A stretch of 64,000 bases of DNA. Origin: Bacteroidia bacterium. GTDB taxonomy: Bacteria > Bacteroidota > Bacteroidia > J057. The stretch covers positions 62,001-126,000 of the forward strand of contig JAUIGE010000006.1 in NCBI GenBank assembly GCA_030430205.1, in the 5' to 3' direction. Positions 1 to 64,000 of the stretch are shown here, piece by piece; positions within the stretch are counted from its first letter, which is position 1, and each line of letters starts with the position of its first letter. The notes beneath the pieces are model-generated. The model worked only from the letters and a program-made list of their open reading frames with translations. It was not told where the DNA came from and searched no databases. The translations under genes and the position numbers were made by a program.

Positions 1-366
1 TGAGTTACAAGAGGGTGAAGGATGAAGCTGGCCACTGAGACACCAGCGGTTTCTGGGAGAGTGAAAATAAGTTTCTGTTGGGCTTGTGCAGACCGGATGG
101 GCCGCGCTGTTCCTGGATTCCTGGGGCTTGCCCGAAGCCATGTGGATACGGCGCTTCTCCTCATTTTCCTTTACTTCAATAAGCCTTACTTCTAATCTGA
201 AGGCTTTATGTACAGTATGAAGTTGAGAAGTCGAGGGTGAAAAAGAGGAAGTCTGTACCTCAAAATGGAAAGCATCTTCCTGGCTTACATGGGCATCCAG
301 CCGGGTGCTTAGCCCCAGTAAAAGTATGCAACATGTTAACAGAAATTGTACTAACTTTTTTTCCAT
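1..366 (-). CDS. Secreted protein of unknown function, 5' part only
   Basis: The minus-strand frame is open for 122 codons from an ATG at 366 to the left window edge, so only the N-terminal part is present. The first 25-30 residues form a clear signal peptide: Lys-Lys after the start, then a Leu/Cys/Ile-rich core, and a likely cut near Asp-Ala-His. The rest is hydrophilic and rich in Ser, His and Arg, and I recognise no family. A well-matched Bacteroidota promoter lies immediately upstream (374-405). It is divergent from the HTCS gene, so the two could share regulation. The signal peptide and promoter make it a likely real gene; the function is unknown. Confidence 0.6.
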   Translation of the reverse strand, partial: MEKKLVQFLLTCCILLLGLSTRLDAHVSQEDAFHFEVQTSSFSPSTSQLHTVHKAFRLEVRLIEVKENEEKRRIHMASGKPQESRNSAAHPVCTSPTETYFHSPRNRWCLSGQLHPSPSCNS

Positions 367-373
367 TTCGCGC

Positions 374-405
374 CAAATGTAGAAAAGGCAAACTGTATTG
401 ACAAA
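374..405 (-). promoter_or_regulatory. Bacteroidota-type promoter for the leftward gene, possibly leaderless
   Basis: On the minus strand there is TTTG (402-405), 20 bases, then TACATTTG (374-381), an exact match to the TAnnTTTG -7 element. The element ends 8 bases before the ATG at 366. Transcription would therefore begin at or within a base or two of the start codon, giving a leaderless or nearly leaderless mRNA. The spacing is the same as in the tsf promoter of this window. Confidence 0.6.
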
Positions 406-548
406 CTTTATTTTCAAATACAATTTGATTCGCGGGTAAACGAGAGAAGCTGGTATTTGGTTTATTCCCGGTCTTTTTTTGATAGAGGGCCTTCTATCTT
501 TTGGAAATATTTGAATTTGGGTTGATTGTTGTTGAAATTAGCTTCCTT

Positions 549-3500
549 ATGAATTGGGGGAAGTTATTCGTTTTAGGCTGCTTGCTCATAGTCTCACATC
601 TTTGCTGGGGGCAGGACTACCTGGCTACGGTCCGCCAATATGGCGTTGCAGATGGCCTGTCACACCGTGAAGTCTACGGCATTCATGAGGACCAGCGGGG
701 CTTCATCTGGTTTGGCACCAAATATGGCCTGAATCGCTTCGACGGCTATCAATTCAAATGGTATTCCCGCGAAAAAAACGGCCTTAGCTCCAATGTTATT
801 CATCACATCATGGAGGATGCCGCCCACCGCCTGTGGCTATTTGAAAGCGATAATTGGTATCACAAAACGCCCCATACCCAAATTTCCATCTTCGATGTCG
901 AGCAGGAAAAAGCCATTTCTCCAGCATCTATTCCCGGATTGGAAGACTTGTTGGAGGCCCGGACACTGACGGGTTACCTGGCTTCGCCCCAACACACCCT
1001 TTACTTTAGCAAAAACAGCCAGCTTATCCGGTACCGGCCCGAAGAGGGATTGAAAAGCTATGCTTTTTCAGAATGGGAAGACTTTCAGATAAAATATTAT
1101 ACCTCAGACGATCATATCTGGGGAATCCGTGACAAAAAAATCCTGCTTGAGCTGGATACTTTGGGAAATGTCATTTCTCAATTTACCCTAGAAAAGCTGG
1201 CCAGTGAGGATTTTCGAGTGAAAATATTGGGAAAAGACACGGAAGGGAAGCTTTCCTTCACCCTCTACCACAACAGAAATTTCAAGGAAGGGAACAGCCG
1301 GCATGAGGTTTATCAACTCGATAAAACGGGTACATTTACCCTCCTCAATGAGCAGTTAGCCCAGGAACATAGGTTCCCTACAGATTGGGGAAGTGAATAT
1401 TTTTACCAGGCCCAACGAGATCTGTATTGGTACAAAGTGCTGCCGAAATTTTTTGTTTTTCAGAAAAAGGGGGGAATGATTTATGATTTCACGCATTCCT
1501 ATCCCGAGCTGGCCAATTCGCAGATTCACGAGATTTACTTTGACAATTCAGATAGAATCTGGTTGAGCAATACGCAAGGTCTTTTTCAAATCGACTTTAA
1601 CAGGAATCCCTTTCAACGCATCCTTTTTCAGGATCCATTGACCCAAAAGGCAGATAAAGTCAGTTGTCGTGCTTTATGGGTAGATGGGAAAAAACTGCAT
1701 ATAAACAGCTATCAAGGAGTTTTTATCCATGATCTTGATCACCAGACCACTTCCAAAAGGCCTTATCAGGACGATATAAACATCGGTGAGCCTGACCTTA
1801 TTTTCTATGATCCTTTGGCGATTTTCAAGGACAGCAAAGGTAACTTTTGGTATGGAGAAGAAAGGCTTATCAAAATAGATACAGCAGCTAACATCCAGGT
1901 GTACAGAACCATCGGAGATCACAATCCTGAGATTTGGAGTATATGGGAAGGGCCCACAGGGCGCATCTGGTTGGGAACCAACTCAGGCTTGATGTATTTT
2001 GATCCCACAGGATCATCTTCGGCTATCCAAAGCTTTCAACAGAAATTGGCGGGGCACAGAATATGGGCTTTTGTGGATGCCCCCACAGGGGACAGCTGTT
2101 ATTTGGCGACCTCAACAGGTCTCTATCTATTCGAGCCTCAGGCTAAGACTTTGAAGGCCTTATCTTTGCCTACTGACAAGATGAAGCTGCTCAGGACGGA
2201 CATCCGCCATCTTCACATTGACAGGGAAGAGGGGCTCTGGCTGGCCAGTTATGGGAGCGGTTTGATTCATTGGAACCGCAAGACAGACAGCCTCCGCCAA
2301 TATACCCTCGCTGATGGCCTGGCCAATAACAACCTCTACGCGGTCTATGAGGACCAGGCAGACAATCTCTGGCTTAGCAGTGATTATGGAATCATCATGT
2401 TTAACAAAAATACCCGGAGATCTAAAGGGTTTTTATTGAATAATGGGATCACCGACATAGAGTTTAACAGCATTTCACATTTCCAGGCGGAAGATGGGCA
2501 GTTATTTTTTGGGGGCTTGAATGGCGTTACGGCCTTTTATCCTTCTCTTTTACCCAATACCCAGCTGAGAAATCCGCCCAAATTGCAGATTTCAGCTTTT
2601 AAAAAATATGATAGCAGGGCCGATAGCGTACTTAATTTCACCCGTTCGATCACTCAAAACCCCAAAATCGTTTTAGCTCCGGGGGAGCGTTTTTTTGAAA
2701 TAGATTTTGCCCTGCTCTCCTTTGAAGAACCTCATTTGATTCGATATAATTATCTGATTGAAGGATTGGATAAAACATGGCGCCAGATCAGCACAAGAAG
2801 CCTGCAAATCAGTGGATTGCCTTATGGCAGCTTCACCTTGCGGGTAAAAGGCCAACTGGCCAATGGCCAGTTTTCTCCTTATGAATTGGCCATCCCGATA
2901 GAGGTTCTAAGGCCATTTTATGCGCAGTGGTGGTTTATTCTCATCAGCCTTGTGCTGCTGGCAGGACTTGTTTTTAGCTGGTATAAGGCCCGTACGACCA
3001 ATTTGGTCAAACGCAAAAACCGCCTGGAGAAACAAGTCAAACAAAGGACTTTGCAGATTCAGGAAGCCCAAAAGTTGCAGGAAGCTCAAAATAAACAGCT
3101 GGCCAAACAGGCGGAAGAACTCAAAGAGCTGGATAGCCTCAAATCCCGGTTTTTTGCCAATGTATCGCATGAACTCAGAACTCCCTTGAGTCTTATGCTG
3201 GGGCCGATCAATACGGCGCTTAAAAACCCGCAGATCACAAATAAAAATTTTACCCTGCTTTCCCTTGCCAAAAACAACGGTCAAAAGCTGCTTCAGATGG
3301 TCAATGAAATCCTGGATCTGACCAAATTTGAAAAGGATAAACTGACCCTTCAAAATGCCCCTACCCTATTTTACCAACTGGTAAAACAAATCCTGGCCAA
3401 TTTTGAGTATGAAGCCCAGCAAAAAAATATTCAATTTTTGTTTACCTATGAATTGTCACACCATGCGCAAGTGATGGTGGATTCGAAAAAATTTGAAGTG

Positions 3501-4697
3501 ATCTTGCGAAATTTACTTTCCAATGCCTTTAAATTTACGCCTCAAAACGGCAAGGTTGCGGTTCAGGTCAGTTCCGGGAAAAATGGAATTCTTGTCCAGG
3601 TGGAAGATACCGGAAGAGGCATACATGCGGAAGACCTGGAACATATTTTTGATCGGTTTTTCCAATCCAAACGCCCGGATGGCCCTACAGAAGGAGGCAC
3701 AGGCATAGGTTTATCTTTATGCAAAGCCTATGCGGAATTGATGGGGGGAGAGTTATGGGTGAGCAGCGAATGGGGCAAAGGAAGCGTTTTCCAGTTCCAA
3801 TTTCCAGGTACAGAAGTCATTGTAAGCATGGCAGCTGCACCTCCAAAACAAGATATTTCGGTTTTGCCTTTATCCTCCTTTACCGATCAGGATGATCCTT
3901 TACATTTGAATGAAGAGGAAGGTGACAAAGCTCATCTGCTGGTGGTGGAAGACAATCGGGATGTACAAACCTATCTCAAAACCCTATTGGATGGGCATTG
4001 GAGACTTAGTATGGCAGAAAATGGCCAGGCAGCTATGGATATTCTTGATTCCTTACCCCAAGGCCAACAAATAGATTTGATCATTTCGGATCTCATGATG
4101 CCGATCATGGATGGCTTTCAATTGGTGGAGACCATCCGTAACCATCCGGATTATTTGCATATTCCCCTGATCATGCTCACCGCCCGAGCAGATCAGCAGT
4201 CCAAATTAAAAGCCCTTCGCATAGGCGTAGATGATTTTTTGGCGAAGCCATTTGATGAAGAAGAACTCCTGGCCCGGATTGAGCATTTGTTGGCTTTCGC
4301 TGCCAAGCGAAATGAGATTCACGAAGAAGAATCCTCCACCGAAAGCGAGGACACTTCCGATTCAAAACTTTCACAGGCAGACCTGGCATGGCTGGCAGAG
4401 ATGGAACAACTCGTGCGAACGCATTTAGATAGTTTTGAACTCAACGCACAATCTCTCGCCGACAAGCTCTCCATAAGCAGGGTGCAACTCTATCGCAAGC
4501 TCAAAAAGTGTACAGGTCTCAGCCCTAGCGAGTACCTGCAGGAGGTGCGGTATCGCACCGCACGCGAACTCATGGAAACCCAACAAGTTGATTCTGTCAA
4601 AGCAGCAGCCTACCAGGTAGGCATCCGACACCTCGGAAAATTTGCGGGCGAATTCAAAAAACGATTCGGAAAATCCCCCTCTCAGTTTCTGTTTTAA
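549..4697 (+). CDS. Hybrid two-component system protein (HTCS): sensor kinase, receiver and AraC-type regulator in one chain
   Basis: A one-protein signalling system in the inner membrane. In order: signal peptide (residues 1-21, ending CWGQ), about 700 residues of Reg_prop beta-propeller repeats (motifs such as GLSHREVYGI, WFGTKYGLNRFDG and IWLGTNSGLMYFD), a Y_Y_Y domain, one membrane segment, a coiled coil, HisKA with FFANVSHELRTP (His at about 874), HATPase_c with NLLSNAFKF and GTGIGLSL, a receiver with SDLMMPIMDG (Asp at about 1181), and a C-terminal AraC-type HTH. An earlier TTG at 501 is in frame, but ATG 549 gives a proper signal peptide. In Bacteroides such proteins sense periplasmic ligands, often glycans, and activate nearby genes. 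The next gene is giant protein 1, with a repeat array between them that the HTH could bind. The ligand is unknown. Confidence 0.93.
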   Translation: MNWGKLFVLGCLLIVSHLCWGQDYLATVRQYGVADGLSHREVYGIHEDQRGFIWFGTKYGLNRFDGYQFKWYSREKNGLSSNVIHHIMEDAAHRLWLFESDNWYHKTPHTQISIFDVEQEKAISPASIPGLEDLLEARTLTGYLASPQHTLYFSKNSQLIRYRPEEGLKSYAFSEWEDFQIKYYTSDDHIWGIRDKKILLELDTLGNVISQFTLEKLASEDFRVKILGKDTEGKLSFTLYHNRNFKEGNSRHEVYQLDKTGTFTLLNEQLAQEHRFPTDWGSEYFYQAQRDLYWYKVLPKFFVFQKKGGMIYDFTHSYPELANSQIHEIYFDNSDRIWLSNTQGLFQIDFNRNPFQRILFQDPLTQKADKVSCRALWVDGKKLHINSYQGVFIHDLDHQTTSKRPYQDDINIGEPDLIFYDPLAIFKDSKGNFWYGEERLIKIDTAANIQVYRTIGDHNPEIWSIWEGPTGRIWLGTNSGLMYFDPTGSSSAIQSFQQKLAGHRIWAFVDAPTGDSCYLATSTGLYLFEPQAKTLKALSLPTDKMKLLRTDIRHLHIDREEGLWLASYGSGLIHWNRKTDSLRQYTLADGLANNNLYAVYEDQADNLWLSSDYGIIMFNKNTRRSKGFLLNNGITDIEFNSISHFQAEDGQLFFGGLNGVTAFYPSLLPNTQLRNPPKLQISAFKKYDSRADSVLNFTRSITQNPKIVLAPGERFFEIDFALLSFEEPHLIRYNYLIEGLDKTWRQISTRSLQISGLPYGSFTLRVKGQLANGQFSPYELAIPIEVLRPFYAQWWFILISLVLLAGLVFSWYKARTTNLVKRKNRLEKQVKQRTLQIQEAQKLQEAQNKQLAKQAEELKELDSLKSRFFANVSHELRTPLSLMLGPINTALKNPQITNKNFTLLSLAKNNGQKLLQMVNEILDLTKFEKDKLTLQNAPTLFYQLVKQILANFEYEAQQKNIQFLFTYELSHHAQVMVDSKKFEVILRNLLSNAFKFTPQNGKVAVQVSSGKNGILVQVEDTGRGIHAEDLEHIFDRFFQSKRPDGPTEGGTGIGLSLCKAYAELMGGELWVSSEWGKGSVFQFQFPGTEVIVSMAAAPPKQDISVLPLSSFTDQDDPLHLNEEEGDKAHLLVVEDNRDVQTYLKTLLDGHWRLSMAENGQAAMDILDSLPQGQQIDLIISDLMMPIMDGFQLVETIRNHPDYLHIPLIMLTARADQQSKLKALRIGVDDFLAKPFDEEELLARIEHLLAFAAKRNEIHEEESSTESEDTSDSKLSQADLAWLAEMEQLVRTHLDSFELNAQSLADKLSISRVQLYRKLKKCTGLSPSEYLQEVRYRTARELMETQQVDSVKAAAYQVGIRHLGKFAGEFKKRFGKSPSQFLF

Positions 4698-4704
4698 ACA
4701 ACAT

Positions 4705-4782
4705 GTAACATTTGAGATAGCCTTTGTAACCAAAGGGATAGTGATGTAACGATCCGGATACAGTTGGTAACGCATGCGATAT
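4705..4782 (+). promoter_or_regulatory. Four phased direct repeats GTAAC-N6-GATA, candidate activator-binding array
   Basis: GTAAC occurs at 4705, 4726, 4746 and 4767, at intervals of 21, 20 and 21 bases. Each copy is followed after exactly six bases by GATA (4716, 4737, 4757 and 4778). Two conserved boxes one helical turn apart, repeated every two turns, is the pattern expected for AraC-family proteins, whose two HTH motifs contact successive major grooves. The array begins 7 bases after the HTCS stop codon and ends 12 bases before a TAnnTTTG element, so the last copy occupies the -33 position. Binding by the HTCS is an inference. Confidence 0.7.
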
Positions 4783-4793
4783 CCCCTTCCCCC

Positions 4794-4801
4794 TAGCTTT
4801 G
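4794..4801 (+). promoter_or_regulatory. -7 element of the giant protein 1 promoter, lacking a -33 element
   Basis: TAGCTTTG matches TAnnTTTG exactly. No TTTG or TTG stands about 20 bases upstream, where the fourth GTAAC-N6-GATA repeat lies instead. That is the layout of an activator-dependent promoter. Transcription would start near 4808, leaving a leader of about 140 bases before ATG 4951. Confidence 0.55.
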
Positions 4802-4950
4802 AATCATAGACTTCAGCACGAATTATTTCAACCACCATTCCTCATCTCAACTATGCAGTTGTAGGGCTTTACATCTTGTTTTATTCCGTTCAGCACGCCT
4901 TTGTTGTCCTTTTTTTTTGCTTAACACATTCCTCACAAATTGTAATATTT

Positions 4951-7900
4951 ATGAACAAGCATTTACAAAAACATCTCACAATTAGGATAAGTTCCTGGCT
5001 GGCCTTTAAAGGCCAGCGGATCTTTTCCCTTGCTCTTTTAATTTTGATCAGTACCGCTTTTGCCTGGGGGCAATCTCCAATCAGGACGCCTCTCGATGGA
5101 GATAATGATAAAGCAATCAAATCCGATGCCTCCTATTTTGATAGTTATGTAAGTGACTGGTATGTCCATTTTTACTGGGAATTTGATGATCCCTCAGGAG
5201 AGAGCGATTTTGAAAGGTGGGAATATGCCGATGGCGCCCGGGATGGCTCAGCCATCTACCTTGTGGATGTCAACGGTTCCTATGTGGGTAACAACAAGGT
5301 AAGTACCTTGGCGAGATGGCCTCTCGGTCCAAATCAGAATTTCACCTTAGATAAAATGCGGGGAGCCCTCGACAATCAAACAGATGCTCATTTCGGAAAT
5401 AATAAAGATTATTATCTGCTGACCCTTCCTCCCAAACCCCCCACGAACCTTCAGGTCAAAACGACAGGTTTTGCGAGCATCACCATCGAATGGGATAAAA
5501 ATACAGATATCCCAGATCAGCATGTCGAATATGAGGTGTTGCTCAATGGCGTCGCGGTAGCCCCAAAGTTGCCTGCCTCAGCACGGGAGCATACATTTAC
5601 GGGTCTGGCTTCGGCGACGTTATACACCCTGGGTATTCGCACCACTTCCAAGGCAGGGGCTATTACCTATGATGGGTATACAATTAATTTTCAGGCTGCT
5701 AGTGGGAATACGGTCAATGTAGGTGCCACCACCCAACAATTGGCGATGAATGTCTCCAAGGGAACATTCCCTGACAAAGTGCGCCTGGAGTGGCCTTCCA
5801 TCGCAGGTAGCGATGCGGTCAATTTGCGCGTTGAGCGCAAGCCAAAGCATATTGTTGCAGCTTCCGCTTTTGCGGAGCAAACTATCCTGAGCAACCAGGC
5901 TACCGCCTGGAATGATACCGACGCGATTCCAGGATTGGAATATGATTATAGGGTCTCCGCTTTGAATGCAAGCGGAACCACTGTCTCAAGTGTTATTGGT
6001 CAAGGCTACATGAAACCCAATGGTATCCTGAAAGGAACGATTCGCTCCAAAGCAGGCACAGGAGTAGCAGGCGTCAGGGTCTGTGTCGTTCCAAAAGATC
6101 CCATCAATCCGGGTTCCCCCGTTCCTGTTCCCAACGGCGGATACTGCGCCACGACTCAGGCTGGAGGGGATTATGAGATTAGAAATATCTACTATTATGA
6201 TAGCGCGACGTTCATCGTGCAACCCACCTACCTGAATCATACTTTTGATCCGGTGAGTAAAAAAGTAATCCTGGATATCAATGCCAAAAGGCAGACTGGG
6301 ATAGACTTTTTGGATGAGTCAGCTATCACTGTAGGAGGTCAGGTCAAGTTCCCGCCTGCCAGCCAGTATTTTAATGGTAGCGCTTCCAAAATATGGGGGA
6401 TGGCAGGCGTCAATATTTTGATCGATGGGCTAGACCAGGGCGTAGTTACCGATGCAGAAGGCAAATGGTCTTATGCCCTAACCGACCCGGCCACTGTCAC
6501 AATTGAACCCCAGCATCCTTCGCATACTTTTTTGCCGGCAAGCAGAACCGAAATGATTGGCTCAACTGATAAGCTGGATGTTGACTTCGTAGATCAGACG
6601 GTAGACGACCTTCATGTCAATGTACTGGATGCTTGTGGGGATTCCCTCGCCTTGGCTGGTCAAGTTATTTCATTTATTCTGGAAGCGAAATTAGGCGCTG
6701 ACTACTATCATGCAAGCATCCCTACACAGCTGGATGGCACAGCCCGGCTGACCTTGCCTGCCACCAATTACAAATTGAGCATTGATCCTACCTCTCAGCC
6801 CAAATTCAACAACCTCAAGTACCCTACCGCTTTTGCTCAGCTCGATACCATCGACCTTATCGTCAATATGGCAGTACGCGATACCCTCACCACCACAACC
6901 ACAACCCGGAGAATCGTTAAAATCACACCCGAAAGGACGGTGGTGATCAATGGCCTGACTGTGACCCTACCCAAGGATACTACCTGGGCTACGGAGAAAA
7001 AGGTCGAAAAAATCGCTATCCAGCCCCTGGCTGATTTTACCTATTTTGGTCCCCTCGAATTTGAACTGGACTGGCAAAAAGCAGGTGCGGAGGTATTCAC
7101 GTGCAATTACACCCCTAACATCCCTGAAGTAATCGTACTGCAAGACGGCGGACGTTATGGGCTTAAGCTGCGGGTCATTGAGAAGGCTTCAGGTTGTCCG
7201 GTGGAAAGAGGAACAGTACAGGTATATGATGAGTTGGGGGATATCAAAAAGCCAATTACCCAGCAGGTGAAAAACGGAGAAGTACTCTATGTACTAAAAG
7301 CAGGCAAACCTAACCCCGCTATAGGCGGCGGTCATCCCAATATGAAATCCATCTACTTCTATGTAGAAGCGGGAGTGAGGCCTGCGGAAGGCATTGGGTA
7401 TTGGGCCCTGATAGAGGGCGCATTTGATGCGAGCCAGACATTTGTAAGCAGGAGTCCCGAGATTCCAGATTTGATTGTACATGACCCTCCGGGAGATGGG
7501 AGTTATGCCTGGGTGAGTGAAGGTTCAGAGATTTCCACTTTTACCCAGACAGAGTACGAAGAATCCAATTCCAATGGTGGCTATTCTGATGTTCTCCTGG
7601 GCGGAAAAGTTACGACGGAAATAGGCCTGGGATTCGCTCAGGAATTTGAAGTGGGGGCTGGAATTGAAGTAAAAACGGATTTGGAAGAAGGAAGAGAGGA
7701 ATTTAATTCTAAAGGAATAGTATCCACCTATACCTTTACCAATACATTCAGTACTTCTACTTTTCCCTTATTCACCGGTCACAATGGAGATGTATACATA
7801 GGGACATCTTTTAACCAGCATTTTGTAGATGCAGATGTGGTACTTTTTGATGAGATCAATTGTCAGACTATAGTTAAGCCAACGATCAGTATGGCGCCTG

Positions 7901-10900
7901 GAAAAGTCGCAACCACTTTCATTTATTCAGAAAAACACATCAAAGATGTCTTATTGATGCAATTAGGTTTCCTACAGGAAAACATAGAGAAGGAAGCTGA
8001 AAAACTTAAGGCTGAGGGAAAAAAGGCTGAAGCAGAAGTGAAATTCAAAGAGGCAGGAGATTTTAAAAATGACATCAAAACCTGGAATGAAATTTTGGAT
8101 TATAATGCCAAAAACAGAAATGAGGCAACCTTTATCGAAAATATCTCTTTCAGTGCCGGAGCGATCTTAGAAAGAACGGAAATCAATACCGATCAGGTTT
8201 CTGCCAGCTATGAGTACACTACTTTTTTGGACACAAGCACCTCTACAGGCGCCGTAATCGTGCAGGAAGGCGGCATTTGGAATGAAAACAGCGGTGGTAC
8301 AGCTGGCCATTTCCGAAGAACCAGCACAGAAATTGAGAGCAAGGATACAACCAAGAGTTTTGAAATTGGATTTGCGCTGGAAGATAATGAACCCGGAGAC
8401 TTTTTTAGCATTGATCTTAAAAAAGACAAAAAATACGGCACCTATGTATTTGATCTCAAAGGAGGCAATAGCGCATGTCCGACAGAACCGGGAACCAAAA
8501 ACAGAGATAAGGCAAAAATCGATATTGCCTCACCCTTTCAATCCAATGTCCCGGTAGGAGAAGAAGCGAAATTCACTGTTTCATTGACAAATTTGAGTCA
8601 AAGCAGGGAAAGTCGGGAGTATCACGTACGCGTCATTGGTGTCAGCAATCCTGACGGTCTTACCGTGTCGCTTGGCGGATGGCCAATCAATAACCAGCCT
8701 GCTTCTTTCTTCCTGGATTATGGGCAAACTTCTGAGATCACCATGAGCGTAGCACGTGGCCCCAATGCAGCCAACTATAAGGATGTGCAACTCATCATGT
8801 ATCCGCCTTGTGAGTATGAGTTATGGCAGGATGGCGGCTCCATTCCTAGTTCCGATACCGCTTCCTTCCAGCTCACATTTCAGACAGAGTGTACCTTCGC
8901 CAACATCACCCAACCCGCTGATGGCTGGTTGATCAATGGAAATAGTAGTCCCAATCTACTGCTAGGCCTTTCAGGTTACGATATCAGAAATCCCTATATG
9001 GAAAAGGTAGTGATTGAATTTAAACCCGATGGTCAGGGATGGCAATTTGGAACTGAGATTTATAGGTCAAAAACCGGCAACGCCAGCCAGGACAGCATTT
9101 GGGATACGGAGGCATTTCTAAACTGGAACCTGAGCAATTTGGCTGATGGAAGCTATCAGATCCGTGCCGTCACACACTGCAAAGGAGGGAGAGGCAAAAC
9201 CATTTCAGATGCCCAGCGCCTGCTGATAGACCGTGCTTCGGTAGAGCCTTTTGGAAGGCCTTCGCCTGCTGATGGTTTCCTCCGCTTTGGACAGGAGATC
9301 AGCATCACCTTTGATCAGGATATCAAGTGCAACTTTGCCCAATACGATCCTCAAGGCTCTCCTCAACCCAAAGTTGAGCTCAAAAACACCAAAACGGGTG
9401 CTTTGATCCCCATCAACAGGCAGTGTTCTGAAGGACAGGATAAGATTATCCTGGAACCCATTGAAGACATTTTCCAAAAACCAGAACTGGAAGGCGTCGT
9501 CCTGGAAGCCACAGTATTAGGCATCCAAAACCCAAGTGGAAATGTGCAGAAGTATCCGGCTATCTGGAAGTTTAAAGCAAATGTAAGCCCTGTATTTTGG
9601 GATCCGGATACCTTGAGGTTTTCTTTTGTGCAAGGGCACCCTAAACCTGTATCAGCCACGCTTAAAAACACTGCTGGCCTGACAAAATCCTTTAAGATCA
9701 CTCAGGTTCCCAACATTGTCACACCTGGCGTACTTTCAGGTTCGGTGCTCTCCAATGGTGAATATATCGTGGAATTTATGCCCAATCCAGCCTTGAAAGC
9801 AGGAACATATACAGAGTCTGTGACTGCAAGTATAGATGGTTTTGAGGAAAGATTGGTGATAGCTATCACCGTGGATGCTCATCAACCCAACTGGGTCGTC
9901 AGACCAGAGGATTTCGAATACAGCATGACCGTAGTCGCTGCGATGAGCCTGGATAACACCAACAATAATCTCTCAACAGATGAGCGGGATTTGGTAGCTG
10001 TGCTATACAATGGGGAGGTAAGAGGGCTTGCTAAATTGACCTATGTGCCAGAAGTCAATAAGCACCTCGCATTCATCAATGTGTACAGTAATATCCCCGC
10101 TAATGAGCAGATGGACTTCCTCCTGTGGCGTGCCTCCACGGGCGTGGAGCATATAGCTTTGGAGACTCTTTACTTCGGACAAAATATCATCAAAGGCACC
10201 CTGACAACTCCGGAAATTTTGCATCCCAATGGGGTTTTCCAGGTCATACCGCTCCAAAAAGGATGGAACTGGGTTTCTCTCAATGTGACCAATACGAATA
10301 ATACCGTTCACAACCTTTTGAAAAGCCTGTCCTCTCCCAAGGTAGGAAACGATGTGCTGGTAAAGCGAAAAGATGGCCAAACGGCGCTCTTTACGCAAAT
10401 AGCAACTCCGATTATCTATGCCAATCAGTGGAGTGGCCCTCTCCAGGAGCTGGACAACAAAAACGGATACATGATCCGCCTGTCCCATGCCCCTGACACC
10501 CTGCGCATACCCGGCCGACCCATCACGACTTTCCAGCCCATCGACCTCCTGAGCGGATGGAACTGGATCGGCTATCAGCCGCAGGAAGCCAAACCCATCA
10601 AGGAAGCCATGGCTTCTGTCAATATCCGCAACAAGGACCTGATGCGCAGCAGAGACGCCTTTTCGGAATATCGAAATGCAGACAAAAAATGGATTGGCCC
10701 CCTGCAATTTATGGAGCCGGGCCAAGGGTATAGGTTGTCGTTGAAAGTAGGCAAAACCTACAACGACTTGCTCTACAGCCGTCTGGGGCTGGATGACTTC
10801 AAAGTGGATCATACGAAGTATGAGAGTAATATGACGCTGATTGGGAGTGTGGGGGTAGGAGAGCCGAGAGGCGAGATCAGAGAGGAGAGACTGCTCGTAG

Positions 10901-11415
10901 GAGCTTTTATTGACGACACTTGTCGGGGGTATGGCTATGTGGAGTATGTGGAGTTTTTGGAAGAATATCGGGTGATTTTCAGCCTGAATGGCAATGCTTC
11001 GGATATGGGTCGCAAGCTGACTTTCAAAGTCTATGATACGCAATCCGGGCAGGAGTTTATTTCTGATAAACAGGAAGAGCTCTACGTTTCAGATCACATA
11101 TTGGGCGGGATGATGGAGCCTTTTGTGCTCTTCGAGCGCCTGGAACTGCCGGAGGTAGGCTACCTCCTGGAGCAGAATTATCCGAATCCTTATGATGCGA
11201 AGACGAATATTCGCTTTATCCTGCCAGAGGCAGGTCCGGTGAAGTTGACCGTCTACGATCAGATGGGCAAAACCGTCAAGGTTTTGGTAGATGAAGAGCT
11301 GAGCGCCGGAGAGCATACGGCTGTCTTTGAGGCCGCAAACCTCCCGGCTGGTGTCTACCACTATACGATTGAGGCCGGTGAATTTCGGGCGAGTCGGAAG
11401 ATGGTGAGGATGTAG
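4951..11415 (+). CDS. Giant T9SS-exported surface protein 1
   Basis: A 2154-residue protein predicted to be exported by T9SS and attached to the cell surface; its function is unknown. ATG 4951 is chosen because it puts a signal peptide (core SLALLILISTAFA, then WGQ) near the N terminus; the frame is open further up. Order: variable head with SDWYVHFYW, Fn3-like domains, carboxypeptidase-regulatory-like repeats (GVAGVRVCV, GDYEIRNIYYYDSA), a core with HDPPGDGSYAW near residue 844, a charged helical stretch at about 1014-1055, beta domains, two GWNW repeats (about 1771 and 1870), a domain with DDTCRGYGYVEYVEFLEEY, and a type A sorting domain from YPNPYD (about 2076). It is paralogous to 19245-25535 and 29789-36304. 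It is probably controlled by the upstream HTCS. An adhesin or matrix role is a guess. Confidence 0.9.
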   Translation: MNKHLQKHLTIRISSWLAFKGQRIFSLALLILISTAFAWGQSPIRTPLDGDNDKAIKSDASYFDSYVSDWYVHFYWEFDDPSGESDFERWEYADGARDGSAIYLVDVNGSYVGNNKVSTLARWPLGPNQNFTLDKMRGALDNQTDAHFGNNKDYYLLTLPPKPPTNLQVKTTGFASITIEWDKNTDIPDQHVEYEVLLNGVAVAPKLPASAREHTFTGLASATLYTLGIRTTSKAGAITYDGYTINFQAASGNTVNVGATTQQLAMNVSKGTFPDKVRLEWPSIAGSDAVNLRVERKPKHIVAASAFAEQTILSNQATAWNDTDAIPGLEYDYRVSALNASGTTVSSVIGQGYMKPNGILKGTIRSKAGTGVAGVRVCVVPKDPINPGSPVPVPNGGYCATTQAGGDYEIRNIYYYDSATFIVQPTYLNHTFDPVSKKVILDINAKRQTGIDFLDESAITVGGQVKFPPASQYFNGSASKIWGMAGVNILIDGLDQGVVTDAEGKWSYALTDPATVTIEPQHPSHTFLPASRTEMIGSTDKLDVDFVDQTVDDLHVNVLDACGDSLALAGQVISFILEAKLGADYYHASIPTQLDGTARLTLPATNYKLSIDPTSQPKFNNLKYPTAFAQLDTIDLIVNMAVRDTLTTTTTTRRIVKITPERTVVINGLTVTLPKDTTWATEKKVEKIAIQPLADFTYFGPLEFELDWQKAGAEVFTCNYTPNIPEVIVLQDGGRYGLKLRVIEKASGCPVERGTVQVYDELGDIKKPITQQVKNGEVLYVLKAGKPNPAIGGGHPNMKSIYFYVEAGVRPAEGIGYWALIEGAFDASQTFVSRSPEIPDLIVHDPPGDGSYAWVSEGSEISTFTQTEYEESNSNGGYSDVLLGGKVTTEIGLGFAQEFEVGAGIEVKTDLEEGREEFNSKGIVSTYTFTNTFSTSTFPLFTGHNGDVYIGTSFNQHFVDADVVLFDEINCQTIVKPTISMAPGKVATTFIYSEKHIKDVLLMQLGFLQENIEKEAEKLKAEGKKAEAEVKFKEAGDFKNDIKTWNEILDYNAKNRNEATFIENISFSAGAILERTEINTDQVSASYEYTTFLDTSTSTGAVIVQEGGIWNENSGGTAGHFRRTSTEIESKDTTKSFEIGFALEDNEPGDFFSIDLKKDKKYGTYVFDLKGGNSACPTEPGTKNRDKAKIDIASPFQSNVPVGEEAKFTVSLTNLSQSRESREYHVRVIGVSNPDGLTVSLGGWPINNQPASFFLDYGQTSEITMSVARGPNAANYKDVQLIMYPPCEYELWQDGGSIPSSDTASFQLTFQTECTFANITQPADGWLINGNSSPNLLLGLSGYDIRNPYMEKVVIEFKPDGQGWQFGTEIYRSKTGNASQDSIWDTEAFLNWNLSNLADGSYQIRAVTHCKGGRGKTISDAQRLLIDRASVEPFGRPSPADGFLRFGQEISITFDQDIKCNFAQYDPQGSPQPKVELKNTKTGALIPINRQCSEGQDKIILEPIEDIFQKPELEGVVLEATVLGIQNPSGNVQKYPAIWKFKANVSPVFWDPDTLRFSFVQGHPKPVSATLKNTAGLTKSFKITQVPNIVTPGVLSGSVLSNGEYIVEFMPNPALKAGTYTESVTASIDGFEERLVIAITVDAHQPNWVVRPEDFEYSMTVVAAMSLDNTNNNLSTDERDLVAVLYNGEVRGLAKLTYVPEVNKHLAFINVYSNIPANEQMDFLLWRASTGVEHIALETLYFGQNIIKGTLTTPEILHPNGVFQVIPLQKGWNWVSLNVTNTNNTVHNLLKSLSSPKVGNDVLVKRKDGQTALFTQIATPIIYANQWSGPLQELDNKNGYMIRLSHAPDTLRIPGRPITTFQPIDLLSGWNWIGYQPQEAKPIKEAMASVNIRNKDLMRSRDAFSEYRNADKKWIGPLQFMEPGQGYRLSLKVGKTYNDLLYSRLGLDDFKVDHTKYESNMTLIGSVGVGEPRGEIREERLLVGAFIDDTCRGYGYVEYVEFLEEYRVIFSLNGNASDMGRKLTFKVYDTQSGQEFISDKQEELYVSDHILGGMMEPFVLFERLELPEVGYLLEQNYPNPYDAKTNIRFILPEAGPVKLTVYDQMGKTVKVLVDEELSAGEHTAVFEAANLPAGVYHYTIEAGEFRASRKMVRM
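10858..10902 (+). repeat. Purine-rich repeat element in frame within giant gene 1
   Basis: This stretch, containing AGAGAGGAGAGACTGCT, resembles purine-rich intergenic repeat DNA found elsewhere in the window. It encodes a short charged loop ending REERLLVGAF. Related DNA sits at the same place in the two paralogs, with different lengths. Confidence 0.5.
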
Positions 11416-11444
11416 GAGAGGCAGGAAGCGGGAAGCCTTGATTT

Positions 11445-11520
11445 TTGACAGGTTTTTCAGGATGGACAGGATCAGTTTGTTTTTTTCCTGTAAATCCTGA
11501 AAATCCTGTCATCCTGTCAA
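11445..11520. repeat. CAGGAT-family inverted repeat downstream of giant gene 1
   Basis: The left arm (11445-11475) and right arm (11487-11520) are built from repeated TTGACAGG, CAGGAT and ACAGG words and their complements. They can fold into a long imperfect hairpin with a T-run in the loop. It lies 30 bases after the stop codon and may end transcription. The word family is a simple repeat, unrelated to the heptamers elsewhere in the window. Confidence 0.5.
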
Positions 11521-11619
11521 TTCTTCCAGATCCATGATTTCAGTCCTTCAACCTGGTTTTATATGGAAAAACGGTCAACTTATTTCAGGGATGCGCCTAA
11601 CACATTCAACAAAGGTTCG

Positions 11620-11627
11620 TATGTTTG
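11620..11627 (+). promoter_or_regulatory. Candidate -7 element upstream of the barrel gene
   Basis: TATGTTTG is an exact TAnnTTTG match 51 bases before ATG 11679. I see no good TTTG at the -33 position, so the promoter is either weak or activator-dependent. Confidence 0.35.
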
Positions 11628-11678
11628 TTATGGAAAATTTTCTCCTAATATTACCTTAAACCATTAAAACCAGTATTT

Positions 11679-12329
11679 ATGAAAAGAATCATTACAGTTT
11701 TGGCTACTTGTGTATTGACCCTTGCTAGCCTCAACTCTCAAGCCCAGGCTTATGAGCAAGGAAACTTTATTGTCGATGTATATTACGGTTACACCGGCCC
11801 AGGCCTCATTTTGCGATCCATAGACCTCCTCAATGAAGAGGTAAATTCCGCTGGAAATTCATTCAATGCCAAAACTTCTGTGACCGGACCTGCTGGTTTA
11901 AGGCTACAGTATATGATATCCGATAATTTCGGAGTGGGTGTCGATGCCAGCTTCGAGCAGAAAAACGCATCATGGACAGGTGCTGTCTTTCAGGATTATG
12001 ATGTAAACGGTAACCCCATCTATGGAGAGGTAGAGGGCACCTACAATGTTACAAAAATCAAAGCCATGGTTCGTACAAGCTGGGAGTTTGTCAATACCGA
12101 CAAATTCACTGTCAACTGGGCCAACTCCATTGGCTACAAAGCTGGAGGCAGAACCTTTGACGATGCCAGCGAAGAAACAGAAATTGATTTTTCAGGAAAC
12201 CTTTTCCCAATCGCTTTTAGATCAGCAGTAGGAATGAGGTTTTTCTTCACTGAAAACCTGGGTGCACACGTTGAGTTTGGAGCTTTTGGTGGAGGCATGA
12301 TCCTCGGAGGTCTTTCCCTTAAGCTTTAA
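11679..12329 (+). CDS. Outer-membrane beta-barrel protein (porin-like)
   Basis: A 216-residue protein with a signal peptide (core TVLATCVLTLASL, cut near AQA). Alternating hydrophobic and aromatic strands follow (GNFIVDVYYGY, LRLQYMISDNFGVGVDASFEQ, FTVNWANSIGYKAGG), ending in a short strand GGMILGGLSLKL. The size and pattern match the small eight-stranded barrels common in Bacteroidota (OmpW/OmpA-barrel-like). Its role is not known. It is a single-gene unit with its own candidate -7 element and a strong terminator. Confidence 0.75.
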   Translation: MKRIITVLATCVLTLASLNSQAQAYEQGNFIVDVYYGYTGPGLILRSIDLLNEEVNSAGNSFNAKTSVTGPAGLRLQYMISDNFGVGVDASFEQKNASWTGAVFQDYDVNGNPIYGEVEGTYNVTKIKAMVRTSWEFVNTDKFTVNWANSIGYKAGGRTFDDASEETEIDFSGNLFPIAFRSAVGMRFFFTENLGAHVEFGAFGGGMILGGLSLKL

Positions 12330-12350
12330 TCGACAATCAGAATAATAGAA

Positions 12351-12385
12351 GAGGCTGTGAGAATTTCTCGCAGCCTCTTTTTTTT
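12351..12385 (+). terminator. Rho-independent terminator after the barrel gene
   Basis: The stem GAGGCTG / CAGCCTC is extended by three further pairs and one wobble around an AATTT loop (12351-12377), and eight T follow (12378-12385). Confidence 0.85.
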
Positions 12386-12444
12386 ATCAAAAACTTTTCA
12401 AAACAAATAGGCCTCAACAAAAATGTTGACGCCTTTATGCTGAT

Positions 12445-12491
12445 AAAAATCAGGCAGGATGTTCTCTGCTTTTCAGCCTAACATCTGCCTG
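12445..12491 (-). terminator. Terminator of rpsU on the minus strand
   Basis: The arms CAGGCAGGATGTT (12451-12463) and AACATCTGCCTG (12480-12491) pair with one bulged base. Read on the minus strand, the hairpin is followed by ATTTTTAT. It lies 7 bases past the rpsU stop codon. Confidence 0.65.
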
Positions 12492-12498
12492 GATATGC

Positions 12499-12684
12499 TT
12501 ACTCCTGCAACAAAGTCTCTTTGTATACAGCGAGTTTTATTTCATTTCTTCTTTTGGTAGAAGGCTTCATGAAATAACGTCTTTCGCGAATTTCGTCACG
12601 AAGTTTCGTATTTCTGTGTTTCTTCTTGTAGCGACGGAGGGCTCTGTCAATGCTTTCTCCCTCTTTTACTTTGATTACCAACAT
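12499..12684 (-). CDS. rpsU: Small ribosomal subunit protein bS21
   Basis: A 61-residue basic protein that starts MLVIKVKEGESIDRALRRYK and ends with an Arg/Lys-rich helix (RRYFMKPSTKRRNEI), as in Bacteroidota S21. In other bacteria S21 binds the 30S subunit near the 3' end of 16S rRNA and helps start translation. It is transcribed alone with its own terminator. Length and sequence are normal for the family. Confidence 0.93.
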   Translation of the reverse strand: MLVIKVKEGESIDRALRRYKKKHRNTKLRDEIRERRYFMKPSTKRRNEIKLAVYKETLLQE

Positions 12685-12826
12685 AGGATTACCGTAATAT
12701 TAAATGATGTTAAATCTGATAAATTGACCTGGAATAGCTTAATGAAGTCCCTACAAAGAAGCGCAGAATGCTATTATTCGCTCAACGGACCGCAAAGTAT
12801 GGAAGAATAACGGTGGTATCCAAAAA

Positions 12827-13810
12827 TTAGGAGAGATTATCCCCACTTTCCCCACACCCACCCCACCGCTTCCGATACACACTCGGCAGCAAGCCCGTAT
12901 GCCGCAAAAACAGCTCCCGAAAAGTATTCATATCCGCATATCCCACGGCTGTCATGGCCTCTCCTACCCGGTGGTTGGTGCTTTCGAGCAGGCGCTTGGC
13001 TTCTTCTATGCGGAGGCGCTGCTGGTAGGTGTGGGGCGGGTCGCCGGTGGCTTGCTTGAAGCGGCGGATGAGGTTGCGGCGGCTCATGCCGAAGTGGTCG
13101 GCCAGTTTGGCGACGGAGATATTTTCGCGAAAATGTTTTTCCAGGTAGCTCTGGATTTGCAGCACGGTCTCGTCTGCGTGCAGCTTTTGGTTGTTGAAGA
13201 TCATGAAGGGTGCCTGGGAAGTGCGGTGGTAGTCTATTTCGAAGATTTTCGAAAGATGCACGGCCGTGGCCTTGTTGACAAACTTCTCGATCAGGTAGAT
13301 GATCAGGTTGAAGGAGGAGAGGGTGCCGCCGGAGGTGTACATGCCGTCCATGTCGGTGATCACGGCCTCCGGCCGCCACTGCACGCGCGGATAGAGCGCC
13401 TGTAGCTCGGGCATCGCCGCCCAGTGGGAGGAAGCCTCTTTCCCGTCGAGATGGCCGGTATCGGCCAGCAGGTAAGCACCCGTGCATACGCTGCCCAGTT
13501 CGCTGCCCTTCTCCTGGCGGAGGTACCGCATCCACCCGACGATGGCCTGGTTGTCGGCCGTCGCCTGCCGGTGATTGCCCTCCAGCGGAGGGACGATCAC
13601 CAGATCGACTTCGTCGATTTCATCCAACTGCGCATCTATCTGCGTGCTGAAGCGCCCGATCCGGCGCGTTTTAACCTTCTGGGCCGTGGCCGTTTTGACC
13701 TCAAAATGCTCTCCCGGAAAGCTGTTGGCAGCTTCCAGGACCGTGGCGATGCCGGAGATGCCGATCATGCTGTTTTGTCCCTCCGGTATGGGAATGACGA
13801 TTTTTTTCAT
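12827..13810 (-). CDS. GlxA-type transcriptional regulator (DJ-1/PfpI domain plus AraC HTH)
   Basis: A 327-residue regulator. ATG 13810 (MKKIVIPIPEG) is preferred over the upstream in-frame ATG because it begins exactly with the first strand of the DJ-1/PfpI fold. The N-terminal half has that fold, with Cys109 in GSVCTGAYLLADTG, the usual nucleophile-elbow position, although in regulators the domain serves as a sensor. The C-terminal 110 residues hold two HTH motifs (VAKLADHFGMSRRNLIRRFK and a second around VGYADMNTFRELF). It is divergent from the beta-lactamase-like gene with 72 bases between them, so that gene is a plausible target. The ligand is unknown. Confidence 0.88.
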   Translation of the reverse strand: MKKIVIPIPEGQNSMIGISGIATVLEAANSFPGEHFEVKTATAQKVKTRRIGRFSTQIDAQLDEIDEVDLVIVPPLEGNHRQATADNQAIVGWMRYLRQEKGSELGSVCTGAYLLADTGHLDGKEASSHWAAMPELQALYPRVQWRPEAVITDMDGMYTSGGTLSSFNLIIYLIEKFVNKATAVHLSKIFEIDYHRTSQAPFMIFNNQKLHADETVLQIQSYLEKHFRENISVAKLADHFGMSRRNLIRRFKQATGDPPHTYQQRLRIEEAKRLLESTNHRVGEAMTAVGYADMNTFRELFLRHTGLLPSVYRKRWGGCGESGDNLS

Positions 13811-13882
13811 TTGGCACAAATACCTATAAGTATTGTCCAATATGCTTATTTTCTCCCGGAAAGCTTTGGCCTAATATGGGGG

Positions 13883-15097
13883 ATGAAAAAATTCACAATA
13901 ATCCCCATCCTGCTCGGGCTGGCCTTTTGCCTGCCTGTGACCGCCCTTTTGGCCCAGCAATCGCTGGATAGCCAGAAACTGGATCAGTTTTTTGAGGCAT
14001 ACATAGCCGAAGGCAAGCTGGCGGGCATCTCTGCCCGATTCTGGCACGAAAACGAACTTTTGTATAGCAAAAATATAGGCTACCAGAACCTGGAGGAGCA
14101 GTCTCCGATCGATGATCAGACGATCTTTCGCCTGGCTTCGCTGACCAAGCCTGTGGTGAGCGTAGGCGCGCTCATGCTGGTCGAAAAGGGAAAGCTTTCC
14201 CTGGATGAGCCTGTTTCGGCTTTTTTGCCTGCCTTTGCAGATGCGCATGTGCTGGGCAGTGAAAAGGCGCTGAAAGAGCCTATGCTGATCCGGCATTTGC
14301 TGTCGCACAGCAGCGGCATTTCTTCTGAATTGGGCGGCGATTCTGTCTTGCCCTATTTTCGCAATACACGATCAGGGAGCCATAGTACGCTGGGGGAATG
14401 GGTTGATGAACTAGCCGGCATTCCCCTGGCTGTGGCCCCGGGAGAGCGCTTTATTTATAGCTATAGCACGGATGTACTGGGGCGGGTAATCGAGATCGTC
14501 TCGGGCGAGTCTTTGGATGTTTATCTGAAAAAAGTGCTTTTTGATCCGCTCGGTATGTCCCATACCGGCTACCGGATCGCCCCTGAAGATATGATGCATT
14601 TTGCATCTTTTTACCGCTACGATGATCAAAAGAAGCTTCAGCTTCTGCAGCCCAATAGCGAAAGCAGCTATGTGACCGGCAAGCAGCCCCGCGGCAATTC
14701 CGGCCTCAGCTCTACCATAGATGACTACAGCAAATTTGTCCTGATGCTCCTCCAGGAGGGCAGTTATGGTGGCAGGCGCATCCTCCAGCCTCAAACCGTC
14801 GCCATGATGGCGAGCAACCAGATCCCGCAGGAAAAGCTGCCGATAGCGGCAGCAGGCATGGCTTTCAAAGGCCTCGGCTTTGGGATGGGCGTAGCCGTCA
14901 GCTACGAACCCAATCCGCTCGGGCAGGAAGTCGGTTCCTTTGGCTGGCTGGGTGCATCGCACACCCTCTTTTGGGTAGATCCCAAAAATAAAATCGCGGG
15001 CCTGATGTTCACGCAGTTTGCAGGCAAGCCCGGGCAGTGCCCGATTTTGTTTCAGGTGAATCCGCTTTTTTATGAAGCCTGGCGAAAAGGAAATTGA
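13883..15097 (+). CDS. Serine hydrolase of the class C beta-lactamase / penicillin-binding family
   Basis: A 404-residue exported protein. The frame is open further upstream, but ATG 13883 starts a signal peptide (PILLGLAFCLPVTALLAQ). The catalytic S-x-x-K is SLTK, with Ser86 and Lys89, and the second motif is around YSYST (192-196). The region with LRHLLSHSSGI and NSGLSSTIDDYSKF is typical of the AmpC/EstB superfamily. Members include beta-lactamases, D-amino-acid peptidases and esterases, and the sequence alone does not say which this is. It is divergent from the GlxA-type regulator. No gene follows on the same strand. Confidence 0.88.
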   Translation: MKKFTIIPILLGLAFCLPVTALLAQQSLDSQKLDQFFEAYIAEGKLAGISARFWHENELLYSKNIGYQNLEEQSPIDDQTIFRLASLTKPVVSVGALMLVEKGKLSLDEPVSAFLPAFADAHVLGSEKALKEPMLIRHLLSHSSGISSELGGDSVLPYFRNTRSGSHSTLGEWVDELAGIPLAVAPGERFIYSYSTDVLGRVIEIVSGESLDVYLKKVLFDPLGMSHTGYRIAPEDMMHFASFYRYDDQKKLQLLQPNSESSYVTGKQPRGNSGLSSTIDDYSKFVLMLLQEGSYGGRRILQPQTVAMMASNQIPQEKLPIAAAGMAFKGLGFGMGVAVSYEPNPLGQEVGSFGWLGASHTLFWVDPKNKIAGLMFTQFAGKPGQCPILFQVNPLFYEAWRKGN

Positions 15098-15099
15098 AT

Positions 15100-15133
15100 A
15101 AAAAAACCTGGATGCTGAGGAAGCAATCCAGGT
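15100..15133 (-). terminator. Terminator of the carbonic anhydrase gene
   Basis: ACCTGGAT (15106-15113) pairs with ATCCAGGT (15126-15133). On the minus strand the hairpin is followed by a run of seven T (15100-15106). It lies about 30 bases beyond the stop codon. Confidence 0.8.
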
Positions 15134-15163
15134 ATATCTTAAATCTGCGGGAAGAAAAACATA

Positions 15164-15790
15164 TCAGGTCAAACGATATATCTCCCTGATACCCGACAAG
15201 ATCTTCCTAAAGTCAATCTTCAGGTCAATCAGCTTGCCGCTGTGGATGTCAAATACCCAGCCGTGGACCGTGATGCCTCTTTCCACAAAGGCTTTTTGCA
15301 CATCGGCGGTTTTCAGGATATTGACGCATTGCTCCTGTACATTGAGCTCGACCAGTCGTCTGTATTTTTCCTCTTCGTCCTTGATGGCATCCAGCTCAGC
15401 CTGGTGGATGCGGTATACATCGCGGATGTTTCTCAACCAGGGGTTGAGTATACCCAGGTCAGCAGACTGCATGGCGGCTTTTACCCCACCGCAATAGTAA
15501 TGCCCACAGACAACTACATGGTCCACCTTGAGGTGGGTGACAGCATAGTTGATGACCGTCATCGCACTCAGATCGGTATTGGGCACCATATTGGCGATAT
15601 TTCTGTGAACGAACACATCTCCCGGCTCTACCCCCATCAGTTCTTCTGCCGTAACGCGGCTATCGGAACAACCAATGTAGAGGATATCAGGGTTTTGCCC
15701 CTCGGAGAGCTTTTTAAAATAGGCAGAGTCCAGACTTAACTTCTGAGAAATCCATGTTTTGTTGTTTTCAAAAATTTTTTGAATGTCCAT
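15164..15790 (-). CDS. can: Beta-class carbonic anhydrase
   Basis: This enzyme interconverts CO2 and bicarbonate in the cytoplasm. The 208-residue protein carries all the beta-class zinc and catalytic residues: Cys41-Ser-Asp43-Ser-Arg45, His97 and Cys100 (in CGHYYCGG). The phrase VFVHRNIANMVP is typical of the family. There is no signal peptide. It is a single gene with a strong terminator; the 295 bases upstream hold no other gene and no promoter that I can identify with confidence. Confidence 0.95.
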   Translation of the reverse strand: MDIQKIFENNKTWISQKLSLDSAYFKKLSEGQNPDILYIGCSDSRVTAEELMGVEPGDVFVHRNIANMVPNTDLSAMTVINYAVTHLKVDHVVVCGHYYCGGVKAAMQSADLGILNPWLRNIRDVYRIHQAELDAIKDEEEKYRRLVELNVQEQCVNILKTADVQKAFVERGITVHGWVFDIHSGKLIDLKIDFRKILSGIREIYRLT

Positions 15791-16085
15791 TCAGTTTCAA
15801 AATTAAGAGTGTGAAAATTATGCTACTTTTTAAAAGCTTATCGTAGCTCAATTTAAAAGTTTTTCCTGAATATTTGGACCTTTAGCTGGCGATTCCCGGA
15901 CTTTCCTACAAAAAATCAAAAGGCATTCAGGAAGGCATGATCTGTTTTTACATCTGCGCCCTCTGGCTGATCCATTACGGTCCCAATCCTGCACAATACC
16001 CTTTTTAGATTGGCCTGACATCCTCCAATTTTGTTATTTGCCAGTATCAAACAGAAGCTTTTCCTTTTTTCAACACCTTTACTTT

Positions 16086-16826
16086 ATGGCAAAACTGAAT
16101 ATAATGATCGTGGAGGATGAGCTCATCATTGCTGAGCACCTTTCGCTGATCCTGGAGGATTTGGGCTATGAGGTAGCGGGCATTGCTGCCGATTATCAGG
16201 AAGCTGTTGCGATTGTAAAGTCCCAAAGGCCGGATTTTGCGCTACTTGACGTCGTCATTGATGGTCGTAAATCAGGGATTGATATTGCCCATTTTATCAG
16301 AAAACAATCCCCTCAAATCCCCTTTGTCTACCTTAGCTCTCATGCGGATAAGAAGACCGTGGAGGCAGCTAAAAAGACCCAACCGAATGGCTATCTGGTG
16401 AAGCCTTTTGAGGCGGATGATGTCTATACGGCCATTGAGATGGCTTTACTCAATTTTGGAGGTGCTGCTGGGAAGGCAGAGTCAAATGGCGAATTACTTG
16501 ATGAAGAAGGCTTTTTTATCAAGGAAGATCACGTTTTCATCAAAATACATTTTTCGGATATCGATTGGATTGAATCTGCAAAAAACTATCTATTGATTCA
16601 CACTCCTCAAACCACACATAGGATTCGTGCCACCTTTGGCGAAATCGAATCCCGCTTGCCGCGTGACCTTTTCTTCAGGGTACACAAATCCTATCTTGTC
16701 CATTCACAAAAAATCACTTCCACAAACGGCAACTTCGTGGTTATCAAAAATAAGCTGATCCCTGTAGGACGTAGCAAACGAAAGGCTTTACAGGCTTTGA
16801 TCAGAAAAGGCAAATTTGAAGGCTAA
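16086..16826 (+). CDS. LytTR-family response regulator
   Basis: A 246-residue regulator. ATG 16086 (MAKLNIMIVEDE) is chosen over an upstream in-frame ATG because it begins the receiver fold directly. The receiver carries Asp55 in FALLDVVIDG and the conserved Lys in GYLVKPF. The C-terminal LytTR DNA-binding domain runs from about residue 150 (FIKIHFSDIDWIESAKNYL to RVHKSYLVHSQKI). It is probably phosphorylated by the kinase 26 bases downstream. The pair precedes giant gene 2, a plausible target. Confidence 0.93.
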   Translation: MAKLNIMIVEDELIIAEHLSLILEDLGYEVAGIAADYQEAVAIVKSQRPDFALLDVVIDGRKSGIDIAHFIRKQSPQIPFVYLSSHADKKTVEAAKKTQPNGYLVKPFEADDVYTAIEMALLNFGGAAGKAESNGELLDEEGFFIKEDHVFIKIHFSDIDWIESAKNYLLIHTPQTTHRIRATFGEIESRLPRDLFFRVHKSYLVHSQKITSTNGNFVVIKNKLIPVGRSKRKALQALIRKGKFEG

Positions 16827-16852
16827 GCCTTCTCCCTTTCAACAAGCATCTC

Positions 16853-18913
16853 ATGAAATTTACATTCCATCTCATTCTCTTGTGCTTACTTTCATATTTG
16901 TTGTCTCCACTTAAGGGCCAGGCACAGGTTCTTCCTGACAGCCTGGAGCAACAAATAGGGGTTACTCACCCTCTTCAACGGCTTGCAAAAATAAGCCAAT
17001 TAGCACTTGATTATCAGCAGACTGACCCGAAGGTATCACGGCTACTTGCTAAACAGGCAATCAAGCTTGCCAGAGAAGTGGGAGATCCTGAAGATCAATA
17101 CATCGAAAAGATGAACTTAGCAGAAACGTATAAATTGTTAGGGCATAGAGATTCAACCCGATTGATGGTACGGGAAATATTTGCGGATTCTTCAAAAGAG
17201 GAGGTGTATCCGGCCCTCAAATATGCTTTCCAACATGAAGCCAGTTGGTATTTTGGGAAAAGGAAACTCGATTCGGCCCTGTTTTTTGCTAAAAAATGCC
17301 AACAATATGCATTTGCAGATGGTGCTAACAACCTGGAGGTTTCCAGCTTTAATATGATGGGGAATATTTACAAATACCAAAGTAAGTGGGAACTGGCAGT
17401 AGATGCTTTTTTGAATTGCCTCGACAGAATAGGGCATCTCAACCCTGGCCAGACAGCCATTATTTACAATAATCTGGCTCCCATATACTCCAAATTAGGC
17501 CAGCATGACAAAACACTTTTTTACTTAAAAAGATCTCTTGCCATCCGGGATTCTATAGGAATGAAAAGAGGGCTTGAATTATTATTCCTTAATATGGGAT
17601 TGGCCTATAGAAATTTGGCGGATCATGTGCGTGCGGATAGTTGTTTTGGTGCCAGTGTTAAGTGGTGTGAAGACCATCAGGCATGGCGTTTTTGGGGAGA
17701 AGGCCTCATCAGGCAAGCCGAAACCGCCATCGATTTGAAAAATCATTCCAAGGCGCTGAGTCTATTGGAAAAACTTCCTACCCGCTATCCCTCAGATGAT
17801 GATCAGATCTATTCTTATCTCTATTATAAAGTAAAAGGAGAAGCCTTGTTAGGGCTGGGAAGAGCCCGGGAAGCTGTCCTGGCAGGCGAAAAATCCCTCG
17901 AAAAAGCTCACGCCAGTCAATCTCCCCAAAGTCGGCTTATTGCCTATCATATATTGAAAGCGGCTCATGCGCAAGCAGGAAATTTTGAAAAGGCATATAA
18001 GCTGGCCAAGCTCGAAGAAAACCTGAGAGACAGTCTGTTGGATGTCGAAAAGGTGAATGCCCTGGCTGATATGGAGGCGAAATACCAAAATGAGCAAAAA
18101 CAAGCTCAATTAGAGCTCAATCAGAGCTTATTGGCACAAGAGCAGGCGGAAAATGCGCAAAAAACAACCTTGCTTGGGGCCATTGGTTTGGGGGCTATCT
18201 TGCTGTTGGTGGCTGTAGGCCTAACAGCCTTTTTTCTACGAAAAACACAAAAACTCAACCATCAGCTCAATCGGTCCAACGATCAGAAAGCTTCTCTGCT
18301 CCGAGAGATTCATCACCGGGTCAAGAATAACCTCCAGGTGATCTCCAGCCTCCTGGAACTCCAGGCACGGCAGGAGACAGATGAATCTGTCCGTGACAGC
18401 ATAGCCGAAGGCCGCAACCGCGTCAAGTCGATGGCGCTTATCCATCAAAAACTCTATCAGACAGAGGACCTCGCAGAGGTCGATTTTCAGGACTACCTGG
18501 ACCAATTGGTCCAGGTGCTGGGCCAGAGCTTTCAGCAAAAGGACCGAAAGATCCATACACAGATCGTGGCAAACGATATCAAGCTGGACATAGACACCGC
18601 TGTGCCTTTGGGCCTGATCGTCAATGAATTGGTGACCAATGCTTACAAATATGCTTTCCCCGGCAGGAAAGAAGGCAACATACAGATACGCATCGAAAAA
18701 GCCCTCAGCGAGGAGGGATACCTCCTCAGCGTCTCCGACGACGGCGTCGGATTGCCGGATGGCTTTTCTGCACAGCAGGCCCGCTCACTGGGCCTACGCC
18801 TCGTCAACATCCTGAGCAAACAGCTCAAGGGTCAGCTGGAAGTCTTCTCGGATGCCGGCGCGCATTTCAACGTCCACTTCAGCGAAAAATCCGCCCGCCT
18901 AGCAGCCAACTAA
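16853..18913 (+). CDS. TPR-containing sensor histidine kinase (HisKA_2 type)
   Basis: A 686-residue inner-membrane kinase. It has a signal peptide (residues 1-24), about 400 residues of TPR-like helical repeats outside the membrane (for example NNLAPIYSKLGQHDKTLFYL), a coiled coil, a membrane segment at about 438-463, then HisKA_2 with REIHHRVKNNLQVISSLLEL (His at about 487) and HATPase_c with VNELVTNAYKYAF and DDGVGLP. The gap to the response regulator is 26 bases, so they form one operon. In other Bacteroidota, kinases of this build pair with LytTR regulators. The signal it senses is unknown. A heptamer repeat starts immediately after its stop codon. Confidence 0.92.
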   Translation: MKFTFHLILLCLLSYLLSPLKGQAQVLPDSLEQQIGVTHPLQRLAKISQLALDYQQTDPKVSRLLAKQAIKLAREVGDPEDQYIEKMNLAETYKLLGHRDSTRLMVREIFADSSKEEVYPALKYAFQHEASWYFGKRKLDSALFFAKKCQQYAFADGANNLEVSSFNMMGNIYKYQSKWELAVDAFLNCLDRIGHLNPGQTAIIYNNLAPIYSKLGQHDKTLFYLKRSLAIRDSIGMKRGLELLFLNMGLAYRNLADHVRADSCFGASVKWCEDHQAWRFWGEGLIRQAETAIDLKNHSKALSLLEKLPTRYPSDDDQIYSYLYYKVKGEALLGLGRAREAVLAGEKSLEKAHASQSPQSRLIAYHILKAAHAQAGNFEKAYKLAKLEENLRDSLLDVEKVNALADMEAKYQNEQKQAQLELNQSLLAQEQAENAQKTTLLGAIGLGAILLLVAVGLTAFFLRKTQKLNHQLNRSNDQKASLLREIHHRVKNNLQVISSLLELQARQETDESVRDSIAEGRNRVKSMALIHQKLYQTEDLAEVDFQDYLDQLVQVLGQSFQQKDRKIHTQIVANDIKLDIDTAVPLGLIVNELVTNAYKYAFPGRKEGNIQIRIEKALSEEGYLLSVSDDGVGLPDGFSAQQARSLGLRLVNILSKQLKGQLEVFSDAGAHFNVHFSEKSARLAAN

Positions 18914-18922
18914 CCCAAAACA

Positions 18923-18978
18923 CGAAACCCAAAACCCAAAACCCGAAACCCGAAACCCAAAACCCGAAACCCGAAACC
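18923..18978 (+). repeat. Tandem heptamer C(G/A)AAACC, eight units
   Basis: There are eight perfect 7-base units that differ only at the second base (G or A), preceded from 18914 by degenerate copies. The tract begins at the stop codon of the kinase. The same heptamer, in inverted form, occurs at 47775-47892 and 63862-63922. Confidence 0.85.
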
Positions 18979-19013
18979 TTTCATCCCTCCCCAGATGCAG
19001 TTCGTCCCAGATT

Positions 19014-19045
19014 TTTGGTGGCGCTCTGCTGAATAGCTAAGTTGG
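19014..19045 (+). promoter_or_regulatory. Candidate promoter of giant gene 2
   Basis: TTTG (19014-19017), 20 bases, then TAAGTTGG (19038-19045), one mismatch from TAnnTTTG. The spacing equals that of the best promoters in the window. It would leave a leader of about 110 bases before ATG 19165, containing a small hairpin (CCATTT at 19109-19114 with AAATGG at 19121-19126). Confidence 0.45.
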
Positions 19046-19164
19046 GATAGATAGCGAAATCTAAGAGCGGACCCAACACGAGAATCATTCGAAATCCCAT
19101 TGTTTGAACCATTTTCTATGAAATGGCAGGGAGATTATTGTTCCATTTTTTAAACTCATTGACT

Positions 19165-19290
19165 ATGACTTTTCCACCCTTAAAAGCTACGATACTGAAC
19201 CGCGCAGGAGCTTTCCTGCTGCTCTTTTTGCTGACCGTTTTGGTGTGCCGAATGTGCATGCGGAGGGAGAGGATACGCCCACACGGGTAG
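19165..19290 (+). other. Orphaned signal-peptide reading frame of giant gene 2
   Basis: ATG 19165 opens a 41-codon frame starting MTFPPLKATILNRAG and running into the hydrophobic core AFLLLFLLTVLV, a good signal peptide. It ends at TAG 19288. The giant protein continues in another frame from 19245. Joining the two at GTGTG (19243-19247), by dropping two bases or slipping back one, gives TVLV(V)PNVHA, a complete signal peptide with a proper AxA-like cut before EGED. The two paralogs have their signal peptide in frame. Confidence 0.7.
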
Positions 19291-22200
19291 AGGCGGCATC
19301 CTTTACAGCGAATTCTTACCAAAGTGATTATTCCGTTACCATATCTTATAGCGGATTAGCTGGCAATACCTGTGATTGCGAGCAATATGATCGAATACTG
19401 GAAGCCTATAAATCAGGCTATTTCGTTGGGGCAACAGTAGTTTCACAAAACTACAATACAAGTACCAGTGGAAGCATTACCAAGTATTTAGGGCCAGGTT
19501 ATACAGGATATTGGTATTTCAATTCAAGATTTACAGGTAAAAAACAGGGCCTGGCAGGTTGTCTAACCTCTATCCCTTGTGATAACATCCAGCAGTATAG
19601 CCCTAATATTCTTATACAAACTGCCCCACTGAAAGACCCTATAAATGTGCAGGTTTCCAACAGCGAAGCGAGTGGCTCATTGCTGGATCGCATTATTCTA
19701 ACATGGGAAAAGGGCACAGACTTTCCTACTGCTGACGTAGGCTACCTAATTTATAGAGATGGTGTATTGATCAAAACCATTCCCCTGGGTGATGAAACCT
19801 ATACCTTTCATGATACCCTGTTAGATGCCGATACCTATTATAGCTATAGAGTCGCAACACATATCACCAGATTTCAAGGTCATGAATCCGATGGGGTATT
19901 AAAATCAGGCAAAACAACCAGCCTCAACATACAAGTCTCCCAGGGAGAATTTGCTGACAAAATCAAGGTCACCTGGGACAGAGTCCAGGGAGCGGTGGAC
20001 AATTATCGCATCGAGCGGAGTATCCCCTACCCACAGGGAGGAGGATATGAGGAACTGGCCATCCTTAGCAAACATGCTCAGGCATATACAGATACGGATC
20101 CGATTCCTGGTTATAGATATACTTACAAGGTTTCTCCCCTGGATGCCAATGGCGATCCCTTTCAAACCGTCCTGGGTTCCGGTTACAGAAAGCCCAATGG
20201 CATTCTCAGTGGGCAGGTAGCTGCCAGTGGAGGTGCAGGGGTACCCAATGTTTCCATTACCATCAGGGTAAAAAATAACTTTCCACCAAGCAGACAGGCA
20301 GCTCCAGGCGTCAACATGGGTCCCTATACCACCACCACAGGCCCTGATGGGTATTATGAAGTAAGAGGGATTTACTACTACGATGATGCCGATTTTATCA
20401 TTGAACCCAGTTTTCCGAATCATGGGTTTGTACCTGATAAGCTGGAGCGGACCCTGGATGAAAACACCACCCAAGTCAGCGGGGTAAATTTCACGGATAC
20501 TACGGCACTTTCAGTCAGTGGGAAAATCGTTTTTCAGGATGCACAATTGCTGAATGGCTCCCCAGGAATATGTGGCCTAAAAGGGGCGGGCATCCTGGTC
20601 AATGGACTGGATGTAGGGATTTTGACAGATAAGGATGGCAATTGGAGTTATGCTGTACCACAGCCTGATACCTTTGTTTTTAAGGCTGTGTATCTGCATC
20701 ACAGCTTTGATCTGGACAGCATTAAAATTCATATTGAGGAAGATCAAGGAGACATCAATTTTGTCAATACCCAGATAGACTCGGTTGAGATTCGCGTGCA
20801 AGGCGGCTGTGGCGCTTCTGTGACCAGTAACCAACCCGTTTCTGTCCAGATAGATGCCTTTGGCTCGCCGGGATGTAGTGTGCAAACGATTACAACCAAT
20901 AATGACGGCTATGCAAACATTTTGCTTCCAGCCACAAAATATACATTCCGGGTTTTATCCACTAACGTTAACTCCAATGCGCTTGCACAATACAGAGATA
21001 CCGTCATCAACCTGACATTGAGAGACTCCACTATCGAATCCAGAAAAGACACGACTTTTCAGATCATTCCTCCCCGCACCTTACCCAATGGTGTATTTGT
21101 GCCTGGATCGAAAAATATCGTTTCGATCAAAGATACCTTGCTGTCAATCTCCCTGCAGCCCCGGGCTGATTTCATCTACTATCTACCTTTAGAGGTTTCT
21201 ATAGATTTTATGAATGCCCAGCCACCGGTAGATATCGTCGATTGTAACAACAAAGGCAATTTGGGCAATGAAGTCTTACTCTTTCAGCAAGGAGGCCGAT
21301 ATGTCCTTCCCCTCAGCATCGTGGAAGAAGGCACCCAATGCGCCATTGAAGATGGCACCCTCACCATTTATGACTTCATTTCTGGTAAAGGAAGTAACCC
21401 CATCAATGTAGACATCCAAAATGGCCAGGCCTTTTACCAGATGGAGGTTGGCGTTCCTAACACCTCTCAATCAGTCGGAGATACCAATTCTTATAAAAAG
21501 CTGCTTTTTATGGCCATCAGTGCGGGAGCCCGCACAGGTGATGATGCCTCCTTTTGGGGTTTGATAGAAGGCGCAGAAATATTACTTCCTTATGATGGCG
21601 TGGTGCGCACGCCCGAGATTCCTCGCCTCGTTTTGCACGATCCTCCCGGAGATGCCAGCTATGCATGGATTGAAGAAGGGACGACCTTCAGCAGTTTTGA
21701 AAAAACGCAGTATGAAAATGCTGGAGGGGCTGGTATTTATGTAGATGCTACGGTAGGAACCGTAATCAATGTTTTTGGGAAAGAGTTTGCCAAAGCGGGT
21801 GTCCAGGTCAAGCTTGACCTGGCTGCCGGCGGCGGCGGATTCAAACGCAACGGTTACCAGAGCTCAATTACTTTCACCGAAAGATTCTCTACCTCCAGCG
21901 ACCCCTTATTTACTGGAAATGACGGGGATGTCTATGTTGGCATGGCTACCATTCAGCGGGTCGCCAATGCGAAAGTATTGGTCTTCGACCAGGCGAGCTG
22001 TACAGCACAGGTACAAACCACCTCCAATATCGAGAATGACAAAATCGCTACGACTTTTGTTTTCTCTGAAGGTCATATCAAGAAGACACTACTGCCTCAG
22101 ATTGCTTTTTTGATTGATAATTTTGAAGCAGAACTCAAGCGCACCACTGATCCGGGCAGAAAAACAGAAATTCAGATGGAGATCGATGATTTGTATCGGG

Positions 22201-25200
22201 ACAGCCTGAATTGGCAAAATATTGTTCTCAAAAATGAAGAAAACCGGAATAACGCTGCGGAATATTCTCCCAAGAAAAATACCACCTTCAGCTCAGGTGC
22301 TTTTGTAGAGCGTATCGAACAAAGCGATTCCACTTATGGGGCCTCTGTTGAGTATTTCAGCTATCTGGATGTATCGGCTTCTGTAGGCGCTCGTTTCGAA
22401 ACGGCCGTAGGTCCCTGGTTAGATCTTCAGGGAGGCGTGACAGGAAACTTCAGACACAGTTGGTCCAGTGATACAGGCAATGATACAACTGCCTTACGCA
22501 CCATTGGCTACCATCTTGAAGATAATGATCCGGGCGATTTCTTCAGCTTGAACATCAAACGGGACAAAGCCTTTGATACGCCCGTATTTGACCTCTTTAC
22601 GGGTCGGAGTTCATGCCCTTATGAAGACAATACGGTGCGCCGTGATACGGTTGTGCTGTCTATTGACAAGCCTGTCGTTACAGGCGTTCCTATAGGGGGA
22701 GAAGCCCTGTTTAAACTGGGCATTTCCAATCAAAGCAGAAGCTTTGAAGCACGGGAATATCAGGTAAAAGTAGTTGCTTCTACCAATCCTGATGGAGCCA
22801 TCATAAGCCTGGGAGGCATAGATATAAACGGCGGCTCAGCTAGTTTCTTTATCAATGCCAATCAAACCATCAATTCTACCTTGTCAGTAGAACAAGGACC
22901 GGATGCGGCTAATTATCGCTTCGCTCTTATCGCATATCCTCAGTGTGAGTATGACCATTGGATCAATGGGGGCCGTCTGGAAAATGAAGATACCCTTTGG
23001 GTAGAGGTGAATTTTGAAACAGAATGCAGCCCTGTATCCATCAACAGACCCGGCAACAATTGGCTAATCAATGGAAATAGCAATAATTCTCTCGATGTAG
23101 AAATCAGAGACTATGACAGAAACAATCAGTTCCTCGAAAATATCATCCTGGAGTATCGTCAATCTGGCGGAGACTGGCTTACTGGCGTTTTGATTGAAAA
23201 AAGCCAGTTGATTGACGCTAGTTACCTGGCGAGTTGGGATGTGACGAATCTGCCGGAAGGCATGTACGCAATTCGCGCACGCGCCAATTGCTCAAATGGT
23301 CGTGGCTTCACAGTATCATCTGTCTTCAATGGAATCATTGACCGCACTTCTATTGGACCTTTTGGCATTCCCACGCCATCAGATGGCTTCCTGCGAATTG
23401 GGCAGTTGATTTCCGTCGAGTTTGACGGAGTCATTTCCAGAAGTTCTGCGAATACAGCACAAAGCGATGGTGATATCAGCCTTTTCCGCATGGACGATAC
23501 CACCGCTATACCCTTCAACCTGCAATTTAACGCTGGTAACACCCGGATGAATCTGGCCCCAACAGTAGACTTATTTAATATGCCTGACCTCAAAGGGGTT
23601 GAAATTCGTGCGCGCGTGATGGGAATCGAAGATGCCAGTGGTAACCCTCAGGAATATCCTATCGAATGGGCATTTACGGTCAATTCCTCCCCCGTATTTT
23701 GGGATCCGGATAGCATCAACCAGAAAGGTGCTTTTGGTCGGAGTAATATCATTTCGGCAAGTCTGAAGAATCAGGCAGTATTGACCAAAGGTTTTGAAAT
23801 CGTTGATTTCCCGGTTTGGGTGACACCTTCTGCTCTAAGCGGCTCTGTACTGCCCAATGGAGAATATGCGATGCAGTTTGCAGTGGACCCGACTTTACCT
23901 GTAGGGGTTTACCGTGATACGGTTACGGCCATCATAGATACCTTCCCGGAGTATCTGGATATCGTATATGAATCTCTGGCCACTCCTCCCAACTGGAAGG
24001 TTGACCCCGGCAAGTACACCTACTCTATGAGCATGATCCTGGCGCTCAGCCTTGACCAGGGAGATGTCAACCTCTCCCGCGATGACCGCGACATGGTAGC
24101 CGCCATTTTCAATGGCGAGATCAGAGGCGTAGGCCGCCTGGAGTATGTATCCCGATTTGACAAATACATGGCTTTCCTGACGGTATATTCAGATATCCCG
24201 GCAAATGAGGAAATCTCCTTCAGCATGTGGCGAGCCTCTTCGGGCGTGGAGCATGTGGCCAAAGAGACTTTCTACTTCGCCAGCGAGCAGGTCTACGGCC
24301 AGATCAACAATCCCGAAATCCTGCACACCGATGGTGTATTTCAGGTGATTCCCCTCCAGCAGGGCTGGAACTGGGTTTCTCTCAATGTCAGCAATGCTGA
24401 CATGACGATCGCCAATCTGCTCAATTCGCTGGGTTCGCCTGAAGTCGGCAACAATGTTACCGTCAAGCGCAAAGATGGTGGCACAGCCACTTTTACCCAG
24501 ATCGCCACGCCGATCCTCTACGGCAGCCAGTGGTCTGGCAACCTCCAGCAGCTCGACAACAAGCAGGCCTATATGATCCACCTGTCTCAGGCAGCTGACA
24601 CCTTACGGGTACCTGGACAGCCGATCACCGCCTTCTCCCCTATTGACCTGCTCAGCGGCTGGAACTGGATTGGCTTCCAGCCCCAGTCTTCCCAACTGCT
24701 CCGGGATGCCCTCGCATCCGTCAACCTCCGCAACCTCGACCTGATCAAAGGTCAGAATGCCTTCAGCCAATTTCACAGGGGTTCCAACACCTGGTTTGGC
24801 CCCCTTCAGTTTATGGAGCCGGGCAAAGGCTACAAGCTCAGGCTGAAAAATGGCCAGAATTATAATGACCTGATTTACAGCCGCCTGGGACTGAAAGACT
24901 TTGTCGTGGATCATACAAAGTATGAGAGTAGCATGACGCTGATAGCGAGTGTGGGGATGGAAGATGCGAGAGCAGAGAGCAGAGAGGAGAGACTGCTAAC
25001 TGAAGACCGCCTACTGGTTGGTGCTTTCATAGATGATACATGCAGAGGCTATGGCTTTGTCGAGTATGTGGAGTTTCTGGAGGAATACCGTGTGATCTTT
25101 AGCCTGCAGGGCAATGTTTTGGATATTGGCCGTAAGCTGACTTTCAAGCTGTATGATACGCAGTCGGGTCAGGAGTTTATTTCGGATAAAATGGAAGAAA

Positions 25201-25535
25201 TCTACATCACGGATCGGATTCTGGGCGAAATGAGGGAGCCATTTGTGCTCTTCGAGCGCCTGGAACTGCCGGAGGCAGGCTACTTCCTGGAACAAAATTA
25301 TCCGAATCCTTATGATTCGAAGACGACGATCCGCTTTATCCTGCCGCAGGATGAGCATGTGACGCTGAGCGTCTACGACCAGTTTGGCAAACGCATCGCC
25401 CTTCCGGTGAATGAATACCGCGCAGCGGGGGAGCATAGCGTCCATTTTGATGCGGCTAGTCTACCCGCGGGCGTATACCACTATACGATTCAGGCCGGAG
25501 AGTTTCGGGCGAGTCGGAAGATGGTGAAGTTTTAG
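19245..25535 (+). CDS. Giant T9SS-exported surface protein 2, signal peptide out of frame
   Basis: Paralog of giant proteins 1 and 3, 2096 residues from the GTG at 19245, which is the first start in this frame and probably not the real one (see 19165-19290). As read, the protein lacks a signal peptide and could not be exported. Order: head with SDYSVTISY, Fn3-like domains, carboxypeptidase-regulatory-like repeats (GVPNVSITIRV, GYYEVRGIYYYDDA), core with HDPPGDASYAW, helical stretch, beta domains, two GWNW repeats, DDTCRGYGFVEYVEFLEEY, and a T9SS sorting domain from YPNPYD. Its last third is nearly identical to giant 3. It lies downstream of the LytTR two-component operon. Either it is a broken gene, the shift is bypassed, or the read has an error. 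Confidence 0.85.
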   Translation: MPNVHAEGEDTPTRVEAASFTANSYQSDYSVTISYSGLAGNTCDCEQYDRILEAYKSGYFVGATVVSQNYNTSTSGSITKYLGPGYTGYWYFNSRFTGKKQGLAGCLTSIPCDNIQQYSPNILIQTAPLKDPINVQVSNSEASGSLLDRIILTWEKGTDFPTADVGYLIYRDGVLIKTIPLGDETYTFHDTLLDADTYYSYRVATHITRFQGHESDGVLKSGKTTSLNIQVSQGEFADKIKVTWDRVQGAVDNYRIERSIPYPQGGGYEELAILSKHAQAYTDTDPIPGYRYTYKVSPLDANGDPFQTVLGSGYRKPNGILSGQVAASGGAGVPNVSITIRVKNNFPPSRQAAPGVNMGPYTTTTGPDGYYEVRGIYYYDDADFIIEPSFPNHGFVPDKLERTLDENTTQVSGVNFTDTTALSVSGKIVFQDAQLLNGSPGICGLKGAGILVNGLDVGILTDKDGNWSYAVPQPDTFVFKAVYLHHSFDLDSIKIHIEEDQGDINFVNTQIDSVEIRVQGGCGASVTSNQPVSVQIDAFGSPGCSVQTITTNNDGYANILLPATKYTFRVLSTNVNSNALAQYRDTVINLTLRDSTIESRKDTTFQIIPPRTLPNGVFVPGSKNIVSIKDTLLSISLQPRADFIYYLPLEVSIDFMNAQPPVDIVDCNNKGNLGNEVLLFQQGGRYVLPLSIVEEGTQCAIEDGTLTIYDFISGKGSNPINVDIQNGQAFYQMEVGVPNTSQSVGDTNSYKKLLFMAISAGARTGDDASFWGLIEGAEILLPYDGVVRTPEIPRLVLHDPPGDASYAWIEEGTTFSSFEKTQYENAGGAGIYVDATVGTVINVFGKEFAKAGVQVKLDLAAGGGGFKRNGYQSSITFTERFSTSSDPLFTGNDGDVYVGMATIQRVANAKVLVFDQASCTAQVQTTSNIENDKIATTFVFSEGHIKKTLLPQIAFLIDNFEAELKRTTDPGRKTEIQMEIDDLYRDSLNWQNIVLKNEENRNNAAEYSPKKNTTFSSGAFVERIEQSDSTYGASVEYFSYLDVSASVGARFETAVGPWLDLQGGVTGNFRHSWSSDTGNDTTALRTIGYHLEDNDPGDFFSLNIKRDKAFDTPVFDLFTGRSSCPYEDNTVRRDTVVLSIDKPVVTGVPIGGEALFKLGISNQSRSFEAREYQVKVVASTNPDGAIISLGGIDINGGSASFFINANQTINSTLSVEQGPDAANYRFALIAYPQCEYDHWINGGRLENEDTLWVEVNFETECSPVSINRPGNNWLINGNSNNSLDVEIRDYDRNNQFLENIILEYRQSGGDWLTGVLIEKSQLIDASYLASWDVTNLPEGMYAIRARANCSNGRGFTVSSVFNGIIDRTSIGPFGIPTPSDGFLRIGQLISVEFDGVISRSSANTAQSDGDISLFRMDDTTAIPFNLQFNAGNTRMNLAPTVDLFNMPDLKGVEIRARVMGIEDASGNPQEYPIEWAFTVNSSPVFWDPDSINQKGAFGRSNIISASLKNQAVLTKGFEIVDFPVWVTPSALSGSVLPNGEYAMQFAVDPTLPVGVYRDTVTAIIDTFPEYLDIVYESLATPPNWKVDPGKYTYSMSMILALSLDQGDVNLSRDDRDMVAAIFNGEIRGVGRLEYVSRFDKYMAFLTVYSDIPANEEISFSMWRASSGVEHVAKETFYFASEQVYGQINNPEILHTDGVFQVIPLQQGWNWVSLNVSNADMTIANLLNSLGSPEVGNNVTVKRKDGGTATFTQIATPILYGSQWSGNLQQLDNKQAYMIHLSQAADTLRVPGQPITAFSPIDLLSGWNWIGFQPQSSQLLRDALASVNLRNLDLIKGQNAFSQFHRGSNTWFGPLQFMEPGKGYKLRLKNGQNYNDLIYSRLGLKDFVVDHTKYESSMTLIASVGMEDARAESREERLLTEDRLLVGAFIDDTCRGYGFVEYVEFLEEYRVIFSLQGNVLDIGRKLTFKLYDTQSGQEFISDKMEEIYITDRILGEMREPFVLFERLELPEAGYFLEQNYPNPYDSKTTIRFILPQDEHVTLSVYDQFGKRIALPVNEYRAAGEHSVHFDAASLPAGVYHYTIQAGEFRASRKMVKF
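24964..25020 (+). repeat. Purine-rich repeat element in frame within giant gene 2
   Basis: This stretch, including AGAGCAGAGAGCAGAGAGG and GACTGCTAACTGAAGAC, closely resembles the DNA just after this gene's own stop codon (25536-25585). It encodes a loop longer than in the paralogs, with an extra TEDRLL. Confidence 0.6.
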
Positions 25536-25585
25536 CGTAGAGAAGCGAGAGCAGAGACTGAAGACTGCATACTGCTAACTGGTTC
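25536..25585 (+). repeat. Intergenic purine-rich repeat after giant gene 2
   Basis: It contains GAGAGCAGAGACTGAAGACT followed by GCATACTGCTAACTGG. A related copy follows giant gene 3 (36305-36348), and a related sequence lies inside the coding region at 24964-25020. Confidence 0.55.
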
Positions 25586-25623
25586 CGGGTTTCGGGTTGA
25601 AAGACCTGGAATCCGGAACTTTT
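25582..25623 (+). terminator. Probable terminator of giant gene 2
   Basis: GTTCCGG (25582-25588) pairs with CCGGAAC (25613-25619), with partial extension inward, followed by four T. The matching position after giant gene 3 has a stronger hairpin. Confidence 0.5.
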
Positions 25624-25738
25624 GGTCTGGGGGATATCAAAGCGTGCCGACAGGCACAAAAATCAAAAGATGGTGGGCATTTCCGAATGTCGACCCATCC
25701 TAAATTTTGTATAAATTGACTCCCCAAAATCAACCAAA

Positions 25739-26113
25739 ATGAAAAAAGGAATACTTCTCACATTCGTCATCGCCACCCTATTTGCCTTTAGCAGCTGCAC
25801 AGAAGAAGGGCTGGGCGGCAAATCTTCCATCACCGGACACGTCAAGCACCATGATGAGCATATCCCAAATGCCCTGGTTTACATTAAATATGGCGCTACA
25901 GAGCTTCCCGGGACCGATCCTTCCGCCTATGATGACCAAACCATGGCCAGCGCAGGAGACGGGCAGTATGAATTTGAGGGCTTGCAGGAGGGATCATACT
26001 ACCTGTTTTCGGTAGGTTATGACAGTTTGATTTTTGAAAATGTGAAGGGCGGTATTTCTGTGGAGCTGAAAAAGGGCGAAGCTTTCGACATCAATATCCC
26101 GGTTACAGAGTAA
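25739..26113 (+). CDS. Small lipoprotein with a carboxypeptidase-regulatory-like domain
   Basis: A 124-residue protein with a lipoprotein signal (core LLTFVIATLFAFSSC, lipid-modified Cys at about 20). The mature part is one beta-sandwich of the CarboxypepD_reg/SpaA kind: SSITGHVKHHDEHIPNALVYI, then GDGQYEFEGLQEGSYYLFSVG. Such domains are found in the giant proteins too, but this is a free-standing anchored copy. Its role is unknown. It faces the multicopper oxidase gene, with a perfect palindrome between them. Confidence 0.8.
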   Translation: MKKGILLTFVIATLFAFSSCTEEGLGGKSSITGHVKHHDEHIPNALVYIKYGATELPGTDPSAYDDQTMASAGDGQYEFEGLQEGSYYLFSVGYDSLIFENVKGGISVELKKGEAFDINIPVTE

Positions 26114-26126
26114 GCAGAAATAAGTA

Positions 26127-26148
26127 GGGTCAGATTATAATCTGACCC
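26127..26148. repeat. Perfect 22-bp palindrome between convergent genes
   Basis: The half GGGTCAGATTA is followed at once by its exact reverse complement. No T-run follows, so it is a poor intrinsic terminator. It resembles the short palindromic elements mobilised by REP-associated (Y1-type) transposases, but only one copy is seen here. Confidence 0.6.
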
Positions 26149-26180
26149 CACCGATTCATGATATGTAAAATATCACCTAA

Positions 26181-28046
26181 TTATTCCAAAACCACCTTCT
26201 TAACCTGCTTACCATCCGGAGAATCCCACTCTACCAGGATCAATCCCCTGGCGATATCAGACACATCAATGGGTACACTTCCGGTAAAAGGAGGTAGCAC
26301 TTTTTCCATTAAAATCCGGCCCTGGATGTCCATCAGGCGGATCGTGCTCATCTTCTGACTTTCTGCATTCAGGTAAAGCTTATTCTCAGCCGGATTGGGG
26401 TAGAGGGTCATTTCCTCCGCCACAGGCTTATCTATGGAGGTGACTGTACCATCCCAGACAGCAAACTGCTGCATCATGCCCCAGGGGCTGCGACTTGCCA
26501 GCGTATTGGCAGTAGCACGGTAGTATCCATCCTCATGGGTGAGGATATGGCAGTGATACATATAAGCCGAGCTGTCCAGGTTAAAGGGTTTGGGTTGGGC
26601 GTAGGTATGGAATCGCATACGGATTCTCCACTCCTCTCCCGGCCAGATAAGGATATCATCCTTTGGCCCTAAGGCTTCCGCTGGAAAACCCGGATCACCG
26701 GGTTTGGCGGAAAAACCACTTCCAGCATTTATTTCCATCACATAAAACTGAACCAGGTGCACATGGAAGGGGTGAGCAAATTCTGTTAGGTTTTTCACTA
26801 CCCAGTCCTCGACGGTATTTAATTTAACGACCGTGTTGATTTTGTTAAAATCATATTGGCTGCTGTCAATCCCGAAAGGCTCTCCTGTTCTCCCTCTATC
26901 GCCTGTCAGCAGAATGGTCCTCGTTGTATCAGGACCCATCGTATCTATAGCTGGAATAGGAGGAAGGGCTCTGGGAAGACCTCCTATTGGAGAAACTGCC
27001 TGCTGACCAACTCTAAGTTGCAAAATGGGTACAGGAGTTGACGAAGATTTCCCAATGACCCCATCTGCCAATTCTGCGGGTGAATTCATCAGATACACCG
27101 TATCTCCGGCAACGGAGGCAAAGTCAACAATTACCCGATTTCGAATGCCGGGCCCTGTCTCCAATTGGGTCACTCTTCTTACACTATCTGGTAAATAGCC
27201 CCCATCACTTGCCAGGAGATGAAAAGGAATTTGGGTATTCCCAGGATCAGCCGTATCCGTTACAAAACTGAGCATGTAGGCATTACGGGTAGACCCATCC
27301 AGAATCCTGAAACTGGTAGGTTGTGGATTCACATCCATATAAGGATTTACCGTACCATTCACTACGATCATTCGCTCTTTATCGGATCCTGGAGGACCTT
27401 GTGTAGTATCGATCGTTTGCGTAGAATCGATAAACCTGATATCCTGAATAATCAAAGGGAAATCATCCCAGCCATAGGTGTTGGGTATTTGGGCTGCGAT
27501 GGTATCCCCCCGCTCCCTAACAATAATAATTCCAGCAAGCCCCATCTGTACCTGGGTGTAGGTAACATCCTCAGCATGCGGATGATACCAAAGCGTGGTA
27601 GGCTTGTCAAGTACAGGAAACTCAGCTGTAAAAGAACCACCCGGATCAAAATACTGATGAGGCCCCCCATCCATATAAGCAGGAATATCTGCACCATGCC
27701 AGTGGACTGTGGTCCTCATGCCTGAGTTCATGGGTAGCTGGTTTTTAATATGGGTACTTTGGTTGTCGCCCACATACCAGGTCAGGCTAGGGCCTAGATA
27801 ATCATTTCTGCGACCGAATTTATGGTTATAAGCCATGGTCTCCACATTATTCAGGCCAGGTACCCCAAAGTCATGGGTTTCTATATCTACAGTGAGCGAA
27901 TCTCCACGTCTGTCATATAGGTCTGGGATTTCCATCCGGACGGTAAACTGGGCCTGGGAAACTTCCGGCGCAAAGACCAGCAGCAATAATGCACATGCAT
28001 ACAACAACTTTTGGGGATGCATGAAAGGAAGGTAGTTGTTTCTCAT
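26181..28046 (-). CDS. Multicopper oxidase with a T9SS sorting domain
   Basis: A 621-residue exported oxidase of the CotA/laccase type, which oxidises a substrate at the type 1 copper and reduces O2 at the trinuclear centre. The four copper motifs are intact: HWHG (115-118), WYHPH (153-157), HPFHVH (425-430) and HCHILTHE (498-505). At the axial position of the type 1 site, ten residues after Cys499, there is Tyr where CotA has Met. A signal peptide (core ACALLLLVFAPEVSQA) starts the protein and a type A sorting domain (LYPNPAENKLYL) ends it. A second start, at 28022, is equally possible. It lies 34 bases after the cytochrome/beta-propeller gene, apparently in one operon. The substrate is unknown. 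Confidence 0.92.
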   Translation of the reverse strand: MRNNYLPFMHPQKLLYACALLLLVFAPEVSQAQFTVRMEIPDLYDRRGDSLTVDIETHDFGVPGLNNVETMAYNHKFGRRNDYLGPSLTWYVGDNQSTHIKNQLPMNSGMRTTVHWHGADIPAYMDGGPHQYFDPGGSFTAEFPVLDKPTTLWYHPHAEDVTYTQVQMGLAGIIIVRERGDTIAAQIPNTYGWDDFPLIIQDIRFIDSTQTIDTTQGPPGSDKERMIVVNGTVNPYMDVNPQPTSFRILDGSTRNAYMLSFVTDTADPGNTQIPFHLLASDGGYLPDSVRRVTQLETGPGIRNRVIVDFASVAGDTVYLMNSPAELADGVIGKSSSTPVPILQLRVGQQAVSPIGGLPRALPPIPAIDTMGPDTTRTILLTGDRGRTGEPFGIDSSQYDFNKINTVVKLNTVEDWVVKNLTEFAHPFHVHLVQFYVMEINAGSGFSAKPGDPGFPAEALGPKDDILIWPGEEWRIRMRFHTYAQPKPFNLDSSAYMYHCHILTHEDGYYRATANTLASRSPWGMMQQFAVWDGTVTSIDKPVAEEMTLYPNPAENKLYLNAESQKMSTIRLMDIQGRILMEKVLPPFTGSVPIDVSDIARGLILVEWDSPDGKQVKKVVLE

Positions 28047-28080
28047 AGAGTTGATAGATTAAAATTAAGTATCGTTTTTG

Positions 28081-29559
28081 CTATTTATGGGCAACGGTAG
28101 AGGGGTCCGCGAGTATCTCCACTTTAAAATCAGGGACCCTTTCCAGGGTCTTGAGGTCTATCAGGGTTACATAGCCGTTTCTGCCTTCGCAATAGCTCGC
28201 ATGGTGCGGAACCGGCCCGGTAATATCTGTATTGCGGTTGGAGACGACGAGTACCCCCAGCTCATCATCTGCTGTAAGGGCATAAGGCTGAAAACCCGAA
28301 TAGAGCATCTTTTCAAGCTGATGGCTTGCCGCATCTATCACAGCCACAGAGCCGCGCCGGGTGGGGTCTCCTGACCAGGATGCCAGGTCATTCATGCATG
28401 ACACAAACAAACGGCCGGTCGTAGTGGAGTATGTCATGCGGGAAGGACTGGCAGCCAGGGTGACGACCGCCAGCAAACTATCCGTTTGCCCATCCAGCAC
28501 CCGGACCTCATGGGTCGCAGGACAGCTCACAAAGTACTTGCTGCCATCAGGCAGAAACAACATCTCAAAAGGCTGAAGAGGCTGCGGAATCGCAGGAGGC
28601 ATGCCCTGAATCAGGTCCAGCGAATCATTTTTGCTGAGCACACCATTTTCATCATAATCCATAATCATGAGACTATTTCCCCGATGCTGAGCCAGGTAAA
28701 CCTGGGGCCTTGTAGGGTGAACGGCAGGCGCTCGCGCCTCCAAATCAAAAAAAGTGGCAGGTCCAACGACCTTATTTTGTTCCAAATCGATCACCTGCAT
28801 GAGCGAAAGATATTCGCTACAGACGAAGGCAAATTTTCCATCAGGGGAAAAAACCAGCGTACTAAAGCCCACATGCCCCATCTCAATATCTGCTATTTTT
28901 TCATCGGTAGTCGTGCTGTATCTTGAAATAACATCTGTATTCCCAAAAAACACCACGTACCAATCCTTCCCATCCGGACTTACCTGGATATCAAAGACAT
29001 ACTCCACGCTGACAGGGTCCATCCCCACATCCACATAGCGCATGATCTGGCGGCTTTCCGCATCAAAAACGGCTACCTCATCGCAGATCTGGTGGCCGAC
29101 ATACCACTTCTTTCTATTAGGATCAGGGGGGAATCGCACTTCCCCATTGGCATTGGGCGCGCCATCGTGTATCCAGTTCCAAAGCAGTGCATATGCTTTC
29201 GCAGAAAGCGCAGGCTGGTTATAAGGCATGGTCGGAGTCAGCACCGGCCCCAAAGTAGTATCGGTATTTACAGAAAAAAGAAGATAACTCAGGTGGGGAG
29301 CATAGGGGATAATCGGGCTGCCGCCGCGACTGCCCTCAAAGAGGGTTTCCCAGGATTCGAGGTTGAGCCCACCGGCACCGGGGGCGCTTGGTGTGTTGTG
29401 ACAACCGCTGCTTGCGCAAGTTGAGCTTAAGATGGGAGCAATGTCTTCCGGGTAACGGGAAGCCAGGCTGTCTGGGTTTTCATTTTTACAGGCCGGGCAT
29501 ATTGCCAGCGTGGCAAATAGCAGGAGAGTTGAAAGGAACCCATGAATAATGCTTCTCAT
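28081..29559 (-). CDS. Exported cytochrome c-like / YVTN beta-propeller protein
   Basis: A 492-residue protein, probably a lipoprotein (candidate cysteines at 21 and 24 after the hydrophobic N terminus). A small heme-binding-like segment has C48-x4-C53-H54, wider than the usual CxxCH but seen in some Bacteroidota cytochrome domains. It is followed by a seven-blade-like propeller (KKWYVGHQICDEVAVFDAES, SPDGKFAFVCSEYLSLMQVI, GRLFVSCMNDL). It heads an operon with the multicopper oxidase, which suggests electron transfer to or from that enzyme at the cell surface. Whether heme is really bound is uncertain. Confidence 0.8.
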   Translation of the reverse strand: MRSIIHGFLSTLLLFATLAICPACKNENPDSLASRYPEDIAPILSSTCASSGCHNTPSAPGAGGLNLESWETLFEGSRGGSPIIPYAPHLSYLLFSVNTDTTLGPVLTPTMPYNQPALSAKAYALLWNWIHDGAPNANGEVRFPPDPNRKKWYVGHQICDEVAVFDAESRQIMRYVDVGMDPVSVEYVFDIQVSPDGKDWYVVFFGNTDVISRYSTTTDEKIADIEMGHVGFSTLVFSPDGKFAFVCSEYLSLMQVIDLEQNKVVGPATFFDLEARAPAVHPTRPQVYLAQHRGNSLMIMDYDENGVLSKNDSLDLIQGMPPAIPQPLQPFEMLFLPDGSKYFVSCPATHEVRVLDGQTDSLLAVVTLAASPSRMTYSTTTGRLFVSCMNDLASWSGDPTRRGSVAVIDAASHQLEKMLYSGFQPYALTADDELGVLVVSNRNTDITGPVPHHASYCEGRNGYVTLIDLKTLERVPDFKVEILADPSTVAHK

Positions 29560-29699
29560 TGTGCAAGCTTAAGTAAGGTGATGTAATTGCATTTTAACGA
29601 ATATCGACTTATCAAACAAATTCAAAACAGACTCAAAATTCAAAAATTGATACAATATGTTCGTTTTGTTATACCCTCTACAGCCTCAAAAAGCCCAAT

Positions 29700-29728
29700 T
29701 TTGACTCAATGATTGTTTAGTAGCTTTT
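29700..29728 (+). promoter_or_regulatory. Weak candidate promoter of giant gene 3
   Basis: TTTG (29700-29703) and TAGCTTTT (29721-29728, one mismatch) are separated by 17 bases, shorter than the 20 seen elsewhere in the window. The 229-base region between the divergent genes shows nothing better on this strand. Confidence 0.3.
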
Positions 29729-29788
29729 GTTGAAAAACGAACCTAACTCTTCTTTCACTATCTTCTTTCACCCTTAATCTCACAGATT

Positions 29789-32700
29789 ATGAATCCCTTT
29801 TTTTGCCATTTCCGCCACTGGCGGAAGGAGACCCGCTTGCTCAGAAAATGGTCCTACTTCAACTTGTTCCTGCTGCTGGGACTAGCTTTAGGCAAACCTG
29901 CCCTCTATGCACAAGGGCCCTGCAACGATGCCTATTGCATCCCTTTCCCTTTTACCGTTTCCCAAAATACAAGTGACTGGTATGTTACCATCTCCTGGAA
30001 TGATACCATTCCAGCCAGTTCATGCTCTGGCTGCGCTGGAGGTAGTCAGGAATATATCGAAGCTTCTTTAGACAGTTATCAAAATACCCCTCGCCTTTTC
30101 TCTCATGAATATACCAACAGCCGCTTTTCAGGATCTTTTAAAAAGCCCCTGGGGCCAGCGAATGTTTCGCTTTTGTATTTGAATCTCTTTACTACTTCAA
30201 GTAGCTGCGGAAACTATTATAGTAGTGGGAATTGTAATTTCAGGCCCAATATTGGCAATCCAGGATCACCTCCTGGCATTTTGGATTTCTTTGTAGCACG
30301 AACCACACAATTATATGATCCTGTCCAGGTAAGTGCTTCGATGACCTCGGCAGAAGGGTCTGAATTTGACCAGGTCACTCTTCGTTGGCAAAAAGGAACA
30401 GATGCGCCCGATTCGGTTATTGCGTACCATATCTATCGGGATAATATTTTCATTGCTGAGGTAGCAGCTACTGAATATGAGTATATTGACAAAAACCTGC
30501 TACCCGGCGCTAGTTACCCCTATTATATTCAAACCATTATTTCAGATACGGCTTTGGTAGCAGGCCTAAGCCCCAATTATTCACCAAATTTTTGGTTCCC
30601 TTTTCATTCTCCGGGTGCACTCATTACGGGCAAAACCCTTACGCCTCTCTTGCAGGCATCTGACGGTCTGAGTAGCGCTCATGTCAAGCTCAGCTGGGAT
30701 AATCTCGCCAGGGTCTGCAGCGACCTCCGCATCGAGCGCAGCCTGCCAGCCGGCGGCTTCGAAGAGCTCACCATCCTCAACAAAAACGCTACCGCCTATA
30801 CCGATTCTGATCCCATCCCGGGCTATGCCTACACCTATCGGGTATTGCCCCTCGACGCCAATGGAGATGTGCTATACACCATGTCCGATCAGGGCTATAG
30901 AAAACCCAACGGCATCGTCAAAGGAAAAGTCACCGCCCTGGGCGGAGCTGGCGTGCAAGGCGTGGAAGTCTGCGTGGTAGCACTCAATCCCGTCCTGCCA
31001 GCCGGTGCCCTGCCTGTGCCTGCCACAGGTTATTGTAGCACCACCAACGCCAGCGGTGATTATGAAATACGGGGCATTTATTACCACGACAGTGCTTCTT
31101 TTGTGGTAACGCCCTCCTTTCCCAATCATATTTTTGGGCCTGCTAACAAACAGATTATCCTGGAAACAAGCAACGCCACGCAGGCGGGCATCAACTTCAC
31201 CGACTCCACCTCTGTCAGTATTTTTGGGAAAGTGCTCTTCCCGCCGGCTGCGGACTTTGGCGCCGCAGGCAGCCAGCCCATCGGCATCAAAGATGCCAAA
31301 ATCCTGCTCGACACCCTGGATCGGGGCATCCGCACCAACGCCAATGGCGAGTGGTCCTATGCTGTCACCCAGGCGGGGACATATCGTTTTCAGGCGATAT
31401 TCAACGATCACGATTTTGACGTAGTCGGGGCTTTTGCCGATGCTTCCGGCGATATCGCCCTGGTACAGGTCACCGACCAGAACATCAGCGGGGTTGATTT
31501 CATCAACCAGGAAGTGGATTCGATCCGAATCCGGGTGCAGGATGGCTGCGGACAGCCGCTGGCTGTGCAGGCCAATGCCCATGGCAGCACGCCCCGCGTG
31601 CGGGTGATCCATGAAAAAGGCCCTGCCTTTTTTGATAAATACGTCTCTGTCAATCCGACAGGATTTGCGACTGTGGTCCTGCCGGCCAGTCAATTTCAAT
31701 TGAAAGCGCAGGATGATCCCGCATTTCTCAATGCAAATGTCGCAGACCAGTTGACAGATACGACCCTGCGCTTTGACCTGGTATCCAGGGATTCTGTGCT
31801 GCTTTTCACCACCGATACGACCCTCCGGATCACGCCAGGCCGCAGCACCACCATCGGTGATTCCACAATCATCATTCCGGCAGATACTGCTTTTGTGATC
31901 CGAAAGGATTCCAGTTACCAAAGCCTCCAGCCGCAGGCAAATTTCATCTATTATGGGCCTTTTGAGGTGAAAATTGACTTCGAAGAGGCAGGAGCAGAGA
32001 TCATCAAATCCTGCAAAGCTACAGGTCCGGGAACGGCCGCAGACTCCATTATTCTGATGAAAAGCAATGCTGTTTACCTCCTGGATATAGAGGTAGTGGA
32101 TCAATCTTCAGGCTGTCTGGTGGATACCGGCCATGTGCGGATATATGATTATCTGGGGGATAGAGAAAGGGAAGACATTGTCATTCCGATACAAAATGGC
32201 CATGCCTTTTACCAGGAAGTGGCCGGAGAGCCCAGCATTGCAGCTGGCGGAGCTTATCCTTTTCAAAAATTACTTTTTATGAGCATTGGGGCAGGCGTAA
32301 GAGCGCCCCAGGATGAGGGTTGGTGGGTTTTGGTAGAAGGAGCGAAAGAGTTGACACCTTCCTTTACCACGCGATCACCTGAAATTCCTGACCTGATTGT
32401 GCATGATCCTCCCGGTGATAACAGTTTTGCATGGGTAGAAAAGGGGTCGGAATACAGCACTTTCACCACAGTGGATTATGAATTTGGTGGAGGAACGAAC
32501 GTATTTGCAGACCTTATTATTGGAAGTAAATTCAAAGCTACTGCCGGCACCCCTTTCTTTCAAACCGGAAGTGAAACAGGGATAGGAGCCAGTTTGGTTT
32601 TTGAAGCGGGTTTTGGATTCACAGGCACAAACAAAGGGGGATTTAGAACTACTTATGCTTTCGAAGAAAACTTTTCAACTTCCAGTGACCCGGTTTTTAC

Positions 32701-35700
32701 GGGTTATGAAGGAGATATTTATATTGGAAAAGCCCTCAACCAGCTTTTTTCCATTGCAAAAGTGCTCGAATTCGACCCCAATACCTGTATAGCAGAAGTA
32801 AAGGACAAGGCAAATATGGAGCCTACCGGAATTGCTTCTACCTTCATCTATTCCGAAAAACATATCACAGGAGTGATTATTCCTCAAATAGAATATCTGG
32901 CGGGATTGCTCAGAGAACAGGCAAACAGGGAAACCAATCAAACAGTCAAAGACAACTTGTTGAATGAAGCAGACTCATTTCTGGTAGACAAAGAAAACTG
33001 GGGGCGCATCCTTTCCCAAAATGCGACAAACAGAGACCAGGCAGCCCTTTTCCAAAAAAACCTTTCATTCAGCGCAGGAGCCAGCTACCAAAAAACAGAA
33101 AGCTACAATCAGAATGCGTCCCATTCCTACGAATTGCTATCTTATGCCGAGAGTTCATTTGCCATCGGATTAGCATGGGTATCCTCCGGATTTGGATTTT
33201 GGAGTGAAGGCAAAGCGGGTGTTGCTGGAAATATGCGCTATGCTTCCACCAAAGAAACAGGCACCGACTCCACCAATACCTTCACCGTAGGTTACGAACT
33301 GGCCGATGAAGACATCGGCGACTTCTTCAGCGTAGATATCCTGACGGACCCCGCCTACAATGTCCCTGCCTTCCGCCTTTTCGCAGGAACCAGTTCCTGC
33401 CCACACGAGCCCGGTACCCAGTCGCGCGACCGCGCGAAGCTCAACGTCTTCCCGCCGCGCATTGACGGCGTGCCCAAAGGAGCCAAAGCCGTTTTCACGG
33501 CTCAGCTCGTCAATGAAAGCGAAAGCCAGGAGGCGCGCGAATACCAGCTGCGGGTGATCCCGCAGACCAATCCCGGCGGAGCCATCGTGACCATGGGTGG
33601 GCAGAATATTTCCAACAATTCCATCTCCTACTTCATCGATGCCTTCCAGTCCACCGAGGTGGATATCACCGTAGCTCCCGGACCGAGATCTGCCAACTAT
33701 GAGAAAATCGGCATCATGATGTATCCGCCCTGCGAATATGACCTCTGGGGCAATGGCGGCAACCTCACCAATGGCGATACCTTCTACATCACTGTCAATT
33801 TTGAGACGGAATGCTCCGCAGTCAGCCTGCTCAATCCTACAGACAATTGGCTGGTCAATGCCAATAACAGCGACCTGCTAAAAGTGGACTTTTCCGGCTA
33901 TGACCTCAACAATCCTTTCCTGGAAAGCCTGACACTCGAATACCAGCCCCAGAATCAGGGCTGGCTCGAAGGGCCACAAATCCCTCGGGATAGCCTCAAA
34001 GACTTGATTTATCGCAAGTTCTGGGATGTCTCCGGCCTGGCCGATGGCCAGTACAAAATCCGCGCACGCGCCAATTGCAATGCCGGGCGAGGCTCGACCC
34101 AGTCCTCCGCGCTCAGCGGATTGATTGACCGCAATTCCATTGCGCCCTTTGGCATACCGACGCCATCGGATGGCTTTCTGCGCCTGGGACAGCTGATCTC
34201 TGTCACTTTTGACAAGGACATTGATTGTGGTTTCACTGATCCCGTTCCTACCTATTCCCCTCAGATTACGCTCATGCGGACTGATGACAATACTTTCATT
34301 CCGATGAATGTGCAGTGCTCTGAAAATGCAGACCAGATCAATCTGGTGCCTACGATCAACCTATTCAATATGCCGGAATTGGAGGATGTGATCCTCATCG
34401 CACGGGTGCAGGGCATACAGGATGCCCAGGGCAATGTGCAAAAATACCCGGTTGAGTGGGCATTTAAGGTAAATGCTTCTCCCGTATTTTGGGACCCGGA
34501 CAGCCTTGCGCTGGTCTTTCCGGCCGGCAAAGCCGCCTCTTTTTCCGGCACCCTCAAAAATACCTCCGGCCTGAGCAAAGCCTTTGAAATCACAGATTTC
34601 CCTTCCTGGCTGCAGCCAGAAGTCCTTTCGGGCTCGATCCTTTCGGATGGCGAATATGAAATCCGCTTTTTTGTGGATGCCGATCTTCCCATCGGCACCT
34701 ACCGCGACAGCATCACAGCCATGGTGGATGGCTGGCCCGAATACCTCGACATCACCTACGAAGCCGTAGCCACTCCCCCCAACTGGAAAGTTGATCCCGG
34801 CAAGTACACCTACTCCATGAATATGGTCCTGGCCCTGAGCCTCGATCAGGGCGATGTGAACCTCTCCCGCGATGATCGCGACATGATCGCCGCCCTCTTC
34901 AACGGCGAGATCAGGGGCGTAGCCCAGCTACAGTATGTGGCCCAATTCGACAAATACATGGCATTTTTAACCGTCTACTCAGACATCCCTGCCAATGAAG
35001 AAATCTCCTTCAGCATGTGGCGCGCCTCCACAGGTGTGGAGCATGTAGCGAAAGAGACTTTCTATTTCGCCAGCGAGCTGGTCTACGGCCAGATCAACAA
35101 TCCCGAAATCCTGCACACCGATGGCGTCTTTCAGGTGATCCCCCTCCAGCAAGGCTGGAACTGGATTTCCCTCAACCTCAGCAATGCTGATATGACCATC
35201 GCCAACTTACTCAATTCACTGGGTTCGCCCGAGGTCGGTAACAACGTGACCGTCAAGCGAAAAGATGGCGCCACTGCTACCTTTACACAAATCGCCACGC
35301 CGATCCTCTACGGCAGCCAGTGGTCTGGCAACCTCCAGCAGCTCGACAATAAGCAGGCTTATCTGATTCACCTGTCCCATGCACCCGATACGCTGCGCGT
35401 ACCTGGAAAACCCATCACGGCTTTTGACAATATCAATATGCTCAGCGGCTGGAACTGGATCGGCTTTCAACCCCAATCGGCGCAGCCGGTAGGCGATGCG
35501 CTCAGCTCGGTCAACCTCCGCAACCTCGACATCCTCAAAGGCCATAACGCCTTCAGCCAGTACCACAAAGGGTCCAACACCTGGTACGGAGGACTACAGT
35601 TCATGGAGCCAGGTAAAGGCTATAAGCTGAAATTGAAAGATGGCGTGAGCTATAATGACCTGGTTTACAGTCGCCTGGGATTGAAGGACTTTGCCGTAGA

Positions 35701-36304
35701 CCCTACGGAGTATGAGAGCAGTATGACGCTGATTGCCAGTGTTGGGGTAGAGGAGAGAGCAGAGAGCAGAGAGGAGAGACTGCTCGTAGGAGCGTTTATT
35801 GACGATACTTGTCGGGGATATGGCTTTGTGGAGTATGTGGAATTCCTGGAGGAATACCGCGTGATCTTTAGCTTGCAGGGCAATGCTTCGGATATAGGTC
35901 GCCAGCTGACTTTTAATGTATATGATACGCAGTCGGGGCAGGAGTTTATTTCTGATAAAAAGGAGGAGTTTTATGTCACGGATCGCATTTTGGGCGAGAT
36001 GATGGAGCCATTTGTGCTCTTCGAGCACCTCGCCCTGCCTGAGGCAGGTTATTTCCTGGAGCAGAATTATCCGAATCCTTATGATTCGAAGACGAGCATT
36101 CGCTTTATTCTGCCGCAGGATGAGCAGGTGAGGCTGAGCGTCTATGACCAGTTGGGCAAGCTTATCGCCGTACCGGTGGATGAATACCGCGCAGCGGGGG
36201 AACATAGTGTGGTTTTTGATGCAGCCAAGCTGCCTGTAGGCATTTACCACTATACGATTGAGGCCGGAGAATTCAGGGCGTCGAGGAAGATGGTGAAGAT
36301 GTAG
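29789..36304 (+). CDS. Giant T9SS-exported surface protein 3
   Basis: A 2171-residue paralog of giants 1 and 2. It has a rather long signal peptide (basic stretch HWRKETRLLRKW, core FLLLGLALGKPALYA). The head has SDWYVTISW and several Cys residues. Then come Fn3-like domains (with ERSLPAGGFEELTIL), regulatory-like repeats (GVQGVEVCVV, GDYEIRGIYYHDSA), the core HDPPGDNSFAW, a helical stretch, beta domains, two GWNW repeats, DDTCRGYGFVEYVEFLEEY, and a sorting domain from YPNPYD. The tail is nearly identical to giant 2, while the head differs from both paralogs. It is divergent from the cytochrome/multicopper oxidase operon. No regulator gene adjoins it, unlike the other two. Confidence 0.9.
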   Translation: MNPFFCHFRHWRKETRLLRKWSYFNLFLLLGLALGKPALYAQGPCNDAYCIPFPFTVSQNTSDWYVTISWNDTIPASSCSGCAGGSQEYIEASLDSYQNTPRLFSHEYTNSRFSGSFKKPLGPANVSLLYLNLFTTSSSCGNYYSSGNCNFRPNIGNPGSPPGILDFFVARTTQLYDPVQVSASMTSAEGSEFDQVTLRWQKGTDAPDSVIAYHIYRDNIFIAEVAATEYEYIDKNLLPGASYPYYIQTIISDTALVAGLSPNYSPNFWFPFHSPGALITGKTLTPLLQASDGLSSAHVKLSWDNLARVCSDLRIERSLPAGGFEELTILNKNATAYTDSDPIPGYAYTYRVLPLDANGDVLYTMSDQGYRKPNGIVKGKVTALGGAGVQGVEVCVVALNPVLPAGALPVPATGYCSTTNASGDYEIRGIYYHDSASFVVTPSFPNHIFGPANKQIILETSNATQAGINFTDSTSVSIFGKVLFPPAADFGAAGSQPIGIKDAKILLDTLDRGIRTNANGEWSYAVTQAGTYRFQAIFNDHDFDVVGAFADASGDIALVQVTDQNISGVDFINQEVDSIRIRVQDGCGQPLAVQANAHGSTPRVRVIHEKGPAFFDKYVSVNPTGFATVVLPASQFQLKAQDDPAFLNANVADQLTDTTLRFDLVSRDSVLLFTTDTTLRITPGRSTTIGDSTIIIPADTAFVIRKDSSYQSLQPQANFIYYGPFEVKIDFEEAGAEIIKSCKATGPGTAADSIILMKSNAVYLLDIEVVDQSSGCLVDTGHVRIYDYLGDREREDIVIPIQNGHAFYQEVAGEPSIAAGGAYPFQKLLFMSIGAGVRAPQDEGWWVLVEGAKELTPSFTTRSPEIPDLIVHDPPGDNSFAWVEKGSEYSTFTTVDYEFGGGTNVFADLIIGSKFKATAGTPFFQTGSETGIGASLVFEAGFGFTGTNKGGFRTTYAFEENFSTSSDPVFTGYEGDIYIGKALNQLFSIAKVLEFDPNTCIAEVKDKANMEPTGIASTFIYSEKHITGVIIPQIEYLAGLLREQANRETNQTVKDNLLNEADSFLVDKENWGRILSQNATNRDQAALFQKNLSFSAGASYQKTESYNQNASHSYELLSYAESSFAIGLAWVSSGFGFWSEGKAGVAGNMRYASTKETGTDSTNTFTVGYELADEDIGDFFSVDILTDPAYNVPAFRLFAGTSSCPHEPGTQSRDRAKLNVFPPRIDGVPKGAKAVFTAQLVNESESQEAREYQLRVIPQTNPGGAIVTMGGQNISNNSISYFIDAFQSTEVDITVAPGPRSANYEKIGIMMYPPCEYDLWGNGGNLTNGDTFYITVNFETECSAVSLLNPTDNWLVNANNSDLLKVDFSGYDLNNPFLESLTLEYQPQNQGWLEGPQIPRDSLKDLIYRKFWDVSGLADGQYKIRARANCNAGRGSTQSSALSGLIDRNSIAPFGIPTPSDGFLRLGQLISVTFDKDIDCGFTDPVPTYSPQITLMRTDDNTFIPMNVQCSENADQINLVPTINLFNMPELEDVILIARVQGIQDAQGNVQKYPVEWAFKVNASPVFWDPDSLALVFPAGKAASFSGTLKNTSGLSKAFEITDFPSWLQPEVLSGSILSDGEYEIRFFVDADLPIGTYRDSITAMVDGWPEYLDITYEAVATPPNWKVDPGKYTYSMNMVLALSLDQGDVNLSRDDRDMIAALFNGEIRGVAQLQYVAQFDKYMAFLTVYSDIPANEEISFSMWRASTGVEHVAKETFYFASELVYGQINNPEILHTDGVFQVIPLQQGWNWISLNLSNADMTIANLLNSLGSPEVGNNVTVKRKDGATATFTQIATPILYGSQWSGNLQQLDNKQAYLIHLSHAPDTLRVPGKPITAFDNINMLSGWNWIGFQPQSAQPVGDALSSVNLRNLDILKGHNAFSQYHKGSNTWYGGLQFMEPGKGYKLKLKDGVSYNDLVYSRLGLKDFAVDPTEYESSMTLIASVGVEERAESREERLLVGAFIDDTCRGYGFVEYVEFLEEYRVIFSLQGNASDIGRQLTFNVYDTQSGQEFISDKKEEFYVTDRILGEMMEPFVLFEHLALPEAGYFLEQNYPNPYDSKTSIRFILPQDEQVRLSVYDQLGKLIAVPVDEYRAAGEHSVVFDAAKLPVGIYHYTIEAGEFRASRKMVKM
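35750..35792 (+). repeat. Purine-rich repeat element in frame within giant gene 3
   Basis: AGAGCAGAGAGCAGAGAGG followed by AGAGACTGCT, at the same place as in giants 1 and 2. It encodes EERAESREERLLVG, a charged loop before the DDTCRGYG domain. Confidence 0.55.
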
Positions 36305-36348
36305 AAGAGGCGAGACGGCGGGAGGCGAGACTGAAGACTGCTTACTAA
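36305..36348 (+). repeat. Intergenic purine-rich repeat after giant gene 3
   Basis: The tract holds GGCGAGACTGAAGACTGCTT, a variant of the DNA after giant gene 2. It begins directly after the stop codon. Confidence 0.5.
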
Positions 36349-36391
36349 ATCCTGGTTCCTGGTTGTAAGACTGGGAACCAGGATATTTTTT
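36349..36391 (+). terminator. Terminator of giant gene 3
   Basis: An 11-bp perfect stem, ATCCTGGTTCC (36349-36359) with GGAACCAGGAT (36374-36384), is followed by A and six T. Confidence 0.75.
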
Positions 36392-36630
36392 GGGAAATCA
36401 ATGTGGAATTCTTTGAAAATCTTCAGCGGTGAATGACATGCCTGAAGGAAACCAGGTATATGACCAGGAAACATTGGGGACATAACACACTGTCTTTTAA
36501 TTTTCAGTAAATTCATTCCCCCCTTTTCCACCTCCACACTTTATTCATTGATCTGAAATCATTTTTGCCGTTCTTTTCCGTCTAAGATAAGACCGGGCAA
36601 TCCCAATCATTTCAACCAATATTCCTTTTT
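36392..36630. other. Intergenic region with no recognised feature
   Basis: The 326 bases between giant gene 3 and the barrel gene hold the repeat and terminator listed above. The remaining 240 bases show no open frame of note, no clear TAnnTTTG promoter and no strong hairpin. Confidence 0.6.
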
Positions 36631-37473
36631 ATGAAAAAAACCGCCTTAACGCTTTTTTTGCTACTTGCTGTCATGGCCATGATGGCGCAGAAGGCTGAAA
36701 AAAAAGCTGAGAAAAAACAGAAAAGAGTCGAGCGCAGGGAGCGACACCTCGAGAAAAAAGACAGGCACCAGCAGGAAAATCGTTTCCTCCTGGTAGATCT
36801 GGGCGCCAGCTCCAACTACACCGTGGACACGCGCATGGCCCAAAACCACTATCAGGGTGGCGGTGCCTACGCCAGCCTGGCATACCAGCACGAAAAGCCC
36901 AAAGGCTTTTATGACATCCAACTGGGCAGTTTCACTTACAACAGCCTCAACGCTGCTCATGAAGGCGCAAGCCTGGATAACTTCCGCTATGATAGCCGTA
37001 TCGCCTATTTGAGAAATACCTCAGCCCTGGGCGAAAAATGGCTCTTCAGGCTGGGCGGCTCACTCGATTTCACCTACAATGCCCGAATCAACTACAATCT
37101 CGGCAATGACGCTCTGGGACATGATGGCATACTTTCGCTGGGCCTTGCCAGTTCGCTCAGCCGCGAGCTGCACTTTTTCAAAAGAGACTGGCAATTCCGC
37201 GCAGATGCCCGGCTCCCGCTTTTCGCATACCTCAACCGCATGCCCGAATACAGCCTTAGCGGCTGGGGCGGTACCTCCAGCACTTTTAAGCCTATAGGCG
37301 CCTACAACCGCCTGAATACAGGCTTTTCGCTTTTTAAGCCTTTTCACAAACACACCCCCAATGGCTTTCAACTAAGCTACAATTGGGATTTCTACAGCTT
37401 TCAGGATAGCGATATTCACCGGGTGCGGGTGGGAAACCATCAGTTGGGCCTGGCGATGTTGATTAGGTTGTAG
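36631..37473 (+). CDS. Predicted outer-membrane barrel protein with a charged N-terminal linker
   Basis: A 280-residue protein with a signal peptide (TALTLFLLLAVMAMMAQ), directly followed by about 30 residues that are almost all Lys, Glu, Arg and Gln (AEKKAEKKQKRVERRERHLE). Then come alternating strands with many aromatics (GFYDIQLGSFTYNSL, WLFRLGGSLDFTYNARINY, GFQLSYNWDFYSF), ending in LGLAMLIRL. This suggests a barrel with a periplasmic helical extension. I do not recognise a named family. The nine-unit heptamer repeat starts right after its stop codon, and the S41 peptidase follows 77 bases later on the same strand. Confidence 0.65.
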   Translation: MKKTALTLFLLLAVMAMMAQKAEKKAEKKQKRVERRERHLEKKDRHQQENRFLLVDLGASSNYTVDTRMAQNHYQGGGAYASLAYQHEKPKGFYDIQLGSFTYNSLNAAHEGASLDNFRYDSRIAYLRNTSALGEKWLFRLGGSLDFTYNARINYNLGNDALGHDGILSLGLASSLSRELHFFKRDWQFRADARLPLFAYLNRMPEYSLSGWGGTSSTFKPIGAYNRLNTGFSLFKPFHKHTPNGFQLSYNWDFYSFQDSDIHRVRVGNHQLGLAMLIRL

Positions 37474-37536
37474 AATAGAGAGTAGAGAGTAGAGAGTAGA
37501 GAGTAGAGAATAGAGAATAGAGAATAGAGAATAGAG
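37474..37536 (+). repeat. Tandem heptamer A(G/A)TAGAG, nine units
   Basis: Nine perfect 7-base units: one AATAGAG, four AGTAGAG, then four AATAGAG. The tract fills the gap between the stop codon at 37471-37473 and the start of the S41 gene at 37551. Confidence 0.9.
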
Positions 37537-37550
37537 AAAAACGGATTAAC

Positions 37551-38558
37551 ATGAAAAAATATATTATTTTCTTTTTGATTGGCTGCCTGTTGGCAGCATT
37601 TACAGCTTGTGAGCGCTTGCTCGTGGGGCCTGATGCACCCGCTGACCCTGTCAACGTCTTTGATGAAGCCTGGACCTTCGCGGATCGGGAGTATTCGTTT
37701 TTCGAATTCAAAGACATAGACTGGGATGCCGCATATCAGGAATTCCGACCCAAAATCACCGATGATATGACAGAAGAAGCTTTGTTTGAAGTCATCGCAG
37801 ATATGCTCTATCTGCTCCGTGACGGGCATGTCAACCTGCGCTCTTCTTTCAATCGCTCCCGCAATTGGTCCTGGTTTCTGAATTCTCCCGAGAATTTTAA
37901 TTACAGCATCCTGGAGCGCAATTACTTTGAGGCGAAACAGCAATTTGTGGGGCCTTTTGTGGTACACGACTTTGGCGATGTCGGCTACTTCTACTACCCC
38001 AGTTTTGGCTCAGGGGTAAGCGGCAGCGATATGGACTATATCGTAGAAAAGTTTAAAGACCATAAAGGCCTGATCATAGACATGCGCGGCAATGGCGGCG
38101 GCTCGCTGAGCAATGTCTACCAAATCGCAGGGCGATTTACAAAGGAGGAAATCACCGCTGCCAAAGAGCGCTATAAAATCGGACCGGAGCATGAAGCATT
38201 TTCCGAATTGGAAGAGCTAACATTGGAACCGAGAGGCACTTTTTATGAAAAGCCTGTGATTCTGCTCACCAACCGCGGTTGCTACTCTGCCACCAATTTC
38301 TTCACGACTTTTATGCGCACCCTGCCCACGGTCACTGTGATGGGAGATACCACCGGCGGCGGCGGCGGCGGGCCTACCTTTACTGAACTGGCCAACGGCT
38401 GGAGCCTGCGCGTATCTGCAACGCAGTTGCTGACGCTCGACAATTTCAATGTGGAAGACGGCGTACCGCCCGATGTGCAGGTCGATCTCGATCCGGCCGA
38501 TGAGGCCAATGGGATTGATACGATACTGGAGCTGGCGTTGGAGGAGTTGAGGAAATGA
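37551..38558 (+). CDS. S41-family peptidase lipoprotein
   Basis: A 335-residue protease with a lipoprotein signal (FFLIGCLLAAFTAC, Cys20). The S41 core shows LRDGHVNL (89-96), IIDMRGNGGG (175-184), the nucleophile Ser246 in NRGCYSATNFF, and GDTTGGGGGG (265-274). There is no PDZ domain, unlike CtpA-type enzymes, so it belongs to the short S41 group common in Bacteroidota. It is anchored in the outer or inner membrane and probably degrades peptides in the periplasm or at the surface. It ends at a convergent terminator. Confidence 0.9.
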   Translation: MKKYIIFFLIGCLLAAFTACERLLVGPDAPADPVNVFDEAWTFADREYSFFEFKDIDWDAAYQEFRPKITDDMTEEALFEVIADMLYLLRDGHVNLRSSFNRSRNWSWFLNSPENFNYSILERNYFEAKQQFVGPFVVHDFGDVGYFYYPSFGSGVSGSDMDYIVEKFKDHKGLIIDMRGNGGGSLSNVYQIAGRFTKEEITAAKERYKIGPEHEAFSELEELTLEPRGTFYEKPVILLTNRGCYSATNFFTTFMRTLPTVTVMGDTTGGGGGGPTFTELANGWSLRVSATQLLTLDNFNVEDGVPPDVQVDLDPADEANGIDTILELALEELRK

Positions 38559-38562
38559 TGAG

Positions 38563-38593
38563 GGGATGAGAGGATGAGAGGATGAGAGGATGA
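38563..38593 (+). repeat. Tandem octamer AGGATGAG, about four units
   Basis: Three full units and one partial 8-base unit (the first with GGG) start 4 bases after the S41 stop codon. Confidence 0.75.
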
Positions 38594-38600
38594 TAAAGCA

Positions 38601-38636
38601 AAAAGGGGACTGTGCGTAGCACAATCCCCTTTTTTT
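38601..38636. terminator. Bidirectional terminator between convergent genes
   Basis: AAAAGGGGA and TGTGC pair with GCACA and TCCCCTTTT around a GTA loop, with one mismatch. A-rich DNA on the left and T-rich DNA on the right allow it to work on both strands. It serves the S41 gene and the facing T9SS protein gene. Confidence 0.85.
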
Positions 38637-38653
38637 ATGGATAAAAAATCTTG

Positions 38654-40057
38654 TTACTGCTTCACGATACGACGTGTAGTCGCACCCAGAGAAGTTTCTA
38701 CGCGGAGCATATAGATGCCGCTAACAGCATCAGTCATGTCGATAGTAGTGAAGTAGTCACGTACATTCTTTGCATTCTCGCTGTAGATCAGCTTTCCTGC
38801 GAGGTCATATACACTCACTTTCACATTGTCAGCTTTTTCCATTTCGAGAGTCAGGTTAACCTGACCATTGCTCGGGTTAGGGAAAGCTTTGAGAGAAGAG
38901 ATGCCTGCATCGAGGTCTTCGATGGCGACATTGCCCAATACCTCAACGGTATCAACAATCGCATCACAGTTAGAACCATAAGTAACCACAAAGGCATACT
39001 TGCCAGCAGAAAGGCCTGTAGCTGTAGGACCGGTTTGTGGAGGGTTGGTTACCCAGGTAATACGCTTCTGGCCGATACCGCCGCTAACTGAAACCGTAGC
39101 AGTACCATTACTTGTTCCATCATCTGGAGTCTGCATTTTGCTGTCAACAGAGATAGCGGTAGGAGGTGTATCCTGGATGCTTACCCATGGCCAGATCCAG
39201 AAGTCCTGTACATACCAGGCTTCACAGCCACCAGGCGTAAACATCATGTCGCCATTACAATCGCGGTAGATATCACCGGCAGTAGGACTTGGAATTTCAA
39301 GAAGGTTCGGGCCATTCCAGTACCCATAGTAGCTGCTTGGGTAAAAGTTGGATACGCGAGACGCACCTGGGCCACCAGAAGAACAAACTTTCACATCGCA
39401 TGTATCTTCGCGGAAAGCGGCGATGATACCCAGTGTATCAGTAGTAGGTCCCATAAAGTCAACACGAACACCAAAACGTCCCTGGCAAAGCGCAAATTCA
39501 GGGTAAAAAGTAATGATACCAAAGCTATTAATAGCTCCAGTCAAGGAAGTGTTGGTAATCAAAGTATCTGCCCAAAGCACATTGCTGGTGAAATATCTGG
39601 TAACCGGATCTAACTCAACAAGAGATACAACCAGTGAATCATTTTGGCCACTGCCATTTCTGTGAGAGATAAACAGATCTATTGAGTCTACAGTAACGGT
39701 ATGCTGGTCATAGTTATACCCTGTTCCGGCAAGATTTGCCAAAGAGTCAAAACTAACCACCGCATAGGTCATATCTCCAGAGGATGAGAAGTTTTTGTTC
39801 ATCGTCCAGAAGAAAGCAGCATCATTGTCATTCAGGGAGTCATAATCCAGGATAAAGCTGGTGTTGGCACGAGAAGCCGCATCTTTATCAAACTCATGGT
39901 ATGAGTTCGCACGAATCTTTTGGTTTGTAATCTGAAAGTAGCTTCTTTTCGCAATATCAGCTTCCTTCACTTGAGCCTGGGTCATTACCTGGCCAAGGGC
40001 GGGAATTGCCAGTAATACCATCAAAGAGATACTAAGTAGAATGTTAAGTTTTTTCAT
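38654..40057 (-). CDS. T9SS-exported protein with a SprB-like repeat
   Basis: A 467-residue secreted protein. It has a signal peptide (core ILLSISLMVLLAIPALG), then about 270 residues of unrecognised sequence with several Cys residues (FREDTCDVKVCSSGG, YRDCNGDMMFTPGGCEAWY). Next is one SprB-like Ig repeat (TVSVSGGIGQKRITWVTNPP, GLSAGKYAFVV). A type A sorting domain (LKAFPNPSNGQVNLTLEMEK to GIYMLRVETSLGATTRRIVK) ends the protein. It is probably secreted or surface-attached. No enzymatic motif is evident. Confidence 0.85.
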   Translation of the reverse strand: MKKLNILLSISLMVLLAIPALGQVMTQAQVKEADIAKRSYFQITNQKIRANSYHEFDKDAASRANTSFILDYDSLNDNDAAFFWTMNKNFSSSGDMTYAVVSFDSLANLAGTGYNYDQHTVTVDSIDLFISHRNGSGQNDSLVVSLVELDPVTRYFTSNVLWADTLITNTSLTGAINSFGIITFYPEFALCQGRFGVRVDFMGPTTDTLGIIAAFREDTCDVKVCSSGGPGASRVSNFYPSSYYGYWNGPNLLEIPSPTAGDIYRDCNGDMMFTPGGCEAWYVQDFWIWPWVSIQDTPPTAISVDSKMQTPDDGTSNGTATVSVSGGIGQKRITWVTNPPQTGPTATGLSAGKYAFVVTYGSNCDAIVDTVEVLGNVAIEDLDAGISSLKAFPNPSNGQVNLTLEMEKADNVKVSVYDLAGKLIYSENAKNVRDYFTTIDMTDAVSGIYMLRVETSLGATTRRIVKQ

Positions 40058-40278
40058 AAATAATAAGTTGATTAGAAAAAGTAGTTACTTTGTTTTTAAA
40101 ACTAGACGGCAAAAGATGGAATTTTTAAGAAAAAATCCAATCATTTGACAATTATTCGAAGAAGAAACGAGGAGAAGTATCCTTCTGGTTGCTCCTGAGA
40201 TCCCTAAAGATTGGCTTAAACCTTAAAATAATCATTATTTCACTATGAATCCCCAGCTTTTTTTCCTATATTAGAATT

Positions 40279-40344
40279 GCGTTCACCACGAACGCTGATA
40301 TTAGGGCTTGGGGGTTCCGCTTCTTTGAAGCGGAGCCTTTTTTT
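40279..40344 (+). ncRNA. Candidate small RNA with two hairpins and an intrinsic terminator
   Basis: Hairpin GCGTTC-ACCAC-GAACGC (40279-40295) is followed 17 bases later by a terminator: GGTTCCGCTTC (40313-40323) paired with GAAGCGGAGCC (40327-40337), then seven T. TATATTAG (40267-40274), one mismatch from TAnnTTTG, lies just upstream, though without a clear -33 element. No gene ends here: the leftward gene starts at 40057 and reads away, and the next rightward gene begins at 40657. A terminator without a gene suggests a short RNA of about 65 nt. Confidence 0.4.
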
Positions 40345-40393
40345 GTTAAAAGAGCTTTACTAAACTTTAAAAGTTTAGTAAAGCTCTTTTAAC
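40345..40393. repeat. Perfect 24-bp inverted repeat with a one-base centre
   Basis: The arm at 40345-40368 (starting GTTAAAAGAGCTTTAC) is the exact reverse complement of 40370-40393. It starts immediately after the T-run of the preceding terminator-like hairpin. Such a long perfect palindrome is rare in bacterial DNA. Confidence 0.9.
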
Positions 40394-40414
40394 AAAACAC
40401 CCCAATTAAAATTG

Positions 40415-40442
40415 AAAGAGAGACACCGGGGTGTCTCTCTTT
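40415..40442. repeat. 13-bp stem-loop with a two-base spacer
   Basis: AAAGAGAGACACC (40415-40427) and GGTGTCTCTCTTT (40430-40442) are perfectly complementary. It is the last of four stem-loops in this 600-base gap. The bases on to 40656 are AT-rich and show no further clear feature. Confidence 0.8.
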
Positions 40443-40656
40443 GGTGGCTAAATTAAAGGAGAATCGAAAAAATAAAATAAATCTTTTTGTGCTTTTTAAA
40501 ATATCTAATGAGAGAATAAGGGTTTATACAATATTTTCTCATTTGTCCACATATTATACAAAAGAAAGTGATACTGATCAAATAATGTGTTCAATTTTTT
40601 GATATATAACAACAACGGGAAAGTGCAACCCTTATTTCTTTCAATCATAAAAATTC

Positions 40657-41838
40657 ATGACAAAAAGATTTATCCTGCTTCTGGCCGCCTTCCTCTCACT
40701 CCATATTTGCTTCTCACAGGTTTTTGAAGATCCTGCTTTTGACAAGGATGCCCAAAAAGGCATTGAGTATATCTACAATTTTGAGTTTGACAAAGCTGAA
40801 TCCGTTTTTCTTTCTCTAAAAGAAAAATACCCGGAGCATCCAGCTCCTTATTTTTTCCTGGCCACCAACCGCTGGTGGCAAAATTATCTCTCCGCCAAAA
40901 CGCCGCTCTTTTATGGCTTTATAGAATCCATGATCGAAAAATCCCTTGAGTTGAATGAGCATTTTGAGGGTAAACCCGCTTATCACATGGAATACACCTA
41001 TTTCCAATTCATGGGCAATGCCCTGAAAGCCCGGGTCAATTCCGCTCAGGGAAATTGGTGGACAGCAGCCAACTCCGCCAGAAAGATCATCAGCCCCGTC
41101 AAGGAGGGCTTTCAATATGTAGATACAAGAGCGGAATTCGCTTTTGCTTCTGGCATTTATCATTATTATGCAGAGGTTTACCCCAGAGAATACCCCATAG
41201 TCAAACCTTTTATGGGTTTTTTCCCCGAAGGCAATGAAGCCCTGGGCTTGCGGGAACTGAAAATGGCTGCCAGCAAAAATAATTATGCACAGGCTGAATG
41301 TATGTTTTATCTCAGCTATATCTACCTCGAAGAGAGAGGAGACATGGTCGATGGTCTCCATATTTCCCGGAAACTGGCACAGCGTTTTCCCAACAATACC
41401 TGGTTTCTGGCCGATTACGCACATGCGCTTTTGCTCAACCAGGAGTATACCGAGGCAAGAAAAATCCTTCACCAAATGGTGGCTCGCTTCGAAATGCAAT
41501 CCGGCTACAAAACCCAAAATATTAACAGCAAACAGTCGCTCTATACCTCCCACCTCATGATAAAGGTGTATCAGTATCTGGGAAAAATCTATTTGTTTAA
41601 GGATAGCAGCTACGAAAGGGCGCTCTATTTTTTCGAAAAAAGTGAATCCATGGCGAGCCTTGCAAAAGTAACAGAAGACAACCTGCTGGCAGAAGATACC
41701 TATTATAAAGGCCGTTGCTATGACGGCATGGGTCAAAGGGAAAAGGCCATCAGCCACTACAGAAAAGCCCTCGATATGGACGGGAATATCTATATTCGCG
41801 ATGATGCAAAGGCCTGCCTCAAGGCCGCTTGTAAGTAA
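40657..41838 (+). CDS. Exported TPR protein of unknown function
   Basis: A 393-residue protein with a signal peptide (FILLLAAFLSLHICFSQ) and helical TPR-like repeats for the rest of its length (YNFEFDKAESVFLSLKEKYPEHPAPYFF, QAECMFYLSYIYLEE, YYKGRCYDGMGQREKAISHY). No catalytic motif is seen, and TPR proteins of this sort usually act as binding scaffolds in the periplasm. It is followed after 14 bases by the YigZ-family gene, so the two are probably co-transcribed. Confidence 0.75.
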   Translation: MTKRFILLLAAFLSLHICFSQVFEDPAFDKDAQKGIEYIYNFEFDKAESVFLSLKEKYPEHPAPYFFLATNRWWQNYLSAKTPLFYGFIESMIEKSLELNEHFEGKPAYHMEYTYFQFMGNALKARVNSAQGNWWTAANSARKIISPVKEGFQYVDTRAEFAFASGIYHYYAEVYPREYPIVKPFMGFFPEGNEALGLRELKMAASKNNYAQAECMFYLSYIYLEERGDMVDGLHISRKLAQRFPNNTWFLADYAHALLLNQEYTEARKILHQMVARFEMQSGYKTQNINSKQSLYTSHLMIKVYQYLGKIYLFKDSSYERALYFFEKSESMASLAKVTEDNLLAEDTYYKGRCYDGMGQREKAISHYRKALDMDGNIYIRDDAKACLKAACK

Positions 41839-41852
41839 TTTGGATTTTTGAC

Positions 41853-42461
41853 ATGGAAGATGAAGTATTTTTTTCCCGGCCGATCACTCAATCAGAAGGA
41901 AGCTTTAAAGATAGAGGTTCCAAGTTTTTTGCGTTTGCCTTCCCCGTACGGGAAATAGAGGAAGTAAACGACTGTATCCAGCAAATAAAGAAAAAATACC
42001 ACGATGCACGCCATCATTGTACCGCCTACCGCATCGGGATGGAAGGAGAGCATATCTATACCAATGATGATGGAGAACCCGGCAATACCGCCGGAGCGCC
42101 CATCCTTGCAGCCATCCGGTCAGCTGAGTTGACAGATATACTCATCGTGGTGGTTCGGTATTTTGGAGGAATAAAACTGGGCGTAAGGGGGCTAATAGAA
42201 GCCTACCGCGGCGCAGCCGAGGATGCCATAGCCCAGGGCACTTTCGAAAAAATCATCCCTAAAACTACTTTTACCATTGATTTTTCCTATCCCCAAACTT
42301 CCGAAGTCAACCAAATCCTCCATTTTTTCGAAACCGAAAAAATAAACGCCAGCTATACCGATACATGCAGCATCACGCTGGCAATTGAAACCAAAAACTT
42401 TGATAAGTTACAGCAGCAATTTGAGTTGGCGCGAATTCCGCTTAAGGTACTTGAAGAGTAG
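41853..42461 (+). CDS. YigZ / IMPACT-family protein (UPF0029)
   Basis: A 202-residue cytoplasmic protein with the family signature: KDRGSKFFAFAFPV, DARHHCTAYRIG, NDDGEPGNTAGAPIL, and VVVRYFGGIKLGVRGLIEAY. The C-terminal 70 residues form the second, ferredoxin-like domain. Relatives of the eukaryotic IMPACT protein are linked to translation control, but the bacterial role is not settled. The stop codon lies inside a 14-bp direct repeat. Confidence 0.9.
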   Translation: MEDEVFFSRPITQSEGSFKDRGSKFFAFAFPVREIEEVNDCIQQIKKKYHDARHHCTAYRIGMEGEHIYTNDDGEPGNTAGAPILAAIRSAELTDILIVVVRYFGGIKLGVRGLIEAYRGAAEDAIAQGTFEKIIPKTTFTIDFSYPQTSEVNQILHFFETEKINASYTDTCSITLAIETKNFDKLQQQFELARIPLKVLEE

Positions 42462-42484
42462 GCAGTTGGAAGTAGGCAGTTGAC
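42457..42484 (+). repeat. 14-bp direct repeat overlapping a stop codon
   Basis: AGTAGGCAGTTGGA (42457-42470) is followed at once by AGTAGGCAGTTGAC (42471-42484). The first copy contains the stop codon of the YigZ gene. Confidence 0.75.
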
Positions 42485-42805
42485 TGTTTGAAGTTGTCAG
42501 GATGTTGGGTGGACAAAATTTCCAAAATAATGCCTATATTAGATGTCTGATAACTGATGTTGATTTAAATGACTCTTGATTTATATATATTTTTTATGTG
42601 AAGTGTAAGTAGATGAGGCAAAATACTCTAATTATAACATACTGATTACCAACAATATAATTACATCCTCTTTTCCTATTGCTCTTTGATTGGGCATCTC
42701 TCACATGACGCTTGTTCTTTTCCATAGCATCAGTTATCACATTAATCTTTTTAGTTCTTACCCTCCCTCAGGGAAAGGTAAGATTGTATATAAAAACTGA
42801 TTGTT
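42485..42805. other. AT-rich intergenic region before ricT
   Basis: No convincing gene or TAnnTTTG promoter is seen. The only structure is a hairpin at 42758-42781 (TTACC with GGTAA, and CCCT with AGGG inside), 24 bases before the ATG. It would lie in the leader of the ricT mRNA. Confidence 0.5.
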
Positions 42806-44242
42806 ATGGGATGTGGATCCTGCGGTTCCGGCGGTTGCTCAACTGGCGGATGCGGACAAAAAGGAGGCTGTGCCACAGGTGGTTGCAATAAGCTCAACAC
42901 CTTCGACTGGCTCAGAAATATGCTTCCCCCCGACCGGACGGAAGTAGACAATGTTTACGAAGTACGTTTTAAAAATACCCGCAAGGCTTTTTACCGCAAT
43001 GTAAATGGCCTGAGATTATATAATGGCGATCATGTGATCGTAGAAAGCGACCGGGGCTATGACCTCGGCCAACTTTCCCTGGGAGGCGTGATGGCAGAAT
43101 TACAAATGCGCAAAAAAGGCTTTAAGAAAAAAGCCGATGATATCCCCCGCATCTACCGCAAAGCCAATGAAACCGACCTGGAACTTCTCCAGGACCTGAG
43201 AAGCAGAGAGATGAAGATCGTCACCAAAGGACGTACCATCATCAGGGACCTGAAATTGGAGATGAAACTCAGCGATGTGGAATACCAGGCCGATGGCACC
43301 AAAGGCATTTTTTATTATATCGCAGATCATCGGGTAGACTTCCGGGAGTTGATCAAAATGCTGGCGAGAGAGTTTCGTGTTCGTGTGGAAATGAAGCAAA
43401 TAGGCCTGCGTCATGAGGCTGCCCTGCTCGGTGGCATAGGTGCCTGCGGCAGGGAGTTGTGCTGCTCTACCTGGCTGACAGACTTCAAAACTGTCAGTAC
43501 AGCCGCCGCACGCTACCAAAACCTTTCCCTCAATCCGATGAAGATTTCCGGCCTCTGTGGCCGCCTAAAATGCTGCCTCAATTTTGAGTTGGATTCGTAT
43601 ATGGATGCCTTGAAGGATTTTCCCAAAGTGGAAAAGCTGCAAACCGGAAAAGGCATCGCTTTTCTCCAAAAAACCGACATCTTCAAAGGGGTAATGTGGT
43701 TCAGTTATCCAGACGAGACAAGCTGGTATCCTCTCAACACAGAAGAGGTAAAGGATTTATTGGAAAAAAATAAACGCGGCGAAACGCCCGAATCCCTCGC
43801 CGTACTACAAAATGAGAAAAATATCCAGGAAGCTGCCAAGACCATTGACTATGTCGATGTGGTAGGAACTCACCTCCCGGAAATGCCTGACAGAAGCAGG
43901 AGAAGCAATAAAAAAAGACGCAAAAAACGCCCCCCGAATCCACAGAGTGGAGGAAATAGAGGCAGTTCGAGAGAGGCTAGAGAGACTAGAGAGGATAAAA
44001 AACCGCAAGGTGCTGGCAGAAGCAAAGGCCAGGGACGCAGGTCCAACCCTCCCAAAAAAGAAGGACAGGCTGCTCAAACAGATAAAACCCCAAAACCACA
44101 GGCCAGGGAAACAGCAGAAAAACCTGCCAATACCTCAAATAACCCCAGAAGGAAGTCTTCTTCCAGAAGGCGACCTCCCAACAGGAGAAACAAACCCAAT
44201 TCCGGCGCCAACAAAAGCCCTGATGCGGGACCCAAATCATAG
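42806..44242 (+). CDS. ricT: PSP1-domain protein RicT (YaaT-like)
   Basis: A 478-residue cytoplasmic protein. A Cys/Gly-rich N terminus (GCGSCGSGGCSTGGCG and more, nine Cys in 28 residues) precedes a PSP1 domain with CGRELCCSTWL and GLCGRLKCCLNFE, the paired-Cys motifs of the RicT/YaaT family. The last 110 residues are disordered and rich in Lys, Arg, Pro and Asn. In Bacillus, RicT forms part of an Fe-S-containing complex that affects RNA processing. The gene is followed 25 bases later by gldH, the order I know from many Bacteroidota. Both the Cys-rich N terminus and the basic tail are additions to the core family. Confidence 0.88.
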   Translation: MGCGSCGSGGCSTGGCGQKGGCATGGCNKLNTFDWLRNMLPPDRTEVDNVYEVRFKNTRKAFYRNVNGLRLYNGDHVIVESDRGYDLGQLSLGGVMAELQMRKKGFKKKADDIPRIYRKANETDLELLQDLRSREMKIVTKGRTIIRDLKLEMKLSDVEYQADGTKGIFYYIADHRVDFRELIKMLAREFRVRVEMKQIGLRHEAALLGGIGACGRELCCSTWLTDFKTVSTAAARYQNLSLNPMKISGLCGRLKCCLNFELDSYMDALKDFPKVEKLQTGKGIAFLQKTDIFKGVMWFSYPDETSWYPLNTEEVKDLLEKNKRGETPESLAVLQNEKNIQEAAKTIDYVDVVGTHLPEMPDRSRRSNKKRRKKRPPNPQSGGNRGSSREARETREDKKPQGAGRSKGQGRRSNPPKKEGQAAQTDKTPKPQARETAEKPANTSNNPRRKSSSRRRPPNRRNKPNSGANKSPDAGPKS

Positions 44243-44267
44243 ATAAAGTTTTCTTAATCCTGAAAAT

Positions 44268-44720
44268 ATGATGAAGTTAAAAATCATGTTTCTTTTCTGC
44301 CTGACTATCAGCCTCTTTGCGTGTAGTGAAGAAGGGATAGAAATACTCAGGCCTGAAGGCGCCTGCTGGAAGGCTGAAGAAGTCATGACTTTTGACCTGG
44401 AAAAAGAAGCTGCGCAAAAACTCGAAGTGCAGCTTCTTTTTACCGACGATTATTCCTTCAGCAATATCTACCTCCGATTGGAGGTGAATGGCCCGGATGG
44501 CTGGCAAAAAAGTTTTCGCCAAACAGAAACCTTCCTTGACCCGCTGGGCAACTGGCAGGTAGAGCAAAAAGGGAAGCTTTTCCCTTACACATTTACAGCC
44601 TTTACCGGATTGGAACTTCCTGCCGATGGCAAGTATAGCTTCCGTCTGACGCATGATATGCGTCAGGAGCCCCTCTGCGGTGTGGAGGCCATCATCGCCC
44701 GGCTCAGCCGGGATCAATAA
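44268..44720 (+). CDS. gldH: Gliding-motility lipoprotein GldH
   Basis: A 150-residue lipoprotein (signal ending ISLFAC, Cys19). The body fits GldH: CWKAEEVMTFDLE, YSFSNIYLRLEVNGPDGW, ETFLDPLGNWQVEQ, DGKYSFRLTHDMRQEPLCGV. In Flavobacterium, GldH is needed for gliding. The position after ricT supports the name. Its last 17 bases overlap the end of murF on the other strand. With the T9SS cargo proteins of this window, it suggests the organism has a T9SS and may glide. Confidence 0.8.
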   Translation: MMKLKIMFLFCLTISLFACSEEGIEILRPEGACWKAEEVMTFDLEKEAAQKLEVQLLFTDDYSFSNIYLRLEVNGPDGWQKSFRQTETFLDPLGNWQVEQKGKLFPYTFTAFTGLELPADGKYSFRLTHDMRQEPLCGVEAIIARLSRDQ

Positions 44721-46032
44721 ACGCCAGCAGGCGTTCCAGGGCCATACCGCGTGATCCTTTGATCAGGATTCGCTTTTTCCCATCGAGGAGTCGGCTTAAG
44801 GATGCCTGAGCGGCTTCTACATCCGGAAAAGCTGCCTTTTCCCCTTCAAAGGCAGCTACAGCTGCCTGTATTTCTTTGCCTATCCCGATGAATAATCCGG
44901 GCGGATTTTCATTCAGCAACAATCCCAAAGCGCGGTGCTCCTCCCGGCTATGCGCGCCCAACTCGAACATATCTCCCAGAATAAGCACCACTTCTTCGCC
45001 TTTTTCAGCCAAAATATGCCCTATCGCCGCCTTCATGGAAGAAGGGTTTGCATTATAAGCATCCAGCCACAGCCGGTAAGGACCCCGCTCCACCAACTGG
45101 CTGCGGTTGTTGCTGGGTTGATAGGCATAAATGCCTTGCTGAATCTCAGGCAAAGGAATGCCAAAATGCACGCTTACAGATACGGCTGCCAGGATATTGA
45201 TAAAATTATATTCACCCGCAAGCTGGCTTTCAAAAATAGCCGGTGTTGGCCAGGCCTGATGCCTGATCTCCATTTTCATGCCCTCCATGCCCATCTCTGT
45301 TATTTTGCCCATGCAAACAGATCCTTCCAGGCCATATCCCACACTCCAGGAAGCTCCCTCCGCAAGCTGCACGACCCTGGGATCTTTTTCATTTACAAAA
45401 ATGCCTTTCCCATCTGCTTTCACGAAATCAAATAGGGCTCCTTTTTCACGCTGTATCCCTTCCACGCTGCCCAATTTTTCCAGGTGAGCCTTGCCAATAT
45501 TGGTGATAAGGCCATAGTCTGGTGCGGCGATCTGAACGAGTTCAGCGATGTCGCCGGGCTGGTTACTGCCCATCTCTACGATGGCGATTTCCGTATCTGG
45601 CGGGATCGCCAGCAGGGTCAGCGGCACGCCTATATGGTTGTTGTAGTTGCCTGGCGTAGCGTAAATACGCTTCTGAGTTTTCAATACCGAAGCGATCAGC
45701 TCCTTGGTGGTCGTCTTTCCATTGGAACCTGTCAACCCCAGGATAGTCGTCGAAAGACTTTTCCGGTACAGATGCGCCAGCATCTGGAGGGATTTCAAGG
45801 CATCCTCCACAAAAAGCAGGGAAGTATTTTGGGTTTGGGCAAAGCGTGGATCATCCACGACAGCAAAAGCTGCACCAGCCTCCAGAGCTTTTTCGGCGAA
45901 AGCATTTCCGTCAAAATTTGCCCCTTTCAGGGCAAAAAAGAGGTCTCCGGCCTTGATCTTGCGTGTATCTATACAGATGGAGGCATGCTGCAAAAATATT
46001 TTCAGCAAGGCTTCCGCATCGTACTTCTTCAT
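44704..46032 (-). CDS. murF: UDP-N-acetylmuramoyl-tripeptide--D-alanyl-D-alanine ligase
   Basis: It adds D-Ala-D-Ala to the UDP-MurNAc-tripeptide, the last cytoplasmic step of peptidoglycan precursor synthesis. The 442-residue protein has the three Mur-ligase domains: an N-terminal substrate domain (SICIDTRKIKAGDLFFALKG), a central ATPase with the P-loop TGSNGKTTT (101-109), EMGSNQPGDI and ITNIGKAHLE, and a C-terminal domain (DAYNANPSSM, LILGDMFELG). Normal length. It stands alone here, away from a mur/fts cluster, and converges on gldH. Confidence 0.95.
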   Translation of the reverse strand: MKKYDAEALLKIFLQHASICIDTRKIKAGDLFFALKGANFDGNAFAEKALEAGAAFAVVDDPRFAQTQNTSLLFVEDALKSLQMLAHLYRKSLSTTILGLTGSNGKTTTKELIASVLKTQKRIYATPGNYNNHIGVPLTLLAIPPDTEIAIVEMGSNQPGDIAELVQIAAPDYGLITNIGKAHLEKLGSVEGIQREKGALFDFVKADGKGIFVNEKDPRVVQLAEGASWSVGYGLEGSVCMGKITEMGMEGMKMEIRHQAWPTPAIFESQLAGEYNFINILAAVSVSVHFGIPLPEIQQGIYAYQPSNNRSQLVERGPYRLWLDAYNANPSSMKAAIGHILAEKGEEVVLILGDMFELGAHSREEHRALGLLLNENPPGLFIGIGKEIQAAVAAFEGEKAAFPDVEAAQASLSRLLDGKKRILIKGSRGMALERLLAFIDPG

Positions 46033-46044
46033 TTATAGCTTTAC

Positions 46045-46076
46045 TTTGGGATTTGTATATCAATTATCTAACTTTG
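46045..46076 (+). promoter_or_regulatory. Promoter of tsf
   Basis: TTTG (46045-46048), 20 bases, then TAACTTTG (46069-46076), a perfect Bacteroidota promoter. Transcription would start near 46083, about 40 bases before the tsf ATG. Confidence 0.75.
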
Positions 46077-46122
46077 CGTGAATTTTCAAAATAGGTCTCA
46101 GAAAATAAATTCTTAAACAAAT

Positions 46123-46965
46123 ATGGCAATTTCTGCAAAAGATGTAGCGCGACTGCGCGCGATGACCAACGCAGGCATGATGGACTGCAAAAAAGCGCTT
46201 ACTGAAGCTGAAGGTGATTTTGACAAAGCTGTAGAGCTGCTTCGTAAAAGAGGACAGGCAAAAGCCAGCAAAAGAGCTGACCGTGAAGCCAAAGAAGGTG
46301 CGATTTTCCTTCACATGAGCGACGATAATACCGAAGCCGTGTTGATCGAACTGAACTGCGAGACAGACTTCGTAGCCAGAAATGAAGGCTTTCAGGAAAT
46401 GGGCAACAACCTGGTTTCTTTTGTTGCTGCCAACAAACCTGCTGACCTGGATGCTTTGAAGGAGCTTGTGATGGATGGCAAAAAGATCGGCGATATGCTG
46501 ACCGAAGCCACTGGCTCTATCGGAGAGAAAATTGAGCTTTCAAAATACGAAGTAGTGAAAGGTGCCAATGTAGTTGCCTACATTCACCCAGGTGCTCGTA
46601 TCGGTGTAGCTGTTGCATTTGCTGGTGTGAATGGTGGAGATGTGGATTCAGTAGGAAAAGACGTTGCGATGCAAATCACAGCCATGAACCCTGCAGCCCT
46701 CGACAAAGACGAGGTAGATCAGGAAACCATCGATAGAGAGCTGAGAATCGGTCGTGAGCAGGCTTTGGCTGAAGGCAAACCTGAGAAAATCATTGACAAA
46801 ATTGCTGAAGGCAAATTGGCCAAATTCTTCAAAGAAAATACTTTGCTCAACCAGGATTTTGTAAAAGACACATCCAAAACGGTTGGCAAATATATCAGCG
46901 ACTCCCTCGGCAAAGATGCCAAGGTTATTGGCTTTAAACGCCTTCAACTGGGTGTTAGTGAATAA
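46123..46965 (+). CDS. tsf: Translation elongation factor Ts
   Basis: The guanine-nucleotide exchange factor for EF-Tu. The 280-residue protein has the N-terminal UBA-like domain (VARLRAMTNAGMMDCKKALTEAEGD) and the conserved core TDFVARNEGFQ, then the dimerisation region. It has its own promoter and terminator, so it forms a single-gene unit. In most bacteria tsf follows rpsB; here murF, on the other strand, takes that place. Confidence 0.97.
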   Translation: MAISAKDVARLRAMTNAGMMDCKKALTEAEGDFDKAVELLRKRGQAKASKRADREAKEGAIFLHMSDDNTEAVLIELNCETDFVARNEGFQEMGNNLVSFVAANKPADLDALKELVMDGKKIGDMLTEATGSIGEKIELSKYEVVKGANVVAYIHPGARIGVAVAFAGVNGGDVDSVGKDVAMQITAMNPAALDKDEVDQETIDRELRIGREQALAEGKPEKIIDKIAEGKLAKFFKENTLLNQDFVKDTSKTVGKYISDSLGKDAKVIGFKRLQLGVSE

Positions 46966-46973
46966 GAGATAAC

Positions 46974-47006
46974 AAAGAGAGTTTGGTTTCAAACTCTCTT
47001 TTTTTT
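46974..47006 (+). terminator. Terminator of tsf
   Basis: AAAGAGAGTTTG (46974-46985) pairs with CAAACTCTCTTT (46990-47001) around a four-base loop, and the T-run continues to 47006. Confidence 0.85.
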
Positions 47007-47053
47007 GGCCTTTTTCCCTTCAACTTTTCCCTTAACTCTATTCAGATATCATT

Positions 47054-47761
47054 ATGCCTAAATACAAACGCATCATCCTCAAACTCAGCGGCGAAGCCCT
47101 TATCGGCGACAATGACTATGGCATCGAGCCTGATACCCTCGAAAGATATGCCAAGCAGATCGTTGAAATCCATAAAATGGGGATAGAAATCGCGATTGTA
47201 GTGGGCGGCGGAAATATCTTCCGCGGTGTACAAGCTTCCCGTGCCGGTATGGATCGCGCCAATGGCGACTATATGGGCATGCTTGCCACAGTCATCAATG
47301 CCCTCGCATTGCAGGACGCCATCGAGCAGGAAGGCGCTTTTGTGCGCGTACAATCCGCCATTGAAATGGCCAGGATATGTGAGCCCTATATCCGCAGGCG
47401 GGCTATCCGCCACCTCGAAAAAGGACGTATCGTCGTCTTTGCCGCCGGTACCGGCAACCCTTTCTTTACAACGGATACAGCCGCAAGCCTGCGCGCTATC
47501 GAGATAGAGGCCGATGTCGTCCTCAAAGGCACGCGCGTAGACGGTGTCTACAATGCCGATCCCGAAAAAGACAAAAACGCTGTCAAATTTGACAACATCT
47601 CCTTCGCAGATGTACTCCGACATCGCCTCAATGTCATGGACATGACGGCTTTTACCCTCTGCCAGGAAAACAAATTGCCTATTATCATTTTTAACATCAA
47701 CAAACCAGAAAACCTCAGAAGAATTCTGATGGGAGAGCCTGTTGGCACATTGGTTTCTTGA
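47054..47761 (+). CDS. pyrH: UMP kinase
   Basis: It phosphorylates UMP to UDP using ATP, in the cytoplasm, for pyrimidine nucleotide synthesis. The 235-residue protein is a full-length amino-acid-kinase-fold enzyme: [45 protein letters not shown], and [18 protein letters not shown]. It sits in the usual order before frr, though a 149-base gap with an inverted heptamer repeat separates them. No separate promoter was found. Confidence 0.97.
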
Positions 47762-47774
47762 CCTTTTGAAGAAA

Positions 47775-47892
47775 AGTTTCGAGTTTTGAGTTTGAAGTTT
47801 CGGGTTTGAAGTTTCGGGTTCTGAGTTCCGGGTTCCGGGTTTCAAAACCTGAATGAATAGAAACCCGAAACCCGAAACCCGAAACTCAAAAC
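47775..47892. repeat. Inverted arrays of the GTTTCGG / CCGAAAC heptamer between pyrH and frr
   Basis: The left array (47775-47846) is made of GTTTCGGGTT-like and GTTTTGAGTTTGAA-like units. The right array (47861-47892) has AAACCCGAAACCCG-type units in the opposite sense. Together they can fold into a long imperfect hairpin in the pyrH-frr transcript. This is the same repeat family as at 18923-18978. Confidence 0.75.
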
Positions 47893-47910
47893 AATTTAAC
47901 TACTTAAGTT

Positions 47911-48474
47911 ATGACTGAAGATGTAAATATGGTACTGGACATGGCCAGGGAAGCCATGGAAAAAGCCATCAACCACCTGGAAAAAGAATTATCCAAAATC
48001 CGCGCGGGAAAAGCCTCTCCGATTATGTTGGATGGGATAAAGGTGGATTATTACGGTACCCCTACCCCACTCAATCAGGTAGGTTCGGTTTCTGCCCCTG
48101 ACCCGCGCCTGCTTACCGTGCAGCCCTGGGAAAAAAACATGCTTTCACATATAGAAAGAGCCATTATTGGAGCCAACCTGGGACTCAATCCTTCCAATGA
48201 TGGACAGCTTATCCGAATTCCCATTCCTCCTTTGTCTGAAGAAAGACGAAAAGCCCTGGTTAAGCAGGCAAGCAGTGAAGGCGAGCACGCCCGCGTAGGG
48301 GTTCGCGCTGCGCGCAAAGGTGCCTACGATGAGATCAAGCAGCTTGTAAAAGATGGCCTCTCTGAAGACGAAGGTAAAAGAGCCGAATCGAATGTGGAAG
48401 ACTTAACCAAAAAATACAATGAGTCAGTAGACAAACACCTCAAGAAGAAAGAAGAGGAGATCATGACGGTCTGA
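47911..48474 (+). CDS. frr: Ribosome recycling factor
   Basis: It splits post-termination ribosomes together with EF-G. The 187-residue protein has the full family pattern: LEKELSKIRAGKASP, VDYYGTPTPLNQV, QPWEKNMLSHIERAI, GLNPSNDGQLIRIPIPPLSEERR, and a C-terminal long helix. It follows pyrH in the conserved order. It ends 16 bases before the end of a convergent lipoprotein gene. Confidence 0.97.
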   Translation: MTEDVNMVLDMAREAMEKAINHLEKELSKIRAGKASPIMLDGIKVDYYGTPTPLNQVGSVSAPDPRLLTVQPWEKNMLSHIERAIIGANLGLNPSNDGQLIRIPIPPLSEERRKALVKQASSEGEHARVGVRAARKGAYDEIKQLVKDGLSEDEGKRAESNVEDLTKKYNESVDKHLKKKEEEIMTV

Positions 48475-48490
48475 TGTGTTATCTGCTTCT

Positions 48491-49072
48491 CTATTCCTCT
48501 ACACTCAACTCGCTGACACCCGCTTCAACAGAAGCCAGCACCTGCTTGGCACCTGACATAGCAGCTTCCATCTCATCTTTCAACTTCAGGATATCTGCCT
48601 TGTGGGCTTTTTGAACCTCTAATACCTGCTCAGGAGTGAGTTTGGGGTCTGCGCCATGTTCATGATTGTGCTCATGGCCTTCCTCCTCAGCATGGCCCTC
48701 ATGGTCTCCGTGATCGTGATCTCCATGGTCGTGATCATGGGCAAAACCCGGAACTTCCGTGATGTTGGCCATCCAGTCACGCATCCCCTGGTCTGCGGCA
48801 TCGAGGGTGCCCATAACTGCCTGAAGCGCAGCAAATTGCACAGTATCCATGGCCTCTGCCTTCACCTGTATCCGGTTCATCGCCTGCTGAACCTGCTCCT
48901 TCACCTGGGCCAGGTTTTTCATCTGTGGCATGACTTCGTCGTGAAGGGCCATAGATTCTTTATGGATTTTGAAAGCTTCCTGCAAGACAGGATTGTCTTT
49001 GGGATCCTCCTGGCAGGCTGTCATGACAGCCATCAGCAAGAGAAGGGTAAAGAGTTTCTCAATTGTTCTCAT
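48491..49072 (-). CDS. His-rich lipoprotein
   Basis: A 193-residue lipoprotein. ATG 49072 (MRTIEKLFTLLLLMAVMTAC) is chosen because it gives a proper lipobox; an in-frame ATG further up would bury it. The protein is mostly helical, with a central segment rich in His and Asp (FAHDHDHGDHDHGDHEGHAE, then HEHNHEH), probably binding zinc or another divalent metal. The gene lies 13 bases after the M1 peptidase and is likely in its operon. I do not recognise a named family. A role as a metal store or chaperone is an inference from the His-rich stretch. Confidence 0.75.
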   Translation of the reverse strand: MRTIEKLFTLLLLMAVMTACQEDPKDNPVLQEAFKIHKESMALHDEVMPQMKNLAQVKEQVQQAMNRIQVKAEAMDTVQFAALQAVMGTLDAADQGMRDWMANITEVPGFAHDHDHGDHDHGDHEGHAEEEGHEHNHEHGADPKLTPEQVLEVQKAHKADILKLKDEMEAAMSGAKQVLASVEAGVSELSVEE

Positions 49073-49085
49073 TTCCGATTTTAAG

Positions 49086-50960
49086 TTAGTTTTTACGGTT
49101 CTTATCAAATGGATTCTTCTCCGGGCTTTGGGGATAAACATTGTTTTTTCGATTGATGTCTGCTGTGCGCAGGGATGCATCTATTTCTATTTTTTTTATT
49201 TTTCTCAAAGGTACATCCAGTTCCAATACATAGACCGGATGGGTCCAGGGCCAGTCTTCCAGTACTTCAAATTGTCCCAGCCATTTGTCTGCTTTCTTTG
49301 CCCCCCGCATCATCCTGAGCGGAATGTGGTATTGCCTTTTTTCCCCCTCATCCAGAATGACTGTCAGATCAATAGGCATGGGCATCGTGCCATAGTTTTT
49401 GAGCTGCACTTCTGTCTTTTTCCCCTTTTTGGTCACACTTTCGACCGCATAGTCTATGACATTGGTCGAGTTGATCCAATGGTCAAAGTACCAATCCAGT
49501 TCCAGACCGGATTCTTTTTCGACGATTCGCTTGAAGTCCCTCGGCTCAGGGTGACGGTAGGCCCATTCTTTATAGTAGCGTATCAGGCTGCGATCCAGGC
49601 ACTCCTGCCCTACTATGCTGCTCATCTGGTGTAGCAGTATACAGCCTTTATAATAAGAGGATACAGAATAGGCAAAACTTGTCTGAAAAAAGTCTGCAGG
49701 CAGACTGGCGGGCTCATTGCGGTTCGCATTGACGAGGATATCGTAACTGGAGTAAGCACGGCTGTGCGGATTGAGGCTACGCCCCTGAAAGAGGCTATCC
49801 ATGATGATATCATCCGCATAGATCGTGAAGCCTTCATCCATCCACGCATAGCGGGATTCGTTGGTCCCCAGCAGCAAATAATACCATGAGTGCAAAACCT
49901 CATGCACCATCACCCCCACCAATGAGTGGAAGTTCCGGTTTCCTGTGATGATGGTGGCCATCGGATACTCCATGCCGCCATCTCCTCCCTGGATGACCGT
50001 AAATTGCTCAAAAGGATAAGGCCCAAAGCGGGCCATAGCTATCTGAAAGCATTTCACCGTCTCCCCCTGCAATTTTTTCCAGTTTTCTTCTCCCTTTCCT
50101 GGCTGATAAATAAAATGAAGCTCCGGCCCGTCGGGCACCTGCATCCTGTCATGCACATAATCAGGATCTGCTGCCCAGGCAAAATCATGCACATTTTCTG
50201 CAATGAAGTGCCAGGTATATTTGCCATCGACAGGCTTCATGGTTTTTTGACCCGGCAATTCGTAGCCGTGCCCTACTTCCTGGGGGTTTTGCAGATAACC
50301 CGAGCCCCCAACCATATAGTTGGCATCCAGGCGGATTTTGACGTCAAAATTTCCCCAGACGCCATAAAACTCACCTCCTATATAAGGGTTGGCATGCCAG
50401 CCCTCCAGGTCGTATTCGCACATTTTGGGATACCATTGGCTCATGGTGTAGGCTATGCCTTCGGCATTATCGCGGCCTGTACGGCGGATCGTAACCGGCA
50501 CCTGCGAGCTGTATTTCATCTCCAGCAGGCAGGTATCGCCCGGCAACAAAGGCTTTGCCAATTCTACTTCCAATATGGTGCCTGCCACTTCATAGCGGGT
50601 GCTATCGCCATCCTGCAGCAAAGCATGGATTTTGTGCCAGCCCATTTCCCCTGCGGTGAGTTTGGGAATTTTTCCCTTCGCACGACCATCCGGATCGGGG
50701 ATGTTTTGCAGGCGCAAATCCATCATGCTGCCCGGTTGGAAAGCATTGTAGTACAAATGGTAAAAAACGCGCGTGAGCGTGTCGGGCGAATGATTGGCAT
50801 AGCGCAGGTTTTGCACAGCCTGCATCTGATGTGTCGCCACATCCAGTTCAATTTCCATCTGGTAGGAAACCCATTGTTGCCAGCGGCTTTGCTGCCCCCA
50901 AAGGCAGCTAAAAGACAGAAGGGAAAAAGTAAGAGAGAGGAGAAGGAGTTTCTTGCTCAT
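49086..50960 (-). CDS. M1-family zinc metallopeptidase (aminopeptidase N-like)
   Basis: A 624-residue exported peptidase with a signal peptide (LLLLSLTFSLLSFSCLWG). The zinc site is HEVLH (353-357) with Glu376 in WMDEGF, and the substrate-anchoring GGMEYP motif is at 328-333. An N-terminal beta domain comes before and a short C-terminal domain after; the long helical C-terminal domain of aminopeptidase N is missing, which is usual for the short Bacteroidota M1 group. It probably trims peptides in the periplasm or outside. It lies 67 bases after the MerC gene and 13 before the His-rich lipoprotein, all on the same strand. Confidence 0.92.
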   Translation of the reverse strand: MSKKLLLLSLTFSLLSFSCLWGQQSRWQQWVSYQMEIELDVATHQMQAVQNLRYANHSPDTLTRVFYHLYYNAFQPGSMMDLRLQNIPDPDGRAKGKIPKLTAGEMGWHKIHALLQDGDSTRYEVAGTILEVELAKPLLPGDTCLLEMKYSSQVPVTIRRTGRDNAEGIAYTMSQWYPKMCEYDLEGWHANPYIGGEFYGVWGNFDVKIRLDANYMVGGSGYLQNPQEVGHGYELPGQKTMKPVDGKYTWHFIAENVHDFAWAADPDYVHDRMQVPDGPELHFIYQPGKGEENWKKLQGETVKCFQIAMARFGPYPFEQFTVIQGGDGGMEYPMATIITGNRNFHSLVGVMVHEVLHSWYYLLLGTNESRYAWMDEGFTIYADDIIMDSLFQGRSLNPHSRAYSSYDILVNANRNEPASLPADFFQTSFAYSVSSYYKGCILLHQMSSIVGQECLDRSLIRYYKEWAYRHPEPRDFKRIVEKESGLELDWYFDHWINSTNVIDYAVESVTKKGKKTEVQLKNYGTMPMPIDLTVILDEGEKRQYHIPLRMMRGAKKADKWLGQFEVLEDWPWTHPVYVLELDVPLRKIKKIEIDASLRTADINRKNNVYPQSPEKNPFDKNRKN

Positions 50961-51027
50961 CGATAGTGGGTTGAGTCAATTTTTGTATAAAAATCTCAAC
51001 AAATCCTCTCGAAAGCAAATATTGCAG

Positions 51028-51477
51028 TTAATGGCTGTGAGCTTCACCTCTCAGGTGAAGACGCAAATGGCGTAGATTGACCAAATGAGCGGATATAAGG
51101 CCTATAGAAGCCACATAAAGGCTTATTTGAAAAAACAGGGAGGCTTCTTCCATCAAAACAGAACCTACCAAAATGAAATAGCTGAGCCATAAAAAAAGAC
51201 GAATCCATTTGTTTTCGGTATGCTTAGAGGAAAAAACGATGGCAATAAATCCTATCGTCAGGAAGATGTAGTCTACTTTGAATAAGCCAAAAGAACCCAG
51301 ATGATAATGGGTATGCTCAAATTGAAACTGAGGGCCGAAGGCACTGACCTGGCTCGCATGGTCGTGCATATAAAAAGCAAAAAATACGGGCACCACGATG
51401 CAGTGAATCAGACAAATCGTGGCACTGACAATTCCAATATAATCGGAGCGTGAAGATAAAATTGCTTTGAAATCCAT
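51028..51477 (-). CDS. MerC-domain membrane protein
   Basis: A 149-residue inner-membrane protein with four predicted membrane segments. The first holds SATICLIHCIVVPVFFAF, the Cys-containing MerC pattern; a His-containing loop (FEHTHYHLG) and a terminal GEAHSH follow. ATG 51477 (MDFKAILSSRSDY) fits the promoter at 51501-51532; the frame is open further upstream, but an earlier start would lie beyond that promoter. MerC was named for mercury uptake, but in Bacteroidota these proteins often sit next to Fur/Zur-family regulators, which suggests zinc or a related metal. A perfect dyad overlaps its promoter. Confidence 0.75.
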   Translation of the reverse strand: MDFKAILSSRSDYIGIVSATICLIHCIVVPVFFAFYMHDHASQVSAFGPQFQFEHTHYHLGSFGLFKVDYIFLTIGFIAIVFSSKHTENKWIRLFLWLSYFILVGSVLMEEASLFFQISLYVASIGLISAHLVNLRHLRLHLRGEAHSH

Positions 51478-51500
51478 AGGATCATTTGGGAATAACGCTG

Positions 51501-51532
51501 CAAAGATAAAGTGCAGCAATCGTTTTTGCAAC
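51501..51532 (-). promoter_or_regulatory. Promoter of the MerC gene
   Basis: On the minus strand there is GTTG (51529-51532), 20 bases, then TATCTTTG (51501-51508), an exact TAnnTTTG. Transcription would start near 51495, about 18 bases before the ATG. A second dyad, GCTGCA (51497-51502) with TGCAGC (51512-51517), lies across the -7 element. Confidence 0.6.
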
Positions 51533-51545
51533 ATCATTGCAAAAA
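51523..51545. promoter_or_regulatory. 9-5-9 inverted repeat, probable Fur/Zur-type operator
   Basis: TTTTTGCAA (51523-51531), CATCA, then TTGCAAAAA (51537-51545) is a perfect dyad. It covers the -33 element of the MerC promoter, so a bound protein would block transcription. The length and AT-rich symmetry fit Fur-family sites. No Fur-family gene lies in the window. Confidence 0.55.
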
Positions 51546-51632
51546 TAAATCTTTCCCTCTGGAGCAACCCTTTGAGCTAAATCTTCTTCTTTTTGAATAT
51601 TCACTTCCTATTTCCACCCATTCCGCTTTATT

Positions 51633-54008
51633 ATGCTAAAAAGCTACTTCAAACTCGCCTGGCGCAGCCTGATCAGAAACAAACTCTCTGCCTTCATCAA
51701 TATCCTGGGTCTTTCCCTGGCCATTGGCAGCGCCATCGTCATCTTCAATTTCATTGAGTTTAGCCTCAACAAAGATGCCTTTCACGAGCAGGCAGAGGAG
51801 ATCTACCTGGTAGAATGCGCCATCACCCGCAATGGCAACGATGCCATCTGGGGCATCAGTCCGGGCCCTTTGGGACCGGCCTTGAAGCAGGATTTTCCGC
51901 AATTGAAGCGGGTAGTACGCCTCAAAAGAGATGCGGCTGTGGTACGCTATGAAGATAAAATTTTTGAGCAAGGGCTGTATTTCGCAGACCAGGGCTTCCT
52001 GGATATGTTCACTTTCCCGCTGGAAAAAGGAGAAAAAAATGCCCTGGATAACCCCAATGCCATTGTATTAAGCAAAAGTGCAGCAGAACGCTTTTTCGGA
52101 GAAAAAGACCCCATGGGCAAAAGCCTGAGCCTCTCTTTTGGTGACTCCACGCAACTGGAGTTTGTCGTGGCAGGGGTAGCTGAAGCTTTCAGCGAAAGGG
52201 CAAGCTTTAGCTTCAATATGCTGATCTCCATGGATCAGTTGAAAAGGGTTCATCCTGAATCCGAAGGAAAGTGGAACGAATGGTACAGTGCGACTTTTGT
52301 GCAAACGGAAAATGGGGCGGAATTGAAAAGCATTGCTCAGCAAATGGATCGCTATCTGGCTGTGCAAAATGAAGCCCGAAAAGACTTTCCTATACATGAA
52401 TTCATTTTTGACAACCTATTGAATCTGACAGAAAGGACAGGCACAGTCCGCATGACCCTTTCGGGTGGGCAGGACCCCAGCGCGTTTTATATACTGGGCA
52501 TGATTGGCATTTTCCTCATTGCCCTGGCCTGCTTCAATTATATCAACATAGCCATTGCCTCCGCTTCAAAAAGATTGAAAGAAATCGGCATCCGGAAAGT
52601 AGTAGGCGGTAGCCGCAAACAATTGATTTTTCAGTTTTTGAGTGAAAATATGCTCACCTGCCTGATCGCCCTCCTGCTGGGCGTCGCCCTGGCAGAGTTT
52701 CTGCTCAATCCCGGCTTCAACTCCTCCGTCAATGACGGCGAGTACCTGCCCATCGCCTATGGGCATGGATGGGCGCTATGGGCCTTTTTGACCTGCCTGC
52801 TGCTGTTTACAGGCTTTGCTGCCGGGGCTTATCCGGCCCTCTATGTTTCTTCTTTTACCCCCGTAAGCATTTTTCGAAAAACCATCAGCCTGGGAGGAAA
52901 ACGCATTTTCACCAAAATCCTGCTTACCCTCCAGTTTGTGCTGGCCTTTTTCCTGATGACTGCGGGCATCGTTTTCACCCAAAATGTCCGCTACCAGGCC
53001 GACAAAGACTGGGGCTATAATCAGGAGCAGGTATTGATCATTCCGTTGGAAGGCTCACGCCAGTTTCACGCCATGCGTGACGCCCTTGCCAGCCAGGCTG
53101 GCGTCCAGGCACTTGCAGGCAGCAAGGGCCATGTGGGCGGATTGCGCTATATAGACGGCATCACCAACAGAGGCACTGCCTATGAGGTCAGTCGCTTTGA
53201 TGTGGGCCCTGACTATATGGATGTCATGGGAATCCGCTTAAAGGAAGGTCGCTTTTTCGATAAAAATTTGCAGGCTGAAGCATCCCAATCCATCATGGTA
53301 AATGAAACCTTTGCCCGTGAATTGGGCTGGGAAAATCCCCTTTCGGAGCAAATAACCATAGATACCACAAGCTACCAGGTGATTGGGGTTGTAGAAGACT
53401 TTCATTACGATGACTTTTTTGATCCTATAGAGCCTACCATCCTGCTTTTCGAACCCAACGAAAGCAACTTTGGCTACCTGACGGCGCGCATAGCCGAGGG
53501 CCAAAACACCCAAACCTTTGAATTTGCTGAAAAATACTGGCTGGAATCGGTGGCACAAACGCCTTTTGAAGGCTTTTTCCAGGACAGCATTTTTGATGAG
53601 TTTTTCCGCGTTTCCAAAGGCATTGGAAATATATTTCTGGTGGTGGCCATCATGGCCATTTTGCTGGCATGCATGGGCCTTTTCGGCCTGGTAAGCCTCA
53701 ATGTGGCGAGCCGCACCAAGGAGTTTAGCGTGCGCAAAATACTCGGTGCCTCCCTCGGCAAGCTCGGCAGCCTGCTCAACCGCGAATTTTTGTGGCTGAT
53801 GATCCTCTGCATCCTGCTGGGGGTCCCCCTCAGCTATTTTATGATTCAGGTCATCCTCGATAGCGTCTTTGCCTTCCACATGGGCGTCAGCGTTTTGCCC
53901 CTTGTCATGTGCAGCCTGATCGTTTTAGTGACGCTTTTGGCCACTATTTCTATCCACCTGTTCAAACTTGCAGCGGTCAATCCGGCTGATGCGCTCAGGG
54001 ATGAATAG
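51633..54008 (+). CDS. FtsX-type ABC transporter permease (MacB-like)
   Basis: A 791-residue inner-membrane protein with the duplicated MacB_PCD/FtsX layout. One N-terminal membrane helix (INILGLSLAIGSAIVIFNF) precedes a periplasmic domain, then three helices with the FtsX signature (RLKEIGIRKVVGGSRKQLIFQF). A second helix/periplasmic domain and three final helices (TKEFSVRKILGASLGKLGSLL) complete it. Bacteroidota have many such permeases, which move no substrate through the membrane but transmit ATPase motion to the periplasm. Its ATPase partner is not in the window, so it is an orphan here. Confidence 0.9.
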   Translation: MLKSYFKLAWRSLIRNKLSAFINILGLSLAIGSAIVIFNFIEFSLNKDAFHEQAEEIYLVECAITRNGNDAIWGISPGPLGPALKQDFPQLKRVVRLKRDAAVVRYEDKIFEQGLYFADQGFLDMFTFPLEKGEKNALDNPNAIVLSKSAAERFFGEKDPMGKSLSLSFGDSTQLEFVVAGVAEAFSERASFSFNMLISMDQLKRVHPESEGKWNEWYSATFVQTENGAELKSIAQQMDRYLAVQNEARKDFPIHEFIFDNLLNLTERTGTVRMTLSGGQDPSAFYILGMIGIFLIALACFNYINIAIASASKRLKEIGIRKVVGGSRKQLIFQFLSENMLTCLIALLLGVALAEFLLNPGFNSSVNDGEYLPIAYGHGWALWAFLTCLLLFTGFAAGAYPALYVSSFTPVSIFRKTISLGGKRIFTKILLTLQFVLAFFLMTAGIVFTQNVRYQADKDWGYNQEQVLIIPLEGSRQFHAMRDALASQAGVQALAGSKGHVGGLRYIDGITNRGTAYEVSRFDVGPDYMDVMGIRLKEGRFFDKNLQAEASQSIMVNETFARELGWENPLSEQITIDTTSYQVIGVVEDFHYDDFFDPIEPTILLFEPNESNFGYLTARIAEGQNTQTFEFAEKYWLESVAQTPFEGFFQDSIFDEFFRVSKGIGNIFLVVAIMAILLACMGLFGLVSLNVASRTKEFSVRKILGASLGKLGSLLNREFLWLMILCILLGVPLSYFMIQVILDSVFAFHMGVSVLPLVMCSLIVLVTLLATISIHLFKLAAVNPADALRDE

Positions 54009-54018
54009 CGGGATCGCT

Positions 54019-55608
54019 TTACCTCTCCAACATATACCCGGCATACCAAATCCGTAAAATGCCTTCAGCCTGGTGATGGTATTGAAAAATATAGCCTTTG
54101 GCATGTGATGGTACCATCTTGTGTTCAAAGCTATCCAAAGTCCCATCGGGCTTTTCAAAATGGTAGTATAAAACCCGTCCGTAAGGATGCCTGAGGCTAT
54201 CTGCCAGGATTTCCGGGGCGAAAAGCAGGGATACTTTTCCTTCTTCGAAAGTCGCTGTGAAAGTAGGCGAAAGGCTGCTGGTGTCGGATGAAAAAAGCTT
54301 TTCAGCCTGTGGCACGCCATAGCCGTGGGCATAGTCATAATAGGGATACAAATGGCCCATTTGCTCTATCAGGGCAAAAATTTCGGCTGCGCTTTTTTCG
54401 GGATGCTTTTGCATCAGGCAGGCCGCAAGGCCCGCAACGATGGGACTGGAAAAAGAAGTGCCCTGGCCACTTCCATACTTCCCGCCCAGGCGGGGAAGCA
54501 GCACATAAGCCGGGGCCGTGACATTTGGCTTCATCACGCCCTCGCTATTGGGTCCGTAGGAGCTGAAACGGATGCGGTATGGCAAAAAAGTCAAAGTCCC
54601 GCCTACCGAGAGCACATCGGGATTGTCTCCCGGAGAACTCATATAATGCCATTTGGAGGCACCTTCGTTTCCGACGCTGGTGATCACCAACATGCCTTTG
54701 GAAGCCGCCATGCTGGCGGCCTGACTCACCCGCGTGCTGCGGCCATTCATATCCGCATAGCTGTACTCCTTGCTGTAACCCAGCGAACTATTGATGATAT
54801 CGGCCCCCATGCTGTCGGCCCATTCAGCGGCTGCCAGCCAGTGGTCTTCTTCTATGGTTCTTTCCCATAATTTGTGCTCGGTCCGGGCCAGCAAAAATTC
54901 CGCTTCCGGCGCCATGCCGATCCAGCGATCATCATATTTACCTGCTATACAACCTAATACGCCCAATCCATGCCAGCTATGGGTGTACACATCCTGCCGC
55001 TCTTTGTAGAAATTTCGCGTAGCGATTACCTGGCCCTTCCGCCACAGATGCTGCAGGGCAGGATGCGTTTCCGCCTCTTTGAAGCCTGCGTCAATGACCG
55101 CAATGCGCACCCCCTGGCCATTGAGGCCAGCCTCGCGCAGGCGCTCTGCCTGCATCTGCTCACGCTGGAGCGTGAGCAGGGTATCCAGCTCCACATCGGA
55201 GCTGTCAGAGCGGGTTGAAGGCAGCGAAGCTGCTGTGGGGGATAGAGAAAAGAGGCCTTCAAAGGCCTCCACCCTGCTGACATAGGTCAGCTTCTTCACT
55301 TGCTCGATTTGTGCAGGCGTAGCCTGCACGGAGAGGGCGTTGAGCCACCTCAGCCGATAGCGAATTTCATTCACCTCCTGCCCTACTCCCGCGATATAGA
55401 TCGCATTCACAGGCCAGTCGCTTTTGTCCCAGCTGATCTGCTGGCGCTCCCTCCTCAAAATCGCCTTAGGCGAAAACTGCTCACCTGGGCAAAAGTCACC
55501 TTCTACTTTGTCTTTAAAAAAGACGTAATACCCACTTTCTTCCTGTCCCCAGGCGCCCAACGCAACATATAACCAAAAAAACAGTAGCAATAATGGTCGT
55601 TTCCTCAT
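54019..55608 (-). CDS. S8 (subtilisin-like) serine peptidase
   Basis: A 529-residue exported protease with a signal peptide (PLLLLFFWLYVALGAWG). The catalytic triad is Asp173 (AVIDAGF), His213 (SWHGLGVLG) and Ser385 (GTSFSSPIVAG), with the oxyanion Asn314 in SVGNEG. The first 150 residues resemble an inhibitor propeptide. The last 90 residues form a beta domain without a clear T9SS sorting sequence, so it may stay in the periplasm. It converges on the ABC permease gene, with 10 bases between the stop codons. Confidence 0.92.
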   Translation of the reverse strand: MRKRPLLLLFFWLYVALGAWGQEESGYYVFFKDKVEGDFCPGEQFSPKAILRRERQQISWDKSDWPVNAIYIAGVGQEVNEIRYRLRWLNALSVQATPAQIEQVKKLTYVSRVEAFEGLFSLSPTAASLPSTRSDSSDVELDTLLTLQREQMQAERLREAGLNGQGVRIAVIDAGFKEAETHPALQHLWRKGQVIATRNFYKERQDVYTHSWHGLGVLGCIAGKYDDRWIGMAPEAEFLLARTEHKLWERTIEEDHWLAAAEWADSMGADIINSSLGYSKEYSYADMNGRSTRVSQAASMAASKGMLVITSVGNEGASKWHYMSSPGDNPDVLSVGGTLTFLPYRIRFSSYGPNSEGVMKPNVTAPAYVLLPRLGGKYGSGQGTSFSSPIVAGLAACLMQKHPEKSAAEIFALIEQMGHLYPYYDYAHGYGVPQAEKLFSSDTSSLSPTFTATFEEGKVSLLFAPEILADSLRHPYGRVLYYHFEKPDGTLDSFEHKMVPSHAKGYIFQYHHQAEGILRIWYAGYMLER

Positions 55609-55680
55609 AACAAAAAGTTATCTTTAAAACTTAAGCTTAACAAGGATTAGCTATAAAAATCCTTTTTACCCAAATCAATC

Positions 55681-55728
55681 ATCTGCTAATCTACACATCT
55701 CCTAATCTGCTCATCTTCTAATTCTCCC
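55681..55728 (+). repeat. Three tandem 16-bp units before the CPBP gene
   Basis: Units ATCTGCTAATCTACAC, ATCTCCTAATCTGCTC and ATCTTCTAATTCTCCC stand head to tail and end 3 bases before the ATG at 55732. They occupy the place of the ribosome-binding region. Confidence 0.8.
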
Positions 55729-55731
55729 CCC

Positions 55732-56706
55732 ATGAATTTTCGCAATATAATCGCCTTCCTCGCTCTTAGCTTCGCCATCAGTGGTGCTGCCTTCTTTTTT
55801 GCCAGAAAACTGGAACTGGAGGATATGTTTTCCCTGGTGCTTCTCATTTTCCTGACGATCGTTCAACTATGGGGACCAGGCATTGCGGCCATCATTGTGC
55901 AAAAAAAGCTGAAAAAAGGAAGTTTGAAAGAATTGGGATACAGATCTGGAAGATTGAACGTAAAATGGTTGATCGGAAGTGCGCTCGCACCGATAATTGT
56001 TCTCCTGGGTACCCTCGGCGTGGTTTATATCGCTGGCAATCTATTGGGCTTTGACAGCTTTGGCCGGGTCGATCTGACCGCAGGCGCTGCCTATACCAGC
56101 CAGATTTTTGAAGGCTGGAATGCCCATGCCTATATATTCGAAAACCTTCAACAAAGCCTCAATGAGGTTTTTAACCTGCTGTTGATTTTTGCGGATTCGG
56201 GTAAATGGGGCGCTTTTCTCCAGCTTTTCCTGATCCTGACCCTGGTAGGGGCGACTTTCCTTGTGCCATTTATGATGGGCGAAGAGCTGGGATTTCGCGG
56301 ATTGCTGCTGAAAGAAACCCAGTCCCTGGGTTTTTTGGGTAGTGGGTTGGTCTCAGGCACCGCCTGGGGCGTATGGAGCATCATGCCCTTTATGATGATT
56401 GGCTATTGGGACTTGCCCATTATGCTGACAGCTATCGGTAGCTGTATTGCTTTGTCTTTTGTACTGAGTTTCCTGAGTCTGAAATCAGGCAGCCTTTTTG
56501 CCACGGCAGCCTTCAGAGGCATTGTTGCCCTCTATGGCGCCCTGCTGGGCTTTTTTGTCGTCTCAGGCGAAGCCCACATCAACGGCCTGGGCGGCCTGGC
56601 AGGCAGCATTTTCTTCCTCTTTGTTACCTACCTGATTTTGTTGAATGCAAAAGAGTTCGTAGCAAAATTTCCCTCTCTAAGCTACCTTCCAGAACCAGAA
56701 GAATAA
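55732..56706 (+). CDS. CPBP-family membrane protein, probably inactive
   Basis: A 324-residue inner-membrane protein with about eight membrane segments. It has the first motif of CPBP intramembrane metalloproteases, MGEELGFRG (Glu184, Glu185, Arg189). The second motif, normally a Trp-rich helix ending in a His ligand, reads AWGVWSIMPF with Ser216 at the His position. The third motif, normally His-x3-Asn/Asp, reads ATAAFRGIVALYG with no His. With two metal ligands lost it probably does not cleave peptides and may keep a binding role. Three 16-bp repeats stand just before the start codon. Confidence 0.75.
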   Translation: MNFRNIIAFLALSFAISGAAFFFARKLELEDMFSLVLLIFLTIVQLWGPGIAAIIVQKKLKKGSLKELGYRSGRLNVKWLIGSALAPIIVLLGTLGVVYIAGNLLGFDSFGRVDLTAGAAYTSQIFEGWNAHAYIFENLQQSLNEVFNLLLIFADSGKWGAFLQLFLILTLVGATFLVPFMMGEELGFRGLLLKETQSLGFLGSGLVSGTAWGVWSIMPFMMIGYWDLPIMLTAIGSCIALSFVLSFLSLKSGSLFATAAFRGIVALYGALLGFFVVSGEAHINGLGGLAGSIFFLFVTYLILLNAKEFVAKFPSLSYLPEPEE

Positions 56707-56716
56707 CATCCTTTCA

Positions 56717-59341
56717 TCAAAAAGCCCGATCCTGCCACCTGCTCTGCTTCTGGATGCGCAAATCCTTGAGGGTAGAACTTCGTACCGCGATCGTCAGCAC
56801 ATAGCTTTGCTGGGTTCCAAAAGGTGTCACATCAAATGACATATCCCAGCAATGCAGGTCCCGCCGCACCGAGAAGCGGGTGAGGGTGATTTCCTTATTG
56901 GTAAAATCATAACCCGTATTGTAGGTGATTTTCCACTTGGGGGTGATGCTAAAATCGCCTGAGAGGCGAAGGGTTTGGGTCACTTTGGCGGCCAAAGCAG
57001 TGCTGCGGGCATACTGCAGGTTATAGCCCAGGGTCATAGACCAGGGAATATCAAAATCTACATAATCGTAGATCAGGTTGCGGATCATTTCATATTCCTG
57101 CTGATCGAATCCCTTGGAAGCCACTTTTCCTCTTGCCTGCTTGGCAGAAAAGCGGGTATTCATGCTTACACGCGCAGACGTAATACGCCCCAGGCGATTA
57201 TTAACTGCCCATTCGTATTGGGAAGAGCGATAGCCGATGGTATCCGTATCGCCCCTGAAAGCCAGGGCATAGGGATCCATCGTGGCATTGCCCGTGATAT
57301 TCAATTTTCGGTTAAACAAGGTCGTCTGAGCCGCCAGGTTGAAGGGAGCCAGGTTAAAACTGTCAGCCGCCAGGTTGTAGCTGCTGTTGAGGCTCAGGCG
57401 ATCCAATATGCGGACGCGCTCAAATTTGTCCTTTTTGTCATCAAAATCGGGTTCATAGCTTTCCTTTTTCCTGTACCGCATCTCCAATACATTACTCAGC
57501 CCGAAGGTGATAGACTGCGACTCTCCCGGGCTGGGACTGCCATATACGGCCCCCTGGAAGCGGTTATAGGTAGCTATATCTCCTTCCCGATTGGTTTGTA
57601 CATCGCGGTAATAGCCAAAACGCGGATCAGAAAAATCGGGATTCAGGGAGTAGCCCAGAGAAGGGATAATTTGCTGCCGAAAAACGATCTCTTTTTTCGA
57701 TTTATACAAATTGTAAAAGGCATAGAGCGTGGTCGTCGCGCTGGTGTTAAAGTTAAAATCCCGTGCCGTAAAAAATCCAGGGACCATGATATCTTCGGTC
57801 TTGCCTTCTACCCGGTTATACACCCGCCTCAATTCCTCAAAATACCAGAATTCACGGTAATTGAAGTTGACAGGCACATTGATGTAATTCAACAGGCGAA
57901 AGGTGGTCCCCACCGTTGAGCGGTGACGAATGCCATTTTTGAAGAAGTCGTTGTTGTTAAGGGTTTCTATATCTGTGCTGTCCTCGGGATTGACCAAAAA
58001 GGTCTGACCCGTGGGATCAAAGAGGATGGGCAAAAAGAGGGAATCCGGGATATTGGCAAGCTGGTTGGTTCCTTCCATACCGTAGGTGACGCCTAACTGG
58101 CGCAGCCAATCGAGTCCTTTGCCTCCATCTATGCGCTTAAATGGCTGCTGCCTGCTCATTTGCAGGTTCATATTGGGCAGCGTCATATTGACGGTTTGGC
58201 GTTTGACATCCTGGTTGTGGCTCAGTGCCACTGTAAGATTGAAAGGATTGAAGGAGGTCGAAAAATTGACCGAGGAGTTCAGCGTATTTGTCAAAACATC
58301 ATTGGGGTCATAGCTGAGGCGCTCCAGGTATTTGGAGTTACTGAGGTTGACAGAGGCATTGAAACTGGTTTTGGGCGAAATAGGCTGCCGGTGACTCCAT
58401 GTCAGGCGCCAGCCTGCGGTCTTGGAATAATCAGGATCTGTAAAATCCTCTGTCTTTTCCCCAAAACGCTGCACGCTATAGTCCGCAGAGAACCTTCCGC
58501 TAAATTTATAGCGGACATTGTAAGAGGTACGCATGCCCAGCCGCCATCCACCGCGGGTATAAATATCCCCTTCCACCAACAGGTCCGCATAATCGCCCAG
58601 GCCTCTATAGTAGCCCAGGCCTCTCAAAAAGAAGCCCCGGTCCTGCGCTTCGCCATATTGAGGCAATACGATACCATTTTTCTGCTTTTCGCCAGTATTC
58701 GTAGGGAAAAAGCCGAAAGGCACATAAAATGGAAGAGGGAAATCTTCGATGACCAAACGCAAAGGGCCGCTGATGACCTGCTTATCGGGTATAAGCTTCA
58801 ATTTGCGGGATTCTATATAGTAATGGGGATGCTCCAGGTCGCAGGTAGTGTATTTTCCTCCTTTGACATGGATCGAACCATCATCCTGAAGTTTTGCTAC
58901 ATCAGCCAGTATATCGCCTTCTCCCTGTTTGGTGCGTCCTCCACGGATGATCGCCTTTTCCGTCTTGAAATTGTAGCGCATCTCCTGGGCCTCAAAGGTC
59001 TGATCCTTCTGGGTAAAAACGGGATTGCCCGTCGAATCACCCGGATTGCTGGCATGAAGGGTCTGGTCGTTAAAATCTATCCATACCCTTGCTGCCTGCA
59101 GCTTGATGTCTTCATAGCTGACAGTGACATCTCCATAGAGATACAGCACATTGTTTTTCACATCCAAAACACTGGAGTCCCGAGCAGTATAGATGACTTC
59201 TGACTGAAAATCACTGTCCTTTTTCAGCTTTTCCTGTCTTTCTTTGCCTAAATCTACTTTTGAAGCTGTTTGTATAGTATCCACTTGCGCCCAAAGGCAG
59301 ATGGGAGCCCAAACAACAAAAAGAATGAACAGCTTTCTCAT
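56717..59341 (-). CDS. lptD: LPS-assembly outer-membrane protein LptD
   Basis: The outer-membrane part of the lipopolysaccharide export machine. The 874-residue protein starts with a signal peptide (LFILFVVWAPICLWA); ATG 59341 gives this, while the frame is open for 40 more codons upstream. An OstA/LptA-like beta-jellyroll (VLYLYGDVTVSYEDIKLQAA, MRYNFKTEKAIIRGGRTKQG) is followed by a long barrel domain (LVIEDFPLPFYVPFGFFP, then many alternating strands). The match is to the Bacteroidota OstA/LptD type, which is distant from the E. coli protein. It is divergent from an amidase gene. Confidence 0.85.
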   Translation of the reverse strand: MRKLFILFVVWAPICLWAQVDTIQTASKVDLGKERQEKLKKDSDFQSEVIYTARDSSVLDVKNNVLYLYGDVTVSYEDIKLQAARVWIDFNDQTLHASNPGDSTGNPVFTQKDQTFEAQEMRYNFKTEKAIIRGGRTKQGEGDILADVAKLQDDGSIHVKGGKYTTCDLEHPHYYIESRKLKLIPDKQVISGPLRLVIEDFPLPFYVPFGFFPTNTGEKQKNGIVLPQYGEAQDRGFFLRGLGYYRGLGDYADLLVEGDIYTRGGWRLGMRTSYNVRYKFSGRFSADYSVQRFGEKTEDFTDPDYSKTAGWRLTWSHRQPISPKTSFNASVNLSNSKYLERLSYDPNDVLTNTLNSSVNFSTSFNPFNLTVALSHNQDVKRQTVNMTLPNMNLQMSRQQPFKRIDGGKGLDWLRQLGVTYGMEGTNQLANIPDSLFLPILFDPTGQTFLVNPEDSTDIETLNNNDFFKNGIRHRSTVGTTFRLLNYINVPVNFNYREFWYFEELRRVYNRVEGKTEDIMVPGFFTARDFNFNTSATTTLYAFYNLYKSKKEIVFRQQIIPSLGYSLNPDFSDPRFGYYRDVQTNREGDIATYNRFQGAVYGSPSPGESQSITFGLSNVLEMRYRKKESYEPDFDDKKDKFERVRILDRLSLNSSYNLAADSFNLAPFNLAAQTTLFNRKLNITGNATMDPYALAFRGDTDTIGYRSSQYEWAVNNRLGRITSARVSMNTRFSAKQARGKVASKGFDQQEYEMIRNLIYDYVDFDIPWSMTLGYNLQYARSTALAAKVTQTLRLSGDFSITPKWKITYNTGYDFTNKEITLTRFSVRRDLHCWDMSFDVTPFGTQQSYVLTIAVRSSTLKDLRIQKQSRWQDRAF

Positions 59342-59467
59342 GAAGAAATGCCACGATTTTGAGAAAATGACTAATTTTATGCCCGGATGAATAAGATATA
59401 CCAAGATTAAGTACAATCTTAAACCAATTATTAAAGTTAAGAAGAATAATCTAACCCGCATAAGAAC

Positions 59468-60253
59468 GTGAAAGTAAATCGTATCGTTGTTTGGTTGATT
59501 CTTTTAATAGGCGTGTGGTTCACTTCTTTCAGGCTCCCGCCTGAAGATCTATCCAACGGATATATTAAAACCATCATCATTGACCCGGGCCATGGGGGAA
59601 AAGATCCCGGAGCAGTAGGCAAAACATACCGGGAGAAAGACATTGCCTTGAAAATCGGCATAGAGTTGCGTGATCTTATCCGCAAATATGCCCCTGATTT
59701 GCGCGTGGTGCTTACCCGCGGCGATGACACTTTCATCGAGCTGCACCAGCGAGGCAAGATCGCCCAGGCATACAAAGGCGACTTCTTTGTGAGCATCCAC
59801 TGCGACGCCAGTGTAAGCACTTCCGCTTTTGGCTCATCCACCTATATTTTAGGGGTAAACCAGGGCCAGGAGCGCTATCGCTCCTATATTCGCGAAAACC
59901 AATCGGTCCTTTTCGAAGAAAACTACGACCAGATGTATGACGGCTTTGACCCGAATTCACCGGAAAGCTACATCATGTTTCGAGTCATGCGAAATGTTTT
60001 CCGCCAGGAGAGTATGTACCTCGCCGACAAGGTTCAGCGCAATGTGGAGACCCGCCTTCAGCGCAAAAACAGAGGCGTAAAGCAAGGGCCCTTTATTGTC
60101 CTGTGGGCATCGGCTATGCCAGCCATTCTTTGCGAAACAGGCTTTATTACCAATACGGATGATGAAAAATTTCTTGCCTCAGAGACAGGGCAGGTTTTTA
60201 TCGCCTCGTCGATCTACCGGGCAATACGGGATTACAACCATGAGTTGGAATAG
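59468..60253 (+). CDS. N-acetylmuramoyl-L-alanine amidase (Amidase_3)
   Basis: It cuts the amide bond between MurNAc and the stem peptide of peptidoglycan. The 261-residue protein has an N-terminal hydrophobic segment (RIVVWLILLIGVWFTSF), a signal peptide or anchor, and the zinc site His42 (DPGHGG), Glu56 (REKDIA) and His111 (SIHCDA), with catalytic Glu223 (LCETGFITN). No LysM or AMIN domain is present. It starts with GTG; no ATG lies between the upstream in-frame stop and this codon. It is divergent from lptD, so both envelope genes share a 126-base promoter region. Confidence 0.92.
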   Translation: MKVNRIVVWLILLIGVWFTSFRLPPEDLSNGYIKTIIIDPGHGGKDPGAVGKTYREKDIALKIGIELRDLIRKYAPDLRVVLTRGDDTFIELHQRGKIAQAYKGDFFVSIHCDASVSTSAFGSSTYILGVNQGQERYRSYIRENQSVLFEENYDQMYDGFDPNSPESYIMFRVMRNVFRQESMYLADKVQRNVETRLQRKNRGVKQGPFIVLWASAMPAILCETGFITNTDDEKFLASETGQVFIASSIYRAIRDYNHELE

Positions 60254-60261
60254 GCTGTATG

Positions 60262-60879
60262 CTAAAGCTGCTTCTTCATCGCTTTCAGCTCCTGGCTGAG
60301 AAGCTCACGGGCACGGAAAAGCTGTGCTTTTACGGTTCCTAAGGGGATCTGGAGCTCGTTAGCCACTTCTTCATAGGATAGCTCCTGGAAGTAGCGCAAA
60401 TCTACCAGCGTCCTGTATTTTTCGGGCAAACGATCTATGGCTTTGGCCAGGTACTGCTTGCGCTGCTTTTTGAGCATGGTTTGGTTAGGATCCAGGTCGT
60501 TGTCCCTGACATCAAAACGCATGCTGCTCCCATCATCGCCCTCCATGGGCTGGTCAATGGAAACCGTTGAAACCCGTTTTTTACGGATAAAATCTATACA
60601 ATTGTTGGTCGCAATCCGAAATAACCAGGTCGAAAAGGCGTATTTGGAATCAAATTTATGAATGGAAACGAAAGCCTTCGCAAAAGCCTCCTGGGTAAGA
60701 TCCTCGGCATCATCGGGATTCTTCACCATCTTGAGCAGCATGTAATAGACTGATTTCCGATACTTGCTTTCAAGCGTTTCAAAAGCCTTTTCTGTACCCT
60801 CCTTCGCATCTGCTACCAGCTTACGATCTTCTAAAGTATTTTTGGAGACTTTTGGGGTATTTTTTTCTTCTTCTTCCAT
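60262..60879 (-). CDS. Sigma-70-family RNA polymerase sigma factor (ECF type)
   Basis: A 205-residue sigma factor with region 2 (ESKYRKSVYYMLLKMVKNPDDAEDLTQEAF, then FSTWLFRIATNNCIDFIRKK) and region 4 (LPEKYRTLVDLRYFQELSYEEVANELQIPLGTVKAQLFRARELL). A short acidic linker lies between them. The start codon lies inside the end of the glycosyltransferase gene (49 bases overlap), so the two are translationally coupled. No anti-sigma factor gene follows, unlike FecI- or RpoE-type systems; the gene converges on the amidase. Confidence 0.93.
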   Translation of the reverse strand: MEEEEKNTPKVSKNTLEDRKLVADAKEGTEKAFETLESKYRKSVYYMLLKMVKNPDDAEDLTQEAFAKAFVSIHKFDSKYAFSTWLFRIATNNCIDFIRKKRVSTVSIDQPMEGDDGSSMRFDVRDNDLDPNQTMLKKQRKQYLAKAIDRLPEKYRTLVDLRYFQELSYEEVANELQIPLGTVKAQLFRARELLSQELKAMKKQL

Positions 60880-61970
60880 TCGGGTTTCACTATTAGGCCC
60901 AAAGGGACCATGCTCAGGTTGTACACAACAAACAAAATATCCAAAAAAGGATAGCAGGCAGACAAAGCAGGCTCACCCACAGTATGGTTAATCTTACCAA
61001 AAATATACCAGCTAATGGATAGAAAAACGACATATAGCAGAATCGCAGCCTCAACATGCTCAGTAAAGAGCAAAACTCCTCCCAATGCTACGTAAAGGGC
61101 TATTTGAGAGAGGTGAAAGCTAGCTAAAAATATTTTGCTGCGCAAAGAATATTTGGCTGACGCACTGACATGTCGGACTTTTTGGCGCACCCAACTGACA
61201 AAGCGTCGCTCAGGTTCGGAAAATGTGTGGCCAGCCTTTTTTATCACAACAGCTGTTTTTTTCCCCTCTGCAAAAGCATTTACAAATAAATCATCGTCTC
61301 CCGAAAGCGAAGAGCGGAATGTTTCAAAGCCATTTACCTTCTTGTAAAGGGATTTTCGATAGGCCAAATTTCGCCCTACCCCCATATAGGGCTGCCCCTG
61401 ACCGGCCATGCCCACATATTGAAAGGCGGCATAAAGGGTTTCATAGCGAATAAACACATTCAAAATGCCTGGATAAGCAAAATAACGGCCCAGGCCAAGG
61501 ACGACATCCCTTTGCGCGGAAAAGGCAGCAGCCATTTCCGACATCCAAGCTTCGCCTGCCTGGCAATCGGCATCCGTGAAGAGCAAATGCTCATGCTTCG
61601 CAGCCTCGATGGCTTGAGATAAAGCCCATTTTTTGGGCGCCCAGCCAGCGGCTGTCTCTGGAATCTCCACCCACCGAAGGCGGGGGTGCGTCTGCTGAAA
61701 TGCTTTCAGCACCTCCAGGCTGTCGTCCTCGCAGCGGTCCAGGGCGATGATGATTTCAAAATCAGGATAAGATTGTTGAAGGAGGGATGGTAAAAATCGC
61801 TGAAGATTCTCAGCTTCATTTCGGGCAGCTATCAGCAGAGAGATGGGGGGATTCTGGGAAACATTTTGTCTGGAGGGGCTGGCTTTTTTCCAACCCTGAG
61901 CAAGCCATACTTTCATGCTTAGGTGAGTAAGTATGCCTATTCCCAATATGATCCAAAGCAAAACCTCCAT
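60831..61970 (-). CDS. Family 2 glycosyltransferase, membrane-bound
   Basis: A 379-residue protein with an N-terminal membrane helix (EVLLWIILGIGILTHLSM), a GT-A domain (ISLLIAARNEAENL, IIALDRCEDDS, and LLFTDADCQ with the DxD motif; then a DDDL motif in SGDDDLFVNAF), and two or three C-terminal membrane helices. Such enzymes add sugars to lipid or polysaccharide acceptors at the inner membrane; the acceptor is unknown. ATG 61970 starts exactly at the membrane helix. Its end overlaps the sigma-factor start. Confidence 0.9.
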   Translation of the reverse strand: MEVLLWIILGIGILTHLSMKVWLAQGWKKASPSRQNVSQNPPISLLIAARNEAENLQRFLPSLLQQSYPDFEIIIALDRCEDDSLEVLKAFQQTHPRLRWVEIPETAAGWAPKKWALSQAIEAAKHEHLLFTDADCQAGEAWMSEMAAAFSAQRDVVLGLGRYFAYPGILNVFIRYETLYAAFQYVGMAGQGQPYMGVGRNLAYRKSLYKKVNGFETFRSSLSGDDDLFVNAFAEGKKTAVVIKKAGHTFSEPERRFVSWVRQKVRHVSASAKYSLRSKIFLASFHLSQIALYVALGGVLLFTEHVEAAILLYVVFLSISWYIFGKINHTVGEPALSACYPFLDILFVVYNLSMVPLGLIVKPEWKKKKKIPQKSPKIL

Positions 61971-61983
61971 GGTATTCAAACAC

Positions 61984-62015
61984 AAAAAAAGAGCCATTCT
62001 ATTAATTAGAATGAC
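61984..62015 (-). terminator. Terminator of the acyl-CoA dehydrogenase gene
   Basis: On the minus strand CATTCTA (complement of 62007-62013) pairs with TAGAATG (complement of 61995-62001), extended by two more pairs, and seven T follow at 61984-61990. Confidence 0.75.
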
Positions 62016-62060
62016 CCTTACATGTTTTACCTACTTTCTATTTGTTAATCACTACTACGT

Positions 62061-63854
62061 TTAAAGTACATATTTGTTCTCTTTTAGCATCATTTCTGCT
62101 ATTTCTCGCCTCAATTTGACCGTATTGAGGGTCAAAGGGCGGGTAAAACGCTTCATTCCCATCATCAACATCTGAAGGGCATCTCCATCTGCAAAGGCCA
62201 TGATGGCCTCCCGCCCGGCTGCGCCGACCTTTTCGATGGCTTCATAGAGATAGACACGCACGGCATTGAGTTGCAGCTGAGCTGCGGCCTCTCCTTGTGT
62301 TGCCACAAGTTTTTCTGTGCGTAACAGGGCAGATTCTGCTGCATACACCTCAATGATCATATCAGCTATCTTCAGCAGGATCTCCTGCTGCTCATTGATG
62401 GCGGGTCCCATGTCCTGGGCAGCTTTGCCTGCCACCATGAGTACAGCTTTTTTGAGCTTGCGCAAAGCTTCTTTTTCTTCCGAAAGCAAACCGATTTCTG
62501 CCTGGTCAAAGCCGGGCATGGACATCAACTCCTTGGCCACAGCCATGGCATGTTGAAAGAAATCCAACTGCCCTTTGGCGGCTCTTTTGAGGATCATGCC
62601 CACCAGCAACATGCGGTTGATCTCATTGGTTCCTTCGTAAATGCGCGTGATACGCGAATCTCTGTATGCACGCTCCATGGGGGCATCGGCACTGAAACCC
62701 ATCCCACCGTACACCTGTACGCCTTCATCTACTATATAATCCAGCACTTCTGAACCGTGCACCTTCATGATGGCAGCCTCAATGGCAAATTCTTCTACCC
62801 CTTTCAGCGTAGCTTCCTGCTTATCCATACCGCTGGCTACCAGCTCATCGATTTTTTCTTCCATGTTTTTGCCGGCCCGGTAGCTGGCAGATTCTGTGAC
62901 ATAGGTCCGTATAGCCATCTCCGCCAATTTGTGCTGAATAGCGCCAAAACTGCCGATAGAAACACCAAATTGTTTGCGCTCATTCGCATAGTTTATCGCC
63001 TGGGTGCTTACTGCTTTTGCCCCCCCGATGACGGCTGCGCCCAGTTTGATGCGACCAATATTGAGGATATTAACTGCAATTTTAAATCCTTTTCCCCGCT
63101 CAAAAAGCAGATTTTCAACCGGTACAGGCGTATTTTCAAAAAATACCTGCCGGGTTGAGGAGCCCTTGATCCCCATTTTCTTTTCCTCATCTCCCATCGT
63201 GATCCCACCAAAACTTTTCTCTACGATAAAAGCGCTCAGGTTTTTGTCATCATCTATTTTGGCAAAAACAATAAAAACCTCTGCAAAGCCCGCATTGGAG
63301 ATCCACATCTTCTGGCCATTGAGCAGATAATGTGTGCCTGCATCATTGAGGGTAGCTTTTGTCTTGCCGCTGTTGGCGTCTGAGCCTGCGTCAGGCTCAG
63401 TAAGACAGTAGCAAGCTTTCCACTCGCCTGTGGCGAGTTTGGGGAGGTAATGCGCTTTTTGCGCTTCGGTGCCATAATACTGAATAGGCAAGGTGCCTAT
63501 GCCCGTATGCGCGCCAAAGGCGGTAGAAAAAGAACCGCCTTCGCCCAAAACATCCGCTATCAAAAGCGAAGTGTTAAAACTCATGCCCAATCCACCATAC
63601 TCCTCGGGAACCGTAATCCCCAACAGTCCCAGTTGCCCGGCTTTGTCCAACAAGGAAGGCATCAGCCCCGCTTCCATCGTGTCCATCCTCTCTATGTGCG
63701 GATTTACTTCCGTATCCAAAAAATCCTTGCAGGCTTCCGCCATCATTTTTTGTTCTTCTGTAAAGTCCTCAGGAGTAAAAATTTCTTTTGAAGAAGTCTC
63801 CCTAATGAGGAATTCCCCTCCTTTAATTGCGTGTTGGTTTGCTATGTTTTTCAT
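62061..63854 (-). CDS. Acyl-CoA dehydrogenase
   Basis: An FAD enzyme that makes the 2,3-double bond in acyl-CoA, the first step of fatty-acid beta-oxidation. The 597-residue protein has the standard three domains (LGLLGITVPEEYGGLGMSF, YCLTEPDAGSDANSGKTKA, RKQFGVSIGSFGAIQHKLAEM) and the catalytic Glu407 in RIYEGTNEINR. About 150 extra C-terminal residues place it near the very-long-chain/ACAD9 type. ATG 63854 is chosen; the open frame further up only translates the heptamer repeat. Two palindromes upstream suggest a dedicated repressor. Confidence 0.93.
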   Translation of the reverse strand: MKNIANQHAIKGGEFLIRETSSKEIFTPEDFTEEQKMMAEACKDFLDTEVNPHIERMDTMEAGLMPSLLDKAGQLGLLGITVPEEYGGLGMSFNTSLLIADVLGEGGSFSTAFGAHTGIGTLPIQYYGTEAQKAHYLPKLATGEWKACYCLTEPDAGSDANSGKTKATLNDAGTHYLLNGQKMWISNAGFAEVFIVFAKIDDDKNLSAFIVEKSFGGITMGDEEKKMGIKGSSTRQVFFENTPVPVENLLFERGKGFKIAVNILNIGRIKLGAAVIGGAKAVSTQAINYANERKQFGVSIGSFGAIQHKLAEMAIRTYVTESASYRAGKNMEEKIDELVASGMDKQEATLKGVEEFAIEAAIMKVHGSEVLDYIVDEGVQVYGGMGFSADAPMERAYRDSRITRIYEGTNEINRMLLVGMILKRAAKGQLDFFQHAMAVAKELMSMPGFDQAEIGLLSEEKEALRKLKKAVLMVAGKAAQDMGPAINEQQEILLKIADMIIEVYAAESALLRTEKLVATQGEAAAQLQLNAVRVYLYEAIEKVGAAGREAIMAFADGDALQMLMMGMKRFTRPLTLNTVKLRREIAEMMLKENKYVL

Positions 63855-63861
63855 GTTTAAA

Positions 63862-63922
63862 GAGTTTCGAGTTTCGGGTTTCGAGTTTCGGGTTTGGGCT
63901 CGAAACACGAAACCTCAAACCC
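63862..63922. repeat. GTTTCGG heptamer array, inverted, in the leader of the acyl-CoA dehydrogenase gene
   Basis: Units GTTTCGA and GTTTCGG alternate at 63862-63896, and complementary units (CGAAACACGAAACC) follow at 63899-63922. The tract would lie in the mRNA leader and can fold into a hairpin. It is the same family as at 18923 and 47775. Confidence 0.75.
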
Positions 63923-63933
63923 GCAACCATATT

Positions 63934-63951
63934 TAGTATGCATGCATACTA
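63934..63951. promoter_or_regulatory. Perfect 18-bp palindrome, probable operator
   Basis: TAGTATGCATGCATACTA is its own reverse complement. It lies 80 bases upstream of the acyl-CoA dehydrogenase start. A promoter-like TACTTTAG (minus strand, 63960-63967) stands between it and a second, weaker dyad. The size fits a TetR- or MarR-family site. Confidence 0.6.
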
Positions 63952-63971
63952 CTATACGGCTAAAGTACAAA

Positions 63972-63992
63972 AAGTATGTATACATGCATAAC
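63972..63992. promoter_or_regulatory. Second, imperfect dyad related to the palindrome at 63934
   Basis: AGTATGTATACATGCATAAC shares AGTATG and CATA half-sites with the first palindrome, but has four more bases between them. Its centre ATGTATACAT is a perfect 10-bp palindrome. It lies upstream of the candidate -7 element. Confidence 0.4.
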
Positions 63993-64000
63993 AAATTTTA

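Follow-up and report, generated by a model that had tools for sequence, protein, structure and literature searches.

Near the start of the window, as we call the whole stretch of 64,000 nucleotides that was analysed, lies the gene of a hybrid two-component system, HTCS1. Its product was assigned to the HTCSs because it joins a Reg_prop propeller plus Y_Y_Y sensor, HisKA, HATPase_c, REC and an AraC-type HTH_18 domain in one chain. An earlier note on this DNA had placed the end of the gene 7 bases upstream of a repeat array, and the open reading frame indeed ends at 4697, 7 bases ahead of the first repeat copy. The gene beyond the array encodes a giant surface protein with fn3, CarboxypepD_reg and Por_Secre_tail domains. 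The features of the locus, including the point at which HTCS1 diverges from its paralogue HTCS2, are the following.

501 to 4697, + strand: HTCS1, hybrid two-component system and proposed regulator (open reading frame, domain search)
3195 to 3206, + strand: approximate junction, at residue ~900 just past the H-box, where identity between HTCS1 and HTCS2 drops (identity by residue window)
4705 to 4719, + strand: repeat copy 1, GTAAC-N6-GATA (exact match, sequence read)
4726 to 4740, + strand: repeat copy 2, GTAAC-N6-GATA (exact match, sequence read)
4746 to 4760, + strand: repeat copy 3, GTAAC-N6-GATA (exact match, sequence read)
4767 to 4781, + strand: repeat copy 4, the promoter-proximal GTAAC-N6-GATA (exact match)
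4794 to 4801, + strand: TAGCTTTG, exact TAnnTTTG -7 box, 12 bases past copy 4 (sequence read, motif scan)
4951 to 11415, + strand: giant surface protein gene, ATG at 4951, 2154 amino acids, proposed target (open reading frame, domain search)

The four phased copies at intervals of 21, 20 and 21 bases described by the earlier note were all recovered, starting at 4705, 4726, 4746 and 4767. They are direct repeats with a period of about 21 bases, in which the distance from GTAAC to GATA is fixed within the units and the distance from unit to unit varies by 1 base. Conservation is confined to the two boxes; the N6 between them and most of the linkers differ among the copies. In the window, the exact pattern occurs in the four array copies only. 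Since 9 matches with at most one mismatch were found in the window (the array's four included) against 6.6 expected, single near-copies are meaningless. The whole genome (7.24 Mb, both strands) holds 24 exact copies, 4 of them in the array and the other 20 scattered with respect to each other. Paired copies with at most three mismatches at a spacing of 20 bases were obtained at 4 places in the genome, the array being one of them, compared to 5 for a reversed-pattern control; at a spacing of 21 bases there were 2 places, both inside the array, compared to 9 control matches. Neither the exact nor the paired-copy search of the genome revealed a second such array; the search at spacings of 20-21 bases is the one that the earlier note had put forward as a check. 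For a pattern-free test, we aligned four 16-base copies at spacings of 19-23 and kept the highest number of columns that were identical; the gap after HTCS1 reached 9 identical columns, and 400 dinucleotide shuffles reached 6 at most. The array was not flagged by a pairwise 14-base test (best 10 at spacing 20, and 9 at spacing 21), because its conservation is limited to two short boxes. Two other readings of the gap were rejected: an RNA element, as the region 4600-5100 was without an Rfam match at E 1 and the gap folded no better than shuffles (z 0.71), and a recombination site, as only short, chance-like pairs were listed for an inverted arrangement of the repeats.

Housekeeping promoters of Bacteroidota carry TTTG at -33. 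No TTTG was read between 4767 and 4793, and copy 4 overlies what we take to be the position of the -33 element. The box at 4794-4801 matches the TAnnTTTG -7 consensus of Bacteroidota housekeeping promoters, as stated in the portion of PMC9723704 at hand. There, the box spans -12 to -5, which would place the transcription start about 5 bases past 4801. The gap thus contains the perfect -7 box without a -33 element that the earlier note had reported, and the missing TTTG is as expected for an activator-dependent promoter. Further downstream, early in the coding sequence of the giant gene, a perfect palindrome, GCTGGCCTTTAAAGGCCAGC, is found at 4998-5017 of the window.

To see whether 21-base repeats mark HTCS genes, we took the top 80 HTCS loci from relatives and compared the gaps adjacent to the HTCS gene (n=115) with the other gaps of the same loci (n=171). 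Repeats of at least 11/14 at spacing 21 were present in 20/115 HTCS-adjacent gaps versus 6/171 other gaps, and at spacing 22 in 8/115 versus 1/171, whereas the remaining spacings from 12 to 44 gave 0-4 adjacent and 0-6 other gaps at the same threshold. With at least 12/14, the figures at 21 and 22 were 12/115 and 3/115 for adjacent gaps versus 2/171 and 1/171 for other gaps. About 14 of the repeat-positive gaps come from two groups, Winogradskyella/Hyunsoonleella and marine Flavobacteriaceae, each made up of close relatives, so that the number of independent cases is smaller than these counts. A TAnnTTTG box lies 20-28 bases past the second copy in 16/48 rows, mostly two-site cases, which by eye correspond to about four independent groups (7 close relatives, another 7 close relatives, L044 and L108); when the -7 distances were grouped by the words that the gaps share, unrelated AT-rich gaps were fused. 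In the HTCS1 gap, the box lies 14 bases past the 14-base copy window by hand count. Chains of at least three loose copies (9/14) occurred in 13/115 adjacent gaps at spacings of 20-22, compared to 11, 2, 5 and 6/115 at four control spacings, and in 5/171 other gaps; as this is no clear excess, we did not use them as evidence.

Some of the nearest kin of HTCS1 carry arrays of other sequences. In a tree of the cytoplasmic halves (27 rows, three further requested rows being absent from the alignment), HTCS1 forms a clade of five rows with L039, L040, L041 and L042 (95/94 support). The gap after the HTCS gene of L039 (L039:6284-6560) holds five phased copies (22/20/20/22) of a AAAYGRGTGGGTA-like unit, and that of L040 (L040:9946-10128) four (22/20/22). 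Both arrays are followed by a TAnnTTTG box, TACATTTG or TATGTTTG, 9 bases past the last box compared to 12 in the HTCS1 gap (hand count). These two loci are close relatives and count as one independent case; their copy numbers, five and four, differ nevertheless. L041 has two copies and L042, of the same clade, no comparable array. L045, which is outside the tree, has three copies; the Parabacteroides HTCS L106 has four, ahead of a GH5 gene. By the strict four-copy test, scores of 9 were reached by L106 and L039, and L040 scored 6, a score shared by 16/115 adjacent gaps, while none of the 171 other gaps scored above 7; the L039 gap stands outside the 115, because no further complete open reading frame of 100 residues fits on its contig. 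A search of 395 genomes from the class, in which the 11 top candidates per genome were scored, revealed no DNA-binding domain closer than 45% identity other than in the genome of HTCS1 itself; as no close orthologue was obtained, the exact GTAAC/GATA motif has no phylogenetic footprint. Five loci fetched outside the own genome (L141-L145) comprise three without a repeat of at least 11/14 at 20-22 downstream; L144 and L145 have a single 11/14 repeat at 21, 369 and 404 bases downstream of the stop, respectively. Most HTCSs carry the motif S/C-H-I-P at the REC-HTH interface according to the part of PMC11253607 available, whereas HTCS1 has LHIP, so that its degree of self-inhibition may differ.

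The putative target belongs to a family of 11 in the genome, paralogues of ~2150 residues and 46-49% identity, eight of which cluster on the contig of the window. Paralogues are located on contigs C61, C14, C31 and C29, the members in the window being at 4951, 19245 and 29789. A genome of the same genus yielded no giant relatives at E 1e-40 (six candidates scored), and genome G003 has two (41%), both without an upstream repeat of at least 11. HTCS2 also directly precedes a giant paralogue, and a third HTCS, on C14, adjoins the 3' end of another. We rejected one operator common to all 11 giant genes, as their upstream gaps differ: besides the array after HTCS1, a repeat of at least 12/14 at spacing 21 occurs in each of the HTCS2, C14 and C31 gaps, that of C61_21841 has one 11/14 repeat at 22, and the other six have no repeat of at least 11/14 at 20-22 (one of their starts, near C61:47400, being approximate). 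The C14 repeat precedes its giant gene at about 7 kb from the C14 HTCS gene, with TAnnTTTG 27 bases past the repeat. Repeats of 21 bases, differing in sequence, were likewise seen in this genome next to HTCS2 and to HTCS-type genes on C19 and C37, none of the three being followed by an exact TAnnTTTG. No repeat of at least 11 at 20-22 was present in the gaps immediately next to the HTCS or HTCS-like genes of C70, C60 (two examined), C43 (277837-281979) and C20. On C31, the 21-base direct repeat before the giant gene (L136:10207-10248) has a LytTR regulator nearby rather than an HTCS. In the window, a simple repeat of the CCCAAAACCCGAAACCC type occupies 18914-18980, between a LytTR system and its giant gene.

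HTCS2 (L119:504-4640) is a paralogue of HTCS1 with an uneven resemblance to it: the sensors share 62% identity, the kinase parts 42%, the REC domains 43% and the HTH domains 31%, the opposite of the trend in the other HTCS pairs compared alongside, in which REC is better conserved than the sensor. Along the chain, identity drops from 84% over residues 851-900 to 31% over residues 901-950, and the DNA similarity detected by blastn stops at gene base 2672. In a sensor tree, HTCS1 and HTCS2 are sisters (100/100). In the tree of the cytoplasmic halves they stand separately, and a forced grouping was rejected with p-AU 1.4e-65, for a pair that was picked after the identities had been seen. As the neighbours of HTCS1 are the same in both trees and those of HTCS2 change, these data suggest that HTCS2 is probably the recombinant of the pair. 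The gaps of the two genes hold different repeats, that of HTCS2 being a two-site ATAASTCCATGC repeat, as predicted for a change of DNA-binding domain. What is new here is this natural swap pair, whose members resemble each other in the sensor and differ in the output half and in their repeats. On a tentative view, natural recombination might have wired one sensor to two output halves, four-site in HTCS1 and two-site in HTCS2, each beside a paralogous giant gene, so that one ligand could drive two separately tuned surface programmes; copy number, which is 2, 3, 4 or 5 across HTCS gaps, could then be an evolvable dial for promoter cooperativity.

Taken together, the HTH_18 domain of HTCS1, the enrichment of repeats at 21-22 bases beside HTCS genes and the arrays of its kin support the proposal of the earlier note that the array is the binding site through which HTCS1 would control the giant surface protein gene. 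From sequence comparisons, we put the probability that the array is the HTCS1 operator at about 0.79. The array is a direct repeat of about 21-base period upstream of an HTCS-adjacent gene, as HTCS operators are, but it has four sites where these have two, as also seen with four or five in L039, L040 and L106. It is therefore a variant rather than a standard HTCS operator, most likely an enlarged form of the known two-site one. In the proposed mechanism, each 15-base unit would bind one AraC-type output domain, with one helix-turn-helix motif on GTAAC and the other on GATA; from centre to centre, these boxes are separated by 10.5 bases, or one turn. Units repeated every two turns would lie on the same helix face, so that two adjacent dimers could fit on the four. 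A domain bound to the last unit, at the -33 position of a promoter that lacks a -33 element and has a good -7 box, might contact RNA polymerase. Ligand binding to the periplasmic propeller would lead HTCS1 to phosphorylate its own receiver domain, which would free the output domain to bind the array and switch the giant gene on.

LytTR operators are direct repeats about two turns apart, and the earlier note had named the response regulator of the second two-component system of the window (16038-18913) as an alternative protein for the array. Repeats of this kind do occur beside LytTR genes. In 30 loci, taken from a much larger number of matches, we examined 40 gaps flanking 30 LytTR genes; 5 of these gaps have repeats of at least 11/14 at spacing 21, two being simple repeats. 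A 21-base repeat also precedes the C31 giant gene with its nearby LytTR regulator. As the rate in LytTR gaps is similar to that of HTCS gaps, spacing alone cannot name the regulator, which slightly lowered our confidence in HTCS1, though at 12/14 or more the proportions are 1/40 for LytTR gaps versus 12/115 for HTCS-adjacent ones. The alternative nevertheless appears unlikely, and less likely than HTCS1, since the giant-gene gap of the LytTR system itself has no exact GTAAC-N6-GATA copy and the full LytTR consensus is absent from both gaps; its best match in the array gap is 8/9, once per strand and not repeated in phase. Moreover, the LytTR gene is 11 kb from the array, whereas the HTCS gene ends 7 bases upstream, and two boxes per unit fit an AraC domain better.

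The two-box geometry is common to AraC domains and would also suit another protein of this family, such as the DJ-1/PfpI-AraC regulator at 12827-13840 (- strand), which has an HTH_18 domain, or one encoded elsewhere. We regard this as still less probable, because no exact GTAAC-N6-GATA copy lies near the DJ-1/PfpI-AraC gene and studied HTCSs act on neighbouring loci, as described in the sections available of PMC3404733 and PMC3878776. Arrays such as those of L039 and L040, with five and four copies in close relatives, evidently grow and shrink, and the repeats might be a chance remnant of tandem duplication without a regulatory role. Conserved boxes between diverged N6 and linker sequences are, however, unexpected from recent duplication, and the place, phasing and -7 box suit an operator, which makes such a remnant the most improbable of these explanations.

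With LytTR operators, the array shares direct repeats about two turns apart, but these operators have one box per unit and their consensus was not found in the array gap. Two-site, 21-base HTCS operators are already known: in the text at hand of Ravcheev 2013 (PMC3878776), 16 HTCS motifs of B. thetaiotaomicron take the form of two-site direct repeats that average 21 bases, with sites of 12-16 bases and spacers of 5-9 bases. HTCS operators described so far in the literature covered are predicted two-site repeats in Bacteroides, and among the papers that our searches of open PubMed Central literature listed, no title or abstract described four-site HTCS arrays or natural HTCS chimeras. Like the Bacteroides operators of PMC3878776, as far as its available text goes, the array consists of ~21-base direct repeats of HTCS-specific sequence upstream of an HTCS-adjacent gene; unlike them, it has four units instead of two, the target is a T9SS-type giant surface protein instead of a SusC/SusD locus, and the host, judged by its relatives, is not a Bacteroides. 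A form with four to five sites beside giant secreted surface genes, and not polysaccharide loci, would widen the roles of HTCSs, and the HTCS1/HTCS2 pair lends itself to testing the joint evolution of sensor, output domain and operator. A counterpart of this pair is the laboratory chimera BT1754/BT0366, reported in the accessible part of PMC3404733, where ChIP-seq showed BT0366 binding at the adjacent locus and some distant ones. In the chimera too, a sensor was joined to the output half of another HTCS and the response was rewired, but the HTCS1/HTCS2 pair is natural, and its junction lies just past the H-box inside HisKA rather than shortly after the membrane segment.
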